This document shows positions 1 through 64,000 of a stretch of 64,000 nt of DNA, in pieces. Numbering within the stretch: the first letter of the stretch is position 1; each line of letters opens with the position of its first letter. A program made the translations under genes and the position numbers. Under the pieces are notes generated by a model. That model made no database searches. It saw nothing but the letters and a program-made list of their open reading frames with translations, and was not told the origin of the DNA. Source of the stretch: Rhodospirillales bacterium (GTDB lineage: Bacteria > Pseudomonadota > Alphaproteobacteria > Rhodospirillales > Magnetospirillaceae); contig JACMKT010000152.1 in NCBI GenBank assembly GCA_014380005.1, positions 62,001 to 126,000 of the forward strand. The letters run 5' to 3'.

Positions 1-1647
1 GTCGCCGTCGGACGGTCGCTGGGAGTGGTGCATTTCGCCCTGTCCTTCGCCAACCATGCCGCCGATGTGGAAGACATGCGGGCCGCCACCGGCGACGGTG
101 CCTTTCTGATCTCCAAGATCGAGACCCTGTCGGGGCTGGCCAATCTGGAAGCCATCGCCCAGCGCTCGGACGCCTTGCTCATCGACCGTGGCGATTTGTC
201 GCGTCAGGTGCCGCTGGAACAAATTCCCGCCCGGCAGAAGGAAATCATCCGCCGCGCCAAGGTGGTGGGCCGTCCGGTCTATGTGGCGACCAATCTGCTG
301 GAATCCATGGTCACCTCGCCGCAACCTACCCGCGCCGAGGTCAACGACATCTACAATACGCTGGTGGACGGTGCCGACGGCCTTGTCTTGGCCGCCGAGA
401 CCGCCATTGGCCGCTATCCGGTGCGCTGCGCCGGCATGGTGGTCAAGCTGATCCAGCAATACGAGCAAGGCTGCCGCGACGGCGCCAGCTTCACCGATGA
501 CCCGGTTAGCCTGCTGGTGCCGCCCCATGGTGGCCGTCTGGTGCAGCGCGAGGCCAAGCCCGGCGATGTGGATGGGCTGAACCGCTTGCCCAAGATGGTG
601 GTGCCCGACACCGTGCTGATGGATTGCGAGCAGATTGCGCTTGGCACCTATTCGCCGCTCACCGGCTTTATGGACAAGGCGACGCTGGAATCAGTGCTGA
701 ACGGCAATCGGCTGCCCAGCGGCGATATTTGGACATTGCCGGTGCTGCTGGCCGCCGGTGACGGCAAGGCCGTGGCGGGGCAGCGCGTGGCCTTGACCGC
801 CGCCAACGGGCACGTTCACGCTTTGCTGGACGTCACCGATCGCTTCACCATGAATTTGGACGCCCTGGCGCGCGCGTGGTTCGGCACCGATAGCGGCGAC
901 CATCCTGGTGTCGCCCGTCTGAAGGCCGGCGGCGATACCTTCCTGGGCGGTTCGGTCACTTTGGTAGACCGCCTGCCCTCGCCCTATCGCCAATACGAAC
1001 TGACCCCGGCGCAGACCCGCTTCGTCTTCGCCCATAAGGGCTGGAGCAAGGTGGTCGGCTTCCATGGCCGCAACGTCTGTCACCGCGTGCACGAGCAGAT
1101 CCAGTTGCGCGCGATGGAGGAAACCAGCGCCGACGGCCTGTTCATCAGCCCGGTTATCGGCCCCAAGAAGCCCGGCGATTTCGTCACCGAAGCCATCATG
1201 CGCAGCTACCAGATATTGCTGGATTTCGGCATTTATCCCGAAGGCCGCGTGGTGCTGGGCAGCTTCGCCACCTATTCCCGCTATTGCGGCCCGCGCGAAG
1301 CGGTGTTCACCGCCTTGTGCCGCAAGAACATGGGTTGCAGCCATTTCATCATCGGGCGCGATCATACCGGCGTGGGCAATTTTTACGGCCCCGACGCCAA
1401 CCGCGAGCTGTTCGACAGCTTGGGCGATCTGGGCATCGCCCCGGTGTTCTTCGAATCCGTGGGTTACGACCCCGCCAGCGAGAGCTACGGCCCCATGAAT
1501 GCGGGCATGTTGCAGGCCATCAGCGGCACCCAGGTGCGCGATTTCCTGCGCAATGGCGAGAAGGTGCCGGAATGGTTCCTGCGTGAAGAAGTCCACGATA
1601 TGCTGGTGCGCGAGATGAAGCTGGGCAACCCGGTGTTCTGCGAATGA
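1..1647 (+). CDS. Fusion protein: pyruvate-kinase-like barrel domain + sulfate adenylyltransferase (ATP sulfurylase); 5' end truncated by window edge
   Basis: Frame open from base 1 (VAVGRSLGVVHFA...). N-terminal PK motifs SKIETLSGLANLEAI, DALLIDRGDLS, ATNLLESM, PTRAEVNDIYNTLVDGADGLVLAAETAIGRYP. C-terminal ATP-sulfurylase motifs YSPLTGFM, HGRNVCHRVHE, IIGRDHTGVGNFYG, ISGTQVRDFLRNGE.PEWF.R.EV. Confidence 0.85.
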   Translation, partial: VAVGRSLGVVHFALSFANHAADVEDMRAATGDGAFLISKIETLSGLANLEAIAQRSDALLIDRGDLSRQVPLEQIPARQKEIIRRAKVVGRPVYVATNLLESMVTSPQPTRAEVNDIYNTLVDGADGLVLAAETAIGRYPVRCAGMVVKLIQQYEQGCRDGASFTDDPVSLLVPPHGGRLVQREAKPGDVDGLNRLPKMVVPDTVLMDCEQIALGTYSPLTGFMDKATLESVLNGNRLPSGDIWTLPVLLAAGDGKAVAGQRVALTAANGHVHALLDVTDRFTMNLDALARAWFGTDSGDHPGVARLKAGGDTFLGGSVTLVDRLPSPYRQYELTPAQTRFVFAHKGWSKVVGFHGRNVCHRVHEQIQLRAMEETSADGLFISPVIGPKKPGDFVTEAIMRSYQILLDFGIYPEGRVVLGSFATYSRYCGPREAVFTALCRKNMGCSHFIIGRDHTGVGNFYGPDANRELFDSLGDLGIAPVFFESVGYDPASESYGPMNAGMLQAISGTQVRDFLRNGEKVPEWFLREEVHDMLVREMKLGNPVFCE

Positions 1648-2183
1648 AGCGCGCACACGTTTTCTGGTTCACCGGCCTGTCCGGTGCCGGCAAGACCACG
1701 GTGGCCGAGGGTGTGGCCGCCCTTTTGTCCGAACGGGGCGTCACCGTGGCGATCCTGGACGGTGACGACGTGCGCGCCCGCTTCCATACCCATCTGGGCT
1801 TTTCCGAAGCCGACATCAAAGAGAACAACCGGCTGATCGGTCTGCTGTGCCAGGAACAGCGCGGCGATGCCGACGTGATTCTGGTGCCGGTGATCGCGCC
1901 CTACCGCAGCGCCCGCCAATCGGCCCGCGATACCTTGTCGCCGGATTTCCATGAGGTCCATTTCAGCGCCAGCGTTGACACCGTTGCCGCCCGTGACGTC
2001 AAGGGCATGTACCGCGCCGCCCGCGACGGCAAGATCACCAATCTGATCGGCTTTTCCCCCTCTGCCCCCTACGAGCCCCCGGAGCACGCGGATTTCACCA
2101 TCGACAGCGGCAGCGAGCCGGTGAGCGATTCGGTGGGCCGCCTGTTCCGCCATGTGTTGGGCGTCCTCGGACAGCCATGCTGA
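1644..2183 (+). CDS. cysC: Adenylylsulfate (APS) kinase
   Basis: P-loop FTGLSGAGKTTVAEG, DGDDVR, LGFSEADIKENNR, VIAPYRSAR, RDVKGMYRAARDGKI, YEPPEHADFTID; start overlaps previous stop. Confidence 0.85.
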   Translation: MKRAHVFWFTGLSGAGKTTVAEGVAALLSERGVTVAILDGDDVRARFHTHLGFSEADIKENNRLIGLLCQEQRGDADVILVPVIAPYRSARQSARDTLSPDFHEVHFSASVDTVAARDVKGMYRAARDGKITNLIGFSPSAPYEPPEHADFTIDSGSEPVSDSVGRLFRHVLGVLGQPC

Positions 2184-3940
2184 GCACCATCCGCAGCTTT
2201 TTCCGGACGGTCGGCACCTTGCCCCATACCTGGAGCAACGTGGCCATTACCGCCTTGGCCGGTTTGGCTGAGGGAATGGGTTTGGCATTGTTCGTGCCGC
2301 TGTTCGCCCATCTGGACAATCAAACCGGGGCTGCGGTGGGGGCCAGCTTGCCGGTGGTGGGCAAGTTCCTGCCCGATCTGGACTTCATGGTGCTGCTGGT
2401 GCTGGTGCTGGTGCTGGTGATCGGCTCGTTCGCGCTGTCCCTGCTGCGCGACCGCCGTTTGCTGCGCAGTAAATACGACCATATCGCCCGTTCGCGGAGC
2501 CAGCTGATCGAAGCGGTTCTGGGCGCCAGCTGGCCCCATCTGTCCCGTCAGGCCAGCGGCGACCTCACCAATCTGGTGGTGGTGGAAAACCAGCGCCTGG
2601 GCAATGCGCTGACCTATCAGGTCCATATTCTGGGCACCACGGTTCAGATCGTCATCTACGCCATCCTCAGCGCCGCCCTGTCCCTGCCGCTGACCGGGGC
2701 CTTGGCGGTGTTGGCGGTGGTGGCGGCGGCGGCGGTTGGCCCCTTCGTGCGCAAGTCGCGCCGCCTGGGCTTTCAGACCAACAAGACCAACCGGGAATTC
2801 GGCTTTCATCTGGTGGATTACCTGAAGGGCACAAGGCTCATCAAGGTCACCGGCGCCGAGGGCCATATGGTCACCCATCTGGGTCGGCTGGCGCGCAATA
2901 TCTCGGACGTGTTCGTGGGGGCCGAGACCAATCTGGCGCTGACCAATTTCCTGGTGCAATGCATCCCCGTACTGGCCTTCGGCGCGCTGTTCGCCCTGGC
3001 CTATGCGGGGCTTGGCCTCAACGGGCCGGTGCTGATTACCTTCTTCGTCATCCTGTCGCGCATGGGCCCCCGGCTGATCCAACTGCTTCAGCATTTCCAG
3101 GCCTATGTGACCAATATCCCGTCGTTGGCCCCCATCGAGGCCGCTTTGGCGGAGTGCCGTGCCAACCGCGAGGCCTTGGACAACACCGCCGGGCACCATT
3201 TCGAGCGTCTGGAAACCGGCCTGACCTTCGAAGATGTGGTGCTGCGCTACGATGCCGACGGCGCGCCGGCCTTGGATGGGCTCAGCTTCACCGTGGGCCG
3301 TAATGAGATGATCGGCGTGGTAGGCGGTTCCGGTGCCGGTAAGTCCAGCCTGATCGACCTTGTGGCTGCCTTGCGCCGCCCCACCACGGGTCGGGTGCTG
3401 GTGGATGGTGTGCCGCTGGATGACATGGATCTGGTGTCGTGGCGCTCGCGTATCGGCTACGTCACCCAGGACATCATCCTGTTCAACGGCACCGTGCGTG
3501 AGAACCTGCTGGTCGGCCATCCCGGTGCCAGCGAGCAAGACATCGCCAACGCCCTGTCCCTGGCAAATCTGGATGCGGTCATCGCTAATCTGCCCCAGGG
3601 CCTCGACACCGTGGTGGGCGAAAGCGGCGTGCGGCTGTCGGGTGGGCAGAAGCAGCGTCTGGCCCTGGCCCGCGCTTTGGTGGGCAACCCGCAACTGCTG
3701 TTGCTGGACGAGGCCACCAGCGCGCTGGACAATGATTCCGAGCGTCAGGTGCAGGACGCCATCGAAAGCATCGCCCACCGGCTGACCATCATCGTCATCG
3801 CCCACCGCCTGTCCTCGGTGCGCAAGGCGGATCGCATCCATGTCATGGAACGCGGTCGCATCCTGGAAACCGGCAGCTTCGACGAATTGCTCGCCAAGGG
3901 CGGCCGCTTCGCCGAATTGCACGCCGTTCAGTTCACGTGA
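2177..3940 (+). CDS. ABC transporter, fused permease/ATP-binding protein (MsbA/PglK-like exporter)
   Basis: N-terminal TM segments; Walker A GGSGAGKSS, signature LSGGQKQRLALARAL, Walker B LLLLDEATSALD. Confidence 0.92.
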   Translation: MLSTIRSFFRTVGTLPHTWSNVAITALAGLAEGMGLALFVPLFAHLDNQTGAAVGASLPVVGKFLPDLDFMVLLVLVLVLVIGSFALSLLRDRRLLRSKYDHIARSRSQLIEAVLGASWPHLSRQASGDLTNLVVVENQRLGNALTYQVHILGTTVQIVIYAILSAALSLPLTGALAVLAVVAAAAVGPFVRKSRRLGFQTNKTNREFGFHLVDYLKGTRLIKVTGAEGHMVTHLGRLARNISDVFVGAETNLALTNFLVQCIPVLAFGALFALAYAGLGLNGPVLITFFVILSRMGPRLIQLLQHFQAYVTNIPSLAPIEAALAECRANREALDNTAGHHFERLETGLTFEDVVLRYDADGAPALDGLSFTVGRNEMIGVVGGSGAGKSSLIDLVAALRRPTTGRVLVDGVPLDDMDLVSWRSRIGYVTQDIILFNGTVRENLLVGHPGASEQDIANALSLANLDAVIANLPQGLDTVVGESGVRLSGGQKQRLALARALVGNPQLLLLDEATSALDNDSERQVQDAIESIAHRLTIIVIAHRLSSVRKADRIHVMERGRILETGSFDELLAKGGRFAELHAVQFT

Positions 3941-3947
3941 GGAGCCC

Positions 3948-4565
3948 ATGCGCGTCGCTCTGACCATGCGTGTCACCCAAGCTTCGGGATATGTGGAGCC
4001 GCGCGATGCCATCAGCCATGACTGGATTGTCCGCTTGGCGGAGTGGCAGATGGTGCCGCTGCTGGTGCCCAACGCGTTGCCCGATCCCGCCGCCTATCTG
4101 GACGCGTTGGCGCCTGATCTGCTGGTGTTGACCGGCGGTGAAGACACCGGCGTGTCGCCCGAGCGCGACCGCACCGAAACCCTCCTGTTGGATGCCGCCA
4201 TCACGCGCGGGATTCCCGTGCTGGGGGTGTGCCGCGGCCTGCAATTGATCAACGCCTGCTTCGGCGGCCACTTGGTTGCGGTGACCGGCCACGTCGCCAC
4301 CGAGCATGCGCTTCAGGTGGCCGGCCCGTGGCAGCCCTTGATCGGCAGTGGGCCACGGGTAAATTCCTATCACAATTTTGCCATTCCCGCCGAAGGGTTG
4401 GGCGCCGGCCTCGAAGCGCTGGCGACCGACGAGTGCGGCAATGTGGAAGCCGTCCGCGCCCCCGGCCTTTCGCTGGCGGGGATCATGTGGCACCCTGAAC
4501 GCCACGCCGCCCGCTCCGAGGATCGGCTTTTCATGACCCGTCTGGCCGCCAAGGATCTCCCATGA
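3948..4565 (+). CDS. Class I glutamine-amidotransferase-like / peptidase C26 hydrolase (candidate gamma-glutamyl-CDP-amidate hydrolase type)
   Basis: LTGGEDTGVSPERDRTE, nucleophile motif LGVCRGLQLIN, VNSYHNFAI, MWHPER; ATG at 3948 after a GGAG. Confidence 0.82.
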   Translation: MRVALTMRVTQASGYVEPRDAISHDWIVRLAEWQMVPLLVPNALPDPAAYLDALAPDLLVLTGGEDTGVSPERDRTETLLLDAAITRGIPVLGVCRGLQLINACFGGHLVAVTGHVATEHALQVAGPWQPLIGSGPRVNSYHNFAIPAEGLGAGLEALATDECGNVEAVRAPGLSLAGIMWHPERHAARSEDRLFMTRLAAKDLP

Positions 4566-5353
4566 GCACCAACGCCATCATCCTCGCCGCCGGCAGCGGC
4601 AGCCGCCTGCGTCCCTATACGGACGACCGCCCCAAATCCATGGTGGAACTGGGCGGCATGACCCTGCTGGAGCGCCAATTGGCGACGCTGCGGGCCGCCG
4701 GAATCCAAGACGTGACCCTGGTGGTGGGTTACCGGGCCGAGGCCTTCGACCGCCTGGGTCTGGACACGGTGGTCAATCCGCTGTGGGAAACCACCAACAT
4801 GGTCGAAACCCTGTTCTGTGCCGAGGACCGTCTGCGCGAGGACACCGTGGTGGCCTATGCCGACATCGTCTACGAGCCCAGGGTGATCGGCGCTTTGCTT
4901 GCCAGCACCCATGATGCGTCGGTCATCGTGGACCGGGGCTGGCGTGCCTATTGGGAAATGCGTTCGCCCAACCCGCTGGACGATGCCGAAACCCTGCGCC
5001 TTGCCGCCGATGGCAGCATCCTCGAAATCGGCAACAAGCCCACCACCCTGGACGAGATCGAGGCCCAGTATATCGGCCTGATGCGGTTCCAGGGTAACGG
5101 CGTGGATACCCTCAAGCGCACCCGCGCCGAGCTGGGCAGCATCCGCCGCCCGTGGATGGACCGTCGTCCGCTGGAAAAGGCCTACATGACCGATCTGCTC
5201 ATGGAAATGGTGCTGCGCGGCCGGGCGCCCCATGCCGTTCCCATCGATAACGGTTGGCTTGAGATCGACACGGTTTCAGATTATGAAAAGGCCCTCGCGA
5301 TGCTGGCCGACAATCGCATCGCCACTTTTTACGAGCTGTTTCCTCCTCGATGA
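4562..5353 (+). CDS. Sugar/phospho-metabolite nucleotidyltransferase (phosphocholine/phosphoglutamine cytidylyltransferase-like)
   Basis: IILAAGSGSRLRPYTDDRPKSMVELGG, NPLWETTNMVETLFCA, WLEIDTVSDYEKA; 4-bp overlap with previous gene. Confidence 0.82.
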   Translation: MSTNAIILAAGSGSRLRPYTDDRPKSMVELGGMTLLERQLATLRAAGIQDVTLVVGYRAEAFDRLGLDTVVNPLWETTNMVETLFCAEDRLREDTVVAYADIVYEPRVIGALLASTHDASVIVDRGWRAYWEMRSPNPLDDAETLRLAADGSILEIGNKPTTLDEIEAQYIGLMRFQGNGVDTLKRTRAELGSIRRPWMDRRPLEKAYMTDLLMEMVLRGRAPHAVPIDNGWLEIDTVSDYEKALAMLADNRIATFYELFPPR

Positions 5354-7074
5354 CCCAAACAAAGCCCAATGTGCTGTTCATCACGGTCGATGCTCTCAGA
5401 GCCGACCGGTGCAGCGTATATGGCTATGGGCGCCCGACGACCCCCAATCTGGAGCGCTTGGCTCAGCGGGCGCTGGTGTGTGACCACGCCTATTCCTCGG
5501 CGGCATTCACGCAGGGGTCGTTTCCCACCATCATGACGTCCTCGTCGCCACTTGCGCATGGCGGTTTTGACAATGGAGCCGTGGGGCGCCCGCCAACCGT
5601 TTTCCAGGCCTTCGCGGAATCGGGTTACGACGTCAAACTGCTATCGACGTTCAAGTGGGTGACGCGCTACTTCGGTTATGGCGAGGGGGCTGAACACGAA
5701 GAACATCTTTATTCCCCTAAGGGATTGATGGGCACTGCCGTCAACCGGACGAAAAGCACGATTTCTCTTTATAAAAAAAACGCCATTTCCGAAGTGGAAA
5801 TGGTTGAGCATGTTTCTCCGGTGTTTGAAGGCTTATTCGATAATATCGAAGATTTCTGCCAAAAACGAATTCAGAATGATGGCAAGTACAAGGCCATATT
5901 GTCTGGCACCAATGTCATGCAAGATGGCTTCGATTTCGGAAAAATAGCAAAGGTTACCGCGGCTCATCGTGGTGAATTCCGAGCAAATCCGACCGCATAT
6001 GTTAAAAAATACTTCAAGAAAATGCCAGAAGCGCATGAATGGATTGCCGCAGATTGGCGTTATTGCCGTAAGCCAAGCCGCCTTGTGCAGGAGATCGGCA
6101 ACCGCCTGATCGACCTTATCCTAGGGTGCATCGATAAAAAGGCGGTGATTCTGCGTAAAAGCCGGATCAAGCAGTTTGTCGATGGCAGCGCGCTCGCCGA
6201 TCACGTGATCAACACCATCACCGGCGCGCGGACGGATCGTCCCTTCTTCATTTGGACGCATTTTATCGACACCCATGTTCCTTACCTGCCGGGCAGCGGG
6301 AAGAACTGGTGGCGCAAGGCGCCCGACCTTCTGGCCCAAGTCGGTCATGACCGTAACTTGGATCTATCGGTAGCCCCCTTCAAGCGGCCGCAGAAACCCG
6401 AGCATGTGCCGGTGTGGTCGTGCCTGTATGATGCGGCGGTGCGCTATGTGGACGAGCAGATCGGTCGGATCCTGGACACGTTGGAGGCCACCGGCCTGCG
6501 CGACAACACATTGGTTGTTTTTCTGTCCGACCATGGCGAGGAATTGGGTGAGCACGGCAATTTCAGCCACTACTTCACTCTGTATCGCCACAATACCTGG
6601 GTGCCGATGATCTTTGCCCCGCCGTCGTCGGCAGCGGGGCGACGTTTGCCGGGCATGGCCTCGTTGGCCGACGCGGCGCCGACCATGGCCGGTTATTGCG
6701 GGGTTAAGGCGCCTGCCGGGTGGGATGGTCTTGACCTGAGCGGGATGATTTCGGGCCCCAGGACACATTTGGTGCAAGAATCTTTTTATGGCGGCAATTG
6801 CCTGTTCGACAAGCGGCCACTTTATATGGCGGCCCGGTCGACGGATTTCTCCATGATTTGGAAAGAATATGTGGATCCGGATGATCGGTTGAGCCCGCCT
6901 GGACCCCAATTGTACGACTTGAGGCAGGATCCGCTCGAACTGGCAAATATCTATTCGCCAGATCACCCCCAGGCGGAAATCCTGGAGCGTTTGATCATGC
7001 AGCGGATGGCGGAGATGCCGGAGATCGGCGCCGACCGGGTGCGGGCCAATTTCCCCCATTTGGGCGGGAGCTGA
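5350..7074 (+). CDS. Alkaline phosphatase superfamily / sulfatase-like protein
   Basis: NVLFITVDALRADRCSVYGYGRPTTPNLERLA, FIWTHFIDTHVPYLP, VVFLSDHGEELGEHG; no CxPxR formylglycine motif at the nucleophile region (AAFTQGSFPTIMT). Confidence 0.85.
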   Translation: MTQTKPNVLFITVDALRADRCSVYGYGRPTTPNLERLAQRALVCDHAYSSAAFTQGSFPTIMTSSSPLAHGGFDNGAVGRPPTVFQAFAESGYDVKLLSTFKWVTRYFGYGEGAEHEEHLYSPKGLMGTAVNRTKSTISLYKKNAISEVEMVEHVSPVFEGLFDNIEDFCQKRIQNDGKYKAILSGTNVMQDGFDFGKIAKVTAAHRGEFRANPTAYVKKYFKKMPEAHEWIAADWRYCRKPSRLVQEIGNRLIDLILGCIDKKAVILRKSRIKQFVDGSALADHVINTITGARTDRPFFIWTHFIDTHVPYLPGSGKNWWRKAPDLLAQVGHDRNLDLSVAPFKRPQKPEHVPVWSCLYDAAVRYVDEQIGRILDTLEATGLRDNTLVVFLSDHGEELGEHGNFSHYFTLYRHNTWVPMIFAPPSSAAGRRLPGMASLADAAPTMAGYCGVKAPAGWDGLDLSGMISGPRTHLVQESFYGGNCLFDKRPLYMAARSTDFSMIWKEYVDPDDRLSPPGPQLYDLRQDPLELANIYSPDHPQAEILERLIMQRMAEMPEIGADRVRANFPHLGGS

Positions 7075-7090
7075 GGATGGGAGAATTCCA

Positions 7091-7600
7091 ATGGTGATCT
7101 GGCTCATTGGTCTTTCGGGGGCCGGCAAGACGACTTTGGGTCGGGCGCTGTATGAACGGATGAAGCCCCAGCTTCCGAATCTTGTCCTCGTCGATGGAGA
7201 CGAGTTCCGCGAGGTGATGGGTAACGATATCGGCTTCACCTATGAGGACCGCCTCAAGAACGCCGAACGTTTCTCAAAATTCTGCCGGTTTTTGGACAAG
7301 CAGGGAATTCACCTAATCTGCTGTGTACTTTCAAATTTCCCCGATTGGCAGAAATGGAACCGGGAAAATTTGTCAGAGTATTATGAAATTTTTGTCGATA
7401 CCAATATTGATATTCTGGCTCAGCGCGATATTAAGAATATATACGCTAGGGCAAGGCGAGGTGAGGCGAAGAATGTCGTCGGCTATGATATTCCGTTCAT
7501 CAAGCCAAATGCCCATCTTGTCGTGAACAATGATGAAGTGCGCGTGGACGTTACTCCTTTGGTTGATAAAATTATAAACAATCTACCGAAACTTTCCTAA
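7091..7600 (+). CDS. Divergent adenylylsulfate-kinase-like kinase (candidate CDP-amidate kinase type)
   Basis: P-loop IGLSGAGKTTLGRALY, VDGDEFREVMG, RDIKNIYARARRGEAKNVVGYDIPF; lacks the I(S/A)PYRxxR motif, has LSNFPDWQKWNREN instead. Confidence 0.75.
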   Translation: MVIWLIGLSGAGKTTLGRALYERMKPQLPNLVLVDGDEFREVMGNDIGFTYEDRLKNAERFSKFCRFLDKQGIHLICCVLSNFPDWQKWNRENLSEYYEIFVDTNIDILAQRDIKNIYARARRGEAKNVVGYDIPFIKPNAHLVVNNDEVRVDVTPLVDKIINNLPKLS

Positions 7601-7610
7601 CGAGGTAAGC

Positions 7611-8198
7611 ATGCACAGCATATATTTGATCAGGCATGGAAAGTCCTCCTTGGATGGTGCCGAAGCCGAGCGTGGTTTGACCGAGGAAGGTCACGGTCAC
7701 GCCAAGGCGATCGCCGCGCGGATCTTGGCGGTCGAACCCAATGTGCGGGCGATTTTTTCCAGCCCCTATAAGCGTGCCGTGCTGACGGTTGAACCGCTCT
7801 CGCAGAGCCTTGGGCTGCCGATTGCTGTGGTCGACGACCTGCACGAAAAGCACATCACCGATCAGGCCGACGCGGACATCAAGCAAGCCCGCCGGCAGAT
7901 GTGGTCTGACCCGAATTGGAAGTTCCCGGACGGCGAAAGCAATGTGGAAGCACAGACGCGGGCGCTCAATGGTCTGGCAGCGATCCGTGCGCAGGTGCCC
8001 GAGGGTAGCGTTGTCGCCGGGGCGCATGGGACGTTGATTGCGCTCATCTTGAACGCTTTCGATCCGGCCTTTGGCTACGATGCGTGGCTTAGCATGCCGA
8101 TGCCAGATATCTATCGCCTGGATTTCGACGGCGACCGGTTCGTGCGGCGCGAGCACATCGGCTGCCCAGTGGACGACGCCTTTAAAGTTACGGGTTGA
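7611..8198 (+). CDS. Histidine phosphatase (phosphoglycerate mutase-like) family protein
   Basis: LIRHGKSSLDG...GLTEEGHGHAKAIA, FSSPYKRAVLT, VAGAHGTLI. Confidence 0.85.
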   Translation: MHSIYLIRHGKSSLDGAEAERGLTEEGHGHAKAIAARILAVEPNVRAIFSSPYKRAVLTVEPLSQSLGLPIAVVDDLHEKHITDQADADIKQARRQMWSDPNWKFPDGESNVEAQTRALNGLAAIRAQVPEGSVVAGAHGTLIALILNAFDPAFGYDAWLSMPMPDIYRLDFDGDRFVRREHIGCPVDDAFKVTG

Positions 8199-8233
8199 GT
8201 ATTGCCCCGCTTGTAAACGTGACATGAACTCGC

Positions 8234-8248
8234 CCGGCTAAGAGCCGG
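8234..8248. other. Small intergenic hairpin CCGGCT-AAG-AGCCGG (no T-tract)
   Basis: Perfect 6-bp inverted repeat read directly. Confidence 0.35.
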
Positions 8249-8273
8249 CGGCTTTCATCGGAAGGAAAAACGC

Positions 8274-9071
8274 ATGGCGATCGAAATCAGCAAAGAATAT
8301 TTGAAGAATCTTCAATACGGCACCGCCAAGAATCTGGAGGCGCGTATCCAGATTCATCAGCGTTTCAGCACCAATCCGGAACCTTTCCACGCCTGGATCG
8401 GCAATCACATGACATTTTCCGGCCCGGTGCGGGTGTTGGAAGTGGGCTGCGGCACCGGCATCTTCTGGCGGGAAAACCTGCGCCGTCTGGCCGAGGGCTC
8501 CAGCTTGGTCCTGACCGATTTCGCCGAGGCGATGGTGGCCAAGACGGCTCAGTCGTTTGACCAGCCGTGGATCCGCTGTGAATTGGCCGATATGGAAGCG
8601 TTGGCCTATCCCGACGCGTCGTTCGACATCGTCAATGCCCATCACGTCATGTATCACGCGGCTGACAAGGCGCGCGCCTTCGCGGAAATCCGCCGCGTGC
8701 TCAAGCCGGGCGGTTATCTGACGCTGACCACCAACAGCGAGCGGCATATGCGGGTGGTCTATGACATCGGCCGCCAGATCGACCCCAACTTCCCCACCGA
8801 CCGCATCATCGATTCGTTCACCGAGGAAGTTGCCGATATTGAAGTGCCGAAGTTCTTCCCGAAGTTCGAAAAGTTCGTTCAGGAAGACATGCTTCAGGTC
8901 ACCGACTTGGAATTCCTGATCGACTATGTTGCTTCGGGCGTGACTCCGCGTGGCATGAAAGTGGCCGACGACTTCTATGAGAAGTATGCCGCCATTGCCA
9001 AGAAGGAGATGGATGCGAAGGGATATTTCGAAATTCCGAAGCGTTCTGCTCTGTTCATCTGCCACAACTGA
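8274..9071 (+). CDS. Class I SAM-dependent methyltransferase
   Basis: VLEVGCGTGIFW, DASFDIVNAHHVMYHAADKARAFAEIRRVLKPGGYLTLTT. Confidence 0.87.
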   Translation: MAIEISKEYLKNLQYGTAKNLEARIQIHQRFSTNPEPFHAWIGNHMTFSGPVRVLEVGCGTGIFWRENLRRLAEGSSLVLTDFAEAMVAKTAQSFDQPWIRCELADMEALAYPDASFDIVNAHHVMYHAADKARAFAEIRRVLKPGGYLTLTTNSERHMRVVYDIGRQIDPNFPTDRIIDSFTEEVADIEVPKFFPKFEKFVQEDMLQVTDLEFLIDYVASGVTPRGMKVADDFYEKYAAIAKKEMDAKGYFEIPKRSALFICHN

Positions 9072-9092
9072 TCTCGGCAGTTTAATGGCATG

Positions 9093-9144
9093 CCCCGTCA
9101 AGGTGCGCGACGTCGCTCACCCTGACGGGGTTTCGTCTTTTTTT
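9093..9144 (+). terminator. Rho-independent terminator ending the 1-9.07 kb operon
   Basis: CCCCGTCAAGGTG (9093-9105) pairs with CACCCTGACGGGG (9118-9130, one mismatch), followed by TTTCGTCTTTTTTT. Confidence 0.88.
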
Positions 9145-9215
9145 AGGGAACCGAGCCAGCCGCGCCCTTATGGCGGCCATTCCCGCCCGCAACCCCAGGC
9201 ATTCGGCGCAACCCC

Positions 9216-10805
9216 ATGACCGTTCTGCTGCACCGTTCCGACTGCCTGCCCACGGGCGTGTGGGATTGCTGGGCTGCCATCGGCGGTGGCAGGGCCACTC
9301 TTGACCCGGCGCGGGCGGTCGAGGGGTTGGCCGGTGGCTTGGAAGCCGCTTTCGACGCCATTGCCGATGAATGGCTGAGCTTGGCGCGCCGGTTGGGCGA
9401 AGCTGCTGATGCTCCGTTGTCCCACACCCCGTCGGCGGCACCCAATGCCTCGGATTTGGGTCTGATGATGGCGTGGACCAAGCTGGTGCAGCGTTGGGCG
9501 GAGGATCAGCGCATTGTGCTGGTGCTGTGCGACGACCCGTGGATGTTCCGCCATCTGGCAGACCTGCCCGGCGTGACCGCCGGTGCCGCTCCGGTTCTGT
9601 GGCCGGTCGCGTTGCGCCGGGTGTTGCGCGGCTATGCCGCCCGTGCCCGCACGGCAATACGGGCAGCCGGCGCCGCGTTGCGCATGCGGGGCCAGCATGT
9701 TGAGCCCGGCGGTCCCTGGCTGCTGGTCTACGGCCACCCCAAAAGCACCCGCGAGGGCGGCGACGCCTATTTCGCCGATTGTATGAAGGATCATCCCGGC
9801 TTGCGCCGTGCGCTGCATGTGGATGCGCCGCCCGACCGCGCTGCCACCCTGCTCAGTGGGCGCACCTGCTCGCTGCATGGCTGGGGCAATCCGCTGTTCG
9901 CCCTGTCTTTGGCATTCAAACGCTGGCGGCCCCAGGCCATTGGCCCGTGGCAGTGGCTGGTGCGCCGCGCCAGCGCCATGGAAGGTGGCCGTGGACAGGC
10001 GGCGGCGGTGGCGTGGCAGATGCACTGCCAGCGGCGTTGGCTGGCGGCGGTGCGTCCCCAGCTAGTGGCGTGGCCGTGGGAGAATCATGCGTGGGAGCGC
10101 GATCTCGTGCATGCCGCACGCGCATGCGGCACCAGGACCGTGGGCTATCAGCATTCGGTTATTGGCCGGCAGATGTTGAATTACGGGCCGGGCTCGTGTC
10201 CCGACGGCCAGGGCAGCCTGCCCGACGAGGTGGTGTGCAACGGCCAGACCACCCTGGACCAGCTGGTGGCTTGGGGGGTGACGCCGTCGCGCCTCACCAT
10301 CGGCGGTGCGCTGCGCTATGCCCAGCCGGGACAGGTCCGTTTTGACCCGAATGCGCCGGTATTCCTGGCGGTGCCGTTCGACCATCTTACCGCCCAGGAA
10401 ATGCTGGAGGCCGCCCGTGACGCCGCCCGCAGTCGTGGCTTGCGCTTCGTGCTGAAGGATCATCCGCTGTTCCCCTTCCCGTTCGAGGACGGCGGCGGGG
10501 TGACCCGTTCCACCACCCAACTTGAGGCCCAGGACGGCGTTTCGGCGGTGGTCTTCGCCGCCACCACGGTGGGGCTGGAGGCATTGCTCATGGGCATCCC
10601 CGCTTTGCGCTTCCGCCCCACGGGCCGGGTCGCCATCGACATTCTGCCCAGCGGCATCACCGCCCCGGTGACCAGCGCCGCCACTTTGGCCGACGATCTG
10701 ATGGATGCGCAGCCGCCGGTTCCGCCCGACCGCGCCTCGGTCTTCGCGCCAGTGGACGCGGCAACTTGGCGCCGGTTATTCTCGCCGCAAGGAGAATGCT
10801 CATGA
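9216..10805 (+). CDS. Surface carbohydrate biosynthesis protein / putative glycosyltransferase (TIGR04326-like)
   Basis: Domain pattern and context; PWLLVYGHPKSTREGGDAYFADC, VAWPWENHAWERDLVHAARACGTRTVGYQHSV, FVLKDHPLFPF. Confidence 0.55.
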   Translation: MTVLLHRSDCLPTGVWDCWAAIGGGRATLDPARAVEGLAGGLEAAFDAIADEWLSLARRLGEAADAPLSHTPSAAPNASDLGLMMAWTKLVQRWAEDQRIVLVLCDDPWMFRHLADLPGVTAGAAPVLWPVALRRVLRGYAARARTAIRAAGAALRMRGQHVEPGGPWLLVYGHPKSTREGGDAYFADCMKDHPGLRRALHVDAPPDRAATLLSGRTCSLHGWGNPLFALSLAFKRWRPQAIGPWQWLVRRASAMEGGRGQAAAVAWQMHCQRRWLAAVRPQLVAWPWENHAWERDLVHAARACGTRTVGYQHSVIGRQMLNYGPGSCPDGQGSLPDEVVCNGQTTLDQLVAWGVTPSRLTIGGALRYAQPGQVRFDPNAPVFLAVPFDHLTAQEMLEAARDAARSRGLRFVLKDHPLFPFPFEDGGGVTRSTTQLEAQDGVSAVVFAATTVGLEALLMGIPALRFRPTGRVAIDILPSGITAPVTSAATLADDLMDAQPPVPPDRASVFAPVDAATWRRLFSPQGECS

Positions 10806-11554
10806 ACGATCTCAAGCGACGTCTCGCGGCAGGCGAGGCCACCATCGGTGCGTGGCTGACCACCGCCTCGGATGAAGTGGCCGAAATCATGGCAACGCTG
10901 GGGTTCCATTGGCTGGCGGTGGATATGGAGCACGGCTCGGCAGGGGTGCGCGAAGCCCTGGCCGCCTTTCGTGCCGCCGAACGCCATGGGGTGGCGCCCA
11001 TGGTGCGGCTGCCCTCCGCCGATCCCTATCTGGCCCGCCGCCTGCTGGATGGCGGCGCCGCCGGTTTGATCGTGCCCGTGGTCGAGGACCCCGTCGCCTT
11101 TTCCGGCTTCATCCGCCACTGCCTGTATCCGTCCAATGGGCGCCGCGGCGTCGGGTTGTCGCGCTGCAACCAGTGGGGCGACCAGTTCAGCGAGTATCTG
11201 ACCGGCTTCTCGCCGGTCATTGTTCCGCAGATCGAGACCGTGGCCGGCGTCGCCGCCGCCGCTGCCATCGCCGCTTTGCCTGAAGTGGACGCGTTGTTCC
11301 TCGGCCCCTACGATCTGTCGGCCAGCCTGGGTTCCGCCGGTGATTTCACCACGCCGGCCTATGCCGCCGCCATCGCCGAGGTCAAGGCGGCGTGCACGGT
11401 GCATGGCAAGGCGCTGGGCATTCATCAGGTCCATCCCGATCCCCAAGAACTGGACGCCAGATTGGCCGAAGGCGCCCGCTTCATCGCCTATGGCACCGAC
11501 GCCATCGCCATCCGCCATGCGCTCAAGGCCGCCCGCCGTGAGGGAGTACAATGA
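10802..11554 (+). CDS. HpcH/HpaI-family class II pyruvate aldolase
   Basis: GAWLTTASDEVAEIMATLGFHWLAVDMEHG, VPQIETVAGV, LFLGPYDLSASLG. Confidence 0.88.
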   Translation: MNDLKRRLAAGEATIGAWLTTASDEVAEIMATLGFHWLAVDMEHGSAGVREALAAFRAAERHGVAPMVRLPSADPYLARRLLDGGAAGLIVPVVEDPVAFSGFIRHCLYPSNGRRGVGLSRCNQWGDQFSEYLTGFSPVIVPQIETVAGVAAAAAIAALPEVDALFLGPYDLSASLGSAGDFTTPAYAAAIAEVKAACTVHGKALGIHQVHPDPQELDARLAEGARFIAYGTDAIAIRHALKAARREGVQ

Positions 11555-12327
11555 AAACCGTCTGCATCATCCCCGCCCGCATGGCGTCGAGCCGTTTTCC
11601 CAATAAGCCGCTGGCGCCTATGCTGGGCATGGCGCTGGTGCTGCATGTGTGGCACCGCTGCCGCTTGGCGAGCGGTCTCGATCATGTGGTGGTCGCCACC
11701 TGTGATGAGGCGATCGCCGATGCGGTCCGTGCTCAAGGCGGCGAGGCGGTGATGACCGCCGACACCCATCCCGGTTGCGTGGACCGCACGGTGGAGGCGG
11801 TGACCAAACTTTACCCCGATTTGGCCGATGACGACCTTGTCCTCATGGTCCAGGGTGACGAAGTGATGGTCACTCCGCAGATGATCGAGAGCATGGTGGA
11901 GGTCTATTCCCGCACCAAGGCGCCGGTGGTCAATCTGGCCTCCGTCATCACATCCGCAGCCGATCAGGACGACCCCAATTGCGTGAAGGTCTGCGCCGCC
12001 CCCGATGGCCGCGCGCTGTTCTTCTCGCGCGCGCCCATTCCGTCGCGGTGGCGGGCGCAGGGCCCGGTGCCGGCCTATCAGCAGACCGGGGTGATCGGTT
12101 TTTCCCACGCCTTCCTGCAGACCTTCGGTACGCTGGAGCGCACGCCGCTGGAGATGATCGAACAGATCGACATGCTGCGCACACTGGAACATGGTTACCC
12201 CATCCAGATCGTCACCGTGGGTGTGGAAACCGTGGGCGTGGACACGCCGGCCGATCTGAAGCGCGGCGAGGATATGCTGCGCGCCGATCCGGTGACCCGG
12301 TTGTACATGGATTTGCAAGATGAGTGA
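11551..12327 (+). CDS. KdsB-like CMP-ulosonate cytidylyltransferase
   Basis: IIPARMASSRFPNKPLAPMLG, LMVQGDEVMV, FFSRAPIP, EQIDMLRTLEHGYPI, GVDTPADLKR. Confidence 0.82.
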   Translation: MKTVCIIPARMASSRFPNKPLAPMLGMALVLHVWHRCRLASGLDHVVVATCDEAIADAVRAQGGEAVMTADTHPGCVDRTVEAVTKLYPDLADDDLVLMVQGDEVMVTPQMIESMVEVYSRTKAPVVNLASVITSAADQDDPNCVKVCAAPDGRALFFSRAPIPSRWRAQGPVPAYQQTGVIGFSHAFLQTFGTLERTPLEMIEQIDMLRTLEHGYPIQIVTVGVETVGVDTPADLKRGEDMLRADPVTRLYMDLQDE

Positions 12328-13372
12328 GAAGTTGAGGGTCGGCATCGCCGGCTACGGCGTGGTGGGCAAGCTGCGCCGGCAAGTGGCGGACGAACATCCC
12401 CACATGCGCACCGTGGCTGTCTGCGACCGGCTTTTCGACAGCATGGGAACCTTGCCCGACGGTCTGCGCCACTATCCCTGCGCCGAGAGCCTGTTGGCCC
12501 ATGAAGAGCTGGACATCCTGTTCGTCTGCCTGACCAACGATGTTGCCGCCCAGGTGACCATCGCCGGGTTGGAAAAGGGCCTGCATGTCTTTTGCGAAAA
12601 GCCGCCGGGGCGGGATGTTTCCGACATCCGCCAAGTCATCGAGGCCGAGCGGCGTTATCCTCATCTCAAGCTCAAATACGGCTTCAACCATCGCTATCAC
12701 GATTCCGTGCGTGAGGCGTTGACGCTGGTGCGCTCGGGCGAATTCGGCCGTCTGATCAATCTGCGCGGCGTTTACGGCAAGTCCAAGATCATCGATTACC
12801 GCTCGCCCACCCATTGGCGGACCAAGCGGGCGGTGGCGGGCGGCGGTATCTTGCTGGATCAGGGCATTCACATGCTGGATCTCATGCGCTCCTTCGCCGG
12901 CGAATTCACCGAGATCCACAGCATCGTTTCCAACGATCATTGGCACCACGACGTTGAAGACAATGCTTATGCTCTGATGCGCACGGCGGATGGCATTGTT
13001 GCCATGCTGCACTCCACCGCTACCGAATGGCGTCATCGCTTTCGTCTGGAAATGTCGCTGGAAAAGGGCAGTATCGTGTTGGGCGGCATCCTTACCGGCT
13101 CAAAGAGCTACGGCGCCGAAACCATCACGGTGGCGTGGAAAACCGAGGATGACGCCGGCGATCCCATGGAACGTACCACGCGCTACAATTCCGATCCGTC
13201 CTGGCGTGACGAAATCTGGGATTTCATGGATGCGGTGATGAACGGCGCGTCCATCACCAACGGCTCTTCCGCCGATGCGCTTGCCACCATGGAACTGGTC
13301 TATCGCATCTACGGTGCCGATCCCAGCTGGGCGGCCAAGTGGGATTTGGCTCAGCCGGATATGGGCGCCTAA
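12320..13372 (+). CDS. Gfo/Idh/MocA family oxidoreductase
   Basis: N-terminal Rossmann GIAGYGVVGK, GLHVFCEKPPGRDV, GGGILLDQGIHMLDL. Confidence 0.88.
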   Translation: MSEKLRVGIAGYGVVGKLRRQVADEHPHMRTVAVCDRLFDSMGTLPDGLRHYPCAESLLAHEELDILFVCLTNDVAAQVTIAGLEKGLHVFCEKPPGRDVSDIRQVIEAERRYPHLKLKYGFNHRYHDSVREALTLVRSGEFGRLINLRGVYGKSKIIDYRSPTHWRTKRAVAGGGILLDQGIHMLDLMRSFAGEFTEIHSIVSNDHWHHDVEDNAYALMRTADGIVAMLHSTATEWRHRFRLEMSLEKGSIVLGGILTGSKSYGAETITVAWKTEDDAGDPMERTTRYNSDPSWRDEIWDFMDAVMNGASITNGSSADALATMELVYRIYGADPSWAAKWDLAQPDMGA

Positions 13373-14410
13373 GTGTCGGTTTCCCGCCGTCTCGCCCATC
13401 TCGATTGCTTGCGCGCCTTGGCCGCCTTGGCGGTAGCGGTCAATCATGTGTTCGGCGAAGTAGCCCATCTGGACCCTTCCCTGGGCTGGCTTGATCTGCC
13501 GGCCTATTTCGATTTTGGCCGGTACGGGGTGCTGCTGTTCTTCATCATCAGCGGCTATGTGATTCCGTTCAGCATCACCGGCCAGGGTCCGCGCGCCGTG
13601 GGCGTGTTCGCGGTGCACCGTCTGTTCCGCCTGTTTCCCGCCTATTGGGTGTCGCTGGGGGCGGCGTGGCTGGTCCTTGGCGGGTCGGCGGGGCTGTACG
13701 CCGTCAATGCCACCATGCTGCAGCGTTTTCTCGGCACCCCGGACGTGCTGGGGGTCTATTGGACGCTGGCGGTGGAACTGGTCTTCTATGGGCTGGTGGC
13801 CGGGTTGTTCCTAGTGGGATGGTTGCGGCGCGGCCCGCTGATCATGATCACGGCGGGGCTTGCCGTGGCGGTGGCGGGTGCCGGACTGATCCGTGCCTAT
13901 GGGGGCATTCCCATCCCCTTCGCTTGGCCGTCCTTCCTGTCGCTCATGCTGATGGGAAGCGTGATGCGCCGCATGGACGAGCGCGGGGTAACGCCCGGCT
14001 GGCGTGAGGCGTTGGGCCTTGGCCTGTTCGTGCTGGCTCAACTGACGGCTATTTTCGCCGTTTACGGCGATGCGGCCAACGGACGGTCCGCCTGGGGCGA
14101 GGCGGCGGCCTGGACCGGCGCCATCGCCACGTTCGCGCTGTTCCATTACGGCTGGCGCCTGACCGCCCCCGGCCTCGCCTATCTCGGCAAGATCAGCTAT
14201 TCGATCTATCTTTTCCATACATTGGCCAATCCGCTGATGCAGCGCATGCTGGCGGGCGAGAAGATTGGCGCCGTTCAGGCCATGGGCGTCGCAGCGCTGG
14301 AATTCGCCGCCAGTATCGCCGTTGCCGCCGCCGTCTATCATGTGGTGGAGGCGCCGGCCATTAAGTGGGGACGACGTCTGGGGACGCGCCTGTCCCAGTC
14401 AAGGGGTTAA
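13373..14410 (+). CDS. Acyltransferase family 3 membrane protein (GTG start)
   Basis: LDCLRALAALAVAVNHVFG, FGRYGVLLFFIISGYVIPFS, YLGKISYSIYLFH; multiple TM segments. Confidence 0.88.
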   Translation: MSVSRRLAHLDCLRALAALAVAVNHVFGEVAHLDPSLGWLDLPAYFDFGRYGVLLFFIISGYVIPFSITGQGPRAVGVFAVHRLFRLFPAYWVSLGAAWLVLGGSAGLYAVNATMLQRFLGTPDVLGVYWTLAVELVFYGLVAGLFLVGWLRRGPLIMITAGLAVAVAGAGLIRAYGGIPIPFAWPSFLSLMLMGSVMRRMDERGVTPGWREALGLGLFVLAQLTAIFAVYGDAANGRSAWGEAAAWTGAIATFALFHYGWRLTAPGLAYLGKISYSIYLFHTLANPLMQRMLAGEKIGAVQAMGVAALEFAASIAVAAAVYHVVEAPAIKWGRRLGTRLSQSRG

Positions 14411-14414
14411 TGAA

Positions 14415-15080
14415 ATGCGTGGTGTCGTGCTTGATCTGGACGGCACGCTGATCGACAGCGTGCCGGACGTGGCCCATGCCCTCAACTGCCTGCTGGCGGA
14501 AGAGGGGCGCCGTCTTCTGACCATGGACGAGGTCAAGGGTCTGGTGGGTGAAGGCGTCACCGTTCTGATGGAAGGCGCCTATGCCGCCACCGGCGCCACC
14601 GTCGCGGGTGCGGAATTGAGTGCGGCCATCGCGCGCTATCAGGATTTCTATGCCCGCGATCCGGCTACCCATACCATCGTGTTCCCCCAGGTGCGTGAAA
14701 CCTTGGAACGGCTGGCCGCCGAGGGCGTGGCGCTGGGCATCTGCACCAACAAGCCGTACCGCATCACCGGATTGGTGCTGGAGGCCCTGGGGCTGGCTCC
14801 GTTGTTCCGGGCCGTCACCGGCGGCGACAATCTGCCTTTCCGTAAGCCCGATGGCCGTCACATCCTGGCTACGGTGGAGATGATGGGATTGACGCCCGAT
14901 TCCGTGTTGTATGTGGGTGACAGCATTACCGACGTGCGTGCCGCCCGCGATGCTAAAATTCCCGTGGTGGCGGTGGCCTGGGGCTATGCTGACGAAGGCG
15001 GTGCGGAGGCCTTGGGTGCCGATGCCGTCATCGATGATTTTTCCGCCATCCCCGATCTGTTGCGCCGGTTGGTTCCATGA
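14415..15080 (+). CDS. HAD-family phosphatase (phosphoglycolate phosphatase-like)
   Basis: VLDLDGTLIDSVPDV, GICTNKPYR, KPDGRHIL, VLYVGDSITDVRAARDA. Confidence 0.87.
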   Translation: MRGVVLDLDGTLIDSVPDVAHALNCLLAEEGRRLLTMDEVKGLVGEGVTVLMEGAYAATGATVAGAELSAAIARYQDFYARDPATHTIVFPQVRETLERLAAEGVALGICTNKPYRITGLVLEALGLAPLFRAVTGGDNLPFRKPDGRHILATVEMMGLTPDSVLYVGDSITDVRAARDAKIPVVAVAWGYADEGGAEALGADAVIDDFSAIPDLLRRLVP

Positions 15081-16006
15081 CCCGTATCGCCGTCTGCTCG
15101 CGTTCGTTCTCACGCCACCCCATCTTGCGCGGCGAGCTGATCGCCCGTTTTCCCCATGCCGAGATCACGTTCAACGACGCCGGCCTCAGCCTGTCGGGGG
15201 CTGGGCTGATCGATTTCGTGCGTGGGCATGACCGCGCGGTCACCGCGCTTGAGTGTTTGGATGAAGCCTTCTTCGCCGCCCTGCCGGAACTCAAGACGGT
15301 GGGTAAATACGGCGTCGGCCTGGACATGATCGATATGGCGGCCATGCGGCGTCACGGCGTGCGCCTGGGCTGGACCGGCGGCGTCAACCGGCGGTCGGTG
15401 ACCGAGCTGGTGGTGTCCTGCGCCATCGCCTTGCTGCGCCACGTGCCCGAGGGCAATCAGTTGGTGCGTGACGGCGGCTGGCGTCAGTTCATGGGGCGGC
15501 AATTGACCGGCAAGACGGTGGGTATCGTCGGCTGCGGCCATATCGGCAAGGACCTCATCCAGGTGCTGAAGGCCTTCGACTGCACCATGCTGGCCCACGA
15601 CATCCGCGATTTCCCCGATTTTTATGCCGCCCACACTGTGCGCCCCATGGGGCTTGAGGAACTGCTGGCCGCGTCCGACGTGGTGACGCTTCATCTGCCC
15701 CATGACGACAGCACTGCGGGCATCCTGTCGGCACGGCGCCTGGCTCTGATGAAGCCGTCCGCCATCCTCATCAACGCCGCGCGCGGCGGATTGGTGGACG
15801 AGGTGGCCATGAAGGCCATGCTCATGGATGGCCGGTTGGCCGGTGCCGCGTTCGATGTTTTCAACGGCGAGCCGCCCACCGACATGGAATTGCTGCGCCT
15901 GCCCAATTTCCTCGCCACTCCCCATGTGGGTGGCAGCGCCGAAGAAGCGGTCTTGGCCATGGGCCGGGCCGCCATGGACGGCCTTGAGCGGGCGGAGGTT
16001 CCATGA
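15077..16006 (+). CDS. D-isomer-specific 2-hydroxyacid dehydrogenase (phosphoglycerate dehydrogenase-like)
   Basis: GVGLDMIDMAAMRRHGV, VGIVGCGHIGKDL, LINAARGGLVDE, ATPHVGGSAEEA. Confidence 0.87.
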   Translation: MTRIAVCSRSFSRHPILRGELIARFPHAEITFNDAGLSLSGAGLIDFVRGHDRAVTALECLDEAFFAALPELKTVGKYGVGLDMIDMAAMRRHGVRLGWTGGVNRRSVTELVVSCAIALLRHVPEGNQLVRDGGWRQFMGRQLTGKTVGIVGCGHIGKDLIQVLKAFDCTMLAHDIRDFPDFYAAHTVRPMGLEELLAASDVVTLHLPHDDSTAGILSARRLALMKPSAILINAARGGLVDEVAMKAMLMDGRLAGAAFDVFNGEPPTDMELLRLPNFLATPHVGGSAEEAVLAMGRAAMDGLERAEVP

Positions 16007-17574
16007 GCCGCCAGGCGGATGGGCGTTCGACGGTCTGGCCCGCTTGGGTAATCCCAGGGGGGCTGGCCGTGCTCTTCACCGTGCTGGTCCTTTTCCGGCC
16101 GGAACGGCTGCAGCTTGCGGGTGCCGCTTTCGCGGCGGCGATCGTCGTGCTGGGACTGTATCCGGTGCTGCGCTTCCTGCGTGCGTCAGAGCCGGAGCCC
16201 CTGCCGTTCTTCGCGGCATTGGGTGTTTTTTATGCGGTGTTTTTTGGTTTTTCGGCGTTCCTGGTGGACATCATCTGGCCGAACGGCGAACCGATCTTTG
16301 TTTATCTGATGGCGCCGGGCCTGCAACGTTTGTCCGACGAAGCCATGGCGGCCATGTTTCTTGGGGCGTCATCGTTATTGGTGGTCGGACTGGTTGCCAA
16401 TAAGGCATTCCGTCGGATATTGCCGCCGCTTCCCATCTCACCCGCCCGCAGCGAAGGGGTTGCGTTAGGCGTGGCGTGGGTTGCCCTGGGGATCCATTTC
16501 ACCGGTTTGCTGATCCCGGCTTTGCGCAGTTTGCCGTCCGTCGGGCAATTGATCATTCCCCTGGGCAATCTTGGCTTCGGCATTTTGCTGCTGTTGGCCC
16601 TTAACGGCCAAATGCGGCGCTCCATGGCCATCATGGTTTTCGGTGTCCTGCTTGCCGTGCGGGTGGTGATCGGCGGACAGACGGGCTCCATGGCAAGCAT
16701 TCTGCTGCTGCCGGCATTTCTCGGTTTTCTTGCCCTTGTTCGCAACCGGCGCATGGGCATCATCATCGTCTTGGTGATTTGTGCCGTGGTCAGCTTTGGT
16801 TACGCCCCCTTAAATCAGGTGCGGGCGGTGGCAGCGGCGGAAAGTCCCATGCCGCTTGCGCGCTTTGCGGAAGTGTTTCGGGAACTTCCCGAGCGGCTGA
16901 GCCGGCTGGATAATTTCTCCGGTAAAGTGGCTGAGCGTTGTAACAAGCCATTGCCGTTCAGGGCGCACACACCCGCGACGCCCGCCGAATATCAGGCCTG
17001 TCTTGAGGTGGAAACCGGCCCCAGCTATGTCCCGCCGACCGATCAGGGCGGATGGGCCCTGGTGGCGACGGTTCTGCGGCAAGCCGTCAAGCGGGTGAAT
17101 CAAACGGCCATGTTCGCCTTGGTGTACGAACAGACGCCGTCGCGGGTGCCCTATTGGGGTGGGGACACGCTGCGGCCGCTGCTTACCAGCATGGTTCCAC
17201 GGGCGGTATGGCCGGGAAAGCCCGAGGAACGTGCCGGTCAGGCGTTCGGGTGGCGCTATGGACTGATTACGGACAGGGACGGTGACATGTCGGTCAACCT
17301 GTCCTGGCTGGTGGAGGCCTTCGCGAATTTCGGCTGGCTTGGTCTGGTGGTGGTGATGGGCTTGGCGGGTTTGGTTCTGGCCTTGCTGGACGCGGTGTTG
17401 AACCGGCGAGGCATGGGCAGTCTTCAGCTTGCCGTCGGGGCGACCGTGCTGTTCCCGCTGGTCAACCAGGAATCCAATCTCAGTCTGACATTTGGCGCCA
17501 CCGTGCCGCTGCTGCTTGCATTGGCGTTTCTGGTGCGGTTCGTCACCTGGGCGGGGCAACGCATGGCGCGCTGA
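16003..17574 (+). CDS. Polytopic membrane protein, Wzy-like polysaccharide polymerase
   Basis: About 12 hydrophobic segments, large periplasmic loop, YWGGDTLRPLLTSMVPRAVWPGKPE, LVNQESNLSLTFG; cluster context. Confidence 0.65.
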   Translation: MSRQADGRSTVWPAWVIPGGLAVLFTVLVLFRPERLQLAGAAFAAAIVVLGLYPVLRFLRASEPEPLPFFAALGVFYAVFFGFSAFLVDIIWPNGEPIFVYLMAPGLQRLSDEAMAAMFLGASSLLVVGLVANKAFRRILPPLPISPARSEGVALGVAWVALGIHFTGLLIPALRSLPSVGQLIIPLGNLGFGILLLLALNGQMRRSMAIMVFGVLLAVRVVIGGQTGSMASILLLPAFLGFLALVRNRRMGIIIVLVICAVVSFGYAPLNQVRAVAAAESPMPLARFAEVFRELPERLSRLDNFSGKVAERCNKPLPFRAHTPATPAEYQACLEVETGPSYVPPTDQGGWALVATVLRQAVKRVNQTAMFALVYEQTPSRVPYWGGDTLRPLLTSMVPRAVWPGKPEERAGQAFGWRYGLITDRDGDMSVNLSWLVEAFANFGWLGLVVVMGLAGLVLALLDAVLNRRGMGSLQLAVGATVLFPLVNQESNLSLTFGATVPLLLALAFLVRFVTWAGQRMAR

Positions 17575-17626
17575 CGCTGGATATTTTTTCATTTATTTTC
17601 AGGGCGGAAGCAACATTGGCCTGTTC

Positions 17627-17655
17627 TTGACAGCTGTGGGGCCGGTTGTTACGGT
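17627..17655 (+). promoter_or_regulatory. Candidate sigma70 promoter upstream of CDP-glucose genes
   Basis: TTGACA (17627-17632), 17-nt spacer, TACGGT (17650-17655). Confidence 0.4.
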
Positions 17656-17696
17656 CGCCGCGGGTCGGATACCCCTGGTCAGCAAAGGCAAAATTA

Positions 17697-18476
17697 GTGA
17701 AGGTTGTCATTCTTTGCGGCGGTCAGGGCACGCGCATCCGCGACGTCGCCGACAATATCCCCAAGCCCATGATCCCGGTCGGGCCGGCCCCGATCCTGTG
17801 GCATGTGATGAAGACTTATGCTAGCTGGGGCCACACGGAATTCATCCTGTGCCTGGGCTACAAAAGCCACATCATCAAAGAATTCTTCCTGAACTATGAA
17901 GCCTTTACCAACGACTTCACCCTGACGCTGGGCCGCTCCAAAGGGATCGAGTACCACGGCGATCATGACGAAAGCGGCTGGAAGATCACCCTGGCCGAAA
18001 CCGGCCTCGATTCGCTGACCGGAACGCGGGTCAAGCGCATCGCGCCCTATCTGGGTGACGACGAAGAATTCATGCTGACCTATGCCGATGGCGTGGCTGA
18101 TGTGAATTTGGATGCGCTGGTGGCGCACCACCGTTCCCATGGCAAGCTGCTGACCGTCACCGGCGTGCGCCCGCCGGGCCGCTTCGGTGAATTGGGCATG
18201 GACGGCGCCGGTCAGGTGCGCGAGTTCAACGAGAAGCCCCAGACCAGCGAGGGCTGGATTTCCGGCGGCTATTTCGTCTGTAACCGCCGTGTGCTGGATT
18301 TCATCGGCGACGACAACGTCATGTTCGAGCAGGACCCCATGCGCCGCATCGTCGAGTCGGAAAATTTGATGGTGCATAAGCATGACGGCTTCTGGCAGTG
18401 CATGGATACCTATCGCGATTACGCCCTGCTCAATGATTTGTGGGCCGCCGGCAAGGCGCCGTGGAGACGCTGGTAA
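17697..18476 (+). CDS. rfbF: Glucose-1-phosphate cytidylyltransferase
   Basis: VVILCGGQGTRIRDVADNIPKPMIPVG, FILCLGYKSHIIKEFFLNY, YADGVADVNLDALVAHH, GFWQCMDTYRDY; GTG start at 17697. Confidence 0.93.
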   Translation: MKVVILCGGQGTRIRDVADNIPKPMIPVGPAPILWHVMKTYASWGHTEFILCLGYKSHIIKEFFLNYEAFTNDFTLTLGRSKGIEYHGDHDESGWKITLAETGLDSLTGTRVKRIAPYLGDDEEFMLTYADGVADVNLDALVAHHRSHGKLLTVTGVRPPGRFGELGMDGAGQVREFNEKPQTSEGWISGGYFVCNRRVLDFIGDDNVMFEQDPMRRIVESENLMVHKHDGFWQCMDTYRDYALLNDLWAAGKAPWRRW

Positions 18477-19546
18477 TGCGCGCATCGTTGTCGTCTCTGG
18501 CCGGTAAGCGGGTCCTGATCACCGGCGATACCGGCTTCAAGGGCTCGTGGCTGGCTTTGTGGCTGACCGAATTGGGGGCCGAGGTCACCGGCTTCGCCCT
18601 GGCGCCCGAGGGTGACCGTCCGCTGTTCGATCTGCTGGGTCTGCGCCAGTACATCCGCCATGTGGACGGCGATATCCGCGACCTGGACCAATTGGCCCGG
18701 GTGTTCGACGACACCCAGCCCGAGGTGGTGCTGCATCTGGCCGCCCAGGCACTGGTGCGGCTGTCTTATGCCGAACCCAAGCGGACCATGGACACCAATA
18801 TCGGCGGTTCGGTCAATTTGCTGGAATGCGTCCGCGCCTGTCCCTCGGTGCGTTCGGTGGTCTATATCACCTCGGACAAATGCTACGAGAACAAGGAATG
18901 GGTGTGGGGCTACCGCGAGACCGACGAGCTGGGCGGGCGTGATCCCTATTCGGCGTCCAAGGCGGCGGCGGAGCTGGTGTTCTCGGCCTATTGCTCCAGC
19001 TTCTTCGACGCGCGCCCGGAGCTTGGCATCGCCAGTGCGCGGGCCGGCAACGTCATCGGCGGCGGCGATTGGGCTCTGGACCGCATCATCCCCGATTGCA
19101 TCCGCGCGCTGGAGGCTGGCCGTCCGGTGCCCGTGCGCAATCCCAGCGCTACCCGCCCGTGGCAACATGTGCTGGAGCCGTTATCGGGCTATCTGACCTT
19201 GGCTGCGCGCTTGCTGGAGCAGCCCAAGCGCTTCGGCGGTTCGTGGAATTTCGGCCCGCCGGTGGGCTCGGCCCGCAATGTGGGCGATCTGGTGAAGGAT
19301 TCCGTGGGCTATTGGGGCGAGGGCAGTTTTGAGATCACCCCCGAAGCCAATGCCCCGCACGAGGCCCGGCTGTTGCAGCTCAACACCGACCGCGCCGCCA
19401 TCGATCTGAACTGGCGCTCGCGCTGGAACGTGGACCAGACCATCGAGCGGACCATCGGCTGGTATCGCCAAGTGGTGCGCGAAGGCGCCAGCCCGCGCGC
19501 CGTCTGTCAAAGCCAGATCGTGGAATATATGGAGGCTCAGCGGTGA
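18476..19546 (+). CDS. rfbG: CDP-glucose 4,6-dehydratase
   Basis: VLITGDTGFKGSWLALWLTELGAEVTGFAL, HLAAQALVRLSY, TSDKCYENKEWVWGYRE.D.LGG.DPYSASKAAAEL. Confidence 0.93.
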   Translation: MRASLSSLAGKRVLITGDTGFKGSWLALWLTELGAEVTGFALAPEGDRPLFDLLGLRQYIRHVDGDIRDLDQLARVFDDTQPEVVLHLAAQALVRLSYAEPKRTMDTNIGGSVNLLECVRACPSVRSVVYITSDKCYENKEWVWGYRETDELGGRDPYSASKAAAELVFSAYCSSFFDARPELGIASARAGNVIGGGDWALDRIIPDCIRALEAGRPVPVRNPSATRPWQHVLEPLSGYLTLAARLLEQPKRFGGSWNFGPPVGSARNVGDLVKDSVGYWGEGSFEITPEANAPHEARLLQLNTDRAAIDLNWRSRWNVDQTIERTIGWYRQVVREGASPRAVCQSQIVEYMEAQR

Positions 19547-19992
19547 TCGATGGTGTGACCGTCACCCCCCTGCGCCAGTTCATGGACGAGCGCGGCAAGG
19601 TCATGCACATGCTGCGCGCCGATTCGCCGGTATTCCAAAGCTTCGGGGAAATCTATTTCTCCACCGTTCATCCCGGCGCCATCAAGGGCTGGCACATCCA
19701 CAAGCGCATGGTGCTGAATTATGCGGTGCCCCATGGGCACATCAAATTCGTGCTGTATGACGACCGCGACGGCAGCCCGACCAAGGGGGAAATCCAAGAG
19801 ATTTTCCAGGGGCCGGAAAGCTATAGCCTCGTTACCGTGCCGCCTTTGGTGTGGAGCGGCTTTAAGGGCATCGGAACGGAAACCGCCATCGTCGCCAATT
19901 GCGCCTCCATCGCCCATGACCCGGACGAGATCGACCGCATGGATCCGTTCGATCCGCGCATTCCCTATGATTGGGCATTGAAGCATCGATGA
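19543..19992 (+). CDS. dTDP-4-dehydrorhamnose 3,5-epimerase-like cupin (likely CDP-4-keto-6-deoxyhexose epimerase)
   Basis: FMDERGKVMHML, FGEIYFSTVHPGAIKGWHIHKRM, LVTVPPLVWSGFKGIG. Confidence 0.8.
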   Translation: MIDGVTVTPLRQFMDERGKVMHMLRADSPVFQSFGEIYFSTVHPGAIKGWHIHKRMVLNYAVPHGHIKFVLYDDRDGSPTKGEIQEIFQGPESYSLVTVPPLVWSGFKGIGTETAIVANCASIAHDPDEIDRMDPFDPRIPYDWALKHR

Positions 19993-20927
19993 GCACCATC
20001 CTCGTCACCGGCGGGTTCGGCTATGTGGGGGGGCGTCTGGCCGCCCGGCTATTGGCAGACGGTCACCACGTGCGTATCGCCACCCGCCGCGCCGCCGCCC
20101 CCGCCTGGGCCGGTGACGCCGAATTGGTCACGGTGGATTGGCGCGACGGCTTGGGCGCCTTGTGCCAAGGCGTGGACACGGTGCTGCATCTGGCCGCCAT
20201 GAGCGAGGTGGATGCCGTCCGCGATCCGGTTATGGCGCTGGATATCAACGCCGTGCTGACGGTGCGCCTGCTGGAAGCCGCCATGGCGGCCGGTGTGCGG
20301 CGCTTCGTCTATTTTTCCACCGCCCATGTCTACGGCGCCCCCCTGGCCGGCACCATTACCGAGACCACCCTGCCGCGCCCGGTGCATCCCTACGCCATCA
20401 CTCACCGCACCGCCGAGGATTTCGTCCTCGCCGCCCACGATGCCAAGCGTATCCAGGGGCTGGTGGTGCGGCTGTCCAATGTCATCGGCGCCCCTGCCGA
20501 TAACGGCGCCGAGCGCTGGACCTTGCTGGTCAACGATCTGTGCCGAACCGCCGTGACCAATGGCCGCATGGTCATGCGTTCCAGCGGCATGCAGCATCGC
20601 GATTTCGTGCCGCAGGCGGATGTGGAAGCGGCGATTGTGCACCTGCTTGCCACGGATGATTGGGGCGACGGTTTGTTCAATCTAGGCCTGGGCCGTTCCA
20701 TGACCGTGCGCCATATGGCGGAACTGGTGGCGTCCCGCGCCGCCGCTTTGGGTATCACAGTCCCGTTGGACTGTCCGCCACCGGCCCTGGGGGAAAATGC
20801 CGTGCCGCTGGACTATCGCATCGACAAGCTGCGCGCCACCGGCTTTGCTCCGCGCGGTGACATCATGGCCGCCGTGGACGAGACGCTGGTGTTCTGCCGT
20901 GACCATTTTTCTCGGGATGTGCGATGA
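19989..20927 (+). CDS. NAD-dependent epimerase/dehydratase family sugar reductase
   Basis: ILVTGGFGYVGGRLAARLL, YFSTAHVYGAP, HPYAITHRTAEDFV (YxxxH variant of YxxxK). Confidence 0.8.
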   Translation: MSTILVTGGFGYVGGRLAARLLADGHHVRIATRRAAAPAWAGDAELVTVDWRDGLGALCQGVDTVLHLAAMSEVDAVRDPVMALDINAVLTVRLLEAAMAAGVRRFVYFSTAHVYGAPLAGTITETTLPRPVHPYAITHRTAEDFVLAAHDAKRIQGLVVRLSNVIGAPADNGAERWTLLVNDLCRTAVTNGRMVMRSSGMQHRDFVPQADVEAAIVHLLATDDWGDGLFNLGLGRSMTVRHMAELVASRAAALGITVPLDCPPPALGENAVPLDYRIDKLRATGFAPRGDIMAAVDETLVFCRDHFSRDVR

Positions 20928-22966
20928 CCGCCACGCCGCTGATTTCCCCCCCTTTGATTTCCATCGTCATCCCCACCTACAATCAGGCCGACTGGCTGCG
21001 CGAGGCGCTGGATTCGGTCATGGCCCAGGACTTCACCGACTGGGAAGCCATCGTCATCAACAACTTCTCCGATGACCATACGGAAGAGGTTGTGCGGTCT
21101 TTCGCCGATCCGCGCGTGCAATTGGTCAACTTCGCCAATCACGGCATCATCGCCGCCTCGCGCAATGTGGGCATCCGCGCGGCCAAGGGCGAGTGGGTGG
21201 CGTTCCTGGATTCCGACGACATCTGGCATGGCGACAAGTTGTCCACCTGCGTGGCTCGCATGGCCTCGGACATCGACATCGTCACCCATGGCGTGCACTT
21301 TTATTGCGACGGCAAGGTGTTGCGCGATTGGCATCCCGGCCCGGAAGCCCGCGCGAATATCCGCAATTTGCTGTTCGAGGGCTCGGCCATGTCGCCTTCG
21401 GCCACCATGGTACGGCGCCAGTTGCTGGAGCAAGTGGGTGGCGTTTCCGAAGATTTGGCCCTGCGCACCGCCGAAGATTACGAATTGCAGCTGAAGCTGG
21501 TTGAGGCCGGCGCGCGCATCCGCTTCCTGCCGCTGATCCTGTCCAAATACCGCATCCATCCCGGCCAGATGAGCAAATCGGCGACCCGCCATATGGAGGC
21601 GACGCTGCTGGCGGTGCTGACCCATTACCGGCTGCTGCCCCAGCGCTCGGCCTGCGATGTGGTCCGCCTGCGCCGCCGCCGCGCCACCTTGCTTTATGGC
21701 GCTGGCCGCTTGTTCCAGCAGGCGGGAGAGATGGTGCCGGCGGTGCGTTTGATCCTGCGGGCGCTGACCACCTTCCCCTTCCTGCCCAAGGCGTTCGGTG
21801 CCCTTGCCCTGGCCTTGCTGTCCGGGCGCCGCTGCTGCCCCGCCAAAGACCCCATGGCGGTTGAGGGCCGGGTGCGCGTGGTCATCAATGGCATCCACGC
21901 CAAGACCGGTGGTGGCGTTACCTATTTGCGCAATATGCTGCCCCATCTGGCTGCCATCCATGATCTGGAGCTGCATCTCTTCCTGCATGAAAGCCAGTAC
22001 GAGCTGTTCGGCGAGCCGCCGGAGGGCATCCAGCTTCATTTGTTCGAATTCCGCACCAGCTTCATGCGGCTGCTGGCCTGGGAACAATTGGCCTTGCCGT
22101 TCCTGGCGCGGGTCATGGGGGCCAAGACGGTGTTCTCACCGGCCAATTACGGGCCTATCTTCGCGCCCAACCCGGTGATCCTGCTGCGCAATTCCCTGGC
22201 TGTGCTGCGTCGCGAGCCGCGTCTGTCCAAGCAGGCCTATTGGATCGGGCTGGCAATCGCCACGCTGCTGTCGCTCGCCACTTGCCGTGGTGCCATCGCG
22301 GTGTCCGATTATGCCCGCCGTGCCTTGGGTTTCCGCGGGCTGTTCGGCGGCAAGGTCAAGGTCGTCCATCACGGCGTCGATCCCCTGTTCACCTATGATC
22401 CCAGCGTGGCCGAGGGCGATTACGTCCTTGCCGTTTCCGACATCTATGTGCAGAAGAATTTGCACGGCCTGATCGGCGCGTGGCAGCGTGTGGCGAAATC
22501 CCATACCGACGTCACCCTGAAGATTGTCGGCCGCATTGTCGATGTGGGCTATTTCGACGAGATCGAACAATTGGTGCGCAAGCACGGACTTGGAGATCGC
22601 GTCCAGTTCCTTGGCGCGCGGTCACCGGCGAAATTGCGCGAGTTGTATCGGTCCTGCCGCACCTTCGTGTTCCCCTCCACGGTGGAAACCTTCGGCAATC
22701 CGTTGGTGGAGGCCATGGCCTGCGGTGCCCCGGTAGCCAGTTCCAACGCCGCCGCCATGCCGGAAATCGTTGCCGACGGCGCCTTGCTGTTCGACCCCAT
22801 GGATGTGGACGACATGGCGGCCAAGATCAGCCATCTGCTGAGCGAGCCGGAGGCCCGGCGGGAGTTGCGGGCCAAGGGTGTGGCGCGGGCAGCGCTTTAT
22901 TCCTGGGCGGAAACCGCGCGGCGGACGGCGGATATCTTGAGGATTGCGGCGGGCAAGGGGGCCTGA
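20924..22966 (+). CDS. Two-domain glycosyltransferase: N-terminal GT2 + C-terminal GT4
   Basis: N-terminal SIVIPTYNQADWLREALDSVMAQDF, FLDSDD; C-terminal VVINGIHAKTGGGVTYLRNML, YVLAVSDIYVQKNLHGLI, PSTVETFGNPLVEAMACG. Confidence 0.87.
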   Translation: MTATPLISPPLISIVIPTYNQADWLREALDSVMAQDFTDWEAIVINNFSDDHTEEVVRSFADPRVQLVNFANHGIIAASRNVGIRAAKGEWVAFLDSDDIWHGDKLSTCVARMASDIDIVTHGVHFYCDGKVLRDWHPGPEARANIRNLLFEGSAMSPSATMVRRQLLEQVGGVSEDLALRTAEDYELQLKLVEAGARIRFLPLILSKYRIHPGQMSKSATRHMEATLLAVLTHYRLLPQRSACDVVRLRRRRATLLYGAGRLFQQAGEMVPAVRLILRALTTFPFLPKAFGALALALLSGRRCCPAKDPMAVEGRVRVVINGIHAKTGGGVTYLRNMLPHLAAIHDLELHLFLHESQYELFGEPPEGIQLHLFEFRTSFMRLLAWEQLALPFLARVMGAKTVFSPANYGPIFAPNPVILLRNSLAVLRREPRLSKQAYWIGLAIATLLSLATCRGAIAVSDYARRALGFRGLFGGKVKVVHHGVDPLFTYDPSVAEGDYVLAVSDIYVQKNLHGLIGAWQRVAKSHTDVTLKIVGRIVDVGYFDEIEQLVRKHGLGDRVQFLGARSPAKLRELYRSCRTFVFPSTVETFGNPLVEAMACGAPVASSNAAAMPEIVADGALLFDPMDVDDMAAKISHLLSEPEARRELRAKGVARAALYSWAETARRTADILRIAAGKGA

Positions 22967-22969
22967 GCA

Positions 22970-24157
22970 GTGCCCCGAACGCTGATCGTCACGTTGCCGC
23001 CCACGGAAGGCGGGGTTCCGGCCAAGACCCGCATCCTGGCCGAGGAATTGGCGCGGCGCGGCCATGACGTGACCGTCGCCTTTTACGCCCCGGTATCCAG
23101 CCACCCCCATCTCAGCCCGCCCAGTTGGAAACCATGTGCCAAGCCGGGACGTGAAGTCGGGCGCTGTTTTGATGATGGTTTTGCTTCGGTGGCGGTGGGT
23201 TGCCGCTGGCCCGAGCTGGAGTTCAGCTACTATCGCCCGTCGTCCAGTTGGCGCGAGCTGATCCAGTCCCACGACCGCCACATGGCCGTGGGCGGCACCT
23301 GTCTGATCTCCTATCCGCTGCTCATGGCGGCAATCCCCCATCTGGTGTGGTGCGCCAGCGATATGCTGGGCGACCGCTTGGCCCGCCGTCAGGCCATGCC
23401 GCTGCTTCGCCGCGTGCTGGACGGCATGGTGATCGGGCCGGTCCAGGCCGCCATGGAGCGGGAGATTCTCAGCGGGCCGGGCCATATGGTCACCGTCGGC
23501 GCCTATGCCCAGCACATGTTCCGCCGCCTGGGCTTTGAGACCAAGCCCATGGGTACGCTGCCCATCCCCACCGATCCGGTGCGGTTTGCCCCGCCCAGCC
23601 TGCCGCCCAATGCGGGATTGGTGGGTTTTGCCGGCCGGCCCAACGATCCGCGCAAGAACATTCCCCTATTGGCTAAGGCAATCGTCCTTGCCCATGCCAT
23701 CGATCCCCGCATCCGCCTGAGTCTGACCGGCTGTCCCGATCCCGCTTTAAGCGCCACGCTGCGCGCCCTTGGGGCTGAGCGGCTGGTGGAGTGGGCGGGT
23801 GTTTTGCCCGCCGAGGCCCTGCCCGGCTTCTATGCCGGCCTGGACGTCTTCGTCATTCCGTCCAGCCAGGAAGGCTTTGGTATCGTCGGCATCGAAGCCA
23901 TGGCCTGTGGCGTGCCGGTGATCTCGACCCGTTGCGGCGGGCCCGAAGATTATGTGCGCGACGGCGAGACCGGCTTTTTGGTGCCGGACGATGCCCATGC
24001 CCTGGCAGACCGCATCCTTGCCGTGGTCACCGACCGCGATTTGCGGGCGCGCCTGTCCGCAGGCGCCCGCCAGCGTGCGGTGGAGTGCTATTCGCCAGAG
24101 CGTTTCCGTGCCGCATTGGACGAAAACTGGCGAATTGTCTGGGGTGAAACGCCGTGA
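22970..24157 (+). CDS. Glycosyltransferase family 4 (GTG start)
   Basis: VGFAGRPNDPRKNIPLLAKA, VIPSSQEGFGIVGIEAMACGVPVISTRCGGPEDYV. Confidence 0.88.
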   Translation: MPRTLIVTLPPTEGGVPAKTRILAEELARRGHDVTVAFYAPVSSHPHLSPPSWKPCAKPGREVGRCFDDGFASVAVGCRWPELEFSYYRPSSSWRELIQSHDRHMAVGGTCLISYPLLMAAIPHLVWCASDMLGDRLARRQAMPLLRRVLDGMVIGPVQAAMEREILSGPGHMVTVGAYAQHMFRRLGFETKPMGTLPIPTDPVRFAPPSLPPNAGLVGFAGRPNDPRKNIPLLAKAIVLAHAIDPRIRLSLTGCPDPALSATLRALGAERLVEWAGVLPAEALPGFYAGLDVFVIPSSQEGFGIVGIEAMACGVPVISTRCGGPEDYVRDGETGFLVPDDAHALADRILAVVTDRDLRARLSAGARQRAVECYSPERFRAALDENWRIVWGETP

Positions 24158-25251
24158 CCCGGCTTCTCTACATGGTCAGCCATCCCATCCAATATCAGGC
24201 GCCGCTGCTGCGCCGGATCGCGGCGGAACCGGGCATCCAACTGCGGGTGGTGTTCGAGGCCGTGGACAGTGTCGGTGGCTATTTCGATGTGGGCTTCGGC
24301 ACCGAAGTGAAGTGGGACGTGCCGTTGCGCGGCGGCTATGACAGCGTCTGCCTGGACGACACCTGCCTGACCAAAGAAATCGCCGCCAGCGACGTGGTGT
24401 GGCTGCACGGCTGGGCCTCGGGCGCGCTGCTCAAGGCGCTGGGCATCGCGCGGGCCAAGGGCAAGCCCGTGCTCATGCGGGGCGAGAATTGGGACGGCGC
24501 CATGCCCGAGCAACCGGGGCTCAAAGGCTGGCTGCGGCGGCGGTTCCATGGCTGGGTGTTCGCCCGCTGCGCCGGTTTCCTCGCCATCGGTTCCAAGAAC
24601 CGCGACTATTATGTTGCCCGTGGGGTGCCGCCCCGTTCGGTGTTCTCCGTCCCTTATGCGGTGGACAATACCTTCTTCGCCAGCCGCGCCACCCCATCGG
24701 AAATGGCCGCCCTGCGCCAGCAATTGGCTTTGCCGCCCGACCGCCAAGTGGTTCTGTATTGCGGCAAATTCATGCGCCGCAAGCGCCCCGATCTGCTGAT
24801 GCGGGCGTGGCAGCATCTGCCCGAACCGCGTCCCGTCCTGCTCATGGTGGGCGACGGCGAAATGCGGGATGAATTGGCGGCCATGGCCGGGGACGGCGTC
24901 GTCTTCGCCGGTTTCCGCAACCAGACTCAATTGCCGGGCCTCTACGCCTTGGCCGACGTGTTCGTGCTGCCGTCCGAACGCGAGCCCTGGGGCCTTGCCG
25001 TCAACGAAGCCATGGCCTGCGGCACCGCCGTGGTGGTCAGCGATCAGGTGGGCTCCGCCTTCGATCTGGTGGATGAAAGCACCGGCGCGGTGTTCCCTGC
25101 CGGTGACCAGGACGCCTTGACCCACGCCTTGGCGCGGGTGCTGGCCGATGGGGCAAAGCGCGGTGCCAACGCCCAGGCCAGCATGGCGGATTGGGATTTC
25201 GAAGCCGATCTGCGCGGCCTGAAGGAGGCGTTGGCCCATGTCGCCGGCTGA
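24154..25251 (+). CDS. Glycosyltransferase family 4
   Basis: VLYCGKFMRRKRPDLLM, LPSEREPWGLAVNEAMACGTAVVVSDQVG. Confidence 0.88.
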   Translation: MTRLLYMVSHPIQYQAPLLRRIAAEPGIQLRVVFEAVDSVGGYFDVGFGTEVKWDVPLRGGYDSVCLDDTCLTKEIAASDVVWLHGWASGALLKALGIARAKGKPVLMRGENWDGAMPEQPGLKGWLRRRFHGWVFARCAGFLAIGSKNRDYYVARGVPPRSVFSVPYAVDNTFFASRATPSEMAALRQQLALPPDRQVVLYCGKFMRRKRPDLLMRAWQHLPEPRPVLLMVGDGEMRDELAAMAGDGVVFAGFRNQTQLPGLYALADVFVLPSEREPWGLAVNEAMACGTAVVVSDQVGSAFDLVDESTGAVFPAGDQDALTHALARVLADGAKRGANAQASMADWDFEADLRGLKEALAHVAG

Positions 25252-26299
25252 CCGCGCCCTGTCCATCATCCTGGTGGGTCAGACCATCAAGGGCAGCCGC
25301 ACCCCTCAGCGGGTGCGGGCGTTGGAGCGGCTGGGCCACCGGGTCCGCGTGGTTCCCATCAACCGCCCCAACGCGACCTACGAAGACCCGCCAAGCCTTG
25401 CCGACCGCATCCGCTATCGCCTGCGTCTGCCTGCCGATCCCGCCGGTGCCAATGGGGGATTGCTGGCTGAAGCCAAGGCGGGGTGCGATCTGGTGTGGGT
25501 CGAGGCGGCGCCCATGATCCGTGCCGCCACCCTGCGCGCGGTCAAACAGGCCAATCCTGCCGCGCCGCTGGTGTGGTATTCGGAAGACGACACCATGAAC
25601 CCCCGCCACCGCTCGCGCTGGATGGAGCGGACATTCGGGCTGTTCGACCTCTGGGTCACCACGAAATCGTTCAATGCCAAGCCCGAGGAAGTCCCGTCCT
25701 TGGGCGCGCGCCGGGTTCTGTTCGTCCATAACAGCTTCGACCCCACCGTGCATTGCCCGGCCAGCCTTGACGAAGACGAGCGCCGGGAATGGGGCGCCGA
25801 TCTGGGCTTCGTGGGTACGTTCGAGGCGCCGCGGGCAGCCTCGATCCTGCGTTTGGCTCAGGCCGGCTTCACCGTGCGGGTCTGGGGCAATGGGTGGTCG
25901 GCCCTGGCGGGCCGTCATCCCAACCTGATGGTGGAGAACCGTCCGGTCTATGATGATTCCTATGCCCGCGTGGTTTCGGCCAGCCGGATCAATCTGGCCT
26001 TCCTGCGCAAGGGCAACCGCGATTTGCAGACTTGCCGGACCATGGAGATCCCGGCCTGCGGCGGTTTCATGCTGCATGAATACAGCGCCGAAGCGGCGGC
26101 CCTGTTTCCGCCCGACCGCGCGGCGGCCTTCTTTGCCGATGATGACGAATTGTGCCGCCAAGCCGCCCATTGGCTGGCGGATTCGCCGGCCCGGCTGGCG
26201 GTGGCGGAAGCTGGGCGCAATCATGTGCTTGAAAATGCCCATAGCCACGACGAAAGGCTGCATGCCATTCTTCGCGACGCATTAGGGGATGCTGGATGA
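25238..26299 (+). CDS. CgeB-like glycosyltransferase
   Basis: VWYSEDDTMNPRHRS, DLGFVGTFEAPRAASI, RTMEIPACGGFMLHEYSAEAAALFP. Confidence 0.7.
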   Translation: MSPADRALSIILVGQTIKGSRTPQRVRALERLGHRVRVVPINRPNATYEDPPSLADRIRYRLRLPADPAGANGGLLAEAKAGCDLVWVEAAPMIRAATLRAVKQANPAAPLVWYSEDDTMNPRHRSRWMERTFGLFDLWVTTKSFNAKPEEVPSLGARRVLFVHNSFDPTVHCPASLDEDERREWGADLGFVGTFEAPRAASILRLAQAGFTVRVWGNGWSALAGRHPNLMVENRPVYDDSYARVVSASRINLAFLRKGNRDLQTCRTMEIPACGGFMLHEYSAEAAALFPPDRAAAFFADDDELCRQAAHWLADSPARLAVAEAGRNHVLENAHSHDERLHAILRDALGDAG

Positions 26300-27432
26300 A
26301 GGTTCTGGTGAACGCAATTTCCGCGCGGATGGGGGGCATCGTCACCTATACGCGGAATCTGCAAACAAGTTTTTCCGAGCGGGAGGTGGATGCGGAATTC
26401 GCCGTGTCCGCCCGTTTCCCGCAGGACGGCCCCGCCTTTTCCCATTTGGCGGCCAGTGACCTGCGTCCTGCTGCCCGCTTGGTGTGGGAACAGCTGTTCT
26501 GGCGGCGCATCGTTGCGCGGCGCAAGCCCGACATCTTGTTCTCCTCGGCCAATTTCGGTCTGTTCAACGCCCCGGTGCCCCAGGTCCTGCTGGTGCGCGA
26601 GGGCGGCCTGTTCGACCCGTTCTACCTCGCCAACGTGGCGCCGCAGCAGGGGGTGAAACAGGCGCTTCAGCGCAGCATCCGCCGCCGCGTCATCATCGCC
26701 TCGGCCCGTCATGCCGACCGCGTGCTGACCCCCAGCCAATCCACCGCCAATTCCTTGTTGCTGTGGGCGCCCGATCTGGAATCCAAGATTACGGTGACGC
26801 CCTACGGCACCCGTGCCGAACAGTTCCGCCCGGCAGAGGGCAGCCGCCGGGTCTGGCGTGCGGATGGAATCCTAAAGCTTCTTTATGTCTCGGTCTATTA
26901 TCCGCACAAGCAGCCGGGTCTGGTGTGCCGGGCGGCGGAGGCGCTGCAAGACAGCGGTGTTGCCGCCCGCGCCACCATCACCATGGAACTGACCGAGACC
27001 AAGGATTTCAAGGGCGGCGCCCATGATGGCAAGCTGATGGCGCGGGCTCACGCCAACGGGCTGTTGGATTGCGGCCGCAAAAGCTACGACAGTTTGCCCG
27101 ATTTGTACCGCAACCATGACGTCTTCGTGTTTCCCTCCATCTCGGAAACCTTCGGCCATCCCATGGCCGAGGCGCTAAGCAGCGGCATTCCCTGTGTGGT
27201 CGCCGACACGCCGGTCAACCGCGAAATCTGCGGCGATGCGGCGCTGTATTTCGAGCCGTTGTCGCTGGCCTCCCTGCTGGGCTGCCTGCGCCAATTGGAC
27301 ACCGAACCGGGATTGCGCGACACTTTGGTTGAACGCGGGCGCGACCGCGTGCTGCAATTCTTCACATGGCCGCAACATGTGGACCGTCTGCTCGCCGTCT
27401 TCGACGACATCATGCGGATTCGGAAGGGCTAA
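26296..27432 (+). CDS. Glycosyltransferase family 4
   Basis: KVLVNAISARMGGIVTYTRNL, VFPSISETFGHPMAEALSSGIPCV. Confidence 0.87.
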   Translation: MKVLVNAISARMGGIVTYTRNLQTSFSEREVDAEFAVSARFPQDGPAFSHLAASDLRPAARLVWEQLFWRRIVARRKPDILFSSANFGLFNAPVPQVLLVREGGLFDPFYLANVAPQQGVKQALQRSIRRRVIIASARHADRVLTPSQSTANSLLLWAPDLESKITVTPYGTRAEQFRPAEGSRRVWRADGILKLLYVSVYYPHKQPGLVCRAAEALQDSGVAARATITMELTETKDFKGGAHDGKLMARAHANGLLDCGRKSYDSLPDLYRNHDVFVFPSISETFGHPMAEALSSGIPCVVADTPVNREICGDAALYFEPLSLASLLGCLRQLDTEPGLRDTLVERGRDRVLQFFTWPQHVDRLLAVFDDIMRIRKG

Positions 27433-27438
27433 GGGCAC

Positions 27439-29286
27439 ATGTGCGGAATTGCCGGTATCGTTGGTGCGCCAGCCTCGGCGGACATGCTTGACGGCATGCG
27501 CCGCAGCCTTGCCCATCGCGGACCCGACGGCAGCGGCGTGCGCGACGGTTTGGTGCACACAAGGCTGGCCATCATCGATCTGTCGCCGGGCGGCGCCCAG
27601 CCCATGGATTCGCCGTGTGGCCGCTATGCGGTGGTCTTCAACGGCGAGATCTACAATTACCGCCAATTGCGCGGCGAGCTGGAGGGCAAGGGCGAGACCT
27701 TCCGCTCGGATAGCGACACCGAAGTGCTGGTGCGCCTGCTGGTACGCGAGGGCACAGGGGCGCTGACCCGGCTGGTGGGCATGTTCGCCTTCGCCTGGCT
27801 GGACCGCGCCGATGGCAGCGTGCTGCTGGCGCGCGACCATGTGGGCATCAAGCCGCTGATGTGGGCGGCATTGCCCGGCGGCGGTCTGGCCTTCGCCTCG
27901 GAAATCGCCGCGCTGAAGGCGGTGCCCGGCGTGGATCTGTCCCTGGACCGCGTGGCGCTGAGCGAATATCTGGCCTGTCTGTATGTTCCGGCGCCGCGCA
28001 CCATGCATGCGGGCATCCACAAGCTGCCGCCCGGTCATCTGTTGCGCTGGCGTCCCGGCACGGCGCCCGAGATCCAGTCCTGGTGGCGCCCGGCCTTCAC
28101 CGGCGCCCGCTCCCCCAGCGTGGCCGAAGCCGCAGAGGAATTGCTGCCCGCTTTGCGCGATGCCGTGCGCGGCTGCATGGTGGCCGATGTGCCGGTGGGC
28201 TGTTTCCTGTCGGGCGGCGTGGACAGCTCGGTGGTGGCGGCACTCATGGCCGAGGCGCGGCGCGAAAGCGGCGGCGCCAAGGTCGCCAGCTTCTGCATGA
28301 CCTTCGACGAGGCGGCCTATGACGAGCGCGACGCCGCCCGCGTGGTGGCTGATCATGTGGGCACCGCCCACGGCGAATTGCCGTCGTCCTCGGCTTTGGT
28401 GGGCGGGCTGGATGATATGATCCGCGCCTTCGGCGAACCGTTCGGCAATCCCACCGCCTTGCTGATCGGCGATCTGTCGCGTAAGGCGCGCGAGCACGTG
28501 ACCGTGGCCCTGGTGGGTGATGGCGGTGACGAGGTGTTCGGCGGCTATCCCCGCTATCAGGGCGGGTTGTGGGCACAGCACTACCGCCACATCCCGGCGC
28601 TGTTGCGCAAAGGGCTGATCGAACCGGCGGCGCGGCTGCTGCCGGAAAGCTCGCGCGGGCGCCATTCCCTGCGCCGTCTGCGCGAATTCATTTCCTGCGC
28701 CGCTTTGCCCGATGCGGAAATGTACGCCGCCTGGGTCGAGTATTTCGCCCCCGAGGAACGCCAATCCCTGCTGGGCGGTGCCCTGCCGCGCCGGCCCATC
28801 GCCGATGTCTATGGTGCCGCCCCGTCGGCCCACCCGCTGGACGCCATGCAGCAGACCGATTTGGAGAGCTTTCTGCCCGGCAATATCCTGGCCTATGGCG
28901 ATGCCATGAGCATGATGCACGGCTTCGAGCTGCGCCTGCCCTTGCTGGACCACCGGGTGATCGAGGCCATGGGCCGCATCGCCCCTGCAATGCGCTTTGC
29001 CGAAGGCAAGAAGACCGTGCTGAAGGCGGTGGCCCGCCGCCTGCTGCCCGCCGCCATCGTTGACCGGCCCAAGCGCGGCTTCAATCCGCCCATGGGGGCG
29101 TGGCTGCGCGGCGATCTGGCGCCCATGGTCGATCAGCGCCTGACCCCATCCCGTTTGGCCGATTTGGGCATCGCTGCCAAGCCGGTGCAGGCTTTGGTGG
29201 CGGAACAGCGTTCGGGCTTGCGGGACCATTCCCTGAAAATCTGGTCGCTGCTGGTGTTGGAAGCCTGGGAACGGGCGCAACACTGA
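27439..29286 (+). CDS. asnB: Glutamine-hydrolysing asparagine synthase-like protein (copy 1)
   Basis: MCGIAGIVG, HRGPDGSGV, FNGEIYNYRQLR, FLSGGVDSSVVA, GDGGDEVFGGYPRY. Confidence 0.92.
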   Translation: MCGIAGIVGAPASADMLDGMRRSLAHRGPDGSGVRDGLVHTRLAIIDLSPGGAQPMDSPCGRYAVVFNGEIYNYRQLRGELEGKGETFRSDSDTEVLVRLLVREGTGALTRLVGMFAFAWLDRADGSVLLARDHVGIKPLMWAALPGGGLAFASEIAALKAVPGVDLSLDRVALSEYLACLYVPAPRTMHAGIHKLPPGHLLRWRPGTAPEIQSWWRPAFTGARSPSVAEAAEELLPALRDAVRGCMVADVPVGCFLSGGVDSSVVAALMAEARRESGGAKVASFCMTFDEAAYDERDAARVVADHVGTAHGELPSSSALVGGLDDMIRAFGEPFGNPTALLIGDLSRKAREHVTVALVGDGGDEVFGGYPRYQGGLWAQHYRHIPALLRKGLIEPAARLLPESSRGRHSLRRLREFISCAALPDAEMYAAWVEYFAPEERQSLLGGALPRRPIADVYGAAPSAHPLDAMQQTDLESFLPGNILAYGDAMSMMHGFELRLPLLDHRVIEAMGRIAPAMRFAEGKKTVLKAVARRLLPAAIVDRPKRGFNPPMGAWLRGDLAPMVDQRLTPSRLADLGIAAKPVQALVAEQRSGLRDHSLKIWSLLVLEAWERAQH

Positions 29287-30503
29287 TGGCGGGGCTGCGG
29301 CAGGTCTTCGCCAATGGGGCCTGGTTCACCTTGGGCAGTGCCTTTCAGGCATTGGTGGCGTTCGCTGCCAATCTGGTGCTGGTCCGCCATTTGATGCCCG
29401 AACAATTCGGCCGCTTCGCCGTGATCCAGGCGGGGGCCGGTCTGGTGCTGTCGGTGCTGTCGCTGCGCATGGGCAGCGTCATCATCCGCATGCCCGAGGC
29501 CCAATTGACCCCATCCATGCGCGAGCGCCTGTTCTCGGTGCTGACCATGGAGGCCGTGGCATGTCTGGCCGTGCTCGCCATCTGGGGTGCCGTAAGTGGC
29601 ATGGGTCAGCTCATGGGCGTGGTGCTCATGGTTTCCATGGTGCTGAACAGCTGGACCGCATCCAACCGCGCCTTTTATGAGCGTGGCATGGATTACCGCC
29701 GGCTGGCCGCGGTGGAAACCGCCGTGCATCTGGGCGGCCATATCTTCGCCGTCGCATTGGTAATTGCCGGAATGGGCGCGGAAGTCCTTTATCTGCGCGA
29801 GATGTTCTTTGTTGTCGTGGGATTGCTGGCGCTGGCCCGCGTCGGCGGGCTCAGTTGGTATCGCCTGCGCTGGGTGTCTGTCGCCGAATGGCGCGCGGTC
29901 TTGCGCGACGTGCGCGGCATCTGGCTGGACAGCATGCTGGAAAACGTTCACCAGCGGCTGGTCATCCTGGTGGTGAATGCGGTCGCCGGCTTGGCCGGGG
30001 CGGGGCTGTTCTTTCAGGCCCAGCGCCTAGCCATGGTGCCCCATCAATTCCTCATGCCCCTGGTGGGCCGTGTGGCCGGCACGTGGTTCGGTCGTACCGA
30101 GGACGGGCACGAGCGCCGCAGCGGGCGGGCCAAGTTCCTGATGGTGCTGACGCCGATGCTGGTGCTGGCCGCCGTGCTGGCGTGGCTGCTGGCCGATCCG
30201 GTGGTGCCGTGGCTGTTCGGCCCCAATTGGGCACCGGCGGCGCCGTTGCTGGTCTCCCTTGCCGGATTAATCGTCTTCCTCTCGCTGTTCGAGGTGTTGC
30301 GCTCCTACGCCGTCGCCAGCAAGCTCATCCGCCTGCTGCTGGTGGCGCGGGTGATGCAGTTCGCCGGCTTGCTGCTGCCGCTGGCGCCGGTGTTGTGGGG
30401 GGGCGCGCTGGGGCTTGAGGATTTGGGTCACGCCCTGTCCTGGTCCTATGCGCTGGGCTTCGCCAGCCTGTGGCTGGTGTTGCGCCGGCACGAAAGGACC
30501 TAA
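29286..30503 (+). CDS. Polysaccharide flippase / lipopolysaccharide biosynthesis membrane protein (Wzx-like)
   Basis: MAGLRQVFANGAWFTLGSAFQALVAFAANLVLVRHLMPEQFGRFAVIQA; TM-rich; ATG overlaps preceding stop. Confidence 0.83.
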   Translation: MAGLRQVFANGAWFTLGSAFQALVAFAANLVLVRHLMPEQFGRFAVIQAGAGLVLSVLSLRMGSVIIRMPEAQLTPSMRERLFSVLTMEAVACLAVLAIWGAVSGMGQLMGVVLMVSMVLNSWTASNRAFYERGMDYRRLAAVETAVHLGGHIFAVALVIAGMGAEVLYLREMFFVVVGLLALARVGGLSWYRLRWVSVAEWRAVLRDVRGIWLDSMLENVHQRLVILVVNAVAGLAGAGLFFQAQRLAMVPHQFLMPLVGRVAGTWFGRTEDGHERRSGRAKFLMVLTPMLVLAAVLAWLLADPVVPWLFGPNWAPAAPLLVSLAGLIVFLSLFEVLRSYAVASKLIRLLLVARVMQFAGLLLPLAPVLWGGALGLEDLGHALSWSYALGFASLWLVLRRHERT

Positions 30504-30507
30504 CGCC

Positions 30508-32406
30508 ATGTGCGGTATCGCGGGCATCATCGGCAACCGGCGGGTCAATCCCGCCGCCGTTCGCGCCATGGCCGGTCTGCTGGCCCATCGCGGCCCCGAT
30601 GGCGAGGGCCTATGGGCCAGCCCCGACGGCCATGTGGTCATGGCCCATCGCCGGTTGGCGGTTATCGATACGTCCGATGCCGCCAGCCAGCCCATGGATG
30701 ACGGCTCGGGTCTGCGGGTGCTGTGCTTCAACGGTGAAATCTACAATTACCAGGAACTGGCCCTGCGGCTGAAGGCCGAGGGTGCCAGCTTCACCACCAC
30801 CAGCGATTCCGAAGTGCTGCTGGCCGCCTATGCCCATTGGGGCGAGGCCTGTCTGAATGAACTGAACGGCATGTTCGCCTTTGCCATCTGGGACGGCCAG
30901 CGCGGCAAGATGTTCTGCGCGCGCGACCGTTTCGGCGAAAAGCCGTTCCTGTTCGCCGTCCTGCCCGGTGCCGTGGCCTTCGCCTCGGAGTACAAGGCGC
31001 TGCTGGCGTTGCAGGGGGTGGATGCGGGGCTGGACCATGCCCGGCTGGGCCGTTTCCTGGTGACCTCGTCGGAGGGTCTGGATGATCGCCGCGAGACGGT
31101 GTTCGCCGGTATCCGCCAATTGGCGCCGGGCGAATGCATGGGCATCGACCTTGCCACCTTGCAGGTGGAGACCCGGCTGTATTGGCGGCTGGAGCCCAAG
31201 CCCGTCCAAATCCTGAGCGAAGCCGACGCTTTCGATCAGTTCCGCATTTTGCTGACGGATTCCGTGCGGCTGCGCATGCGCTCGGACGTGACCTTGGGCT
31301 CGTGCCTGTCGGGCGGGCTGGATTCCAGCGCCATCGTCTGTCTTGCCCGCAAATTGCTGGGCGACGACACGCCCTACGAGGTCTTCACCGGACGCTTCCC
31401 CGGCACCTCGGCGGATGAATGGGGCTATGCCGAGCAGGTGGTCTGTGCCACCGCCGCCACCTCCCATGTGGTCGAGCCGTCGCCCGACCGCCTGTTGGCT
31501 GATTTGCCCGATTTCGTCTGGGCCAACGAATTGCCGGTGGGCAGCACCAGCCAATACGCCCAATATTGCGTGTTCCGTTTGGCGGCGGAGCGCGGCATCA
31601 CCGTGCTGCTGGACGGCCAAGGCGCCGACGAAGTGCTGGCCGGGTACGAGCAATATTTCAATCCCTATCTGGCGACGCGCCGGGCCGAAGGCGGGCTGGA
31701 ACCGGGCGAGGAAGCCGCCATCCGCGCCCGCTATCCCGCCGGAATGGACAGCACCGCCACCCGGATCAAGCGCGCCTTGCCCATGGGCGCGAAGCGCTGG
31801 CTGTCCGGGGTGACCGGCAAGGGCAGCGATGTGGCCCTGGGTCTTGCCCCCGATCTGCTGGCGCCGCTGGCTGCGGCTAAGTTGCCTGCCGGGCTGGACC
31901 CGTTGCGTGCGGCGCTGTGGCGGGATTCCTTCGCCACCCATCTGCCCACCTTGCTGCGCTATGGCGACCGCAATTCCATGGCCCATTCCCGCGAGGTGCG
32001 CCTGCCCTTCTGCGATCACCGGCTGGCCGAATTCGCCTTTTCCCTGCCGGCGCGGCTGTTGATGGGCGAGGCTCAGACCAAGCGCCTGATCCGCCAATCC
32101 ATGGCCGGCATCCTGCCCGAGACCGTGCGCACCCGCTGGAACAAGCAAGGCTTCCTGCCGCCCCAGGATTTGTGGTTCAGCCACGGCCCATTGCTGGACC
32201 ACGCCCGCGCGGTGATCGAAAGCCGCGCCTTCGCCGAACGGGGCCTGTGGCGGGCGGAGTGGTGGCGCACCGTGCTGCGGCGGCTTGAAGCGGGCGAGAG
32301 CCATCTGGCCTGGACCCTGTGGCGCCCGGTGATGACCGAGGCATGGTTCAGTCATTTCCTCGACCGCGTGCACGCCCAGCCTAAAATGCCGGTGTTCGCG
32401 CCATGA
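30508..32406 (+). CDS. asnB: Glutamine-hydrolysing asparagine synthase-like protein (copy 2)
   Basis: MCGIAGIIG, HRGPDGEGL, FNGEIYNYQELA, CLSGGLDSSAIV, DGQGADEVLAGYEQY. Confidence 0.92.
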   Translation: MCGIAGIIGNRRVNPAAVRAMAGLLAHRGPDGEGLWASPDGHVVMAHRRLAVIDTSDAASQPMDDGSGLRVLCFNGEIYNYQELALRLKAEGASFTTTSDSEVLLAAYAHWGEACLNELNGMFAFAIWDGQRGKMFCARDRFGEKPFLFAVLPGAVAFASEYKALLALQGVDAGLDHARLGRFLVTSSEGLDDRRETVFAGIRQLAPGECMGIDLATLQVETRLYWRLEPKPVQILSEADAFDQFRILLTDSVRLRMRSDVTLGSCLSGGLDSSAIVCLARKLLGDDTPYEVFTGRFPGTSADEWGYAEQVVCATAATSHVVEPSPDRLLADLPDFVWANELPVGSTSQYAQYCVFRLAAERGITVLLDGQGADEVLAGYEQYFNPYLATRRAEGGLEPGEEAAIRARYPAGMDSTATRIKRALPMGAKRWLSGVTGKGSDVALGLAPDLLAPLAAAKLPAGLDPLRAALWRDSFATHLPTLLRYGDRNSMAHSREVRLPFCDHRLAEFAFSLPARLLMGEAQTKRLIRQSMAGILPETVRTRWNKQGFLPPQDLWFSHGPLLDHARAVIESRAFAERGLWRAEWWRTVLRRLEAGESHLAWTLWRPVMTEAWFSHFLDRVHAQPKMPVFAP

Positions 32407-33602
32407 GGCTGGTCTTCGTCAATTACTGCCACCCCGCCACGCCCCATATCTGCGGGGTGCGGGTGTCGCATTTTGCCTCGGCCATGGCGGCGCGCGGCCA
32501 TCAGGTGGTGTTGATCACCCGCGATTTGGACGGCCAACCCAGTGCCCCTCCCCCCGCCGACCTCGCCGCCCGGCTGGCCGGCCATGATTGGGCGCAGCCC
32601 TTCCACCTTGCCGTTGCACCCAAGCCCAGCGCCCTGTTTGACCGGCTGCAAGCGGGCAGCCTGCCGGGGGGCCTGCGCCAGCTTGCCATCCTGGGCGCCT
32701 ATCTGGGCGCGGGCGGCATCTTCGCCGATTGGCGCGCCGCGTGCCGTCCCTACGCCAAGGCGCTGGCGGTGGCGTTCCGGCCCCAATTGGCCTGGGGCAC
32801 CTTCGGCAATACGGATAGCTGGGCGGTGGCCCGCGACATGGCCGGTGCCGCCCAGGCGCCTTGGGTGGGCGATATCAAGGATTACTGGCGCATGTTCATC
32901 CCGGCGCCGTTGCGGCGTGTCTTGGCGTGGCGCTTCCGCGATGCCGCCCATCTGACCCTGCTGGCCGGCACCCATGTGGACGAGGCGCGGCCCTATTTCC
33001 CGCACGCCGCCACGGTGATCTATTCCGGCATGCCCGAATTGTTCCTGGAGCCCGCCGCGCCGCCCGCTGCCGCTCCGTTCACCCTGGTGCTGTCGGGCAG
33101 CCTGTACGACCAGCCGGTGCTGGAAGACTTCCTCGGCACCTTGGCGGCGTGGGGGCAGGGGCGGGGGGCGCGGCTGATCTATGCCGGGGCCGATTATGCC
33201 CGCATGGCCCGCACCTGCGAGGCCATGGAAGTGGGCCGCCATTGGCAAATGGACATCCATCCCTATCTGCCGCTGGAAGATTTGCGCGCGCTGCAATTGG
33301 CGGCCTCTGCCAACGCCTATATGCGCTCGGCCCGCTGCTTCCATCACAAAGTCATCGAACTGCTGTCCATGCGCCGCCCGGTCATCAGCTTCCCCGGTGA
33401 GGGCGCTGAGGCCCAGGCCATCGCCGAAGCCACCGGCGGTACTCTGCTGTCGTGCTGGGACGGGGCGCAATTGCGTGCCGCGCTCGACCGGCTGGCGGCG
33501 GGCGAGGATTTCTCCGCCGCAACCGCCGAAGGCTTGGCCCGTTACACTTGGGCGGCCCAGGCGGAAACGCTGGAAGCCTGCTTTGCCGGGGTGTTGTCAT
33601 GA
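32403..33602 (+). CDS. Glycosyltransferase (GT4-like)
   Basis: RLVFVNYCHPATPHICGVRVSHFASAMAARGHQVVLIT; C-terminal GT-B fold pattern. Confidence 0.7.
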   Translation: MRLVFVNYCHPATPHICGVRVSHFASAMAARGHQVVLITRDLDGQPSAPPPADLAARLAGHDWAQPFHLAVAPKPSALFDRLQAGSLPGGLRQLAILGAYLGAGGIFADWRAACRPYAKALAVAFRPQLAWGTFGNTDSWAVARDMAGAAQAPWVGDIKDYWRMFIPAPLRRVLAWRFRDAAHLTLLAGTHVDEARPYFPHAATVIYSGMPELFLEPAAPPAAAPFTLVLSGSLYDQPVLEDFLGTLAAWGQGRGARLIYAGADYARMARTCEAMEVGRHWQMDIHPYLPLEDLRALQLAASANAYMRSARCFHHKVIELLSMRRPVISFPGEGAEAQAIAEATGGTLLSCWDGAQLRAALDRLAAGEDFSAATAEGLARYTWAAQAETLEACFAGVLS

Positions 33603-34732
33603 AAATCGCCATCGCCGTCCATGGCCGTTTCCACGGCTTCGAACTGGCGGGCGAGCTTCACCGCCGCCATCTGCTCGCCGGGTTGCTGACCACCTATCCC
33701 CGCTTCGCCGTGCGCCGGTTCCTGCCGCCCGACGTGCCAATCTCCTGCGCGCCGTGGCTGGAGCTGTTGCGCCGTCTGCATGGCCGTTGGCCGGTGGGGC
33801 CGTCGCCCGACGTCTTTATCGGCGCCGCCTTCGCCCGCTTTACCGCCACTCATCTGCCCAAGGCCGATGTGCTGGTGGGATGGAGCGGCGCCACGCTGGA
33901 GGCCATGGCCCCGGCGCAGGCGCGGGGAATGCGGGTGGTGATCGAGCGGGGCTCCAGCCACATCGCCCATCAAGCCCAGGTGCTGGCCGAGGAATATGCC
34001 CGCTTCGGTCTGGCGTTCCAGCCGGTGGATGCGCGCATGATCGCCCGCGAGGAAGCGGAATACGCCCAGGCCCATGCCATCGCCGTGCCCACCGGCTTCG
34101 CCCGCGACACCTTCCTGGCCCGTGGCATTCCCGCTGAGCGGTTGATGGTCAACCCCTATGGCGTCGATCTGTCGCGCTTCGCCCCGCCGACGCAGCGGCC
34201 TGATGGCAAAATCCGCGTGCTGTTCGTCGGACGGGTCGGCCTGCGCAAGGGCGTGCCCAATCTGATCCATGCCTTCCGCCGTCTGGCCGGATCGGCGGAA
34301 CTGCATCTGGTCGGGCCGGTGGAAGCTGGGATGGAGCCCATCCTGTCCAAGGCCGGTCCCGGCGTGGTGGTGCGCGGCCCGCTGCCGGGCGGGGCGCTGG
34401 CGGCGGAATATGGCGCCGCCCATGTGTTCTGCCTGCCGTCTTTGGAGGAAGGGCTGCCGCTGACCCTGCTGCAAGCCATGGCCTGCGGTCTGCCGGTGGT
34501 GGCAAGCCCCCAGACCGGGGCTGCCGATGTGATCGATCCCGGCCAGGAAGGGCTGATCGTGCCGTCCGGTGATCCCGATGCCTTGGCCGAGGCTTTGGCG
34601 TCGCTGATCGCCGACCCGGATGCTCGCCACGCCATGGGCGCCGCCGCCCGTGCCCGCGTCGCCCACGGCCATGGCTGGGGCGATTACGCCGAACGCGCCG
34701 TGGCCGCGTATGGCCGCCTGCTGGGAAGCTGA
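33599..34732 (+). CDS. Glycosyltransferase family 4
   Basis: RVLFVGRVGLRKGVPNLIHAF, CLPSLEEGLPLTLLQAMACGLPVVASPQTGAADVI. Confidence 0.9.
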   Translation: MKIAIAVHGRFHGFELAGELHRRHLLAGLLTTYPRFAVRRFLPPDVPISCAPWLELLRRLHGRWPVGPSPDVFIGAAFARFTATHLPKADVLVGWSGATLEAMAPAQARGMRVVIERGSSHIAHQAQVLAEEYARFGLAFQPVDARMIAREEAEYAQAHAIAVPTGFARDTFLARGIPAERLMVNPYGVDLSRFAPPTQRPDGKIRVLFVGRVGLRKGVPNLIHAFRRLAGSAELHLVGPVEAGMEPILSKAGPGVVVRGPLPGGALAAEYGAAHVFCLPSLEEGLPLTLLQAMACGLPVVASPQTGAADVIDPGQEGLIVPSGDPDALAEALASLIADPDARHAMGAAARARVAHGHGWGDYAERAVAAYGRLLGS

Positions 34733-34802
34733 GGCTGTTCAGCCCCCGTGGCGCCGTGCTATCGGTCGCCATGGCCCGCCGAAACCGGAGACACTACCGC
34801 CC

Positions 34803-35891
34803 ATGATCACCACCGCGCCCCTCCCCATGGGTCTGCTGGCGGGGGTATGGCGTCATGCCTCGCCGGATCAGGCCACCGCCCCGTGGCGGCGCAATGGCGA
34901 CGATGCCTTGATGCTGTCGCGCTCGGCGTGGTCGCTGGCGGCGTTGGCGCAAGTGATTGCAACTGAGCGTGGGCATGCGGCTCGGGTGCTGCTGCCGGCT
35001 TGGTTCTGCGGCCAATCCCTGCTGCCGCTACGGGCGGCGGGCGCGCAACTGAGTTTCGTGCCGGTGGATGCCCATGGCGTCCCGCAATGGCCTGCCCATG
35101 GCGATGCCGACATGATCGTCGCCGTGCACAGCTTCGGCTGCCCCACCGATTTGTCCGCCGCTGTGGCCTTGCGCGCGCGGACCGGCGCGCTGCTGATCGA
35201 AGATTGCGCCCATGTGCTGCACCCCGCGCCCGGCATGGGCGAGGTGGGCGATGCGGTGCTCTACAGCCCGCACAAGACCTTGGGTTTGCCCGAAGGCGCA
35301 GTGCTGGTGACGCGGCAACCCGGCCTGTCCGACCGGTTGCGCGCCGTCCTGGGTGACCTGCCGCCCGCCCCATCGCCCGCGCGCTGGGCGGCCAAACGTA
35401 TGGTTCAGCGGCTGATCCCCGATTCCTTGCGTCCGCGTCTGCCCATGGGCGGGCCACCCGACTTTCTGGCCGATCCGCCGGTGGGGGAGGCCGCCCCCCT
35501 GACCGGCGCGTCGGCCTTGTCCCTGTCCTTGATGGCGGGCGCGTGCATGGCAACGCAGGCGGCGGCGCGGCAGCGTAATGCCACGGCGTTGCGGACGGCT
35601 TTGGCCGGGCTGCCGGGCTGGGCGCCGTTCTTCGCCCATGACGGGCCGGCGCCCTACCGGTTCGCCCTGCTCTGTGACGATGCCGGGGTGGCGGAGACGC
35701 GCTACGCCCGCCTGCGCCAATTCCATCTGCCGGTGGAAAGCTGGCCCGACATGGTGCCGGAAGTGGCGGCATCACCCAAAGAATTCGGCCATGCGCTGGA
35801 TTTGCGCCGGCGCATCGTGCTGTTGCCGGTGCACGCCTCGCTGCCGGCGGGTTATGAACATGCCTATGCGGAGGCCCTCCATGCGGGTTGA
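34803..35891 (+). CDS. DegT/DnrJ/EryC1/StrS-type PLP aminotransferase-like protein
   Basis: LLPAWFCGQSLLPLRAAGAQLSFVPVD, LLIEDCAHVLHPAPGMGEVGDAVLYSPHKTLGLPEGAVLVT. Confidence 0.72.
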   Translation: MITTAPLPMGLLAGVWRHASPDQATAPWRRNGDDALMLSRSAWSLAALAQVIATERGHAARVLLPAWFCGQSLLPLRAAGAQLSFVPVDAHGVPQWPAHGDADMIVAVHSFGCPTDLSAAVALRARTGALLIEDCAHVLHPAPGMGEVGDAVLYSPHKTLGLPEGAVLVTRQPGLSDRLRAVLGDLPPAPSPARWAAKRMVQRLIPDSLRPRLPMGGPPDFLADPPVGEAAPLTGASALSLSLMAGACMATQAAARQRNATALRTALAGLPGWAPFFAHDGPAPYRFALLCDDAGVAETRYARLRQFHLPVESWPDMVPEVAASPKEFGHALDLRRRIVLLPVHASLPAGYEHAYAEALHAG

Positions 35892-36810
35892 GATCGCCTG
35901 GGACCGCCTTGACCGTGCTGGGTGGGAAAAGCTGTTCGCTGACGCGGGCCGCTCGGCCCTGCTGCAATCATGGGCCTATGGCGAGGCCAAGGCCGAACTG
36001 GAAGGCTGGCACCCGCGCCGCGCCATCATCAGCCTGGACGGCCACCCGGTGGCCCTGGCGCAAGTGTTGGAAAAGCGCCTGGGTGGCGTGGTGCGCGTTG
36101 GCCGGCTCAATCGCGGGCCGGTGTGGCTGCGTGCCGTCAGCGATGACGAAGTCCGCCTTGTGCTGGCGGCATTGCGGGCGAAATGGCGCTGCTGGCGTCT
36201 GGGCGCCCTGTTCCTGGCCCCGGAACTGCCATTGGGCCGGGCCGCGCTGATGGCGGGCTTTCGGCCCCGCAAGGCGCCGCTGTGGTGTTCGGCTTGGCTG
36301 GATTTGTCCGTGGATGGGGCCAGCCTGCGCAAGCGGCTGGACGGCAAATGGCGCAACATGCTGGCAGGGGCGGAAAAGGCCGGTCTGGCGGTTGAGGTCT
36401 CAATCCATGGGCCGGCGCTGGACTGGCTGATGGAGCGCTACCGCGCCTTGATGGCGGACAAATCGTTCACCGGCACGCCGCCTGCCATGATCGACGCCCT
36501 GGCCCGTCATGCCCCCGACGACGTGCTGGTGCTGCGCGCCCTGGCCGAGGGCGAGGCGGTGGCCGGTATCCTGCTGGTGCGCCACGGTGCCAGCGCCACC
36601 TATCTGGTGGGCTGGAATGGCGATGCCGGGCGCCGGCTCAAGGCCAATAATTTCCTGCTGTGGCAGGCGGTGGAGACCTTGCAGCGCCAGGGCTGCCGCT
36701 GGTTCGATCTGGGCGGCATCGACGATGTGCTGACACCGGGCATTGCCGCCTTCAAGCGCGGCATGAAGGGCGAGGAATACACGCTGGCGGGTGAATTCCT
36801 GGGGCTATAA
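35881..36810 (+). CDS. FemAB/GNAT-like acyltransferase
   Basis: ALLQSWAYGEAKAELEGWHPRRA, WRNMLAGAEKAGL, LLWQAVETLQRQGCRWFDLGGIDDVLTPGIAAFKRGMKGEEYTLAGEF. Confidence 0.72.
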   Translation: MRVEIAWDRLDRAGWEKLFADAGRSALLQSWAYGEAKAELEGWHPRRAIISLDGHPVALAQVLEKRLGGVVRVGRLNRGPVWLRAVSDDEVRLVLAALRAKWRCWRLGALFLAPELPLGRAALMAGFRPRKAPLWCSAWLDLSVDGASLRKRLDGKWRNMLAGAEKAGLAVEVSIHGPALDWLMERYRALMADKSFTGTPPAMIDALARHAPDDVLVLRALAEGEAVAGILLVRHGASATYLVGWNGDAGRRLKANNFLLWQAVETLQRQGCRWFDLGGIDDVLTPGIAAFKRGMKGEEYTLAGEFLGL

Positions 36811-37668
36811 CCCCCGCGCCATCCCGTCCAACGCGGCGCGCGCTTTCCGGTACAGCGGGTCCAGCCCACCCTCTACCGCCACCTGACGCCATGCGGGCGG
36901 GGCGGCCAAATCCACGTGGTCGGCGCGCAGGGCCAAGGGTGACATGCCCGGTACGTTCAAGCCGCGCACGCCACTGCGGCAAAAGCGGTGGCGCGCGGCG
37001 ATGGCGGCCAAGGATGGCGGGTTGATGCTGCCCACATCGCCGAAGGTATAGGCGAACCACTCGGGCACCGCACCCAGCCGGGCCTGAAACGCTTGGGCGG
37101 CGCCCTCGATCTGCTCGGCGCATTGGTCGGGTGACAGGGCGGTCAGGCGTTTGTGGCTCAGGGTATGGCTGCCGATGGAATGGCCCAGGGCCATTAGGCG
37201 CTCGACCCCGTCCCACCCCAGAATGGTCAGATCATTGGCGCCGCGCTTGCCGTCGAACACGTTGGCGGCGATGGAATCGGCCTGGGCTTGGCCCGACAAA
37301 TCCGTCAGGCCGGGGCAGACGAAGAACAGCGCCTTGGCTCCCAACGGGGCCAGGATGGTCTCGGCCACCTCCAGATTGGAGGCGAAGCCGTCGTCGAAAC
37401 TGATCAGGCATGGCGGGCGCCCTTGGCCCTTGGGGGCGGCACTATTCAGCCGTGCCTCGGCCTGTGCCGGGGTGATCAGGCGCCCGGCATCGGCCAGGGA
37501 CTGGACCAATTGGGCGAAGGCCGGGCGTTCGGCCTTGGGCACGTCATGGAACAGCAGAATGCGGAACGATCCCGCCGGTTCGGGGAACAAGGCGCGGCCG
37601 GCGCGCCATGCGGCGAGCCAGAGGGGGGCGGCGAGGTGGCGCGGGTTGAGCATGGCCTTAATTACCAT
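36805..37668 (-). CDS. Polysaccharide deacetylase family protein (NodB-like)
   Basis: FRILLFHDVPKAERPAFAQLV, PCLISFDDGFASNLEVA, GHSIGSHTLSHKRLTAL. Confidence 0.85.
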   Translation of the reverse strand: MVIKAMLNPRHLAAPLWLAAWRAGRALFPEPAGSFRILLFHDVPKAERPAFAQLVQSLADAGRLITPAQAEARLNSAAPKGQGRPPCLISFDDGFASNLEVAETILAPLGAKALFFVCPGLTDLSGQAQADSIAANVFDGKRGANDLTILGWDGVERLMALGHSIGSHTLSHKRLTALSPDQCAEQIEGAAQAFQARLGAVPEWFAYTFGDVGSINPPSLAAIAARHRFCRSGVRGLNVPGMSPLALRADHVDLAAPPAWRQVAVEGGLDPLYRKARAALDGMARGL

Positions 37669-37709
37669 GGGGATGGGCCTGCCGCACCAGGGTTGTCACC
37701 CCATCGGCC

Positions 37710-37738
37710 TTGGATTTGCCTTAGCCGTGAGATATACG
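37710..37738 (+). promoter_or_regulatory. Candidate sigma70 promoter for the FlaA1-like gene
   Basis: TTGGAT, 17-nt spacer, TATACG in the divergent intergenic region. Confidence 0.4.
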
Positions 37739-37774
37739 GGGACTCCTTAATTTAGAGGAAGCGACCGCACGCCC

Positions 37775-39670
37775 ATGTTCCGCTTCAACCGCGCCCACGT
37801 GGTTCTTGTCCACGACACCATTATGGCGGCGCTGTCGTTCGTGGCGGCTCTGTATCTGCGCCTGGGTGACGATCTTCCGGCCTATTGGCACCGGGGCGAT
37901 CTGGTCCTTGCCACCGGGATGTTCTCGGTTCTGGCGGCGCTGGTCTTCCTGTCGCAGAAGCTGTATCGCGGCGTTTGGCGCTATGCCTCGGTGCGCGATC
38001 TCATGGCGCTGACCCGCGCGGCGACGCTGACCATTCTGCTGTTCATGGCGGTGCTGTTCCTGGTCACCCGTCTGGATGCGCTGCCCCGCGCCGTGCTGGT
38101 GATCAACTGGTTCACCCTGATGGCGCTGCTGGGCGCGCCGCGCCTGATCTACCGTTCGTTCAAGGACCGCCGGCTGGCGACCAAGCTGCTGGCTTTGGGC
38201 CATCGCCGTATTCCGGTACTGCTGGTGGGTGTGGGCGACGAGGCCGAATTGTTCATCCGCGCCACCCGCGCCGCCGATGCCGAATATAACCCGGTGGGTC
38301 TGGTCAGTGAGCGCGGCGCCCGCGTGGGCCGCAACATTCACGGCGTGGACGTCCTGGGCTCCATGGACGAGATCGTCACCGTCATCGAGGATTTGCGCCG
38401 CCGCAAACTGGCGCCCCAGCGCCTGATCATCACCGATCACCGCCTGGACGGTTCGGTGGTGCGCGAACTGCTGGACCATGCCGACCGGTTGGGTCTGCCG
38501 GTGGCGCGCATTCCGCGCCTGACCGACCTCAAGGATGGCCCCAGCGATAAACTGACCCTCCGCCCCATCGCCGTGGAAGATTTGCTGGGCCGGCCGCAGA
38601 ACGTGCTGGACCGGGGCGCCATGGAAGCCATGATCACCGGCCGTCGCGTGCTGGTGACCGGGGCGGGCGGCAGCATCGGGTCCGAACTGGTGCGTCAGGT
38701 GGCGGGCTTCGCCCCGTCGCAACTGGTGCTGTTCGATGCGGGCGAGTTCAACCTGTACGCCATCGACATGGAGCTAGCCGGACGCGGCGACGGCATGGAT
38801 TGGCAGCCGGTGCTGGGCGACGTGCGCGACGCCGCGCGGGTGCGCTCGGTCATGGCGCAGTTCAAGCCCGAGGTGGTGTTCCACGCTGCCGCCCTCAAGC
38901 ATGTTCCCATGGTGGAGTACAATCCCGACGAGGGCGTGCTGACCAACGCCATCGGCACCCGCATCGTCGCCGATGCCTGCGTGGATGCCGGGGTCCGGCT
39001 GATGGTGCAGATTTCCACCGATAAGGCGGTCAATCCCACCAATGTCATGGGCGCCAGCAAGCGCTTGGCCGAGACCTATGCCCAGGCGCTGGATTTGGCC
39101 GGCACCGGCACCCGCTTCGTCACCGTGCGCTTCGGCAATGTGTTGGGCTCCACCGGTTCGGTGGTGCCGCTGTTCCAGCGCCAATTGGCCGAGGGCGGGC
39201 CGCTGACCGTGACCCATCCCGACATGACGCGCTATTTCATGACCATCCGCGAGGCGGTGGAACTGGTGCTGCAAGCCTCGGCCTTCGGTCTGGACAAGCC
39301 CGATCTGCGCGGCAAGATTTTCGTGTTGGACATGGGCAAGCCCGTGCGCATCGTCGATTTGGCGCGCCAGTTGATCCGCCTGACCGGGTTGCGCCCCGAG
39401 ATCGATGTGAAGATCGTTTATACCGGCCTGCGCCCCGGCGAAAAGCTGTTCGAGGAAATTTTCCACGGCGCCGAACCGCCGCTGCCCACGGAATGCAAGG
39501 GCATCCTGGTGGCCGAACCGCGCGCGGTGGATGTGGTCGAACTGGGGCGCTCCCTGGACGCGCTGGAGAACATGTGCCGTGCCCATCGCCGCGACGAGGT
39601 GATCGCCGCCATCCGTGAGCTGGTGCCGGAGTACGTGCCCTCGGGCCGGGCTCTCACCGCTGCCCAGTAA
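37775..39670 (+). CDS. Membrane-anchored nucleotide-sugar 4,6-dehydratase/epimerase (FlaA1/CapD/WbpM-like)
   Basis: TM N-terminus; RVLVTGAGGSIGSELVRQV, HAAALKHVPMVEYNPDEGVLTNAIGT, STDKAVNPTNVMGASKRLAE, LRPGEKLFEEI. Confidence 0.93.
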   Translation: MFRFNRAHVVLVHDTIMAALSFVAALYLRLGDDLPAYWHRGDLVLATGMFSVLAALVFLSQKLYRGVWRYASVRDLMALTRAATLTILLFMAVLFLVTRLDALPRAVLVINWFTLMALLGAPRLIYRSFKDRRLATKLLALGHRRIPVLLVGVGDEAELFIRATRAADAEYNPVGLVSERGARVGRNIHGVDVLGSMDEIVTVIEDLRRRKLAPQRLIITDHRLDGSVVRELLDHADRLGLPVARIPRLTDLKDGPSDKLTLRPIAVEDLLGRPQNVLDRGAMEAMITGRRVLVTGAGGSIGSELVRQVAGFAPSQLVLFDAGEFNLYAIDMELAGRGDGMDWQPVLGDVRDAARVRSVMAQFKPEVVFHAAALKHVPMVEYNPDEGVLTNAIGTRIVADACVDAGVRLMVQISTDKAVNPTNVMGASKRLAETYAQALDLAGTGTRFVTVRFGNVLGSTGSVVPLFQRQLAEGGPLTVTHPDMTRYFMTIREAVELVLQASAFGLDKPDLRGKIFVLDMGKPVRIVDLARQLIRLTGLRPEIDVKIVYTGLRPGEKLFEEIFHGAEPPLPTECKGILVAEPRAVDVVELGRSLDALENMCRAHRRDEVIAAIRELVPEYVPSGRALTAAQ

Positions 39671-39672
39671 GC

Positions 39673-41775
39673 ATGTCCTTCCTGCATCTCGCCCGTTCGG
39701 CCCTGTCCATGCGGCCCCAGGTGGTCATTGCCAAGGCCGCCCGTTTTGCTGGCCGCATGCTGACCAACCGGCTGTTGGGCCGCATGATGCGGCGCCAGTG
39801 CAGCTATCCCGATCCCGCGCAATTGACCGGCGGCCTGACCTTCCGTCTGTCGCCCCTGGACCCGGCCCTGCTGGCCCCCCATGCCGCCCTGTATGGCGAG
39901 CTGGCGCGGCGTACTTTGCAGCACCGTTTCGACGTGCTGGGTTCCGGTTGGGTGACGCTGGACCGCGGGGTGGAGCGTGCCGGTTTTGGCCGCTGGAAAT
40001 ATAAGCCCGAGGCCAAGCTGCCCAAAGACTGGCGCAGCGCCGTGGCGGTGCAGGCGTGGCCGGGCAATCAGGTCCAGGCGGCGGCTTTGCTGAGCCTGAT
40101 CGAGGACCCGTCCTACCGCCCCGTGGATTGGCATGTGGATGTCAAATCCGGCTATGGCTGGCCCACCCGTGTGTGGGGCGCCAGCACCGCCTATGCCCAC
40201 AAGCCCGGCGTGGATGTGAAAATGCCGTGGGAATTGGCCCGCATGCACCATCTGGTGTGGCTGGCCCTGGCCAACGCCGTCAAACCCGCCCCGGCGCTGG
40301 CGGCGGAATTCCGTCATCAGGTGTTGGACTTCCTGGCCGCCAATCCTCCCGGCTGGGGGGTGAATTGGGCCTGCGCCATGGACGTCGCCATCCGCGCCGC
40401 CAATGTGCTGCTGGCCTGGGATTTGTTCCGCGCCCACGGCACCAGCTTCGACACCGTGTTCGAGGCCGAGCTTGGCGCCGCCCTGCTGGCCCATGGCCGT
40501 CACATTGCCCATCATTTGGAATGGTCGCCGCAGCATCGCGGCAACCATTACCTCGCCAATATCGCCGGTCTGGCCTTCATCGCCGCTTATCTGCCGCGCT
40601 CGCCCGAGACCGATTTGTGGCTGGCCTTCGCCACCCAGCAATTGGACACGGAAATACAGCGCCAGTTCGGCCCCGATGGCGCTAATTTCGAGGCCTCCAC
40701 CGCCTATCACCGCCTGTCGGCGGAAATGGCGCTGTTCGCCGTGGCGCTGATCCTGGGCCTGCCGGCGGATCGCCGCGCCGCGTTGAGCGAATACGATGCC
40801 GCTCTGTGGCGGTTTAAGCCGGCCCTGGCTCCGGCGCCCATGGCGTGGCCGCCCTTTGACGCGACGCTGGAACGCCTAGCCCGTGCCGCCCGTTTCGCCC
40901 AGGACGTGACCATGCCCTCGGGCGAGATCGTCCAGATCGGCGACAACGATTCCGGCCGGTTCTTCAAGCTGCTGCCGGCCATGGACCAATCGTTCAGCGA
41001 GCGCGTGCTGGACGTGTCCCATGTGGCTGCCGCCGCCCAAGGGCTGTTCGATCTGGGCGTGGCGCCCAGCGTGGACACCGCCATCATCGCCCAATTGGCC
41101 GGGGGTGTCCGCCGCGCCATGCCATCCGCTCCGTTGGACGCCATGGACGGGGCGTGCCCGGACGACATCGCCAGCCGGGTATTGCGCGTGGTCATCGCCC
41201 CCACCGATCCGGCGGCGCTGGACGGGCTGCACGCCCTCGCCTATCCCGATTTCGGCCTGTTCATCTGGAAGAACGCGCGCGCCTTCGTCGCCGTGCGTTG
41301 CGGTCCCATCGGCGGCAACGGCCTGGGCGCCCACGCCCATAACGACCAATTGGCGGTGGAGGTGGAGATCGACGGCATCGCCTTCGCCCGCGATCCCGGC
41401 ACCTTCGTCTACACTCCCGATCTGGCGGCGCGGAACGCCTATCGCTCGGCCCTGGCGCATTTCGTGCCGCGCCTGGGGCAAGAGGAACCCGCCCGCCTGG
41501 ACCTTGGCCCGTTCCGTCTGGAAGACCGCGCCCAGGCCCGCCCGTTGCGCTTCATGGACGGTGAATTCCTCGGCACCCATCAGGGTTTCGCCCAGCCGGT
41601 GTGGCGCCGGGTGCTGGTGGGCGGCGGTGTGGTGGTGATCGAAGATTGCACCGGCGGCCCCATGATCGGCAGCGCCACCGTGGTGGAGGAACACGTCCTG
41701 ACCACGCCGCAGGAATTGGCGGCGCTATGGGGTCTGACGCTTCCGTTCAGCCCCGGCTATGGACGGACGGTTTAG
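39673..41775 (+). CDS. Heparinase II/III family protein
   Basis: WPGNQVQAAALLSLIEDPSYRP, NHYLANIAGLAFIAAYLP, FEASTAYHRLSAEM, GNGLGAHAHNDQLAVEVEIDG. Confidence 0.85.
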   Translation: MSFLHLARSALSMRPQVVIAKAARFAGRMLTNRLLGRMMRRQCSYPDPAQLTGGLTFRLSPLDPALLAPHAALYGELARRTLQHRFDVLGSGWVTLDRGVERAGFGRWKYKPEAKLPKDWRSAVAVQAWPGNQVQAAALLSLIEDPSYRPVDWHVDVKSGYGWPTRVWGASTAYAHKPGVDVKMPWELARMHHLVWLALANAVKPAPALAAEFRHQVLDFLAANPPGWGVNWACAMDVAIRAANVLLAWDLFRAHGTSFDTVFEAELGAALLAHGRHIAHHLEWSPQHRGNHYLANIAGLAFIAAYLPRSPETDLWLAFATQQLDTEIQRQFGPDGANFEASTAYHRLSAEMALFAVALILGLPADRRAALSEYDAALWRFKPALAPAPMAWPPFDATLERLARAARFAQDVTMPSGEIVQIGDNDSGRFFKLLPAMDQSFSERVLDVSHVAAAAQGLFDLGVAPSVDTAIIAQLAGGVRRAMPSAPLDAMDGACPDDIASRVLRVVIAPTDPAALDGLHALAYPDFGLFIWKNARAFVAVRCGPIGGNGLGAHAHNDQLAVEVEIDGIAFARDPGTFVYTPDLAARNAYRSALAHFVPRLGQEEPARLDLGPFRLEDRAQARPLRFMDGEFLGTHQGFAQPVWRRVLVGGGVVVIEDCTGGPMIGSATVVEEHVLTTPQELAALWGLTLPFSPGYGRTV

Positions 41776-41814
41776 CGCGCCGCTAAGATGCGCGCTTGAA
41801 CAGAGGGCCGGACC

Positions 41815-43467
41815 ATGAGTTTGAAGCGCACTGAAGAGGACGAATCCTTCGCCAAGCTGGAGGCGTTGGCCCTTCGCCCCAAGGCTGAGATCGCGCCGGA
41901 CGCGCCGCGCATCCTGTTCATTTCGCTGTACTGCTTCAAATCCTTCCCGGTGCGCGGCTTCCACGCCTTGGCCCGTCAGGCCGGCATTCATTCGGATGCG
42001 TTGTTCCTCAAGAACAACTTCACCAACCGCCATCTGCCCATCAGCGAGACCGAGATCGCCCTGTTGCAGCAGGTGGTGCGCGACACCAAGCCCGATGTCA
42101 TCGCCATCAGCGTGTTGACGCCCTATGTGCCGGCGGCGCGCCGCGCCTGTGCTGCCATCCGTGCGGTGACCGACGTGCCCGTGGTGACCGGCGGCAAGCA
42201 TGCCACCATCTCGCCCGACGAAGCGCTGACCTATGCGGATTACGCCTGCCAGGGCGAGGGCGAGTTGGTGCTGCTGGAGATGTTCGAGCGCATGGCGCAG
42301 CGGCGCCGCGATTTCGACGGCATCCGTGGCCTGTGGCACCGCGACGCCGCCGGGGCGGTGGTGGATATGGGCCAGCGCCGGTTGTTGCAGGATTTGGACA
42401 AGCTGCCGTTCGAAGCTTACGGCGAACCCAATATGTGGTTCATCGAGCACGACCGGCTGGATACCCAGGACCCGGAACTGGACGAAGACGAAATCCTGGT
42501 CATGGCCGGGCGCGGCTGCGTCTACAAATGCTCGTACTGCGTCAATTCCCTGCTGATCCCGCAGAACCGCAACAATGGCCGTTTCATCCGCGTGCGCTCG
42601 CCCGATCAGGTCATCGCCCAGATCGAGGACCGGGTGGCGCGTCATCGCCATGCCACCAAGGTCAGCTTCAACGACGAAGTGTTCGGCGTGTTCGACGATT
42701 GGACGGCGGAATTCGCCGCCAAATACACCGGACGGGGCTTGCCGCCATTCAACAGCGAGCTGGTGCCCAAGCTGATCAAGGAGGCCAACATGCGCCTTCT
42801 CGCCGCCGCCGGTCTGTTCGAGATGCATTTCGGCATTCAGTCGGGCTCGGACACCATCCGCAACGATGTGCTGGACCGGCCCGGCAAGAACCCGGAACTG
42901 ATCGAAAAGGCGTATATGCTGGCCGGGCTGGGCATCCAGGTGCAGTGTGATCTGATCCTGGGCAATCCGTTCGACACTCCCGAGGTTCTGGCCGAAACCA
43001 TCGAGCTGCTGGCCGCCATGCCGCAGCCGTTGAAGCTGAACACCTACAAGCTTCAGTACTTCCCCCATTACCCGCTGACCCTGCGGGCGATTGAAGCCGG
43101 TTTCCTCAAGCCCGAGGATGTGACCGAGGACGTTATCGCCGAGAACACCTTGTACAATTTCGTCTACACCCCGGTGATCGACCGCTTCGACCGCAAGACC
43201 GTGCTGGAAAACTGCGTCTATCTGATCCCGTGGAACACCGCCTTGGTGTGGTGGGTGGTGACCAATCTGGCGCGCCGTCACAATCCGGCCCTGGCGGTGC
43301 TCGCCAATGTGCTGGCGGCGTGGCGCTATCAGTTGGACTTCCGCGGCAATCCGGCCCTGGTGTGGCTGCGCCGGTTCTGGCTGGTGGGGCGCATGGTAAT
43401 GCGGGGCGAGATCGGTGGCTTGGCCCGCCGCGTCGCCGCCCGGTTGTTGCCGGGCAGGGCTGGCTAA
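41815..43467 (+). CDS. Cobalamin-binding domain radical SAM protein
   Basis: [56 protein letters not shown] (CxxxCxxC); [24 protein letters not shown]. Confidence 0.88.
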
Positions 43468-43471
43468 GTTT

Positions 43472-43499
43472 TTGGATTCCTGCGCCTGTGTGCTATACC
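43472..43499 (+). promoter_or_regulatory. Candidate sigma70 promoter for purH
   Basis: TTGGAT, 16-nt spacer, TATACC, about 40 nt before the purH ATG. Confidence 0.45.
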
Positions 43500-43538
43500 C
43501 CGGACAAACGCTCACCCCGTAAAGCCGAGGCTGCCCCC

Positions 43539-45119
43539 ATGTCCGATCTTCGCCCTATCCGCCGCGCTCTGATTTCGGTCTCCGACAAGACCGGCCTGAT
43601 CGAGTTCGCCCGTTTCCTGGCCGAGCGGAACGTGGAGATCCTGTCCACCGGCGGTTCGGCCAAGGCCATTCGCGATGCCGGCATCCCGGTGGTGGAAGTG
43701 GCCGACCACACCGGCTTCCCCGAGATGTTGGATGGCCGGGTCAAGACTCTGCACCCCAAGGTGCATGGCGGTTTGCTGGGCATTCGCGGCAATGCGGAAC
43801 ATGAAGCGGCCATGGCCGAGCACGGTATCAGCCCCATCGATCTGCTGGTGGTGAATCTGTATCCGTTCGAGGAAACCGTCGCCAAGGGCGGCGATTACGA
43901 CACCTGCGTGGAAAACATCGACATCGGCGGCCCCGCCATGATCCGCGCCGCCTCCAAGAACCATGACGGCGTCACCGTGGTGGTGGATGTGGAAGACTAT
44001 GCCGTGGTCATGGAAGAGATGAGCGCCAACCAGAGCGCCACCACCCTGGCCCTGCGCAAGCGTTTGGCCGCCACCGCCTATGCCCGTACCGGCGCCTATG
44101 ACGCCGCCATTTCCCAATGGTTCGCCAAGGAACTGGGCGACACCTTCCCCCGCCGCGTGGTGGTGGCCGGCGAGCTGAAGCAGTCCCTGCGGTATGGTGA
44201 GAACCCGCACCAGCAGGCGGCGTTCTACGTGACCGGCGTCCAGCGCCCCGGCATCGCCACCGCGCGCCAGTTGCAGGGCAAGGAATTGTCCTACAACAAC
44301 CTCAACGACACCGACGCCGCCTTCGAGCTGGCCGCTGAGTTCGACGCTCCCACCGTGGCCATCATCAAGCATGCCAACCCCTGCGGCGTCGCCACCGGCC
44401 CCGACATGATCAGCGCCTATAAGGCCGCCTTGTCCACCGATCCGGTTTCGGCCTTCGGCGGCATCATCGCCATGAACCGCAAGCTGGACGGCGCCACCGC
44501 CGAGGAAATCTGCAAGCTGTTTACCGAAGTGGTGATCGCGCCCGAGGCCGACGAGGCTGCCGTGGCCGCCTTCGCCGCCAAGAAGAATTTGCGTCTGCTG
44601 GTCACCGGCGGCATGCCCGACCCGTCCACCAGCGGCATGACCCTGCGTGCGGTCTCGGGCGGTTATCTGTTCCAGAACAAGGACAATGGCCGCATCACCC
44701 TTGAGGAATTGAAGGTGGTGACCAAGCGGGCGCCGACCGAACAGGAACTCAAGGATTTGCTGTTCGCCTTCCGCGTCTGCAAGCACGTCAAGTCCAACGC
44801 CATCATCTATGTGAAGGACGGTGTCACCGTGGGCATCGGCGCCGGCCAGATGAGCCGCGTGGACAGCTCGCGCATTGCCGCCTGGAAGTCCCAGGAAGCG
44901 GCCAATGCCGCCGGTCTGGCTCAGCCCGGCACGGTGGGTTCGGTGGTGGCGTCCGACGCTTTCTTCCCCTTCGCCGATGGTCTGCTGGCCGCTGCCGCTG
45001 CGGGTGCCACCGCAGTGATCCAGCCCGGTGGTTCCATGCGTGACGCCGAGGTGATTGCGGCAGCCGACGAAAAGGGCCTCGCCATGGTGTTTACCGGCAT
45101 GCGCCATTTCCGCCACTAA
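43539..45119 (+). CDS. purH: Bifunctional AICAR formyltransferase/IMP cyclohydrolase
   Basis: [86 protein letters not shown]. Confidence 0.98.
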
Positions 45120-45120
45120 G

Positions 45121-46140
45121 ATGAAGCGGACGTCCCGGCGCAGCCTTGCCGTGCTGCTTTTGCCGGTGGTGACGGCGCTGCTATGCCTCGCCGTCTTCGA
45201 AGGCGCAGCACGGCTGGTGCTGGGACCGCCGGCGGTGATTTACTTCACTCCGGCCTACCGGGACGTCCAGACCGATTTCGACGTCACCTACAAGGCGGCG
45301 CCCACGGGCAACCGCGCCTCGTGCGAGGCCAATCAGGGCAAGGGCGCCCCCTTGGTGGTGGTGGGCGATTCCTTCGCCTTCGGCCAGGGGGTGGAGCAGG
45401 GACGCGATTTCACCAGCCTGTTGGGCTGCGGCAGCGGGCGCGAGGTGCTCAATCTCGGCTCCATCGGCCAGGACTTCCTGTATTACGATTCCGCCATCCA
45501 TCAGCTGGTGCCGTCCGATTCCAGCGTCATCGTTCTGCTGCTCTACGAAAACGATCTGCCGCCATCGGGCTTCAGCGGCGCGGCATGGGCGGTCAAGCGG
45601 GCGCTGTACCGCAATTCCCACGGGGTGCTCATGGCGCGGCGTGCCCGGCAGGAAGCGGCCAAGCTGTTGCACCGTGACGATATCGCCGCATTGACGGTGG
45701 ATGGCCGGCTGAACAATCCCAAGACGGTGGCGGTGACCAATCCCGGCTTCTTCAGCGAATTGGCCGATCCGCCGGCGGACCGGCTGGCGGAATTGGGCGG
45801 CGCCATCGCCCGCTTCGTCGCCCATGCCCGCCGGGCCGCGCCCCATTCCCGCATCATGGTCGCCATGGCGCCCGAGGCTTCCACCGTGTCGCCTGGGCAT
45901 CGGGACTTCTATCTTTCCCTGGCATCTGTGCCCTTGCCCGCGTTCGGCCAGCGTTCGGCCATCTACCGGGCGGCGGCGGAAGCCTGCGGGCGGATTGCGG
46001 ATTGCCGCTTTATGGATATCTTCCCAGACTTCCTCAAGGATGGGCCTGACCTGTACTTCCCCCATGATTTCCATTGGAACGCGGCGGGTCATGCGCGCAT
46101 GGCGGATTTGTTGGGCAAGGCTTTGGCCGCGCCCCGCTGA
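45121..46140 (+). CDS. Membrane-anchored SGNH/GDSL hydrolase-like protein
   Basis: N-terminal hydrophobic segment; VVVGDSFAFGQGVEQGRDF; C-terminal DLYFPHDFHWNAAGHARMADLL. Confidence 0.78.
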   Translation: MKRTSRRSLAVLLLPVVTALLCLAVFEGAARLVLGPPAVIYFTPAYRDVQTDFDVTYKAAPTGNRASCEANQGKGAPLVVVGDSFAFGQGVEQGRDFTSLLGCGSGREVLNLGSIGQDFLYYDSAIHQLVPSDSSVIVLLLYENDLPPSGFSGAAWAVKRALYRNSHGVLMARRARQEAAKLLHRDDIAALTVDGRLNNPKTVAVTNPGFFSELADPPADRLAELGGAIARFVAHARRAAPHSRIMVAMAPEASTVSPGHRDFYLSLASVPLPAFGQRSAIYRAAAEACGRIADCRFMDIFPDFLKDGPDLYFPHDFHWNAAGHARMADLLGKALAAPR

Positions 46141-46211
46141 TTATTTTCTGGTCAGTGCCCCGGCGAGAATTTAAGAACTAAGGCGTAAACAGCGAGCAGC
46201 GAGTCCGGTCA

Positions 46212-46919
46212 ATGAGCGTGAAGAAACTTTCCGTCGTCATCCCTTGCTATAACGAGGAACGCACCCTCGAAACCGTGGTTGCCCGTGTGCTTGCGGCGGA
46301 TCATTGCGGCCTTGAGCTTGAAGTGGTGATCGTCGATGACGGCTCGCGCGACCGCTCGGTGGCGGTGATGCGCGAATTGGCGGAAAAGTATCCCCAGATC
46401 GTCACCGTGTTCAACGGGGTCAATCAGGGCAAGGGCGCCGCGCTGCGTAACGGCTTCAAGAACGCCACCGGCGACGTGGTGCTGATCCAGGATGCCGATC
46501 TGGAATACAACCCGGCGGAATATCCCAAGCTGCTGAGGCCCATCCTGGAGGGCCGCGCCGACGTGGTGTTCGGGTCGCGCTTCAAGGGCGGCGACGAGGC
46601 CCGTGTGCTGTATTTCTGGCATTCGGTGGGCAACAAGGTGCTGACCTTGGCGTCCAACATGTTCACCAACATCAACCTCACCGACATGGAGACCTGCTAC
46701 AAGGTCTTCCGCCGCGAGATCATTGCCCAGGTGACCATCGTCGAGGACCGTTTCGGCTTCGAGCCCGAAATCACCGCCAAGGTGGCCAAGCTGCATCCGC
46801 GCATCTACGAGGTGGGCATCAGCTATGATGGCCGCACCTATGAAGACGGCAAGAAGATCGGCTGGCGCGACGGCGTGCGCGCGCTGTACTGCATCGTCCG
46901 CTACAATCTGTTCGCCTGA
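46212..46919 (+). CDS. Glycosyltransferase family 2 (dolichyl/polyprenyl-phosphate hexose synthase-like)
   Basis: LSVVIPCYNEERTLETVVARVL, VIVDDGSRDRSV, GKGAALRNGF, QDADLEYNPAEYP. Confidence 0.92.
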   Translation: MSVKKLSVVIPCYNEERTLETVVARVLAADHCGLELEVVIVDDGSRDRSVAVMRELAEKYPQIVTVFNGVNQGKGAALRNGFKNATGDVVLIQDADLEYNPAEYPKLLRPILEGRADVVFGSRFKGGDEARVLYFWHSVGNKVLTLASNMFTNINLTDMETCYKVFRREIIAQVTIVEDRFGFEPEITAKVAKLHPRIYEVGISYDGRTYEDGKKIGWRDGVRALYCIVRYNLFA

Positions 46920-46928
46920 GGAGGGGCC

Positions 46929-47663
46929 GTGCGCGTCTCGTGGTCGTTGGGTCATTGGGTGCCGGTGCTGCGCCGCCTGCCGCAGGCTGGCCGCGTCATC
47001 GCGCTGACCATCGACGACGCCCCCACGCCCGACGCCACTCCGGCCATGCTGGACCTGCTGGACCGTTTCCAGGCCAAGGCTACCTTCTTCCTGTCGGGCT
47101 GCCGGGCCGAGCCGCAGCTTGATCTGGTGGAAGACATCATCCGGCGCGGCCATCAGGTCTATGCCCATGGCTGGGACCATGTCCGCCTGGACAAGGCCGG
47201 TCCCGCCCGCCTGATCGCCGATATGGAACGGTGCGAGGCGCTGCTGGCCCGTTTCCGCCCCACGCCCCATCCCTATATCGTGCGCCTGCCGCAAAACGGC
47301 GGCTACCGCAATGGGGTGGTGCACCGCGCCCTGGCCCGCTGGCAGCCCGGTTGCCAATTCGCCCATTGGGGCGCGTCAACCGAAGACCATCTGATCTCGC
47401 CCCGCTGCACCCGCCCCGAGGACGTGGAACCGGAATGCCGCAAGGAGGTCGAGCGCCTGCTGGCCGCCCCCCATCTGCCGGGCGCCATCGTGTTGATGCA
47501 CGACCAGCCCATCAACGAACGCCCCGGCGCCGAATACAAGGCGGCGGTCAGCGTCACCCTGACCCGGCTGCTGCTGGAAGGGCTGAGTGCCGGCGGCTAC
47601 AGCTTCGCTCCCATCGCTCCCCTTCCGGCGCAGCCCTGGTGGTCGCGCTTCATTTTGTTCTAG
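46929..47663 (+). CDS. Polysaccharide deacetylase family protein (GTG start)
   Basis: IALTIDDAPTPDATPAMLDLLDRFQAKATFFLSG, RRGHQVYAHGWDH. Confidence 0.87.
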   Translation: MRVSWSLGHWVPVLRRLPQAGRVIALTIDDAPTPDATPAMLDLLDRFQAKATFFLSGCRAEPQLDLVEDIIRRGHQVYAHGWDHVRLDKAGPARLIADMERCEALLARFRPTPHPYIVRLPQNGGYRNGVVHRALARWQPGCQFAHWGASTEDHLISPRCTRPEDVEPECRKEVERLLAAPHLPGAIVLMHDQPINERPGAEYKAAVSVTLTRLLLEGLSAGGYSFAPIAPLPAQPWWSRFILF

Positions 47664-47675
47664 GATTCCAGGCGC

Positions 47676-48809
47676 ATGCGTATCCTGCACACTATTCCCG
47701 GACGCAACTGGGGCGGCATGGAACATCGCACGCTGGAACAGGTGCGTTGGCTGGCGGCGCACGGTCACGACGTCTGGCTGGCCGCTCCCGCCGATGGCGA
47801 CCCCTATAAGCGGGCCGAGGCCATGGGCCTGCCGGTGGTGCCCATGAATTTCGACCGGCCCTGGCGGCTGTCCTCCCTGCGGGCGTTGCGCGCCTTGGTG
47901 CGCGACAAGCGCATCGACATCATCGACGCCCATGTCACCCGCGACGCCAAGGCCGCCTTGGGCTGCCTGGATTTGTGCGCGCTGGTGCGGTCGCGCCACG
48001 TCAACCAGCCGCTGAAGCCGTCCTTCATGCGCCGGCTGCAATGGCGGCTGTCGGACCACATCATCACCGTGGCCGAATGCACCCGCGTGGATTTGGTCCA
48101 TATCGGACTGGCCGATCCCAAGCGTTCCACCTCCATCGGCGGCTGGGCGGATGAACGCTTCTTCGACCTGCCCGACCCGGTGGCGACGCGCGCCCGCCTG
48201 CGGGCCGAAATCGGTCTGGGCGCGGAGGAGTGCGTTCTAGTCTGTGTCGGCATGCTGCGCCCCGATAAGGGCCAGAACTTCCTGATCGAGGCGCTGGGCC
48301 TACTGAAGCAGCGCGGCATCACGCTGAGCGCCGTCTTCGCCGGTTCCGCCACCGCTGAAAGTGCCGATTACGAGGCCGGGCTGAAGGAACAGGCGGCGAA
48401 GGAAGGCGTCACCGTCCATTTCCTGGGTTATCGCGAAGACGTGTCCGAGCTGATGCAGACCGGCGATCTGGTGGTGATCCCCAGCCTGACCGAGGCTCAG
48501 CCCCGCGTCGCCGTGCAGGCTTTCGCCACCGGCCGCCCGGTGGTGGCCTGCGCCGTGGGCGGCGTGCCCGAGATCGTCAAGGATGGCGAGACCGGCTGGC
48601 TGGTGCCGCCGGCCCAACCCATTGCCCTGGCCGATGCCATCGCCCGCGTGGTTGGCGACCCGGTGGAGACCGCCCGCATCGCCAAAGGCGCCCGCGCTTT
48701 GGCCGAGCACGCCATGCGTTTCGACCACCGCATGGCCGAGACCCTGGAGACCTACGGCACCGCCATCGCCCGGGCCAAGTCGCGTCCGCTGGTGCGGGTG
48801 AAGTCATGA
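47676..48809 (+). CDS. Glycosyltransferase family 4
   Basis: MRILHTIPGRNWGGMEHRTLEQVRWLAAHGHDVWLAAP, CVGMLRPDKGQNFLIEAL, IPSLTEAQPRVAVQAFATGRPVVACAVGGVPEIV. Confidence 0.92.
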   Translation: MRILHTIPGRNWGGMEHRTLEQVRWLAAHGHDVWLAAPADGDPYKRAEAMGLPVVPMNFDRPWRLSSLRALRALVRDKRIDIIDAHVTRDAKAALGCLDLCALVRSRHVNQPLKPSFMRRLQWRLSDHIITVAECTRVDLVHIGLADPKRSTSIGGWADERFFDLPDPVATRARLRAEIGLGAEECVLVCVGMLRPDKGQNFLIEALGLLKQRGITLSAVFAGSATAESADYEAGLKEQAAKEGVTVHFLGYREDVSELMQTGDLVVIPSLTEAQPRVAVQAFATGRPVVACAVGGVPEIVKDGETGWLVPPAQPIALADAIARVVGDPVETARIAKGARALAEHAMRFDHRMAETLETYGTAIARAKSRPLVRVKS

Positions 48810-49561
48810 CCAAGCTGTCCGCTTTGGTGGTCGCCCATAACGAGGAAGCCCGTCTGGCCGCCTGCCTGGAAAAGCTGGCCTTCGCCGACGAGTTGGTGGT
48901 GGTGTGCGACAAATGCACGGATGCCACCCCGGACATCGCACGCCGCTTCGGTGCCCGCGTGGTCGAGGGGTCTTGGGACATCGAAGGCGACCGCCGCAAT
49001 ACCGGCATCGAGATCTGCACCGGCGATTGGGTGCTGGAAGTGGATGCGGACGAACATGTGCCGCCCGCCTTGGCCGAGGAAGTCCGCCGGGTGATCCAGA
49101 CCACCGCCTATGATTGGCACGAAATCCTGGTGGACAATTACATCGGCGACCGGCTGGTGCGGCACGGTTGGGGCGCCAGCTACGGCAAGGCGGCCTATCC
49201 CGGCCTGTTCAAGAAGGGCGTCAAGGTGTGGGGGCGCGACCGGGTGCACCCGTCGCTGAAATGGTCGGGCCGCAAGGGACCCATGCTGGCGAACCGGCTG
49301 AACCATTATGTGGACCGCAATATCTCGGACATGATCCGCCGGCTGGATGCCTATTCCACCGCCAAGGCGCGCGATCTGCGCGATAAGGGACAGACTTGGG
49401 GGTCCACCGCGTCCAATGTGCGCCGGCTGGTCAGCCGTTTCTTCAAATGCTATGTGCGGCGCGGCGGCTATAAGGAAGGCGGCTACGGCTTCATCATCGC
49501 CGTGTGCGCCGGGCTGTATCCGCTGCTGTCGCATTTCAAGGCCAGGTACGAGAAGGATTGA
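48806..49561 (+). CDS. Glycosyltransferase family 2 (WaaE/KdtX-like)
   Basis: LSALVVAHNEEARLAACLEKLAFADELVVVCDKCTD, EVDADEHV; C-terminal RRGGYKEGGYGFIIAVCAGLYPLLSHFKARYE. Confidence 0.88.
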   Translation: MTKLSALVVAHNEEARLAACLEKLAFADELVVVCDKCTDATPDIARRFGARVVEGSWDIEGDRRNTGIEICTGDWVLEVDADEHVPPALAEEVRRVIQTTAYDWHEILVDNYIGDRLVRHGWGASYGKAAYPGLFKKGVKVWGRDRVHPSLKWSGRKGPMLANRLNHYVDRNISDMIRRLDAYSTAKARDLRDKGQTWGSTASNVRRLVSRFFKCYVRRGGYKEGGYGFIIAVCAGLYPLLSHFKARYEKD

Positions 49562-49576
49562 CGGAGCGGAGCGACT

Positions 49577-49650
49577 GGCCCATTGAGGGCCCGCGAGCTT
49601 ATGCGAGCGTGAGCCCAGGGCGCCGGAGGCGCCCGCCCGGCGCCTGAGGG
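49577..49650. repeat. Tandem-hairpin intergenic element (copy A)
   Basis: GGCCC-ATTGA-GGGCC (49577-49591) and GGGCGCC-GGA-GGCGCCC (49618-49634), then GCCCGGCGCCTGAGGG (49635-49650), exactly repeated at 52918-52933. Confidence 0.6.
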
Positions 49651-49668
49651 GCATATAAGGAGAATTTC

Positions 49669-50709
49669 ATGGCTCGCATCGTCATGGCCGATGACGGCAT
49701 CGTCTTCGATGGCCGCACGTTAGAGGAACGTCCGCTGGGCGGGGCCGAGACCTCGTTCATCGAGATGGCAAACGCCCTGGCGGCGCGCGGTCATGACGTG
49801 CTGGTCTGTAATAAATGCGAGACGGAAATTGTCCATCGTGGCGTGACGTGGCGGCCCATCACCCAGGGCATTCCCGACCATGCCGACCTTTACATCCCCA
49901 ATCGCGGCGACAAGCTGTTGAAGCAGTGCCGCCGGGCCAAGCGGGTCATCTTCTGGATTCATAATCCGGCGGGCTATCTGCTGAAATGGCGCTACCAGTG
50001 GAAACTGGCATGGCGCCGCCCGACCATCGTGTTTTCGGGCGCCAGCCATGCGGGCACCTATCCGTCCTGGGCCTTTGCCGGCGGGCGCGAGACCGTGCTG
50101 TACGGCCTGACCGATCTGTTCTGCCACGCCACGGAACGCACCCAAGCGCCGCCGCCCAAGGTGGTGTTTACCTCCAACCCCATGCGCTCGCTGGATTGGC
50201 TGCTGGATGTGTGGGAAAGCCGCATCCATCCGGCCCTGCCCAAGGCCGAGCTGCACGTCTTCGCCGGTATGGCCACCTATGGCGCGGCCGGTGCGGCCAA
50301 GGCGGGCAAGATGGGGCCGGTGCTGGAGCGCGCCAATGCGTTGGCCGGCAAGGGCGTGCTGTTGCGCGGCCCGGTGCCCAAGGCCCAATTGGTGGGGGAA
50401 CTGGCCTCGGCCCGCGCCCTGCTGTATCGCGGCGACATCGGCGAGACGTTCTGTTCGGCGGTGGCCGAAGCTCAGGCCATGGGCCTGCCCGCTGTGCTGG
50501 AAGACATCGCCTGCATGAAGGAACGGGTGGTGGAGGGCCGCACCGGATGGGCGGTGGCCGACGCCGAAGCCTTCGCCCAACGGGCCATTCAGGTGCTGGG
50601 CGACGACGCGTTGTGGCTTGCCATGCACAAGGATTGCCTTGCCCTGCAACGGTCGTGGCGCTGGGATCAGGCGGCGGCGGAATTCGAGCGGGTGGGCGGG
50701 TTGTCGTGA
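49669..50709 (+). CDS. Glycosyltransferase family 4-like protein
   Basis: GGAETSFIEMANALAARGHDVLVCNK, GETFCSAVAEAQAMGLPAVLEDIACMKERVV. Confidence 0.78.
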   Translation: MARIVMADDGIVFDGRTLEERPLGGAETSFIEMANALAARGHDVLVCNKCETEIVHRGVTWRPITQGIPDHADLYIPNRGDKLLKQCRRAKRVIFWIHNPAGYLLKWRYQWKLAWRRPTIVFSGASHAGTYPSWAFAGGRETVLYGLTDLFCHATERTQAPPPKVVFTSNPMRSLDWLLDVWESRIHPALPKAELHVFAGMATYGAAGAAKAGKMGPVLERANALAGKGVLLRGPVPKAQLVGELASARALLYRGDIGETFCSAVAEAQAMGLPAVLEDIACMKERVVEGRTGWAVADAEAFAQRAIQVLGDDALWLAMHKDCLALQRSWRWDQAAAEFERVGGLS

Positions 50710-51809
50710 GGCAATTCTTCACCAATCTGGCGCTGACGCTGGCCTCGACCCTGGTGTTTCTGATGCTGTGCGAGGCGGCGTTGTGGCTGGTGGCACCGCC
50801 GCCCAAACCGCCTTTCCCCAAGGACATGTTCACCATCATGGACGGCACCTGGGTGGTCACGCCCGGCTTTTCCGGCCAGATGGACAATCGGGTGGATTTC
50901 CGTGGCAAGCAGGCCACCGCCGACGGCAAGGGCCGCCGCGTGGTGCCGGCGGCTCCCGCCGATGCCCCTGTTCACGTGAAGGTGTTGGGCGACAGCCAGA
51001 CCTTCGGCCATGGCCTGTCCGATGACGAAAGCTGGCCCAACCGGCTGCAGGAAGCCCTGAGCGCGCGCGGCATCAACGCCAAGGTGGAAAATCTGGGCGT
51101 GCCGGCCATCAATGTGGACCAATACGTGGTGCGCCTGCGCAACATTGCCGGGGAATTGCACCCCGGCGATGTGGTGGTGGTCGGCATCAGTTGGAATGAT
51201 TTGACCACGCCCCAGGACGTGGACCAGCCGGCGGTGCAGATGGTGGGCGGCTATATGGTCAGCTCCGCCAGCGGCAGCGACGAAAGCAAGCAAGCCCGCG
51301 TCCGTCTGTACGATGCCACCGGCATCGCTTTGCCGCCGCTGCAGGATTTGAAAAGCTTTCTGGACGGGCTAAGCCAGACCTCCGCCCTGGTGCATAACCT
51401 TTATCCGCGCGCCAAGGCCATCTATTACCGCCTGCGCCAGAACCGCCCGCTTGATGCCATTACCGGCGCCAAGGTGCCCGAGGCCAATATGTTCCTGCTG
51501 TCGCGCATGCGGGACATGGCCGCCGCCAAGGGGGCGAAATTCGTGGTGGCTTTGCTGCCCGACCGCATGTTCTTCGAGGATGACGCCTACCGCATCTATT
51601 CCGCCGGCGGACGCGATTATCCCGAGCAGAATTACATGGGCTACCTAGCGCGGCCCCTGTGCGAGCGTTTCGCCCTGACCTGCGTGGATAGCTTCCCGCT
51701 GCTGCACGACAATCAGCACATCCCGGTGGCTTATCGGGTGGATGGTCACTACACCCCCGAGGGGGCGCGGCTGATCGGCCCGTGGCTGGCCGGTCAACTG
51801 TTTCCCTGA
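50706..51809 (+). CDS. Membrane-anchored SGNH/GDSL hydrolase-like protein (GTG start)
   Basis: N-terminal TM; VKVLGDSQTFGHGLSDDESWPNRLQEAL, VVVVGISWNDLT, C-terminal VDGHYTPEGARLIG. Confidence 0.78.
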   Translation: MRQFFTNLALTLASTLVFLMLCEAALWLVAPPPKPPFPKDMFTIMDGTWVVTPGFSGQMDNRVDFRGKQATADGKGRRVVPAAPADAPVHVKVLGDSQTFGHGLSDDESWPNRLQEALSARGINAKVENLGVPAINVDQYVVRLRNIAGELHPGDVVVVGISWNDLTTPQDVDQPAVQMVGGYMVSSASGSDESKQARVRLYDATGIALPPLQDLKSFLDGLSQTSALVHNLYPRAKAIYYRLRQNRPLDAITGAKVPEANMFLLSRMRDMAAAKGAKFVVALLPDRMFFEDDAYRIYSAGGRDYPEQNYMGYLARPLCERFALTCVDSFPLLHDNQHIPVAYRVDGHYTPEGARLIGPWLAGQLFP

Positions 51810-52796
51810 TTACTCGCTGGGCCAGCCGTTGCGCCCATGCCACGCGCAGGCGGACCCCACCATGGTGGGCAAATCCGAGCGCCGGGGCGTCCAGCCCAGG
51901 ACCCGGCGGGCCAATTGGGCGTCGGCCACCAGAACCGGGGTGTCACCGGGACGGCGGGGGCCTTCGGTCATTTTGACCGGGCAGCCGGTCTGACGTTCCA
52001 CTTCGGCGATGACCTGACGGACGGAAAAGCCGGTGCCGGTGCCCAGATTCATGGGCTGGCCCGGTTTGCCCGCCCACAGATGGTCCAGGGCCAGCAGATG
52101 GGCTTCGGCGATATCGGACACATGGACATAGTCGCGGATGCCGGTGCCGTCGGCGGTGTCGTAATCGTTGCCATGCACGGCCAGCACGTGCCCGTCTTCC
52201 AAGGCCGCCCGGATGGTCAGCGGGATCAGATGGGTTTCCGGGTGATGCATCTCGCCGATATGGCCGCTGTCATCGGCGCCGCAGGCGTTGAAATAGCGCA
52301 ACGCCTGGGGCCGCAGCCAGCCGGCGGCGGCGCAATCGTCCAGCAACCGTTCGCAGATGGCTTTCGAGGCGCCATAGGGGTTGACCGGCGCCAGCGGGGC
52401 GGCCTCGGTCACCGGGCAAATGGCCGGGATGCCGTAGACCGATGCGGTGGAGGAAAATACCAGGGTTTCCAGCCCGGTGGCGCGCATGGCCTGCAACAAA
52501 CCCAGCATGCCGCCCACATTGGCCTGATGGTATTCCAGCGGTTTGGCGACGGATTCGCCGGCCATGATCAGCCCGGCCAGATGAATGGCGGCCACCGGCT
52601 TGTGGCGCCGGATCACCTGGGTCAGGCCGTCGGAATTTTCCACCGCCACCTGTTCGAAGGCACCCCAGCGCACGGCCTCGCGCCGACCGGTGCGCAGATC
52701 ATCCACCGCCACGGGTTCCAGATTGCGCTCAGCCAGCGCTTTGCAGACATGGCTGCCGATATAGCCGGCGCCGCCGGTGACGATGATACGATCCAT
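51810..52796 (-). CDS. galE: UDP-glucose 4-epimerase
   Basis: IIVTGGAGYIGSHVCKAL, VFSSTASVYG, NPYGASKAICERLL, YFNACGAD.SG.IGE.H.PETHLIPL, IRDYVHVSDIAEAH. Confidence 0.95.
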   Translation of the reverse strand: MDRIIVTGGAGYIGSHVCKALAERNLEPVAVDDLRTGRREAVRWGAFEQVAVENSDGLTQVIRRHKPVAAIHLAGLIMAGESVAKPLEYHQANVGGMLGLLQAMRATGLETLVFSSTASVYGIPAICPVTEAAPLAPVNPYGASKAICERLLDDCAAAGWLRPQALRYFNACGADDSGHIGEMHHPETHLIPLTIRAALEDGHVLAVHGNDYDTADGTGIRDYVHVSDIAEAHLLALDHLWAGKPGQPMNLGTGTGFSVRQVIAEVERQTGCPVKMTEGPRRPGDTPVLVADAQLARRVLGWTPRRSDLPTMVGSACAWHGRNGWPSE

Positions 52797-52800
52797 GCAT

Positions 52801-52830
52801 CATATACGGATGGGCGCGTCATCCTGTCAA
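52801..52830 (-). promoter_or_regulatory. Candidate sigma70 promoter for galE, predicted to yield a leaderless mRNA
   Basis: Reverse strand: TTGACA (52830-52825), then TATATG (52806-52801) after 18 nt, or GTATAT after 17 nt; start codon ATG at 52796. Confidence 0.55.
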
Positions 52831-52859
52831 TTCAGGGTAGGGCGCTAGATAATGTCCAC

Positions 52860-52936
52860 GGTCGCAAGTGCGACCGCGCGCCTTATGGCGCGGGAGCCAA
52901 GCCCGGCGGAGCAGGGCGCCCGGCGCCTGAGGGCGC
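52860..52936. repeat. Tandem-hairpin intergenic element (copy B)
   Basis: GGTCGCA-AG-TGCGACC (52860-52875), CGCGCC-TTAT-GGCGCG (52877-52892), GCGCCC-N9-GGGCGC (52916-52936); shares a 16-bp exact block with copy A. Confidence 0.6.
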
Positions 52937-52938
52937 TA

Positions 52939-53088
52939 TTAAAAATCAGTGCAGCGTCCGGCCTTTTCCCAATCGCCGAAGCGGGTGGGTTCCGGTCCCT
53001 GCGGGCCGCCCACTTCAGCGGGCGGCTGAGGCGTATCTTTGGCCGGTTCCGGGGTGGTCTCGGCAGGCTTTTTCTCGGTCTCGCTCAT
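52939..53088 (-). CDS. DUF1674 family small protein (succinate dehydrogenase assembly factor 4-like), absent from the supplied ORF track
   Basis: Reverse-strand 49-aa translation MSETEKKPAETTPEPAKDTPQPPAEVGGPQGPEPTRFGDWEKAGRCTDF; C-terminal GGPxGPEPTRxGDWEKxGRCxDF is the family signature. Confidence 0.9.
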   Translation of the reverse strand: MSETEKKPAETTPEPAKDTPQPPAEVGGPQGPEPTRFGDWEKAGRCTDF

Positions 53089-53166
53089 GGACTTCTCCAA
53101 AGCTCTTGAATGGTCTCGGGGACAGACTTATTCCTCTTGCGCTGCATTGTGAAGGCCCCGTATCCC

Positions 53167-54129
53167 ATGAGCATCGCCCGCACCGGATTGCTGCTTGCCG
53201 CCCTGACCGGGCTGTTCCTGGCTATCGGCTATATGGTCGGCGGCCAAGGCGGCATGATGATCGCTTTGTTGGTGGCGGTCGCCATGAACGGCTTCGCCTA
53301 TTGGAATTCCGACCGCATGGTGCTGTCCATGTACGGCGCCCAGCCGGTGGACCGCACCAGCGCCCCCGGTCTGGTCAGCATCGTCGAGCGCCTGTCCGCG
53401 CGGGCGGGCATTCCCATGCCGGCGGTTTATGTCATCGACGAGGCTCAGCCCAATGCCTTCGCCACCGGGCGCGACCCCCAGCATGCCTCGGTGGCGGCAA
53501 CCACCGGCTTGCTGGATTTGCTGTCGCCGCAAGAGGTTGAGGGGGTCATGGCCCACGAGCTGGCCCATGTGAAGAACCGCGACACCCTGATCATGACCAT
53601 CACCGCCACCTTCGCCGGCGCCATCGGCATGCTGGCGAATTTTGGCATGCTGTTCGGCGCTACCCGCAATGATGACGGCGAGGGCGGGCATCCCTTCGGC
53701 TTCGTCGGCGGCATCATCGCCGCCATCGTCGCCCCCCTGGCCGCCATGCTGGTGCAGATGGCCATCAGCCGCACCCGCGAATATGCCGCCGATCAGGAAG
53801 GCGCGCGCATCTGCGGCAATCCGTTGTGGCTCGCCAATGCGCTGGAGCGGCTGGAGCAGGGGGCTCAGCATATCCCCAATGCCGCCGCCCAAAGCCATCC
53901 CGCCACCGCCCATCTGTTCATCGTCAATCCCCTGGCCGGCGGCAGCGGCGACAATCTGTTTTCCACCCATCCCGCCATGGCGAACCGCGTCGGCGCCCTG
54001 CGCGCCCTGGCTGCCAGCATGGGCATGACCTGGGACGTGCGTGCTCAGCAGCAGCCCAGTCCGCAGCAGCCGCAAACCGGGTCCGGTCCGTGGGGCGGGG
54101 CACCCCGGCGCCGTGGTCCGTGGGGGTGA
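53167..54129 (+). CDS. htpX: M48 family zinc metalloprotease HtpX
   Basis: N-terminal TMs, [66 protein letters not shown]. Confidence 0.96.
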
Positions 54130-54169
54130 TTTTCTTTACCCGAAGGTCGGGATGCGCTAAGGGAGCGGC

Positions 54170-55453
54170 ATGAGCAAGAAAGCCCCGTCGCCCCGCCACG
54201 TCGCCCTGGATCTCGTGTCCGAGGTATTGGACCGCCGCCGCCTGTTGGACGAGGCGTTCGCCGCCCATCCCCACATGGCTTCGCTTGAAGGGCGCGACCG
54301 CGCCTTCGCCCGCCTGCTGGCCGCTACCACCTTGCGCCGTCAGGGCCAGATCGACGCGCTGGTGGCGAAATTCGTCGGCAAGCCGCCCACCAAGCTGATC
54401 CGTCATGTGCTGCGCCTGGGTGTGGCCCAATTGCTGTTCCTGGAAACGCCGCCCCATGCCGCCATCGCCACCAGCGTGGATTTGACGCGCGAGCTGGCGC
54501 TGAACGGTTTCGCCGGTCTGGTCAACGCCGTGCTGCGCCGGGTGGATACCGAAGGCCGCGTGCTGCTGGCCGCTCAGGATGCGGTGCGGCTGAACATTCC
54601 GGTCTGGCTGTGGAACAGCTGGGATTCCCATTATGGGCCAGAGCGCGCCGCCGCCATCGCCGCCGCCTGCCTGACCGAGGCATCCCTGGACATCACCGTG
54701 GCGGGCGATCCCGCCGCCTGGGCCGAGCGGCTGGAGGCTCAGTTGCTGCCCACCGGCAGCCTGCGCCGCAGCGGTTGCGACATCACCGCGCTGCCCGGAT
54801 TCGAAGACGGCGCGTGGTGGGTGCAAGACGCCGCCGCCGCCCTTCCGGCCCGCCTGCTGGGCGACATCCAGGGCAAGCGCGTGGCCGATCTTTGCGCTGC
54901 CCCCGGTGGCAAGACTCTGCAATTGGCCGCTGCCGGTGCTCAGGTCACCGCCATTGATCTGTCGGAAAAGCGCCTGCGCCGCGTCCACGAAAATCTGGCC
55001 CGCGCCAAGCTGTCGGCGGAGATCATCGCCGCCGACGTGGCGGCGTGGCAGCCCGAAACCCTGTTCGACGGCGTGTTGCTGGATGCGCCGTGCAGCGCCA
55101 CCGGCACCCTGCGCCGCCATCCCGACGGGTTGTGGCTGAAAAGCGCCGCCGAGGTCACCAAGCTGGCCGGCGTCCAGGCCCGCCTGCTGCGCGCCGCCGC
55201 CGCCATGGTGCGGCCCGGTGGCACGCTGCTGTATTGCGTGTGCTCGTTGCAGGCGGAAGAGGGTGCGCCGCAGATCGACGCCCTGCTGGCCGAAGGCGCG
55301 CCGTTCCGCCGCAAGCCCATCACGCCGTCCGAGATCGGCGGTTTGGCCGAGGCCATCACCCCTGATGGCGATCTGCGCACCTTGCCCTATCACATGGGCG
55401 AATTGGGCGGCATGGACGCCTTCTTCGCCGCCCGTCTGGAACGCCTGCCGTGA
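54170..55453 (+). CDS. rsmB: RsmB/NOP family RNA cytosine methyltransferase
   Basis: NusB-like N-terminus; VADLCAAPGGKTLQLAAAGAQVTAIDLSEKRL, VLLDAPCSATGTLRRHPD, LLYCVCSLQAEEG. Confidence 0.93.
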   Translation: MSKKAPSPRHVALDLVSEVLDRRRLLDEAFAAHPHMASLEGRDRAFARLLAATTLRRQGQIDALVAKFVGKPPTKLIRHVLRLGVAQLLFLETPPHAAIATSVDLTRELALNGFAGLVNAVLRRVDTEGRVLLAAQDAVRLNIPVWLWNSWDSHYGPERAAAIAAACLTEASLDITVAGDPAAWAERLEAQLLPTGSLRRSGCDITALPGFEDGAWWVQDAAAALPARLLGDIQGKRVADLCAAPGGKTLQLAAAGAQVTAIDLSEKRLRRVHENLARAKLSAEIIAADVAAWQPETLFDGVLLDAPCSATGTLRRHPDGLWLKSAAEVTKLAGVQARLLRAAAAMVRPGGTLLYCVCSLQAEEGAPQIDALLAEGAPFRRKPITPSEIGGLAEAITPDGDLRTLPYHMGELGGMDAFFAARLERLP

Positions 55454-55989
55454 GCGTGCGTCCCTTCGTCCTGGTGGACCGCGACGGGACCATGAACGTG
55501 GAAAAGGATTATCTGTCCGATCCCGCGCAGTTGGAACTGATCCCCGGCACCGCCGAAGGATTGCGGCGCTTGCAGGATGCCGGCTACGGCATTGCCGTGG
55601 TGACCAATCAATCGGGCATCGCGCGGGGCTATTTCGATTTGGACCGCTTGGCCGTTATCCATGCCCGCCTGCGCGAGATGCTGGCGGCGGATGGCGTCGC
55701 CATCGATGGCATCTACAGCTGCCCCCATGGCCCGGCGGATGCGTGCGACTGCCGCAAGCCGCTGCCCGGCATGGTGCGCCAAGCCGTGGCCGAGCACGGT
55801 TTCGATCCGGCCCGCGCGTTCATGATCGGCGACAAGGAAGTGGATGTGGAAATGGGGCTGGCGGTGGGTGCCACCACCATTCTGGTGCGCACGGGTTACG
55901 GGCGCAAATACGAGCCCACCACCAAGGCCCATCATGTGGCGGATAATCTGGCTCAGGCGGCGGACATCATTCTTGGGGGCAAGGCCTGA
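55450..55989 (+). CDS. gmhB: D-glycero-D-manno-heptose-1,7-bisphosphate 7-phosphatase-like HAD protein
   Basis: FVLVDRDGTMNVEKDYLSDP, VVTNQSGIARGYF, CPHGPADACDCRKPLPGM, MIGDKEVDVEMG. Confidence 0.9.
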   Translation: MSVRPFVLVDRDGTMNVEKDYLSDPAQLELIPGTAEGLRRLQDAGYGIAVVTNQSGIARGYFDLDRLAVIHARLREMLAADGVAIDGIYSCPHGPADACDCRKPLPGMVRQAVAEHGFDPARAFMIGDKEVDVEMGLAVGATTILVRTGYGRKYEPTTKAHHVADNLAQAADIILGGKA

Positions 55990-56059
55990 GCAAGCTTTCT
56001 GTTGCCCCTAAGCGCCACATTGGTTAAGCCATGAAGTCTGCTTATTCGGTGCCCTTTCC

Positions 56060-56680
56060 ATGAATTTTCCGTCCGTTCCCTATAGCGACCCCGCCGCCTA
56101 TTTCGCCGCCTATGCCGAGCGTCTGGCCAAGGCTGCCGCTTCGGTCCGCCCCGAGGCCCTTGCCGCCGCCGCCGCCCTGATGGCCGATGCCATGGAGCGC
56201 GATGCGCAGATTTACGTGTGCGGCAACGGTGGCTCCGCCGCCATCGCCAATCATCTGGTGTGCGACTGCGTCAAATCCATCCAGACCGATACAGAGCTGA
56301 AGCCGCGCGTTCACTCGCTGTCCAGCAACGTGCCGTTCATGACGGCGGTGGCCAACGATATTTCCTATGCCGAGGTGTTCGCCTACCAGCTGAAAAGCTA
56401 TGGCCGTCCGGGCGATTTGCTGCTGACCATCAGCTCGTCGGGGGATTCGGAAAACATCGTCCGCGCCATCGCCGCCGCCCACGACATCGGCATGGCCTCC
56501 ATCGCCTTTTCCGGTTTCTCCGGTGGCCGCTCGGCGCAGATGGCGCAAACCGTGCTGCATGTGGATTCGGACAATTACGGCGTGGTGGAAGACGTGCACC
56601 AATCGCTGATGCATGCCCTGGCGCAGTTCATCCGCCAATCCAAGATGCCCGCCGAACTGGTGGCGACCCGCCGGTTCTGA
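56060..56680 (+). CDS. gmhA: SIS-domain sedoheptulose-7-phosphate isomerase-like protein
   Basis: QIYVCGNGGSAAIANHLVCD, LLTISSSGDSENIVRAI, VVEDVHQSLMHALAQFIR. Confidence 0.85.
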   Translation: MNFPSVPYSDPAAYFAAYAERLAKAAASVRPEALAAAAALMADAMERDAQIYVCGNGGSAAIANHLVCDCVKSIQTDTELKPRVHSLSSNVPFMTAVANDISYAEVFAYQLKSYGRPGDLLLTISSSGDSENIVRAIAAAHDIGMASIAFSGFSGGRSAQMAQTVLHVDSDNYGVVEDVHQSLMHALAQFIRQSKMPAELVATRRF

Positions 56681-56721
56681 CCGCCAACCGCCCGTCTTGC
56701 GGGTCCTGACTGGATTTTGCC

Positions 56722-58476
56722 ATGTGCGGCATTTCGGGCGTTTTCACCTATGCGGGCGCTGCGGCCGATCTTCAGCCGGGCGTTATGGCCACCTTGGCGT
56801 CCATGCGCGCGCGCGGCCCCGATGGCGAGGGCGTGTGGAATTCCCCTGACCGTACGGTTTGCTTGGGCCATCGCCGCCTTTCCATCATCGATCTGAGCAA
56901 TGGCGGTTCCCAGCCCATGGATTCGGCGGATGGCCGGGTCACGCTGGTGTTTAACGGCGAAATCTACAATTACCGCAGCCTGCGCCGGGAATTGGAAGCC
57001 GACGGCGCGGTGTTCCGCTCGGATTCCGATACGGAAGTGCTGCTGGCCCTGTACCAGCGCCATGGCCGGGACATGCTGGGCCGCCTGCGCGGCATGTTCG
57101 CCTTCGCCCTGTGGGACGGGGAACGCCAGGGCATGCTGCTGGCCCGCGACGGCTTCGGCATCAAGCCGCTTTATCTGGCCGATGACGGCAAGACCTTGCG
57201 CGTGGCGTCCCAGGTCAAGGCGCTGCTGGCCGGCGGCGGCATCGACACCAGCCCGGAACCGGCGGGTCATGCCGGTTTTTACCTGTGGGGCCATGTGCCC
57301 GAGCCGTTCACCCTGTACCGCGGCATCCGCGCTTTGGCGCCGGGCCAGTGGCTGTGGCAGGAACGCGGACGCGCGGCGCAGAGCGGGCGGTTCTTCGATC
57401 TGTCAGCGGAACTGGCCTCCATCCCCGCCGACGGCTCCATCGACCTTGCCCAGGCGTTGCGCGACAGCGTCGCCCATCACATGATCGCCGATGTGCCGGT
57501 GGGGGTGTTCCTGTCGGCGGGGCTGGATTCCAGTCTGTTGACCGCCTTGGCGTCGCAGGTATCCGCGCCGGTGGACACGCTGACTTTGGGCTTTTCCGAT
57601 TTCGCCGGCACCGCCAATGACGAAGTGCCCCTGGCCGAGCTGACCGCTGCCCATTACCACACCCGCCATTCCACCATCCGCGTGCCCAAGGAAGATTTCG
57701 CCGCTGCCCGCGCCGACATTTTGGCCGCCATGGATCAGCCCTCCATCGACGGGGTGAATGTGTGGCTGGTCTCCCGCGCGGCGGCTCAGCGCGGGTTGAA
57801 GGTGGCGCTGTCGGGATTGGGCGGCGACGAATTGTTCGCCGGCTATGGCAGTTTCGGCCAATTGCCGCGCTTGGCCGGTGCCCTGGCTCCGCTGGCGGCG
57901 GTGCCCATGCTGGGCAAGGGCTTCCGCCTTGCCACCCAAGGCTGGCTGTCGCGTTTCACCTCGCCCAAATGGGCCGGGCTGCTGGAATACGGCTCCAGCC
58001 TGGGCGGCGCCTATCTGCTGCGGCGGGGATTGTTCATGCCGTGGGAATTGCCCCAGGTGCTGGACCCCCATATGGCCCGCGAGGGTTGGGCGCGCCTGCA
58101 CACCGAAACCCAACTGGCCCAAGCGGTGGCCGGGTTGGGCAATGGCCGGCTGGCGGTCAGTGCGCTGGAAGGCGGCTTCTACATGCGCAATCAGTTGCTG
58201 CGCGATGCGGATTGGGCGGGCATGGCCCATTCCCTGGAAATCCGCGTGCCTTTGGTGGATGTGGAGCTGTGGCGTTCGGTGGTGTCCCTGGTGAAAGCGG
58301 GCAAGGCCCCCAGCAAGCGTGACATGGCCCATGCCGCCATGCCGGCCCTGCCCGATGCGGTGCTCAACCGGCCCAAGACCGGTTTCCACGTTCCCATCGA
58401 CCGTTGGATGGGGCACAGCTCGCTGCGCGGATGGGCGCGAAGCGTTCATAAGGAATTCTGCCGGGGGGCGGCATGA
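56722..58476 (+). CDS. asnB: Glutamine-hydrolysing asparagine synthase-like protein (copy 3)
   Basis: MCGISGVFT, RGPDGEGVW, FNGEIYNYRSLR, VFLSAGLDSSLLTAL, LSGLGGDELFAGYGSF. Confidence 0.92.
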   Translation: MCGISGVFTYAGAAADLQPGVMATLASMRARGPDGEGVWNSPDRTVCLGHRRLSIIDLSNGGSQPMDSADGRVTLVFNGEIYNYRSLRRELEADGAVFRSDSDTEVLLALYQRHGRDMLGRLRGMFAFALWDGERQGMLLARDGFGIKPLYLADDGKTLRVASQVKALLAGGGIDTSPEPAGHAGFYLWGHVPEPFTLYRGIRALAPGQWLWQERGRAAQSGRFFDLSAELASIPADGSIDLAQALRDSVAHHMIADVPVGVFLSAGLDSSLLTALASQVSAPVDTLTLGFSDFAGTANDEVPLAELTAAHYHTRHSTIRVPKEDFAAARADILAAMDQPSIDGVNVWLVSRAAAQRGLKVALSGLGGDELFAGYGSFGQLPRLAGALAPLAAVPMLGKGFRLATQGWLSRFTSPKWAGLLEYGSSLGGAYLLRRGLFMPWELPQVLDPHMAREGWARLHTETQLAQAVAGLGNGRLAVSALEGGFYMRNQLLRDADWAGMAHSLEIRVPLVDVELWRSVVSLVKAGKAPSKRDMAHAAMPALPDAVLNRPKTGFHVPIDRWMGHSSLRGWARSVHKEFCRGAA

Positions 58477-59447
58477 AGAGTTGGTTGCTTGATCTGCTGC
58501 AATGCCCCGCCTGCCGGGGCGATGATTCGTTCGTTCTGGGTGACGACGTGCTCACCTGTCCCGGTTGCGGCCATACGGTGCCGGTGGTGCGCGGCATTCC
58601 CCGCTTCGTCAAGACGTCCGAAAATTACGCCCAAGGCTTCGGCTGGCAATGGACGCGCTGGCGCAAATTGCAGGTGGACCGGCTGTCCGGCCATAATCTG
58701 TCCGAGCGCCGCTTTGTCGCCGATTCCCGCTGGGACCGTGACTGGATCAAGGGCAAGCTGATCCTGGATGCGGGCTGCGGCGCCGGGCGTTTCACCGATG
58801 CGGCGGCGCAATTGGGCGCCCGCGTGGTGGCCTGCGATCTGTCCGCCGCCATCGATGCCTGCCGCGCCAATTGCGAGGAAGACCAAGGCCGCAGCCCTGA
58901 CCGGGGCGAGGTGGCGTGGATTCAGGGCAATCTGCTGGATTTGCCGTTGAAGCCCGGAATGTTCGACGCGGTGTTCTGCATGGGCGTCATCCAGCACACC
59001 CCCGACCCGGAAAAGGTCATGTCCGCGCTGCCCGCCATGCTCAAGCCGGGCGGCAAGCTGGCCTATAATTTCTATGAAGCCAATCCGCTGCGGAAGTTCG
59101 AGTTCATCAAATACGGCCTGCGCCGCCTGACGCCGCGCTGGCCGGCGGAACGCATTCTGCTGCTGTCACGCCTGCTGGTGGCGCTGTTCTTCCCGCTCAC
59201 CTGGGCCATGGCCAAGGTGCCGGTCTTGCGGTTCTTCGTGCGCTTCCTGCCCATCTCGGCCACCCATAACCCCGAGCTGACCCTGGCCCAGCAATATGAA
59301 TGGACCCTGCTGGACACCTTCGACTGGCTCAACCCCAGTTACGAGATTTGCCAGGACCACCGCAAGGTGGCGGGTTTGCTGGAAGGCGCCGGGCTTGCCA
59401 AGGTGGGTTCCGAACCCGGTCTGGCCTGGGCCGAGCGCCCGGCTTGA
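58473..59447 (+). CDS. Class I SAM methyltransferase with Trm112-like zinc-ribbon N-terminus
   Basis: LQCPACRGDDSFVLGDDVLTCPGCGHTVPVVRGIPRF; LILDAGCGAGRFTDAAAQLGARVVACD. Confidence 0.87.
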   Translation: MKSWLLDLLQCPACRGDDSFVLGDDVLTCPGCGHTVPVVRGIPRFVKTSENYAQGFGWQWTRWRKLQVDRLSGHNLSERRFVADSRWDRDWIKGKLILDAGCGAGRFTDAAAQLGARVVACDLSAAIDACRANCEEDQGRSPDRGEVAWIQGNLLDLPLKPGMFDAVFCMGVIQHTPDPEKVMSALPAMLKPGGKLAYNFYEANPLRKFEFIKYGLRRLTPRWPAERILLLSRLLVALFFPLTWAMAKVPVLRFFVRFLPISATHNPELTLAQQYEWTLLDTFDWLNPSYEICQDHRKVAGLLEGAGLAKVGSEPGLAWAERPA

Positions 59448-59518
59448 AACCCAGGCCGCGCTTGACTGGCGTAGTCATAGTCGGCAGTGTTCGCACGCTT
59501 CACAGCTAGGTTCTGGTC

Positions 59519-60787
59519 ATGAATTCCTCGTCGCGCATTGCTGTCATCGGCCTCGGTTATGTGGGTTTGCCCCTGGCGGTCGCCATCGCCCGCCATTACC
59601 CCACGGTGGGCTTCGACATCTCCGAGCCCCGCGTGGGCGAGCTGCATAAGGGGTTCGACCGCACCGGCGAGGTGGACAAGGCGGTCCTGCGCGCCAGCAC
59701 CATCAAGCTGTCGGCCAAGCTGGACGACATCAAGGGCTGCGGCGTCTATATCGTCACCGTGCCGACGCCGGTGGACGACAACAACGAACCCGATCTGCGC
59801 CCGGTGCTGTCGGCGTGCCGTTCCGTGGGCGGCATCATGGGCAAGGGCGCCGTGGTGGTGTTTGAAAGCACCGTCTATCCCGGCGTGACCGAAGACATCT
59901 GCGGCCCCGAGCTGGAGCGGGTCTCGGGCCTGACCTGCGGCGTGGACTTCTTCCTGGGCTACAGCCCGGAGCGCATCAATCCCGGTGACCGCGAGCACAC
60001 TGTGGACCGCATCACCAAGGTGGTGGCGGGCCAGACTCCGGCGGTCACCGCCCAGCTTGCCGCCATTTATGGTTCGGTCACCACCGGCGGCGTGTTCGAA
60101 GCGGCCTCCATCAAGGTGGCCGAAGCCGCCAAGGTGATCGAGAACGCCCAGCGCGATATCAACATCGCCTTCATCAACGAAATCACCCTGATCTTCCAGA
60201 AGCTGGGCATTTCCATCTACGACGTGCTGGACGCGTCGGCCACCAAATGGAACTTCCTCAACTTCAAGCCGGGTTTGGTGGGCGGCCACTGCATCGGCGT
60301 CGATCCGTTCTATCTGGCCCGCTGCGCCCAGGATAACGGCTATCACCCGGAAATCATCCTGGCCGGGCGGCGCATCAATGACGGCATGGGCCCGTGGATC
60401 GCCGAGCAGGTGTCCGGGCTGGTGGACAAGGGCGCCCGCATCCTGGTGCTGGGCCTGACCTTCAAGGAAAACGTGCCCGATCTGCGCAACAGCAAGGTGG
60501 TGGACGTGATCCGCGGCCTGCGCGAGCGCGGCCTGACCGTCGAAGTGCACGACCCCTATGCCGACCCCGCCGAGGCCGAGCACGAATATGGCGAGACGCT
60601 GATCCCGTCGCTGGACGGTCTGGGCGGCTATGACTGCATCATCGGTGCGGTGCCCCACGCGCCCTATCTGACCTTCACCGACGAATCCTTCGAGACGTTG
60701 CTGAAGCCGGGCGGGCTGGTGGCCGACGTCAAGGCGCTGTGGCGGGGCAAGCAATTGCCTGACGGCCTCCGGCTGTGGCGCCTGTAG
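59519..60787 (+). CDS. UDP-N-acetyl-hexosamine 6-dehydrogenase (TviB/WbpO-type nucleotide sugar dehydrogenase)
   Basis: IAVIGLGYVGLPLAVAIARHYPTVGFDISEPRVGEL, VFESTVYPGVTEDICGPELE, GFSPERINPGD-like GYSPERINPGDREHTVDRITKVV, GLVGGHCIGVDPFYLA. Confidence 0.92.
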   Translation: MNSSSRIAVIGLGYVGLPLAVAIARHYPTVGFDISEPRVGELHKGFDRTGEVDKAVLRASTIKLSAKLDDIKGCGVYIVTVPTPVDDNNEPDLRPVLSACRSVGGIMGKGAVVVFESTVYPGVTEDICGPELERVSGLTCGVDFFLGYSPERINPGDREHTVDRITKVVAGQTPAVTAQLAAIYGSVTTGGVFEAASIKVAEAAKVIENAQRDINIAFINEITLIFQKLGISIYDVLDASATKWNFLNFKPGLVGGHCIGVDPFYLARCAQDNGYHPEIILAGRRINDGMGPWIAEQVSGLVDKGARILVLGLTFKENVPDLRNSKVVDVIRGLRERGLTVEVHDPYADPAEAEHEYGETLIPSLDGLGGYDCIIGAVPHAPYLTFTDESFETLLKPGGLVADVKALWRGKQLPDGLRLWRL

Positions 60788-60790
60788 GCC

Positions 60791-61726
60791 TTGCGCATCC
60801 TTTTCATCACCGCCAGCCGCATCGGCGATGCGGTGCTGTCCACCGGATTGCTGGCCCATCTGGCGGCGACCTATCCCCAGGCCCGCTTCACCGTGGCCTG
60901 CGGGGCGCCCGCCGCCGGCCTGTTCCGCCCGGCCCCCTTCGTGGAACGGGTCATCCCCATGGTCAAGCGCAAGCGCGCCGGCCATTGGCTTGATCTGTGG
61001 AAGCAGACCGTGGGCATTGGTTGGTCCCTGGTGGTGGATTTGCGCGGCTCGGCCTTGGGCTATGTGGTGCCCTCCTTGCGCCGGCGGGTGCTGAAATCTT
61101 CGTGGGAGCCGAAGCACCGCTTGGCCCATCTGTCCTCGGTGCTGGGGCTGGACCGTGCGCTGCCGCCCGTGCTGTGGAACACGCCCGAGCAACAGGCCGA
61201 GGCCGTCCGCCTGCTGCCCCACGGCCCGGTGCTGGCGGTGGGTCCGACCGCCAATTGGGGCGCCAAGCAATGGCCGGCGGAACGGTTCGCTCAGGTGGTG
61301 CAGGCATTGACCGCCCCCACCGGCATCCTGCCCGGCGCCCGCGTGGCGGTGTTCGGCGCCGAATCCGAGCGTGCTGCCGCTCAGCCGTTGCTGGATGCGG
61401 TGGAGTGCGTGGATTTGGTGGGCAAGGTGGACCTCGCCACGGTGCATGCCTGCATGAAGCGGGCGGCGTTCTATGTGGGCAATGATTCCGGGCTGATGCA
61501 TATCGCTGCCGCCTCGGGCACGCCCACTTTGGGGCTGTTCGGCCCCAGCTCGGAAATCTTCTACGGCCCGTTCGGTCCGGCCTGCGCCAGCGTGCGCGGC
61601 CCGCGGTCGTTCGAAGACATCTGCCACGCGCCCGATTACGACTACCGCAGCCAGGATTGCATGATGCTGGATTTGACGGTGGAACGCGTGGCGGCGGCAG
61701 CGCAGGATTTGTGGGCGCGGGTTTAG
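60791..61726 (+). CDS. Glycosyltransferase family 9 (ADP-heptosyltransferase-like)
   Basis: RILFITASRIGDAVLSTGLLAHLAATYPQARFTVACG, VGPTANWGAKQWPAERFA, YVGNDSGLMHIAAASGTPTLGLFGPS. Confidence 0.9.
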   Translation: MRILFITASRIGDAVLSTGLLAHLAATYPQARFTVACGAPAAGLFRPAPFVERVIPMVKRKRAGHWLDLWKQTVGIGWSLVVDLRGSALGYVVPSLRRRVLKSSWEPKHRLAHLSSVLGLDRALPPVLWNTPEQQAEAVRLLPHGPVLAVGPTANWGAKQWPAERFAQVVQALTAPTGILPGARVAVFGAESERAAAQPLLDAVECVDLVGKVDLATVHACMKRAAFYVGNDSGLMHIAAASGTPTLGLFGPSSEIFYGPFGPACASVRGPRSFEDICHAPDYDYRSQDCMMLDLTVERVAAAAQDLWARV

Positions 61727-61727
61727 T

Positions 61728-62873
61728 CTAGCGGTTTACCCGTAACGCCTTCGCCTTATCCGCCAACGCCCCTGAAAACGCCGCCAGCGCTCCACTCACG
61801 CGGTGGGGCGGCTGTGTTTGGGTGGTCAATTCCACGCCGAAATCATCGGGCACCGGGGCCGTGCAGCCAAGCATGCGGCACAGGACCAGATCGCCGGTGG
61901 TGGCGCTGTAATGCAGGGCGTCCCAATACCCATGCATGCGCCCACCGGGTTGTTCGGGCACGGCCTCGGTGGTGACGGAATTGAACCCGGCGAAATCCCA
62001 CAGGCGCACGGGCGCGCCGGGCTGCTGGTTCAAGGCGGCGACCAGCGTGGTCAGCTCATGCGTCCACGCCTCGTATTGGGGGGCCAGCCCGACGGCCTCC
62101 ACCATGTCCAGATGCACGGCGTGCACGGGGGTGATGAACAGCAGCACCTCGGTGCCGTTGGCCCTCAGCCTTGTGATCGCATCGCCCAACAGCGCCAGAT
62201 GCCGGGGGGCGTAGTGATAGCCGCCATAGGCATGGGCGGCGAGATACGAGTCCAGCGAGGCGGCGAATTGCTTGCGGAAGTCGTCGGGCACCTTGGCTGC
62301 GGCGGGGTCATAGCCGCCCTGCTTGCCGAACGGGCTGCGCTTGCCGCGCACGGACGCGGCAACCACGCTGGCTGAATCGGCCAGGGCCTGGCCCGACAAC
62401 AGGCGCTGGGCATAGATGGGCAGCAGCGAGCGGCCGGAAAAGGCGGAATCCGCATAATCGGCCTTGGCCCCCCAATGGTCGGAAAACAGCACGAAATCCA
62501 GGCCGATGATCACCCGGCGGGGATTCTGGTGGGCGGCCACATAGGACGCGACGCCATGGATTTGTGTCATGTCGGCGAAGGGCAGGCCGGCGTTGAAGGT
62601 CTTCGTCCCGTTTAGCACGGGTGAATCGGGGTTAAGCCCGGTCTCTGTGGCCGAGGTGCCCAGGAATACGGTGTCGAAGGCGAAGCTGCCCAGGATCACC
62701 GATTTGTTGACCCGGCCCCCGCCGCGCTTGAGCTTTTTCTGGTCGTTAAAGCCCTTGATGTCGTTCCAGCGGAAGCTGGCATAGGGGTCAACCGCCCAAT
62801 TCAATGTGGCCACCGCCATCAGGCCCAGGCCCATGGTGGTGAAGAAGATTTTGAGGAAGCGGGGTGCGGTCAT
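61728..62873 (-). CDS. AlgJ/DltD-like SGNH-fold membrane-anchored protein, probable O-acetylation accessory
   Basis: N-terminal TM, AVDPYASFRWNDI, TVFLGTSATETGLNPD; pairs with adjacent MBOAT gene. Confidence 0.65.
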   Translation of the reverse strand: MTAPRFLKIFFTTMGLGLMAVATLNWAVDPYASFRWNDIKGFNDQKKLKRGGGRVNKSVILGSFAFDTVFLGTSATETGLNPDSPVLNGTKTFNAGLPFADMTQIHGVASYVAAHQNPRRVIIGLDFVLFSDHWGAKADYADSAFSGRSLLPIYAQRLLSGQALADSASVVAASVRGKRSPFGKQGGYDPAAAKVPDDFRKQFAASLDSYLAAHAYGGYHYAPRHLALLGDAITRLRANGTEVLLFITPVHAVHLDMVEAVGLAPQYEAWTHELTTLVAALNQQPGAPVRLWDFAGFNSVTTEAVPEQPGGRMHGYWDALHYSATTGDLVLCRMLGCTAPVPDDFGVELTTQTQPPHRVSGALAAFSGALADKAKALRVNR

Positions 62874-62877
62874 GGGT

Positions 62878-64000
62878 TCAGAACTGGTAGTACAGAAATT
62901 CGGTGGGCGACCACAGATTCAGGATCGCCGCCAGGGTCGCCAGGGCCAGCACCGCTGCCCATGCGCCATTAAACCGCACCACCAGCGCGGCAAAACGGGC
63001 CGGCGCCGCCACCGGGTGCAGGCCGGGGGCGTGGTCGCGCACCATCTGCTGGCTGTTGGGTGCCACCATGGCAAGGGCCAGCAAGGCCAGCGCCAGACCC
63101 AGGCCGGGGAGCGAGGCCAGTTGGTCCTCGCCCACACCGCCAAAGCCGTTCAGCCCGGCCATGCCGCCCAGCATGCCCAATGCGGTGGTCATATCCGTGG
63201 CGCGGAAGAACACCCAGCCGACGATCACCGCCAGCAGCGTTATGGCCCAGCCAAGGCCTTGGGCCAGTGGCGAGGCGGGCTGTTCGCCGCGCCAATCCCG
63301 CCACAGATGGTTGATTGCCAGATACAGGCCGTGCAGGCCGCCCCAGACCACGAAGGTCCAATTGGCGCCGTGCCACAGCCCACCGATCAGCATGACCACC
63401 GCCAGATTAAGGTAACGCCGCCGCCGTCCCAGCCGGTTGCCGCCCAGGGGCAGATACAAATAGTCGCGCAGAAAGCGGGACAGGGTGATGTGCCAGCGCC
63501 GCCAGAACTCGATGATGTTGCGGGCCTGATAGGGCGAATTGAAGTTCACCGGCAGATTGATGCCGAACATGCGGGCCAAGCCCACCGCCATGTCCGAATA
63601 GCCGGAGAAATCAAAATAGATCTGCGCCGTATAGGCCAGGGCGCCCTGCCACGCCGCCAGGAAGGGCAGATGGGGGTCACCTTGGGCGGCGGCGAAAATG
63701 GGGCTGGCATAGCCCGCCACCGCGTCGGCCAGCACCACCTTCTTCATCAGCCCGATGGCGAACAGGGCCAAGCCTGCGGCCACATCGTCGGCCAAGGGCC
63801 GTTCGCTGGGGCGCTGGAACTGCGGCATCATCTCTTTGTGGTGGATGATGGGGCCGGCGATCAGATGGGGGAAGAAGGTGACGAACAGGCAGTAATTAAG
63901 GAAGTCGGCTTCCGAGGCGATGCCGCGCCGCACATCCACCAGATAGGCGATCTGGGTGAAGGTGAAGAACGAGATACCCAGGGGCAGCGCCACCTCGGCC
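62878..64000 (-). CDS. MBOAT family O-acyltransferase (AlgI-like), N-terminus beyond window edge
   Basis: LPLGISFFTFTQIAYLVDVRRG, LIAGPIIHHKEMMPQF, YFDFSGYSDMAVGLARMFGINLPVNFNSPYQARNIIEFWRRWHITLSRFLRDYLY, MLIGGLWHGANWTFVVWGGLHG. Confidence 0.93.
   Translation of the reverse strand, partial: AEVALPLGISFFTFTQIAYLVDVRRGIASEADFLNYCLFVTFFPHLIAGPIIHHKEMMPQFQRPSERPLADDVAAGLALFAIGLMKKVVLADAVAGYASPIFAAAQGDPHLPFLAAWQGALAYTAQIYFDFSGYSDMAVGLARMFGINLPVNFNSPYQARNIIEFWRRWHITLSRFLRDYLYLPLGGNRLGRRRRYLNLAVVMLIGGLWHGANWTFVVWGGLHGLYLAINHLWRDWRGEQPASPLAQGLGWAITLLAVIVGWVFFRATDMTTALGMLGGMAGLNGFGGVGEDQLASLPGLGLALALLALAMVAPNSQQMVRDHAPGLHPVAAPARFAALVVRFNGAWAAVLALATLAAILNLWSPTEFLYYQF

Follow-up and report, generated by a model that had tools for sequence, protein, structure and literature searches.

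An HpcH-family aldolase and a KdsB-like cytidylyltransferase recur in bacterial polysaccharide loci, suggesting an aldolase-based route to a CMP-activated ulosonic acid

Introduction

To our knowledge, the CMP-activated ulosonic acids (those of Kdo and of sialic, pseudaminic and legionaminic acids) are all made by way of PEP-dependent synthases. In the Kdo pathway (KdsD-KdsA-KdsC-KdsB) a 2-keto acid is formed, dephosphorylated and activated with CMP by a KdsB-family enzyme. The NeuB/NeuA, PseI/PseF and LegI/LegF pathways likewise deliver a CMP-activated 2-keto acid for surface glycans. In the one-pot laboratory synthesis of CMP-sialic acid the aldolase is reportedly of the Schiff-base NanA type, and the pairing is said to be an engineered one. 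There, a pyruvate aldolase feeds a CMP-sugar synthetase, CMP-sialic acid synthetase (PMC7729866).

Here we describe an operon, encoded in a window of 64,000 nucleotides from a Rhodospirillales bacterium, that shares the logic of the Kdo pathway but carries an HpcH aldolase in place of the PEP-dependent KdsA, with a Gfo/SDR-type dehydrogenase and a D-2-hydroxyacid dehydrogenase (D2HDH) added. It differs from the nonulosonic acid pathways in having an aldolase and no NeuB-type synthase, and from the one-pot synthesis in that its enzymes are paired naturally and its aldolase belongs to the metal-dependent HpcH family. We consider it probable (roughly 0.6) that the genes of this operon produce a non-Kdo 2-ulosonic acid by a PEP-independent aldolase route, activate it with CMP and use it for a surface glycan.

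Results and Discussion

Organization of the operon

The initial annotation had placed six genes with overlapping or abutting ends at positions 10802-16006, and all six were found on the + strand in the order claimed. They encode a class II aldolase of the HpcH/HpaI family (10802-11554), a KdsB-like cytidylyltransferase (CT; 11551-12327), a Gfo/Idh/MocA sugar oxidoreductase (12320-13372; PF01408 and PF22725 above cut-off), an acyltransferase-3 membrane protein with a GTG start, presumably a local decoration gene (13373-14410; PF01757, 95 bits), a phosphoglycolate-phosphatase-like HAD phosphatase (14415-15080; PF13419, and TIGR01449 with 196.5 bits, above the cut-off of 180) and a D2HDH (15077-16006; PF02826, 185 bits). 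A Wzy-like polymerase candidate follows at 16003-17574 (+). The operon starts one gene earlier than had been claimed, with a gene for a GT-B-fold protein (9216-10805, +) whose stop overlaps the start of the aldolase gene. This upstream gene is part of the conserved unit, whereas the acyltransferase-3 and Wzy-like genes are local additions; no homologue of the acyltransferase was matched in loci L010-L017.

Neither a PEP-dependent KdsA nor a NeuB-type synthase was seen in the operon. The only KdsA of the genome lies elsewhere, next to pyrG (C220), and two NeuB genes (C218:11935 and C218:36612) are outside the window; another KdsB, a canonical one, is encoded at C236. Three other CTs in the genome account for the KdsA and the two NeuB genes. 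A PEP-dependent synthase supplying the substrate, which the initial annotation had named as evidence against an aldolase route, was thus not found in the operon.

The aldolase and the cytidylyltransferase

The aldolase is a clear member of PF03328 (107 bits against a cut-off of 25), and shares with the catabolic pyruvate aldolases HpaI, GarL and YfaU both the Pfam family and the catalytic residues. All seven class II residues are intact (E43, H44, R69, D83, Q143, E145 and D171, equivalent to E49, H50, R75, D89, Q151, E153 and D179 of GarL). In contrast to those enzymes, it belongs to a distinct clade located in polysaccharide loci, and its scores against the HpaI, GarL and YfaU equivalog models (149, 135-138 and 108 bits, respectively) lie far below the cut-offs of 369 to 441. 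In the tree the CT-linked aldolases, which retain the catalytic residues as a group, formed a single clade (support 97/95) apart from GarL/HpaI, marked by F129, Y170 and an inserted H208 in 18/18 sequences. No aromatic-catabolism gene adjoins the aldolase gene, which speaks against a role in aromatic catabolism alone, the other counter-evidence named by the initial annotation. One HpcH aldolase of Sphingobium is encoded in a catabolic locus.

The KdsB-like protein scored above the cut-offs of both PF02348 (130 bits) and the KdsB subfamily models PRK13368 (258.5 bits, cut-off 255) and TIGR00466 (161.5 bits, cut-off 155.2). The residues with roles in CTP and Mg binding (R10, R15, K19, D100 and D235; PMC3149649) are kept, as R10, R15, K19, D103 and D231. 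Four other positions, H181, Y185, E210 and Q211 of Escherichia coli KdsB, are conserved in 30/30 canonical enzymes, a set that includes KpsU, and all four are altered in the window protein, to Q178, I182, D207 and M208. The aldolase-linked KdsB-like enzymes have Gln at the H181 position in eight of nine cases and Met, Tyr or Ile at the Q211 position in all nine, and they were split from canonical KdsB with a support of 99/98. Because H181 and Q211, invariant in the 30 canonical enzymes, are absent, Kdo is probably not the substrate of the aldolase-linked enzymes, as far as can be judged from their sequences; the window enzyme probably serves a non-Kdo ulosonic acid. More generally, the activated sugar acid is probably neither Kdo nor sialic acid.

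Recurrence of the aldolase-cytidylyltransferase pairing

When 385 alphaproteobacterial genomes were searched with an aldolase profile, a CT was present in the locus of all five best aldolases (at least 268 bits), whereas the 25 loci ranked next, the first at 220 bits, had none. The aldolase, the KdsB-like CT and the D2HDH also occurred together in five loci that were retrieved by the KdsB-like protein alone. A phylum-wide search yielded six more CT-linked loci (G530, G398, G470, G491, G497 and G441), which brought the total, with L010-L014 and L028, to 17, mostly proteobacterial plus Cloacimonadota. The pairing, for which comparative genomics had been proposed as a check, is thus recurrent beyond what chance would give. 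Two of the nine extra aldolases from the phylum-wide search (G431 and G538; 242-245 bits) had no CT nearby, and G515 had D2HDH, SDR, HAD and lactonase genes and no CT within 9 kb.

The partners in the module are replaceable. The CT is of the NeuA type in L028, G148, G372 and G091, and an HMGL-like aldolase (PF00682), unrelated to HpcH, adjoins KdsB in two loci, G053 and G297, and on a plasmid of Leisingera. No HpcH or HMGL aldolase was adjacent to the plasmid-borne kdsB genes of E. coli/Klebsiella, Bacteroides, Parabacteroides, Fusobacterium, Marivivens and Streptomyces. The pairing of an HpcH aldolase with a CT in unrelated bacteria suggests an alternative route to an activated sugar acid. 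That this is a widespread third CMP-ulosonate route besides those of KdsA and NeuB, in which HpcH-type and HMGL-type aldolases feed KdsB- or NeuA-type synthetases and the products are undescribed sugar acids other than Kdo or sialic acids, we regard as an even bet.

The earlier interpretation holds in so far as the two enzymes, aldolase and CT, are parts of a single conserved module that is linked to polysaccharide loci; pyruvate as the donor, a 3-deoxy product and direct action of the CT on it are parts of that interpretation that we put forward as proposals.

Companion genes

A D2HDH was found in 14 of the 17 CT-linked loci. Its R236, E265, H283 and E59 are invariant in 15 module members, and its nearest relatives are phosphoglycerate dehydrogenases and hydroxypyruvate reductases. 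A Gfo/Idh homologue is present in 8/17 loci, with an extended SDR in its place in most others, and a phosphatase of the HAD or inositol-monophosphatase type in 9/17. Several loci combine a SIS-domain sugar-phosphate isomerase with a phosphatase, in parallel to KdsD and KdsC. Genes resembling that for 6-phosphogluconolactonase occur in L013, L105, L106 and L127; L131, a locus with no CT, has one too. The frequency of the D2HDH hints at chemistry beyond the joining of pyruvate and an aldehyde; its near-universal presence and the lactonase-like gene of some loci are left unexplained by pyruvate and a simple aldehyde. As the companion genes vary, the products probably differ between loci.

Proposed pathway and alternatives

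The proposed pathway builds on the gene content, the conserved co-occurrence, the intact catalytic residues and the divergence of the CT from the Kdo enzymes; from these we infer each substrate, the order of the steps and the transferase role. The HpcH-family aldolase would condense an aldose or aldehyde-acid with a 2-oxo acid, of which pyruvate is the likeliest, so that a free 2-keto acid arises with no need for PEP. Should the acceptor be phosphorylated, the HAD phosphatase would remove the phosphate; the Gfo/Idh dehydrogenase and the D2HDH may tailor the acceptor, the donor or the product. The KdsB-like enzyme would convert the 2-ulosonic acid to its CMP conjugate, the upstream GT-B protein could transfer the activated residue, and the Wzy-like protein could polymerize the repeat units.

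The prominence of the D2HDH also fits an oxidative origin of the keto acid. A Gfo or SDR enzyme, of which there is usually one per locus, would with a lactonase produce an aldonate, the D2HDH would oxidize C2, and the resulting 2-keto acid would be coupled to CMP, the aldolase having built or trimmed the carbon chain earlier. The D2HDH family includes 2-ketoaldonate reductases, and the distribution of the D2HDH and lactonase-like genes agrees with such a scheme. However, the constant pair is aldolase plus CT, unrelated aldolases interchange beside KdsB, and no D2HDH match was obtained in L029 and L040, the HMGL-type loci studied in greatest detail; we judge this origin unlikely, though worth keeping in mind. 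In another scheme the aldol donor would be hydroxypyruvate, which the D2HDH would form from D-glycerate or, together with a phosphatase, from 3-phosphoglycerate, and a non-deoxy ulosonic acid would be CMP-activated. The nearest relatives of the D2HDH, the frequent phosphatase and the occurrence of HpcH-family hydroxyketoacid aldolases among the solved relatives of the aldolase are in line with it, but the invariant E59 is a pocket difference, some loci lack a phosphatase and there is no direct sign of donor choice, so that we find it rather unlikely.

Two readings would take the aldolase out of ulosonate synthesis. The KdsB-like protein could be a dedicated CMP-Kdo synthetase, comparable to KpsU of capsule loci, fed by the housekeeping KdsA that the genome does possess, with the aldolase active in some other step. 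Its PRK13368 and TIGR00466 scores agree with this, whereas the loss of H181 and Q211, both kept in the canonical set including KpsU, the separate clade, the conserved aldolase linkage and the presence of a canonical KdsB elsewhere in the genome make it improbable. HpcH/HpaI aldolases are mostly catabolic, and a catabolic aldolase might merely have come to lie in a polysaccharide locus, as the CT-less G431 and G538 could suggest; the 17 CT-linked loci, the supported clade and the 5/5 versus 0/25 split contradict such a chance neighbourhood, which we regard as hardly credible.

If the recurrent aldolase route is real, it would account for ulosonic acids in the glycans of organisms that lack a corresponding synthase, suggest that bacterial surface glycans contain sugar acids yet to be recognized, and offer a module for enzymatic CMP-ulosonate synthesis from 2-oxo acids and aldehydes. 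It would also turn vague annotations ('kdsB', 'garL-like') into a testable pathway.

Klebsiella K38 contains pentulosonic acid. It was considered as a characterized precedent and set aside, PMC4616057 carrying no gene-level information on this sugar. For Leptospira, which the initial annotation had named as a possible precedent, the relevant passages of PMC4758666 do not describe the aldolase-CT pairing, and no description of it was found in the open-access literature, a scope that takes in few subscription journals. Aldolase-based CMP-ulosonate biosynthesis may be a new variant, to judge from gene content and sequence comparison.

The GT-B and Wzy-like proteins

The protein encoded at 9216-10805 resembles the surface-carbohydrate family TIGR04326, named after Leptospira LIC13510, as a distant relative only (54.8 bits, below the cut-off of 250). 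Single-sequence AlphaFold prediction gave a pLDDT of 39, and a 7-sequence alignment was used instead; the resulting model (pTM 0.72) has a GT-B fold. The top Foldseek matches were GT-B-fold proteins, mainly UDP-GlcNAc 2-epimerases, and H416-P417 is invariant in the seven sequences. The assignment is a generic match at the level of the fold that does not indicate a donor, and the protein is a candidate transferase for the CMP-activated sugar. Homologues lie upstream of the aldolase gene in L010-L013. In G053 the homologue, an above-cut-off TIGR04326 member, adjoins KdsB-like and HAD genes and the HMGL-like aldolase gene.

The Wzy-like protein had no Pfam match, and its sole family similarity, to an exosortase-associated (XrtY) Wzy-like family, was weak (36.7 bits, below cut-off). 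Homologues about 36% identical to it occupy the same position in L010 and L011.

Organization of the operon

The window is part of contig C218 in a draft genome of 4.24 Mb. Between positions 9216 and 17574 it contains eight reading frames whose ends abut or overlap throughout, encoding a TIGR04326-like GT-B protein (9216-10805), an HpcH/HpaI aldolase (10802-11554), a KdsB-like cytidylyltransferase (CT, 11551-12327), a Gfo/Idh protein (12320-13372), an acyltransferase-3 (13373-14410), a HAD protein (14415-15080), a D-2-hydroxyacid dehydrogenase (D2HDH, 15077-16006) and a Wzy-like protein (16003-17574). The six-gene set and Wzy-like gene reported in the initial annotation are present as described. 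Genes for a CDP-glucose-derived sugar and more glycosyltransferases were read from the sequences 3′ of the operon, a neighbourhood typical of a surface-polysaccharide locus.

At 25-1647 a single ORF fuses a pyruvate-kinase barrel fragment to ATP-sulfurylase. A possible phosphoramidate cassette (cf. Campylobacter MeOPN) comprises 3948-4565, 4562-5353 and 7091-7600, with a GATase resembling gamma-glutamyl-CDP-amidate hydrolase (best match NF045546, below cut-off), a nucleotidyltransferase and an APS-kinase-like gene, together with L136:8971-11325 (C218, ~5 kb upstream of the window), whose PRK05849 PPDK_N/PEP-utiliser protein resembles glutamine kinase.

Recurrence of the aldolase-CT pair

A GTDB contig scan with the KdsB-like protein as sole query returned eight loci. 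The five closest belong to Rhodospirillaceae UBA6219, a Stygiobacter-binned contig, Magnetospirillum aberrantis, Kiloniella laminariae and a Cloacimonadota MAG. In each of them the aldolase gene immediately precedes the KdsB-like gene, and D2HDH lies downstream; four have Gfo/Idh and four the GT-B gene. The filler genes vary: GDSL-type and HAD; SDR and 3-dehydroquinate-synthase-like; SIS and inositol monophosphatase; SDR. An Acuticoccus plasmid carries consecutive genes for aldolase, NeuA-type CT, D2HDH, HAD and SDR. D2HDH occurs in 14 of the 17 CT-linked loci, two of the other three being limited by contig ends, and most loci have one sugar oxidoreductase, Gfo/Idh (8) or extended SDR (7).

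The Stygiobacter contig (L011) is probably misbinned, because several of its proteins are 74-81% identical to alphaproteobacterial counterparts. In two module loci a 3-dehydroquinate-synthase-like gene, whose product may act on a heptulosonate-like sugar, lies between Gfo/SDR genes and D2HDH (L011:10506-11585, L012:12225-13331).

Linkage was tested independently with a profile of seven module aldolases, searched over 385 alphaproteobacterial genomes. Five genomes, including the source, scored at least 268 bits (next score 220). All five top aldolases have a CT in the locus (~4 kb distant in one, G040), as against none of the next 25, where flanks of ~1.5 kb per side would miss a farther CT. 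With the source genome excluded (4/4 vs 0/25), the chance under random labels is ~4e-5. A phylum-wide search gave nine further aldolases above 240 bits. Six have a KdsB-like CT in the locus, mostly with D2HDH; one locus (G515) has D2HDH, SDR, HAD and lactonase and no CT within 9 kb; in two genomes (G431, G538) the context is unrelated.

The partners are exchangeable. An HMGL-like (PF00682) aldolase gene is followed by KdsB-like, HAD and TIGR04326 genes, the last above cut-off, in G053, and by KdsB and HAD on a Leisingera plasmid; in G297 an HMGL-like gene adjoins KdsB. Since KdsB-family enzymes pair with two aldolase classes and the HpcH class with two CT subfamilies, the exchange fits an aldolase that supplies the CT's substrate.

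Sequence features of the two enzymes

The CT, CYTIDYLYLTRANSFERASE, scored above the KdsB subfamily cut-offs and retains the CTP loop and Mg ligands. Four residues that lie within the sugar-binding C-terminal domain or beside it (roles of the domains as in PMC3149649) differ from those of 30 canonical enzymes: H181 is replaced by Q, Y185 by I, E210 by D and Q211 by M. Among nine aldolase-linked CTs, two of them partnered with HMGL-like aldolases, eight have Gln at H181 and all are altered at Q211. These CTs separate from canonical KdsB in the tree (99/98), with several long branches and bootstrap values not settled. The replacements and the separation argue against Kdo as their substrate.

In the tree, the CT-linked aldolases (11 rows) fall into a single clade (support 97/95), apart from 27 others including GarL and HpaI. 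They retain the family Glu, His, Arg, Asp and Gln and the metal ligands; the clade marks F129, Y170 and inserted H208 occur in 18/18. The window aldolase falls far under the HpaI, GarL and YfaU equivalog cut-offs.

Proposed route and alternatives

Gene co-occurrence, intact active sites and CT divergence are the observations at hand. We propose a PEP-independent route to a CMP-activated ulosonic acid other than Kdo, in which the aldolase would join a 2-oxo acid to an aldehyde, the CT would activate the resulting 2-keto acid and the GT-B protein would transfer the activated sugar acid. The constancy of D2HDH is the main point this scheme leaves unexplained, and it gives rise to two serious rivals: that the 2-keto acid arises by oxidation of an aldonate, or that hydroxypyruvate is the aldol donor. 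The open-access literature searched contained no description of the aldolase-CT pairing; an earlier one may exist elsewhere, subscription journals being mostly outside the search.

The source genome also encodes one KdsA (C220, beside pyrG) and two NeuB-type genes. As it has a canonical KdsB (C236) and two more strong CTs, in a NeuB/NeuC-type cluster (C218) and a pse-like cluster (C241), these three synthases can, by number and neighbourhood, be served by other CTs. In G398 a second KdsB-family gene (L126:9095-9910) lies <2 kb from the module aldolase.

6-Phosphogluconolactonase-like genes recur beside the module (L013:6405-7079, L105:5706-6425, L106:11832-12461, L127:10707-11420, L131:5687-6484), and exonuclease-like genes, RNase_T or, below cut-off, Rv2179c-like, adjoin it in two loci, at L106:9523-10188 and L028:12800-13447.
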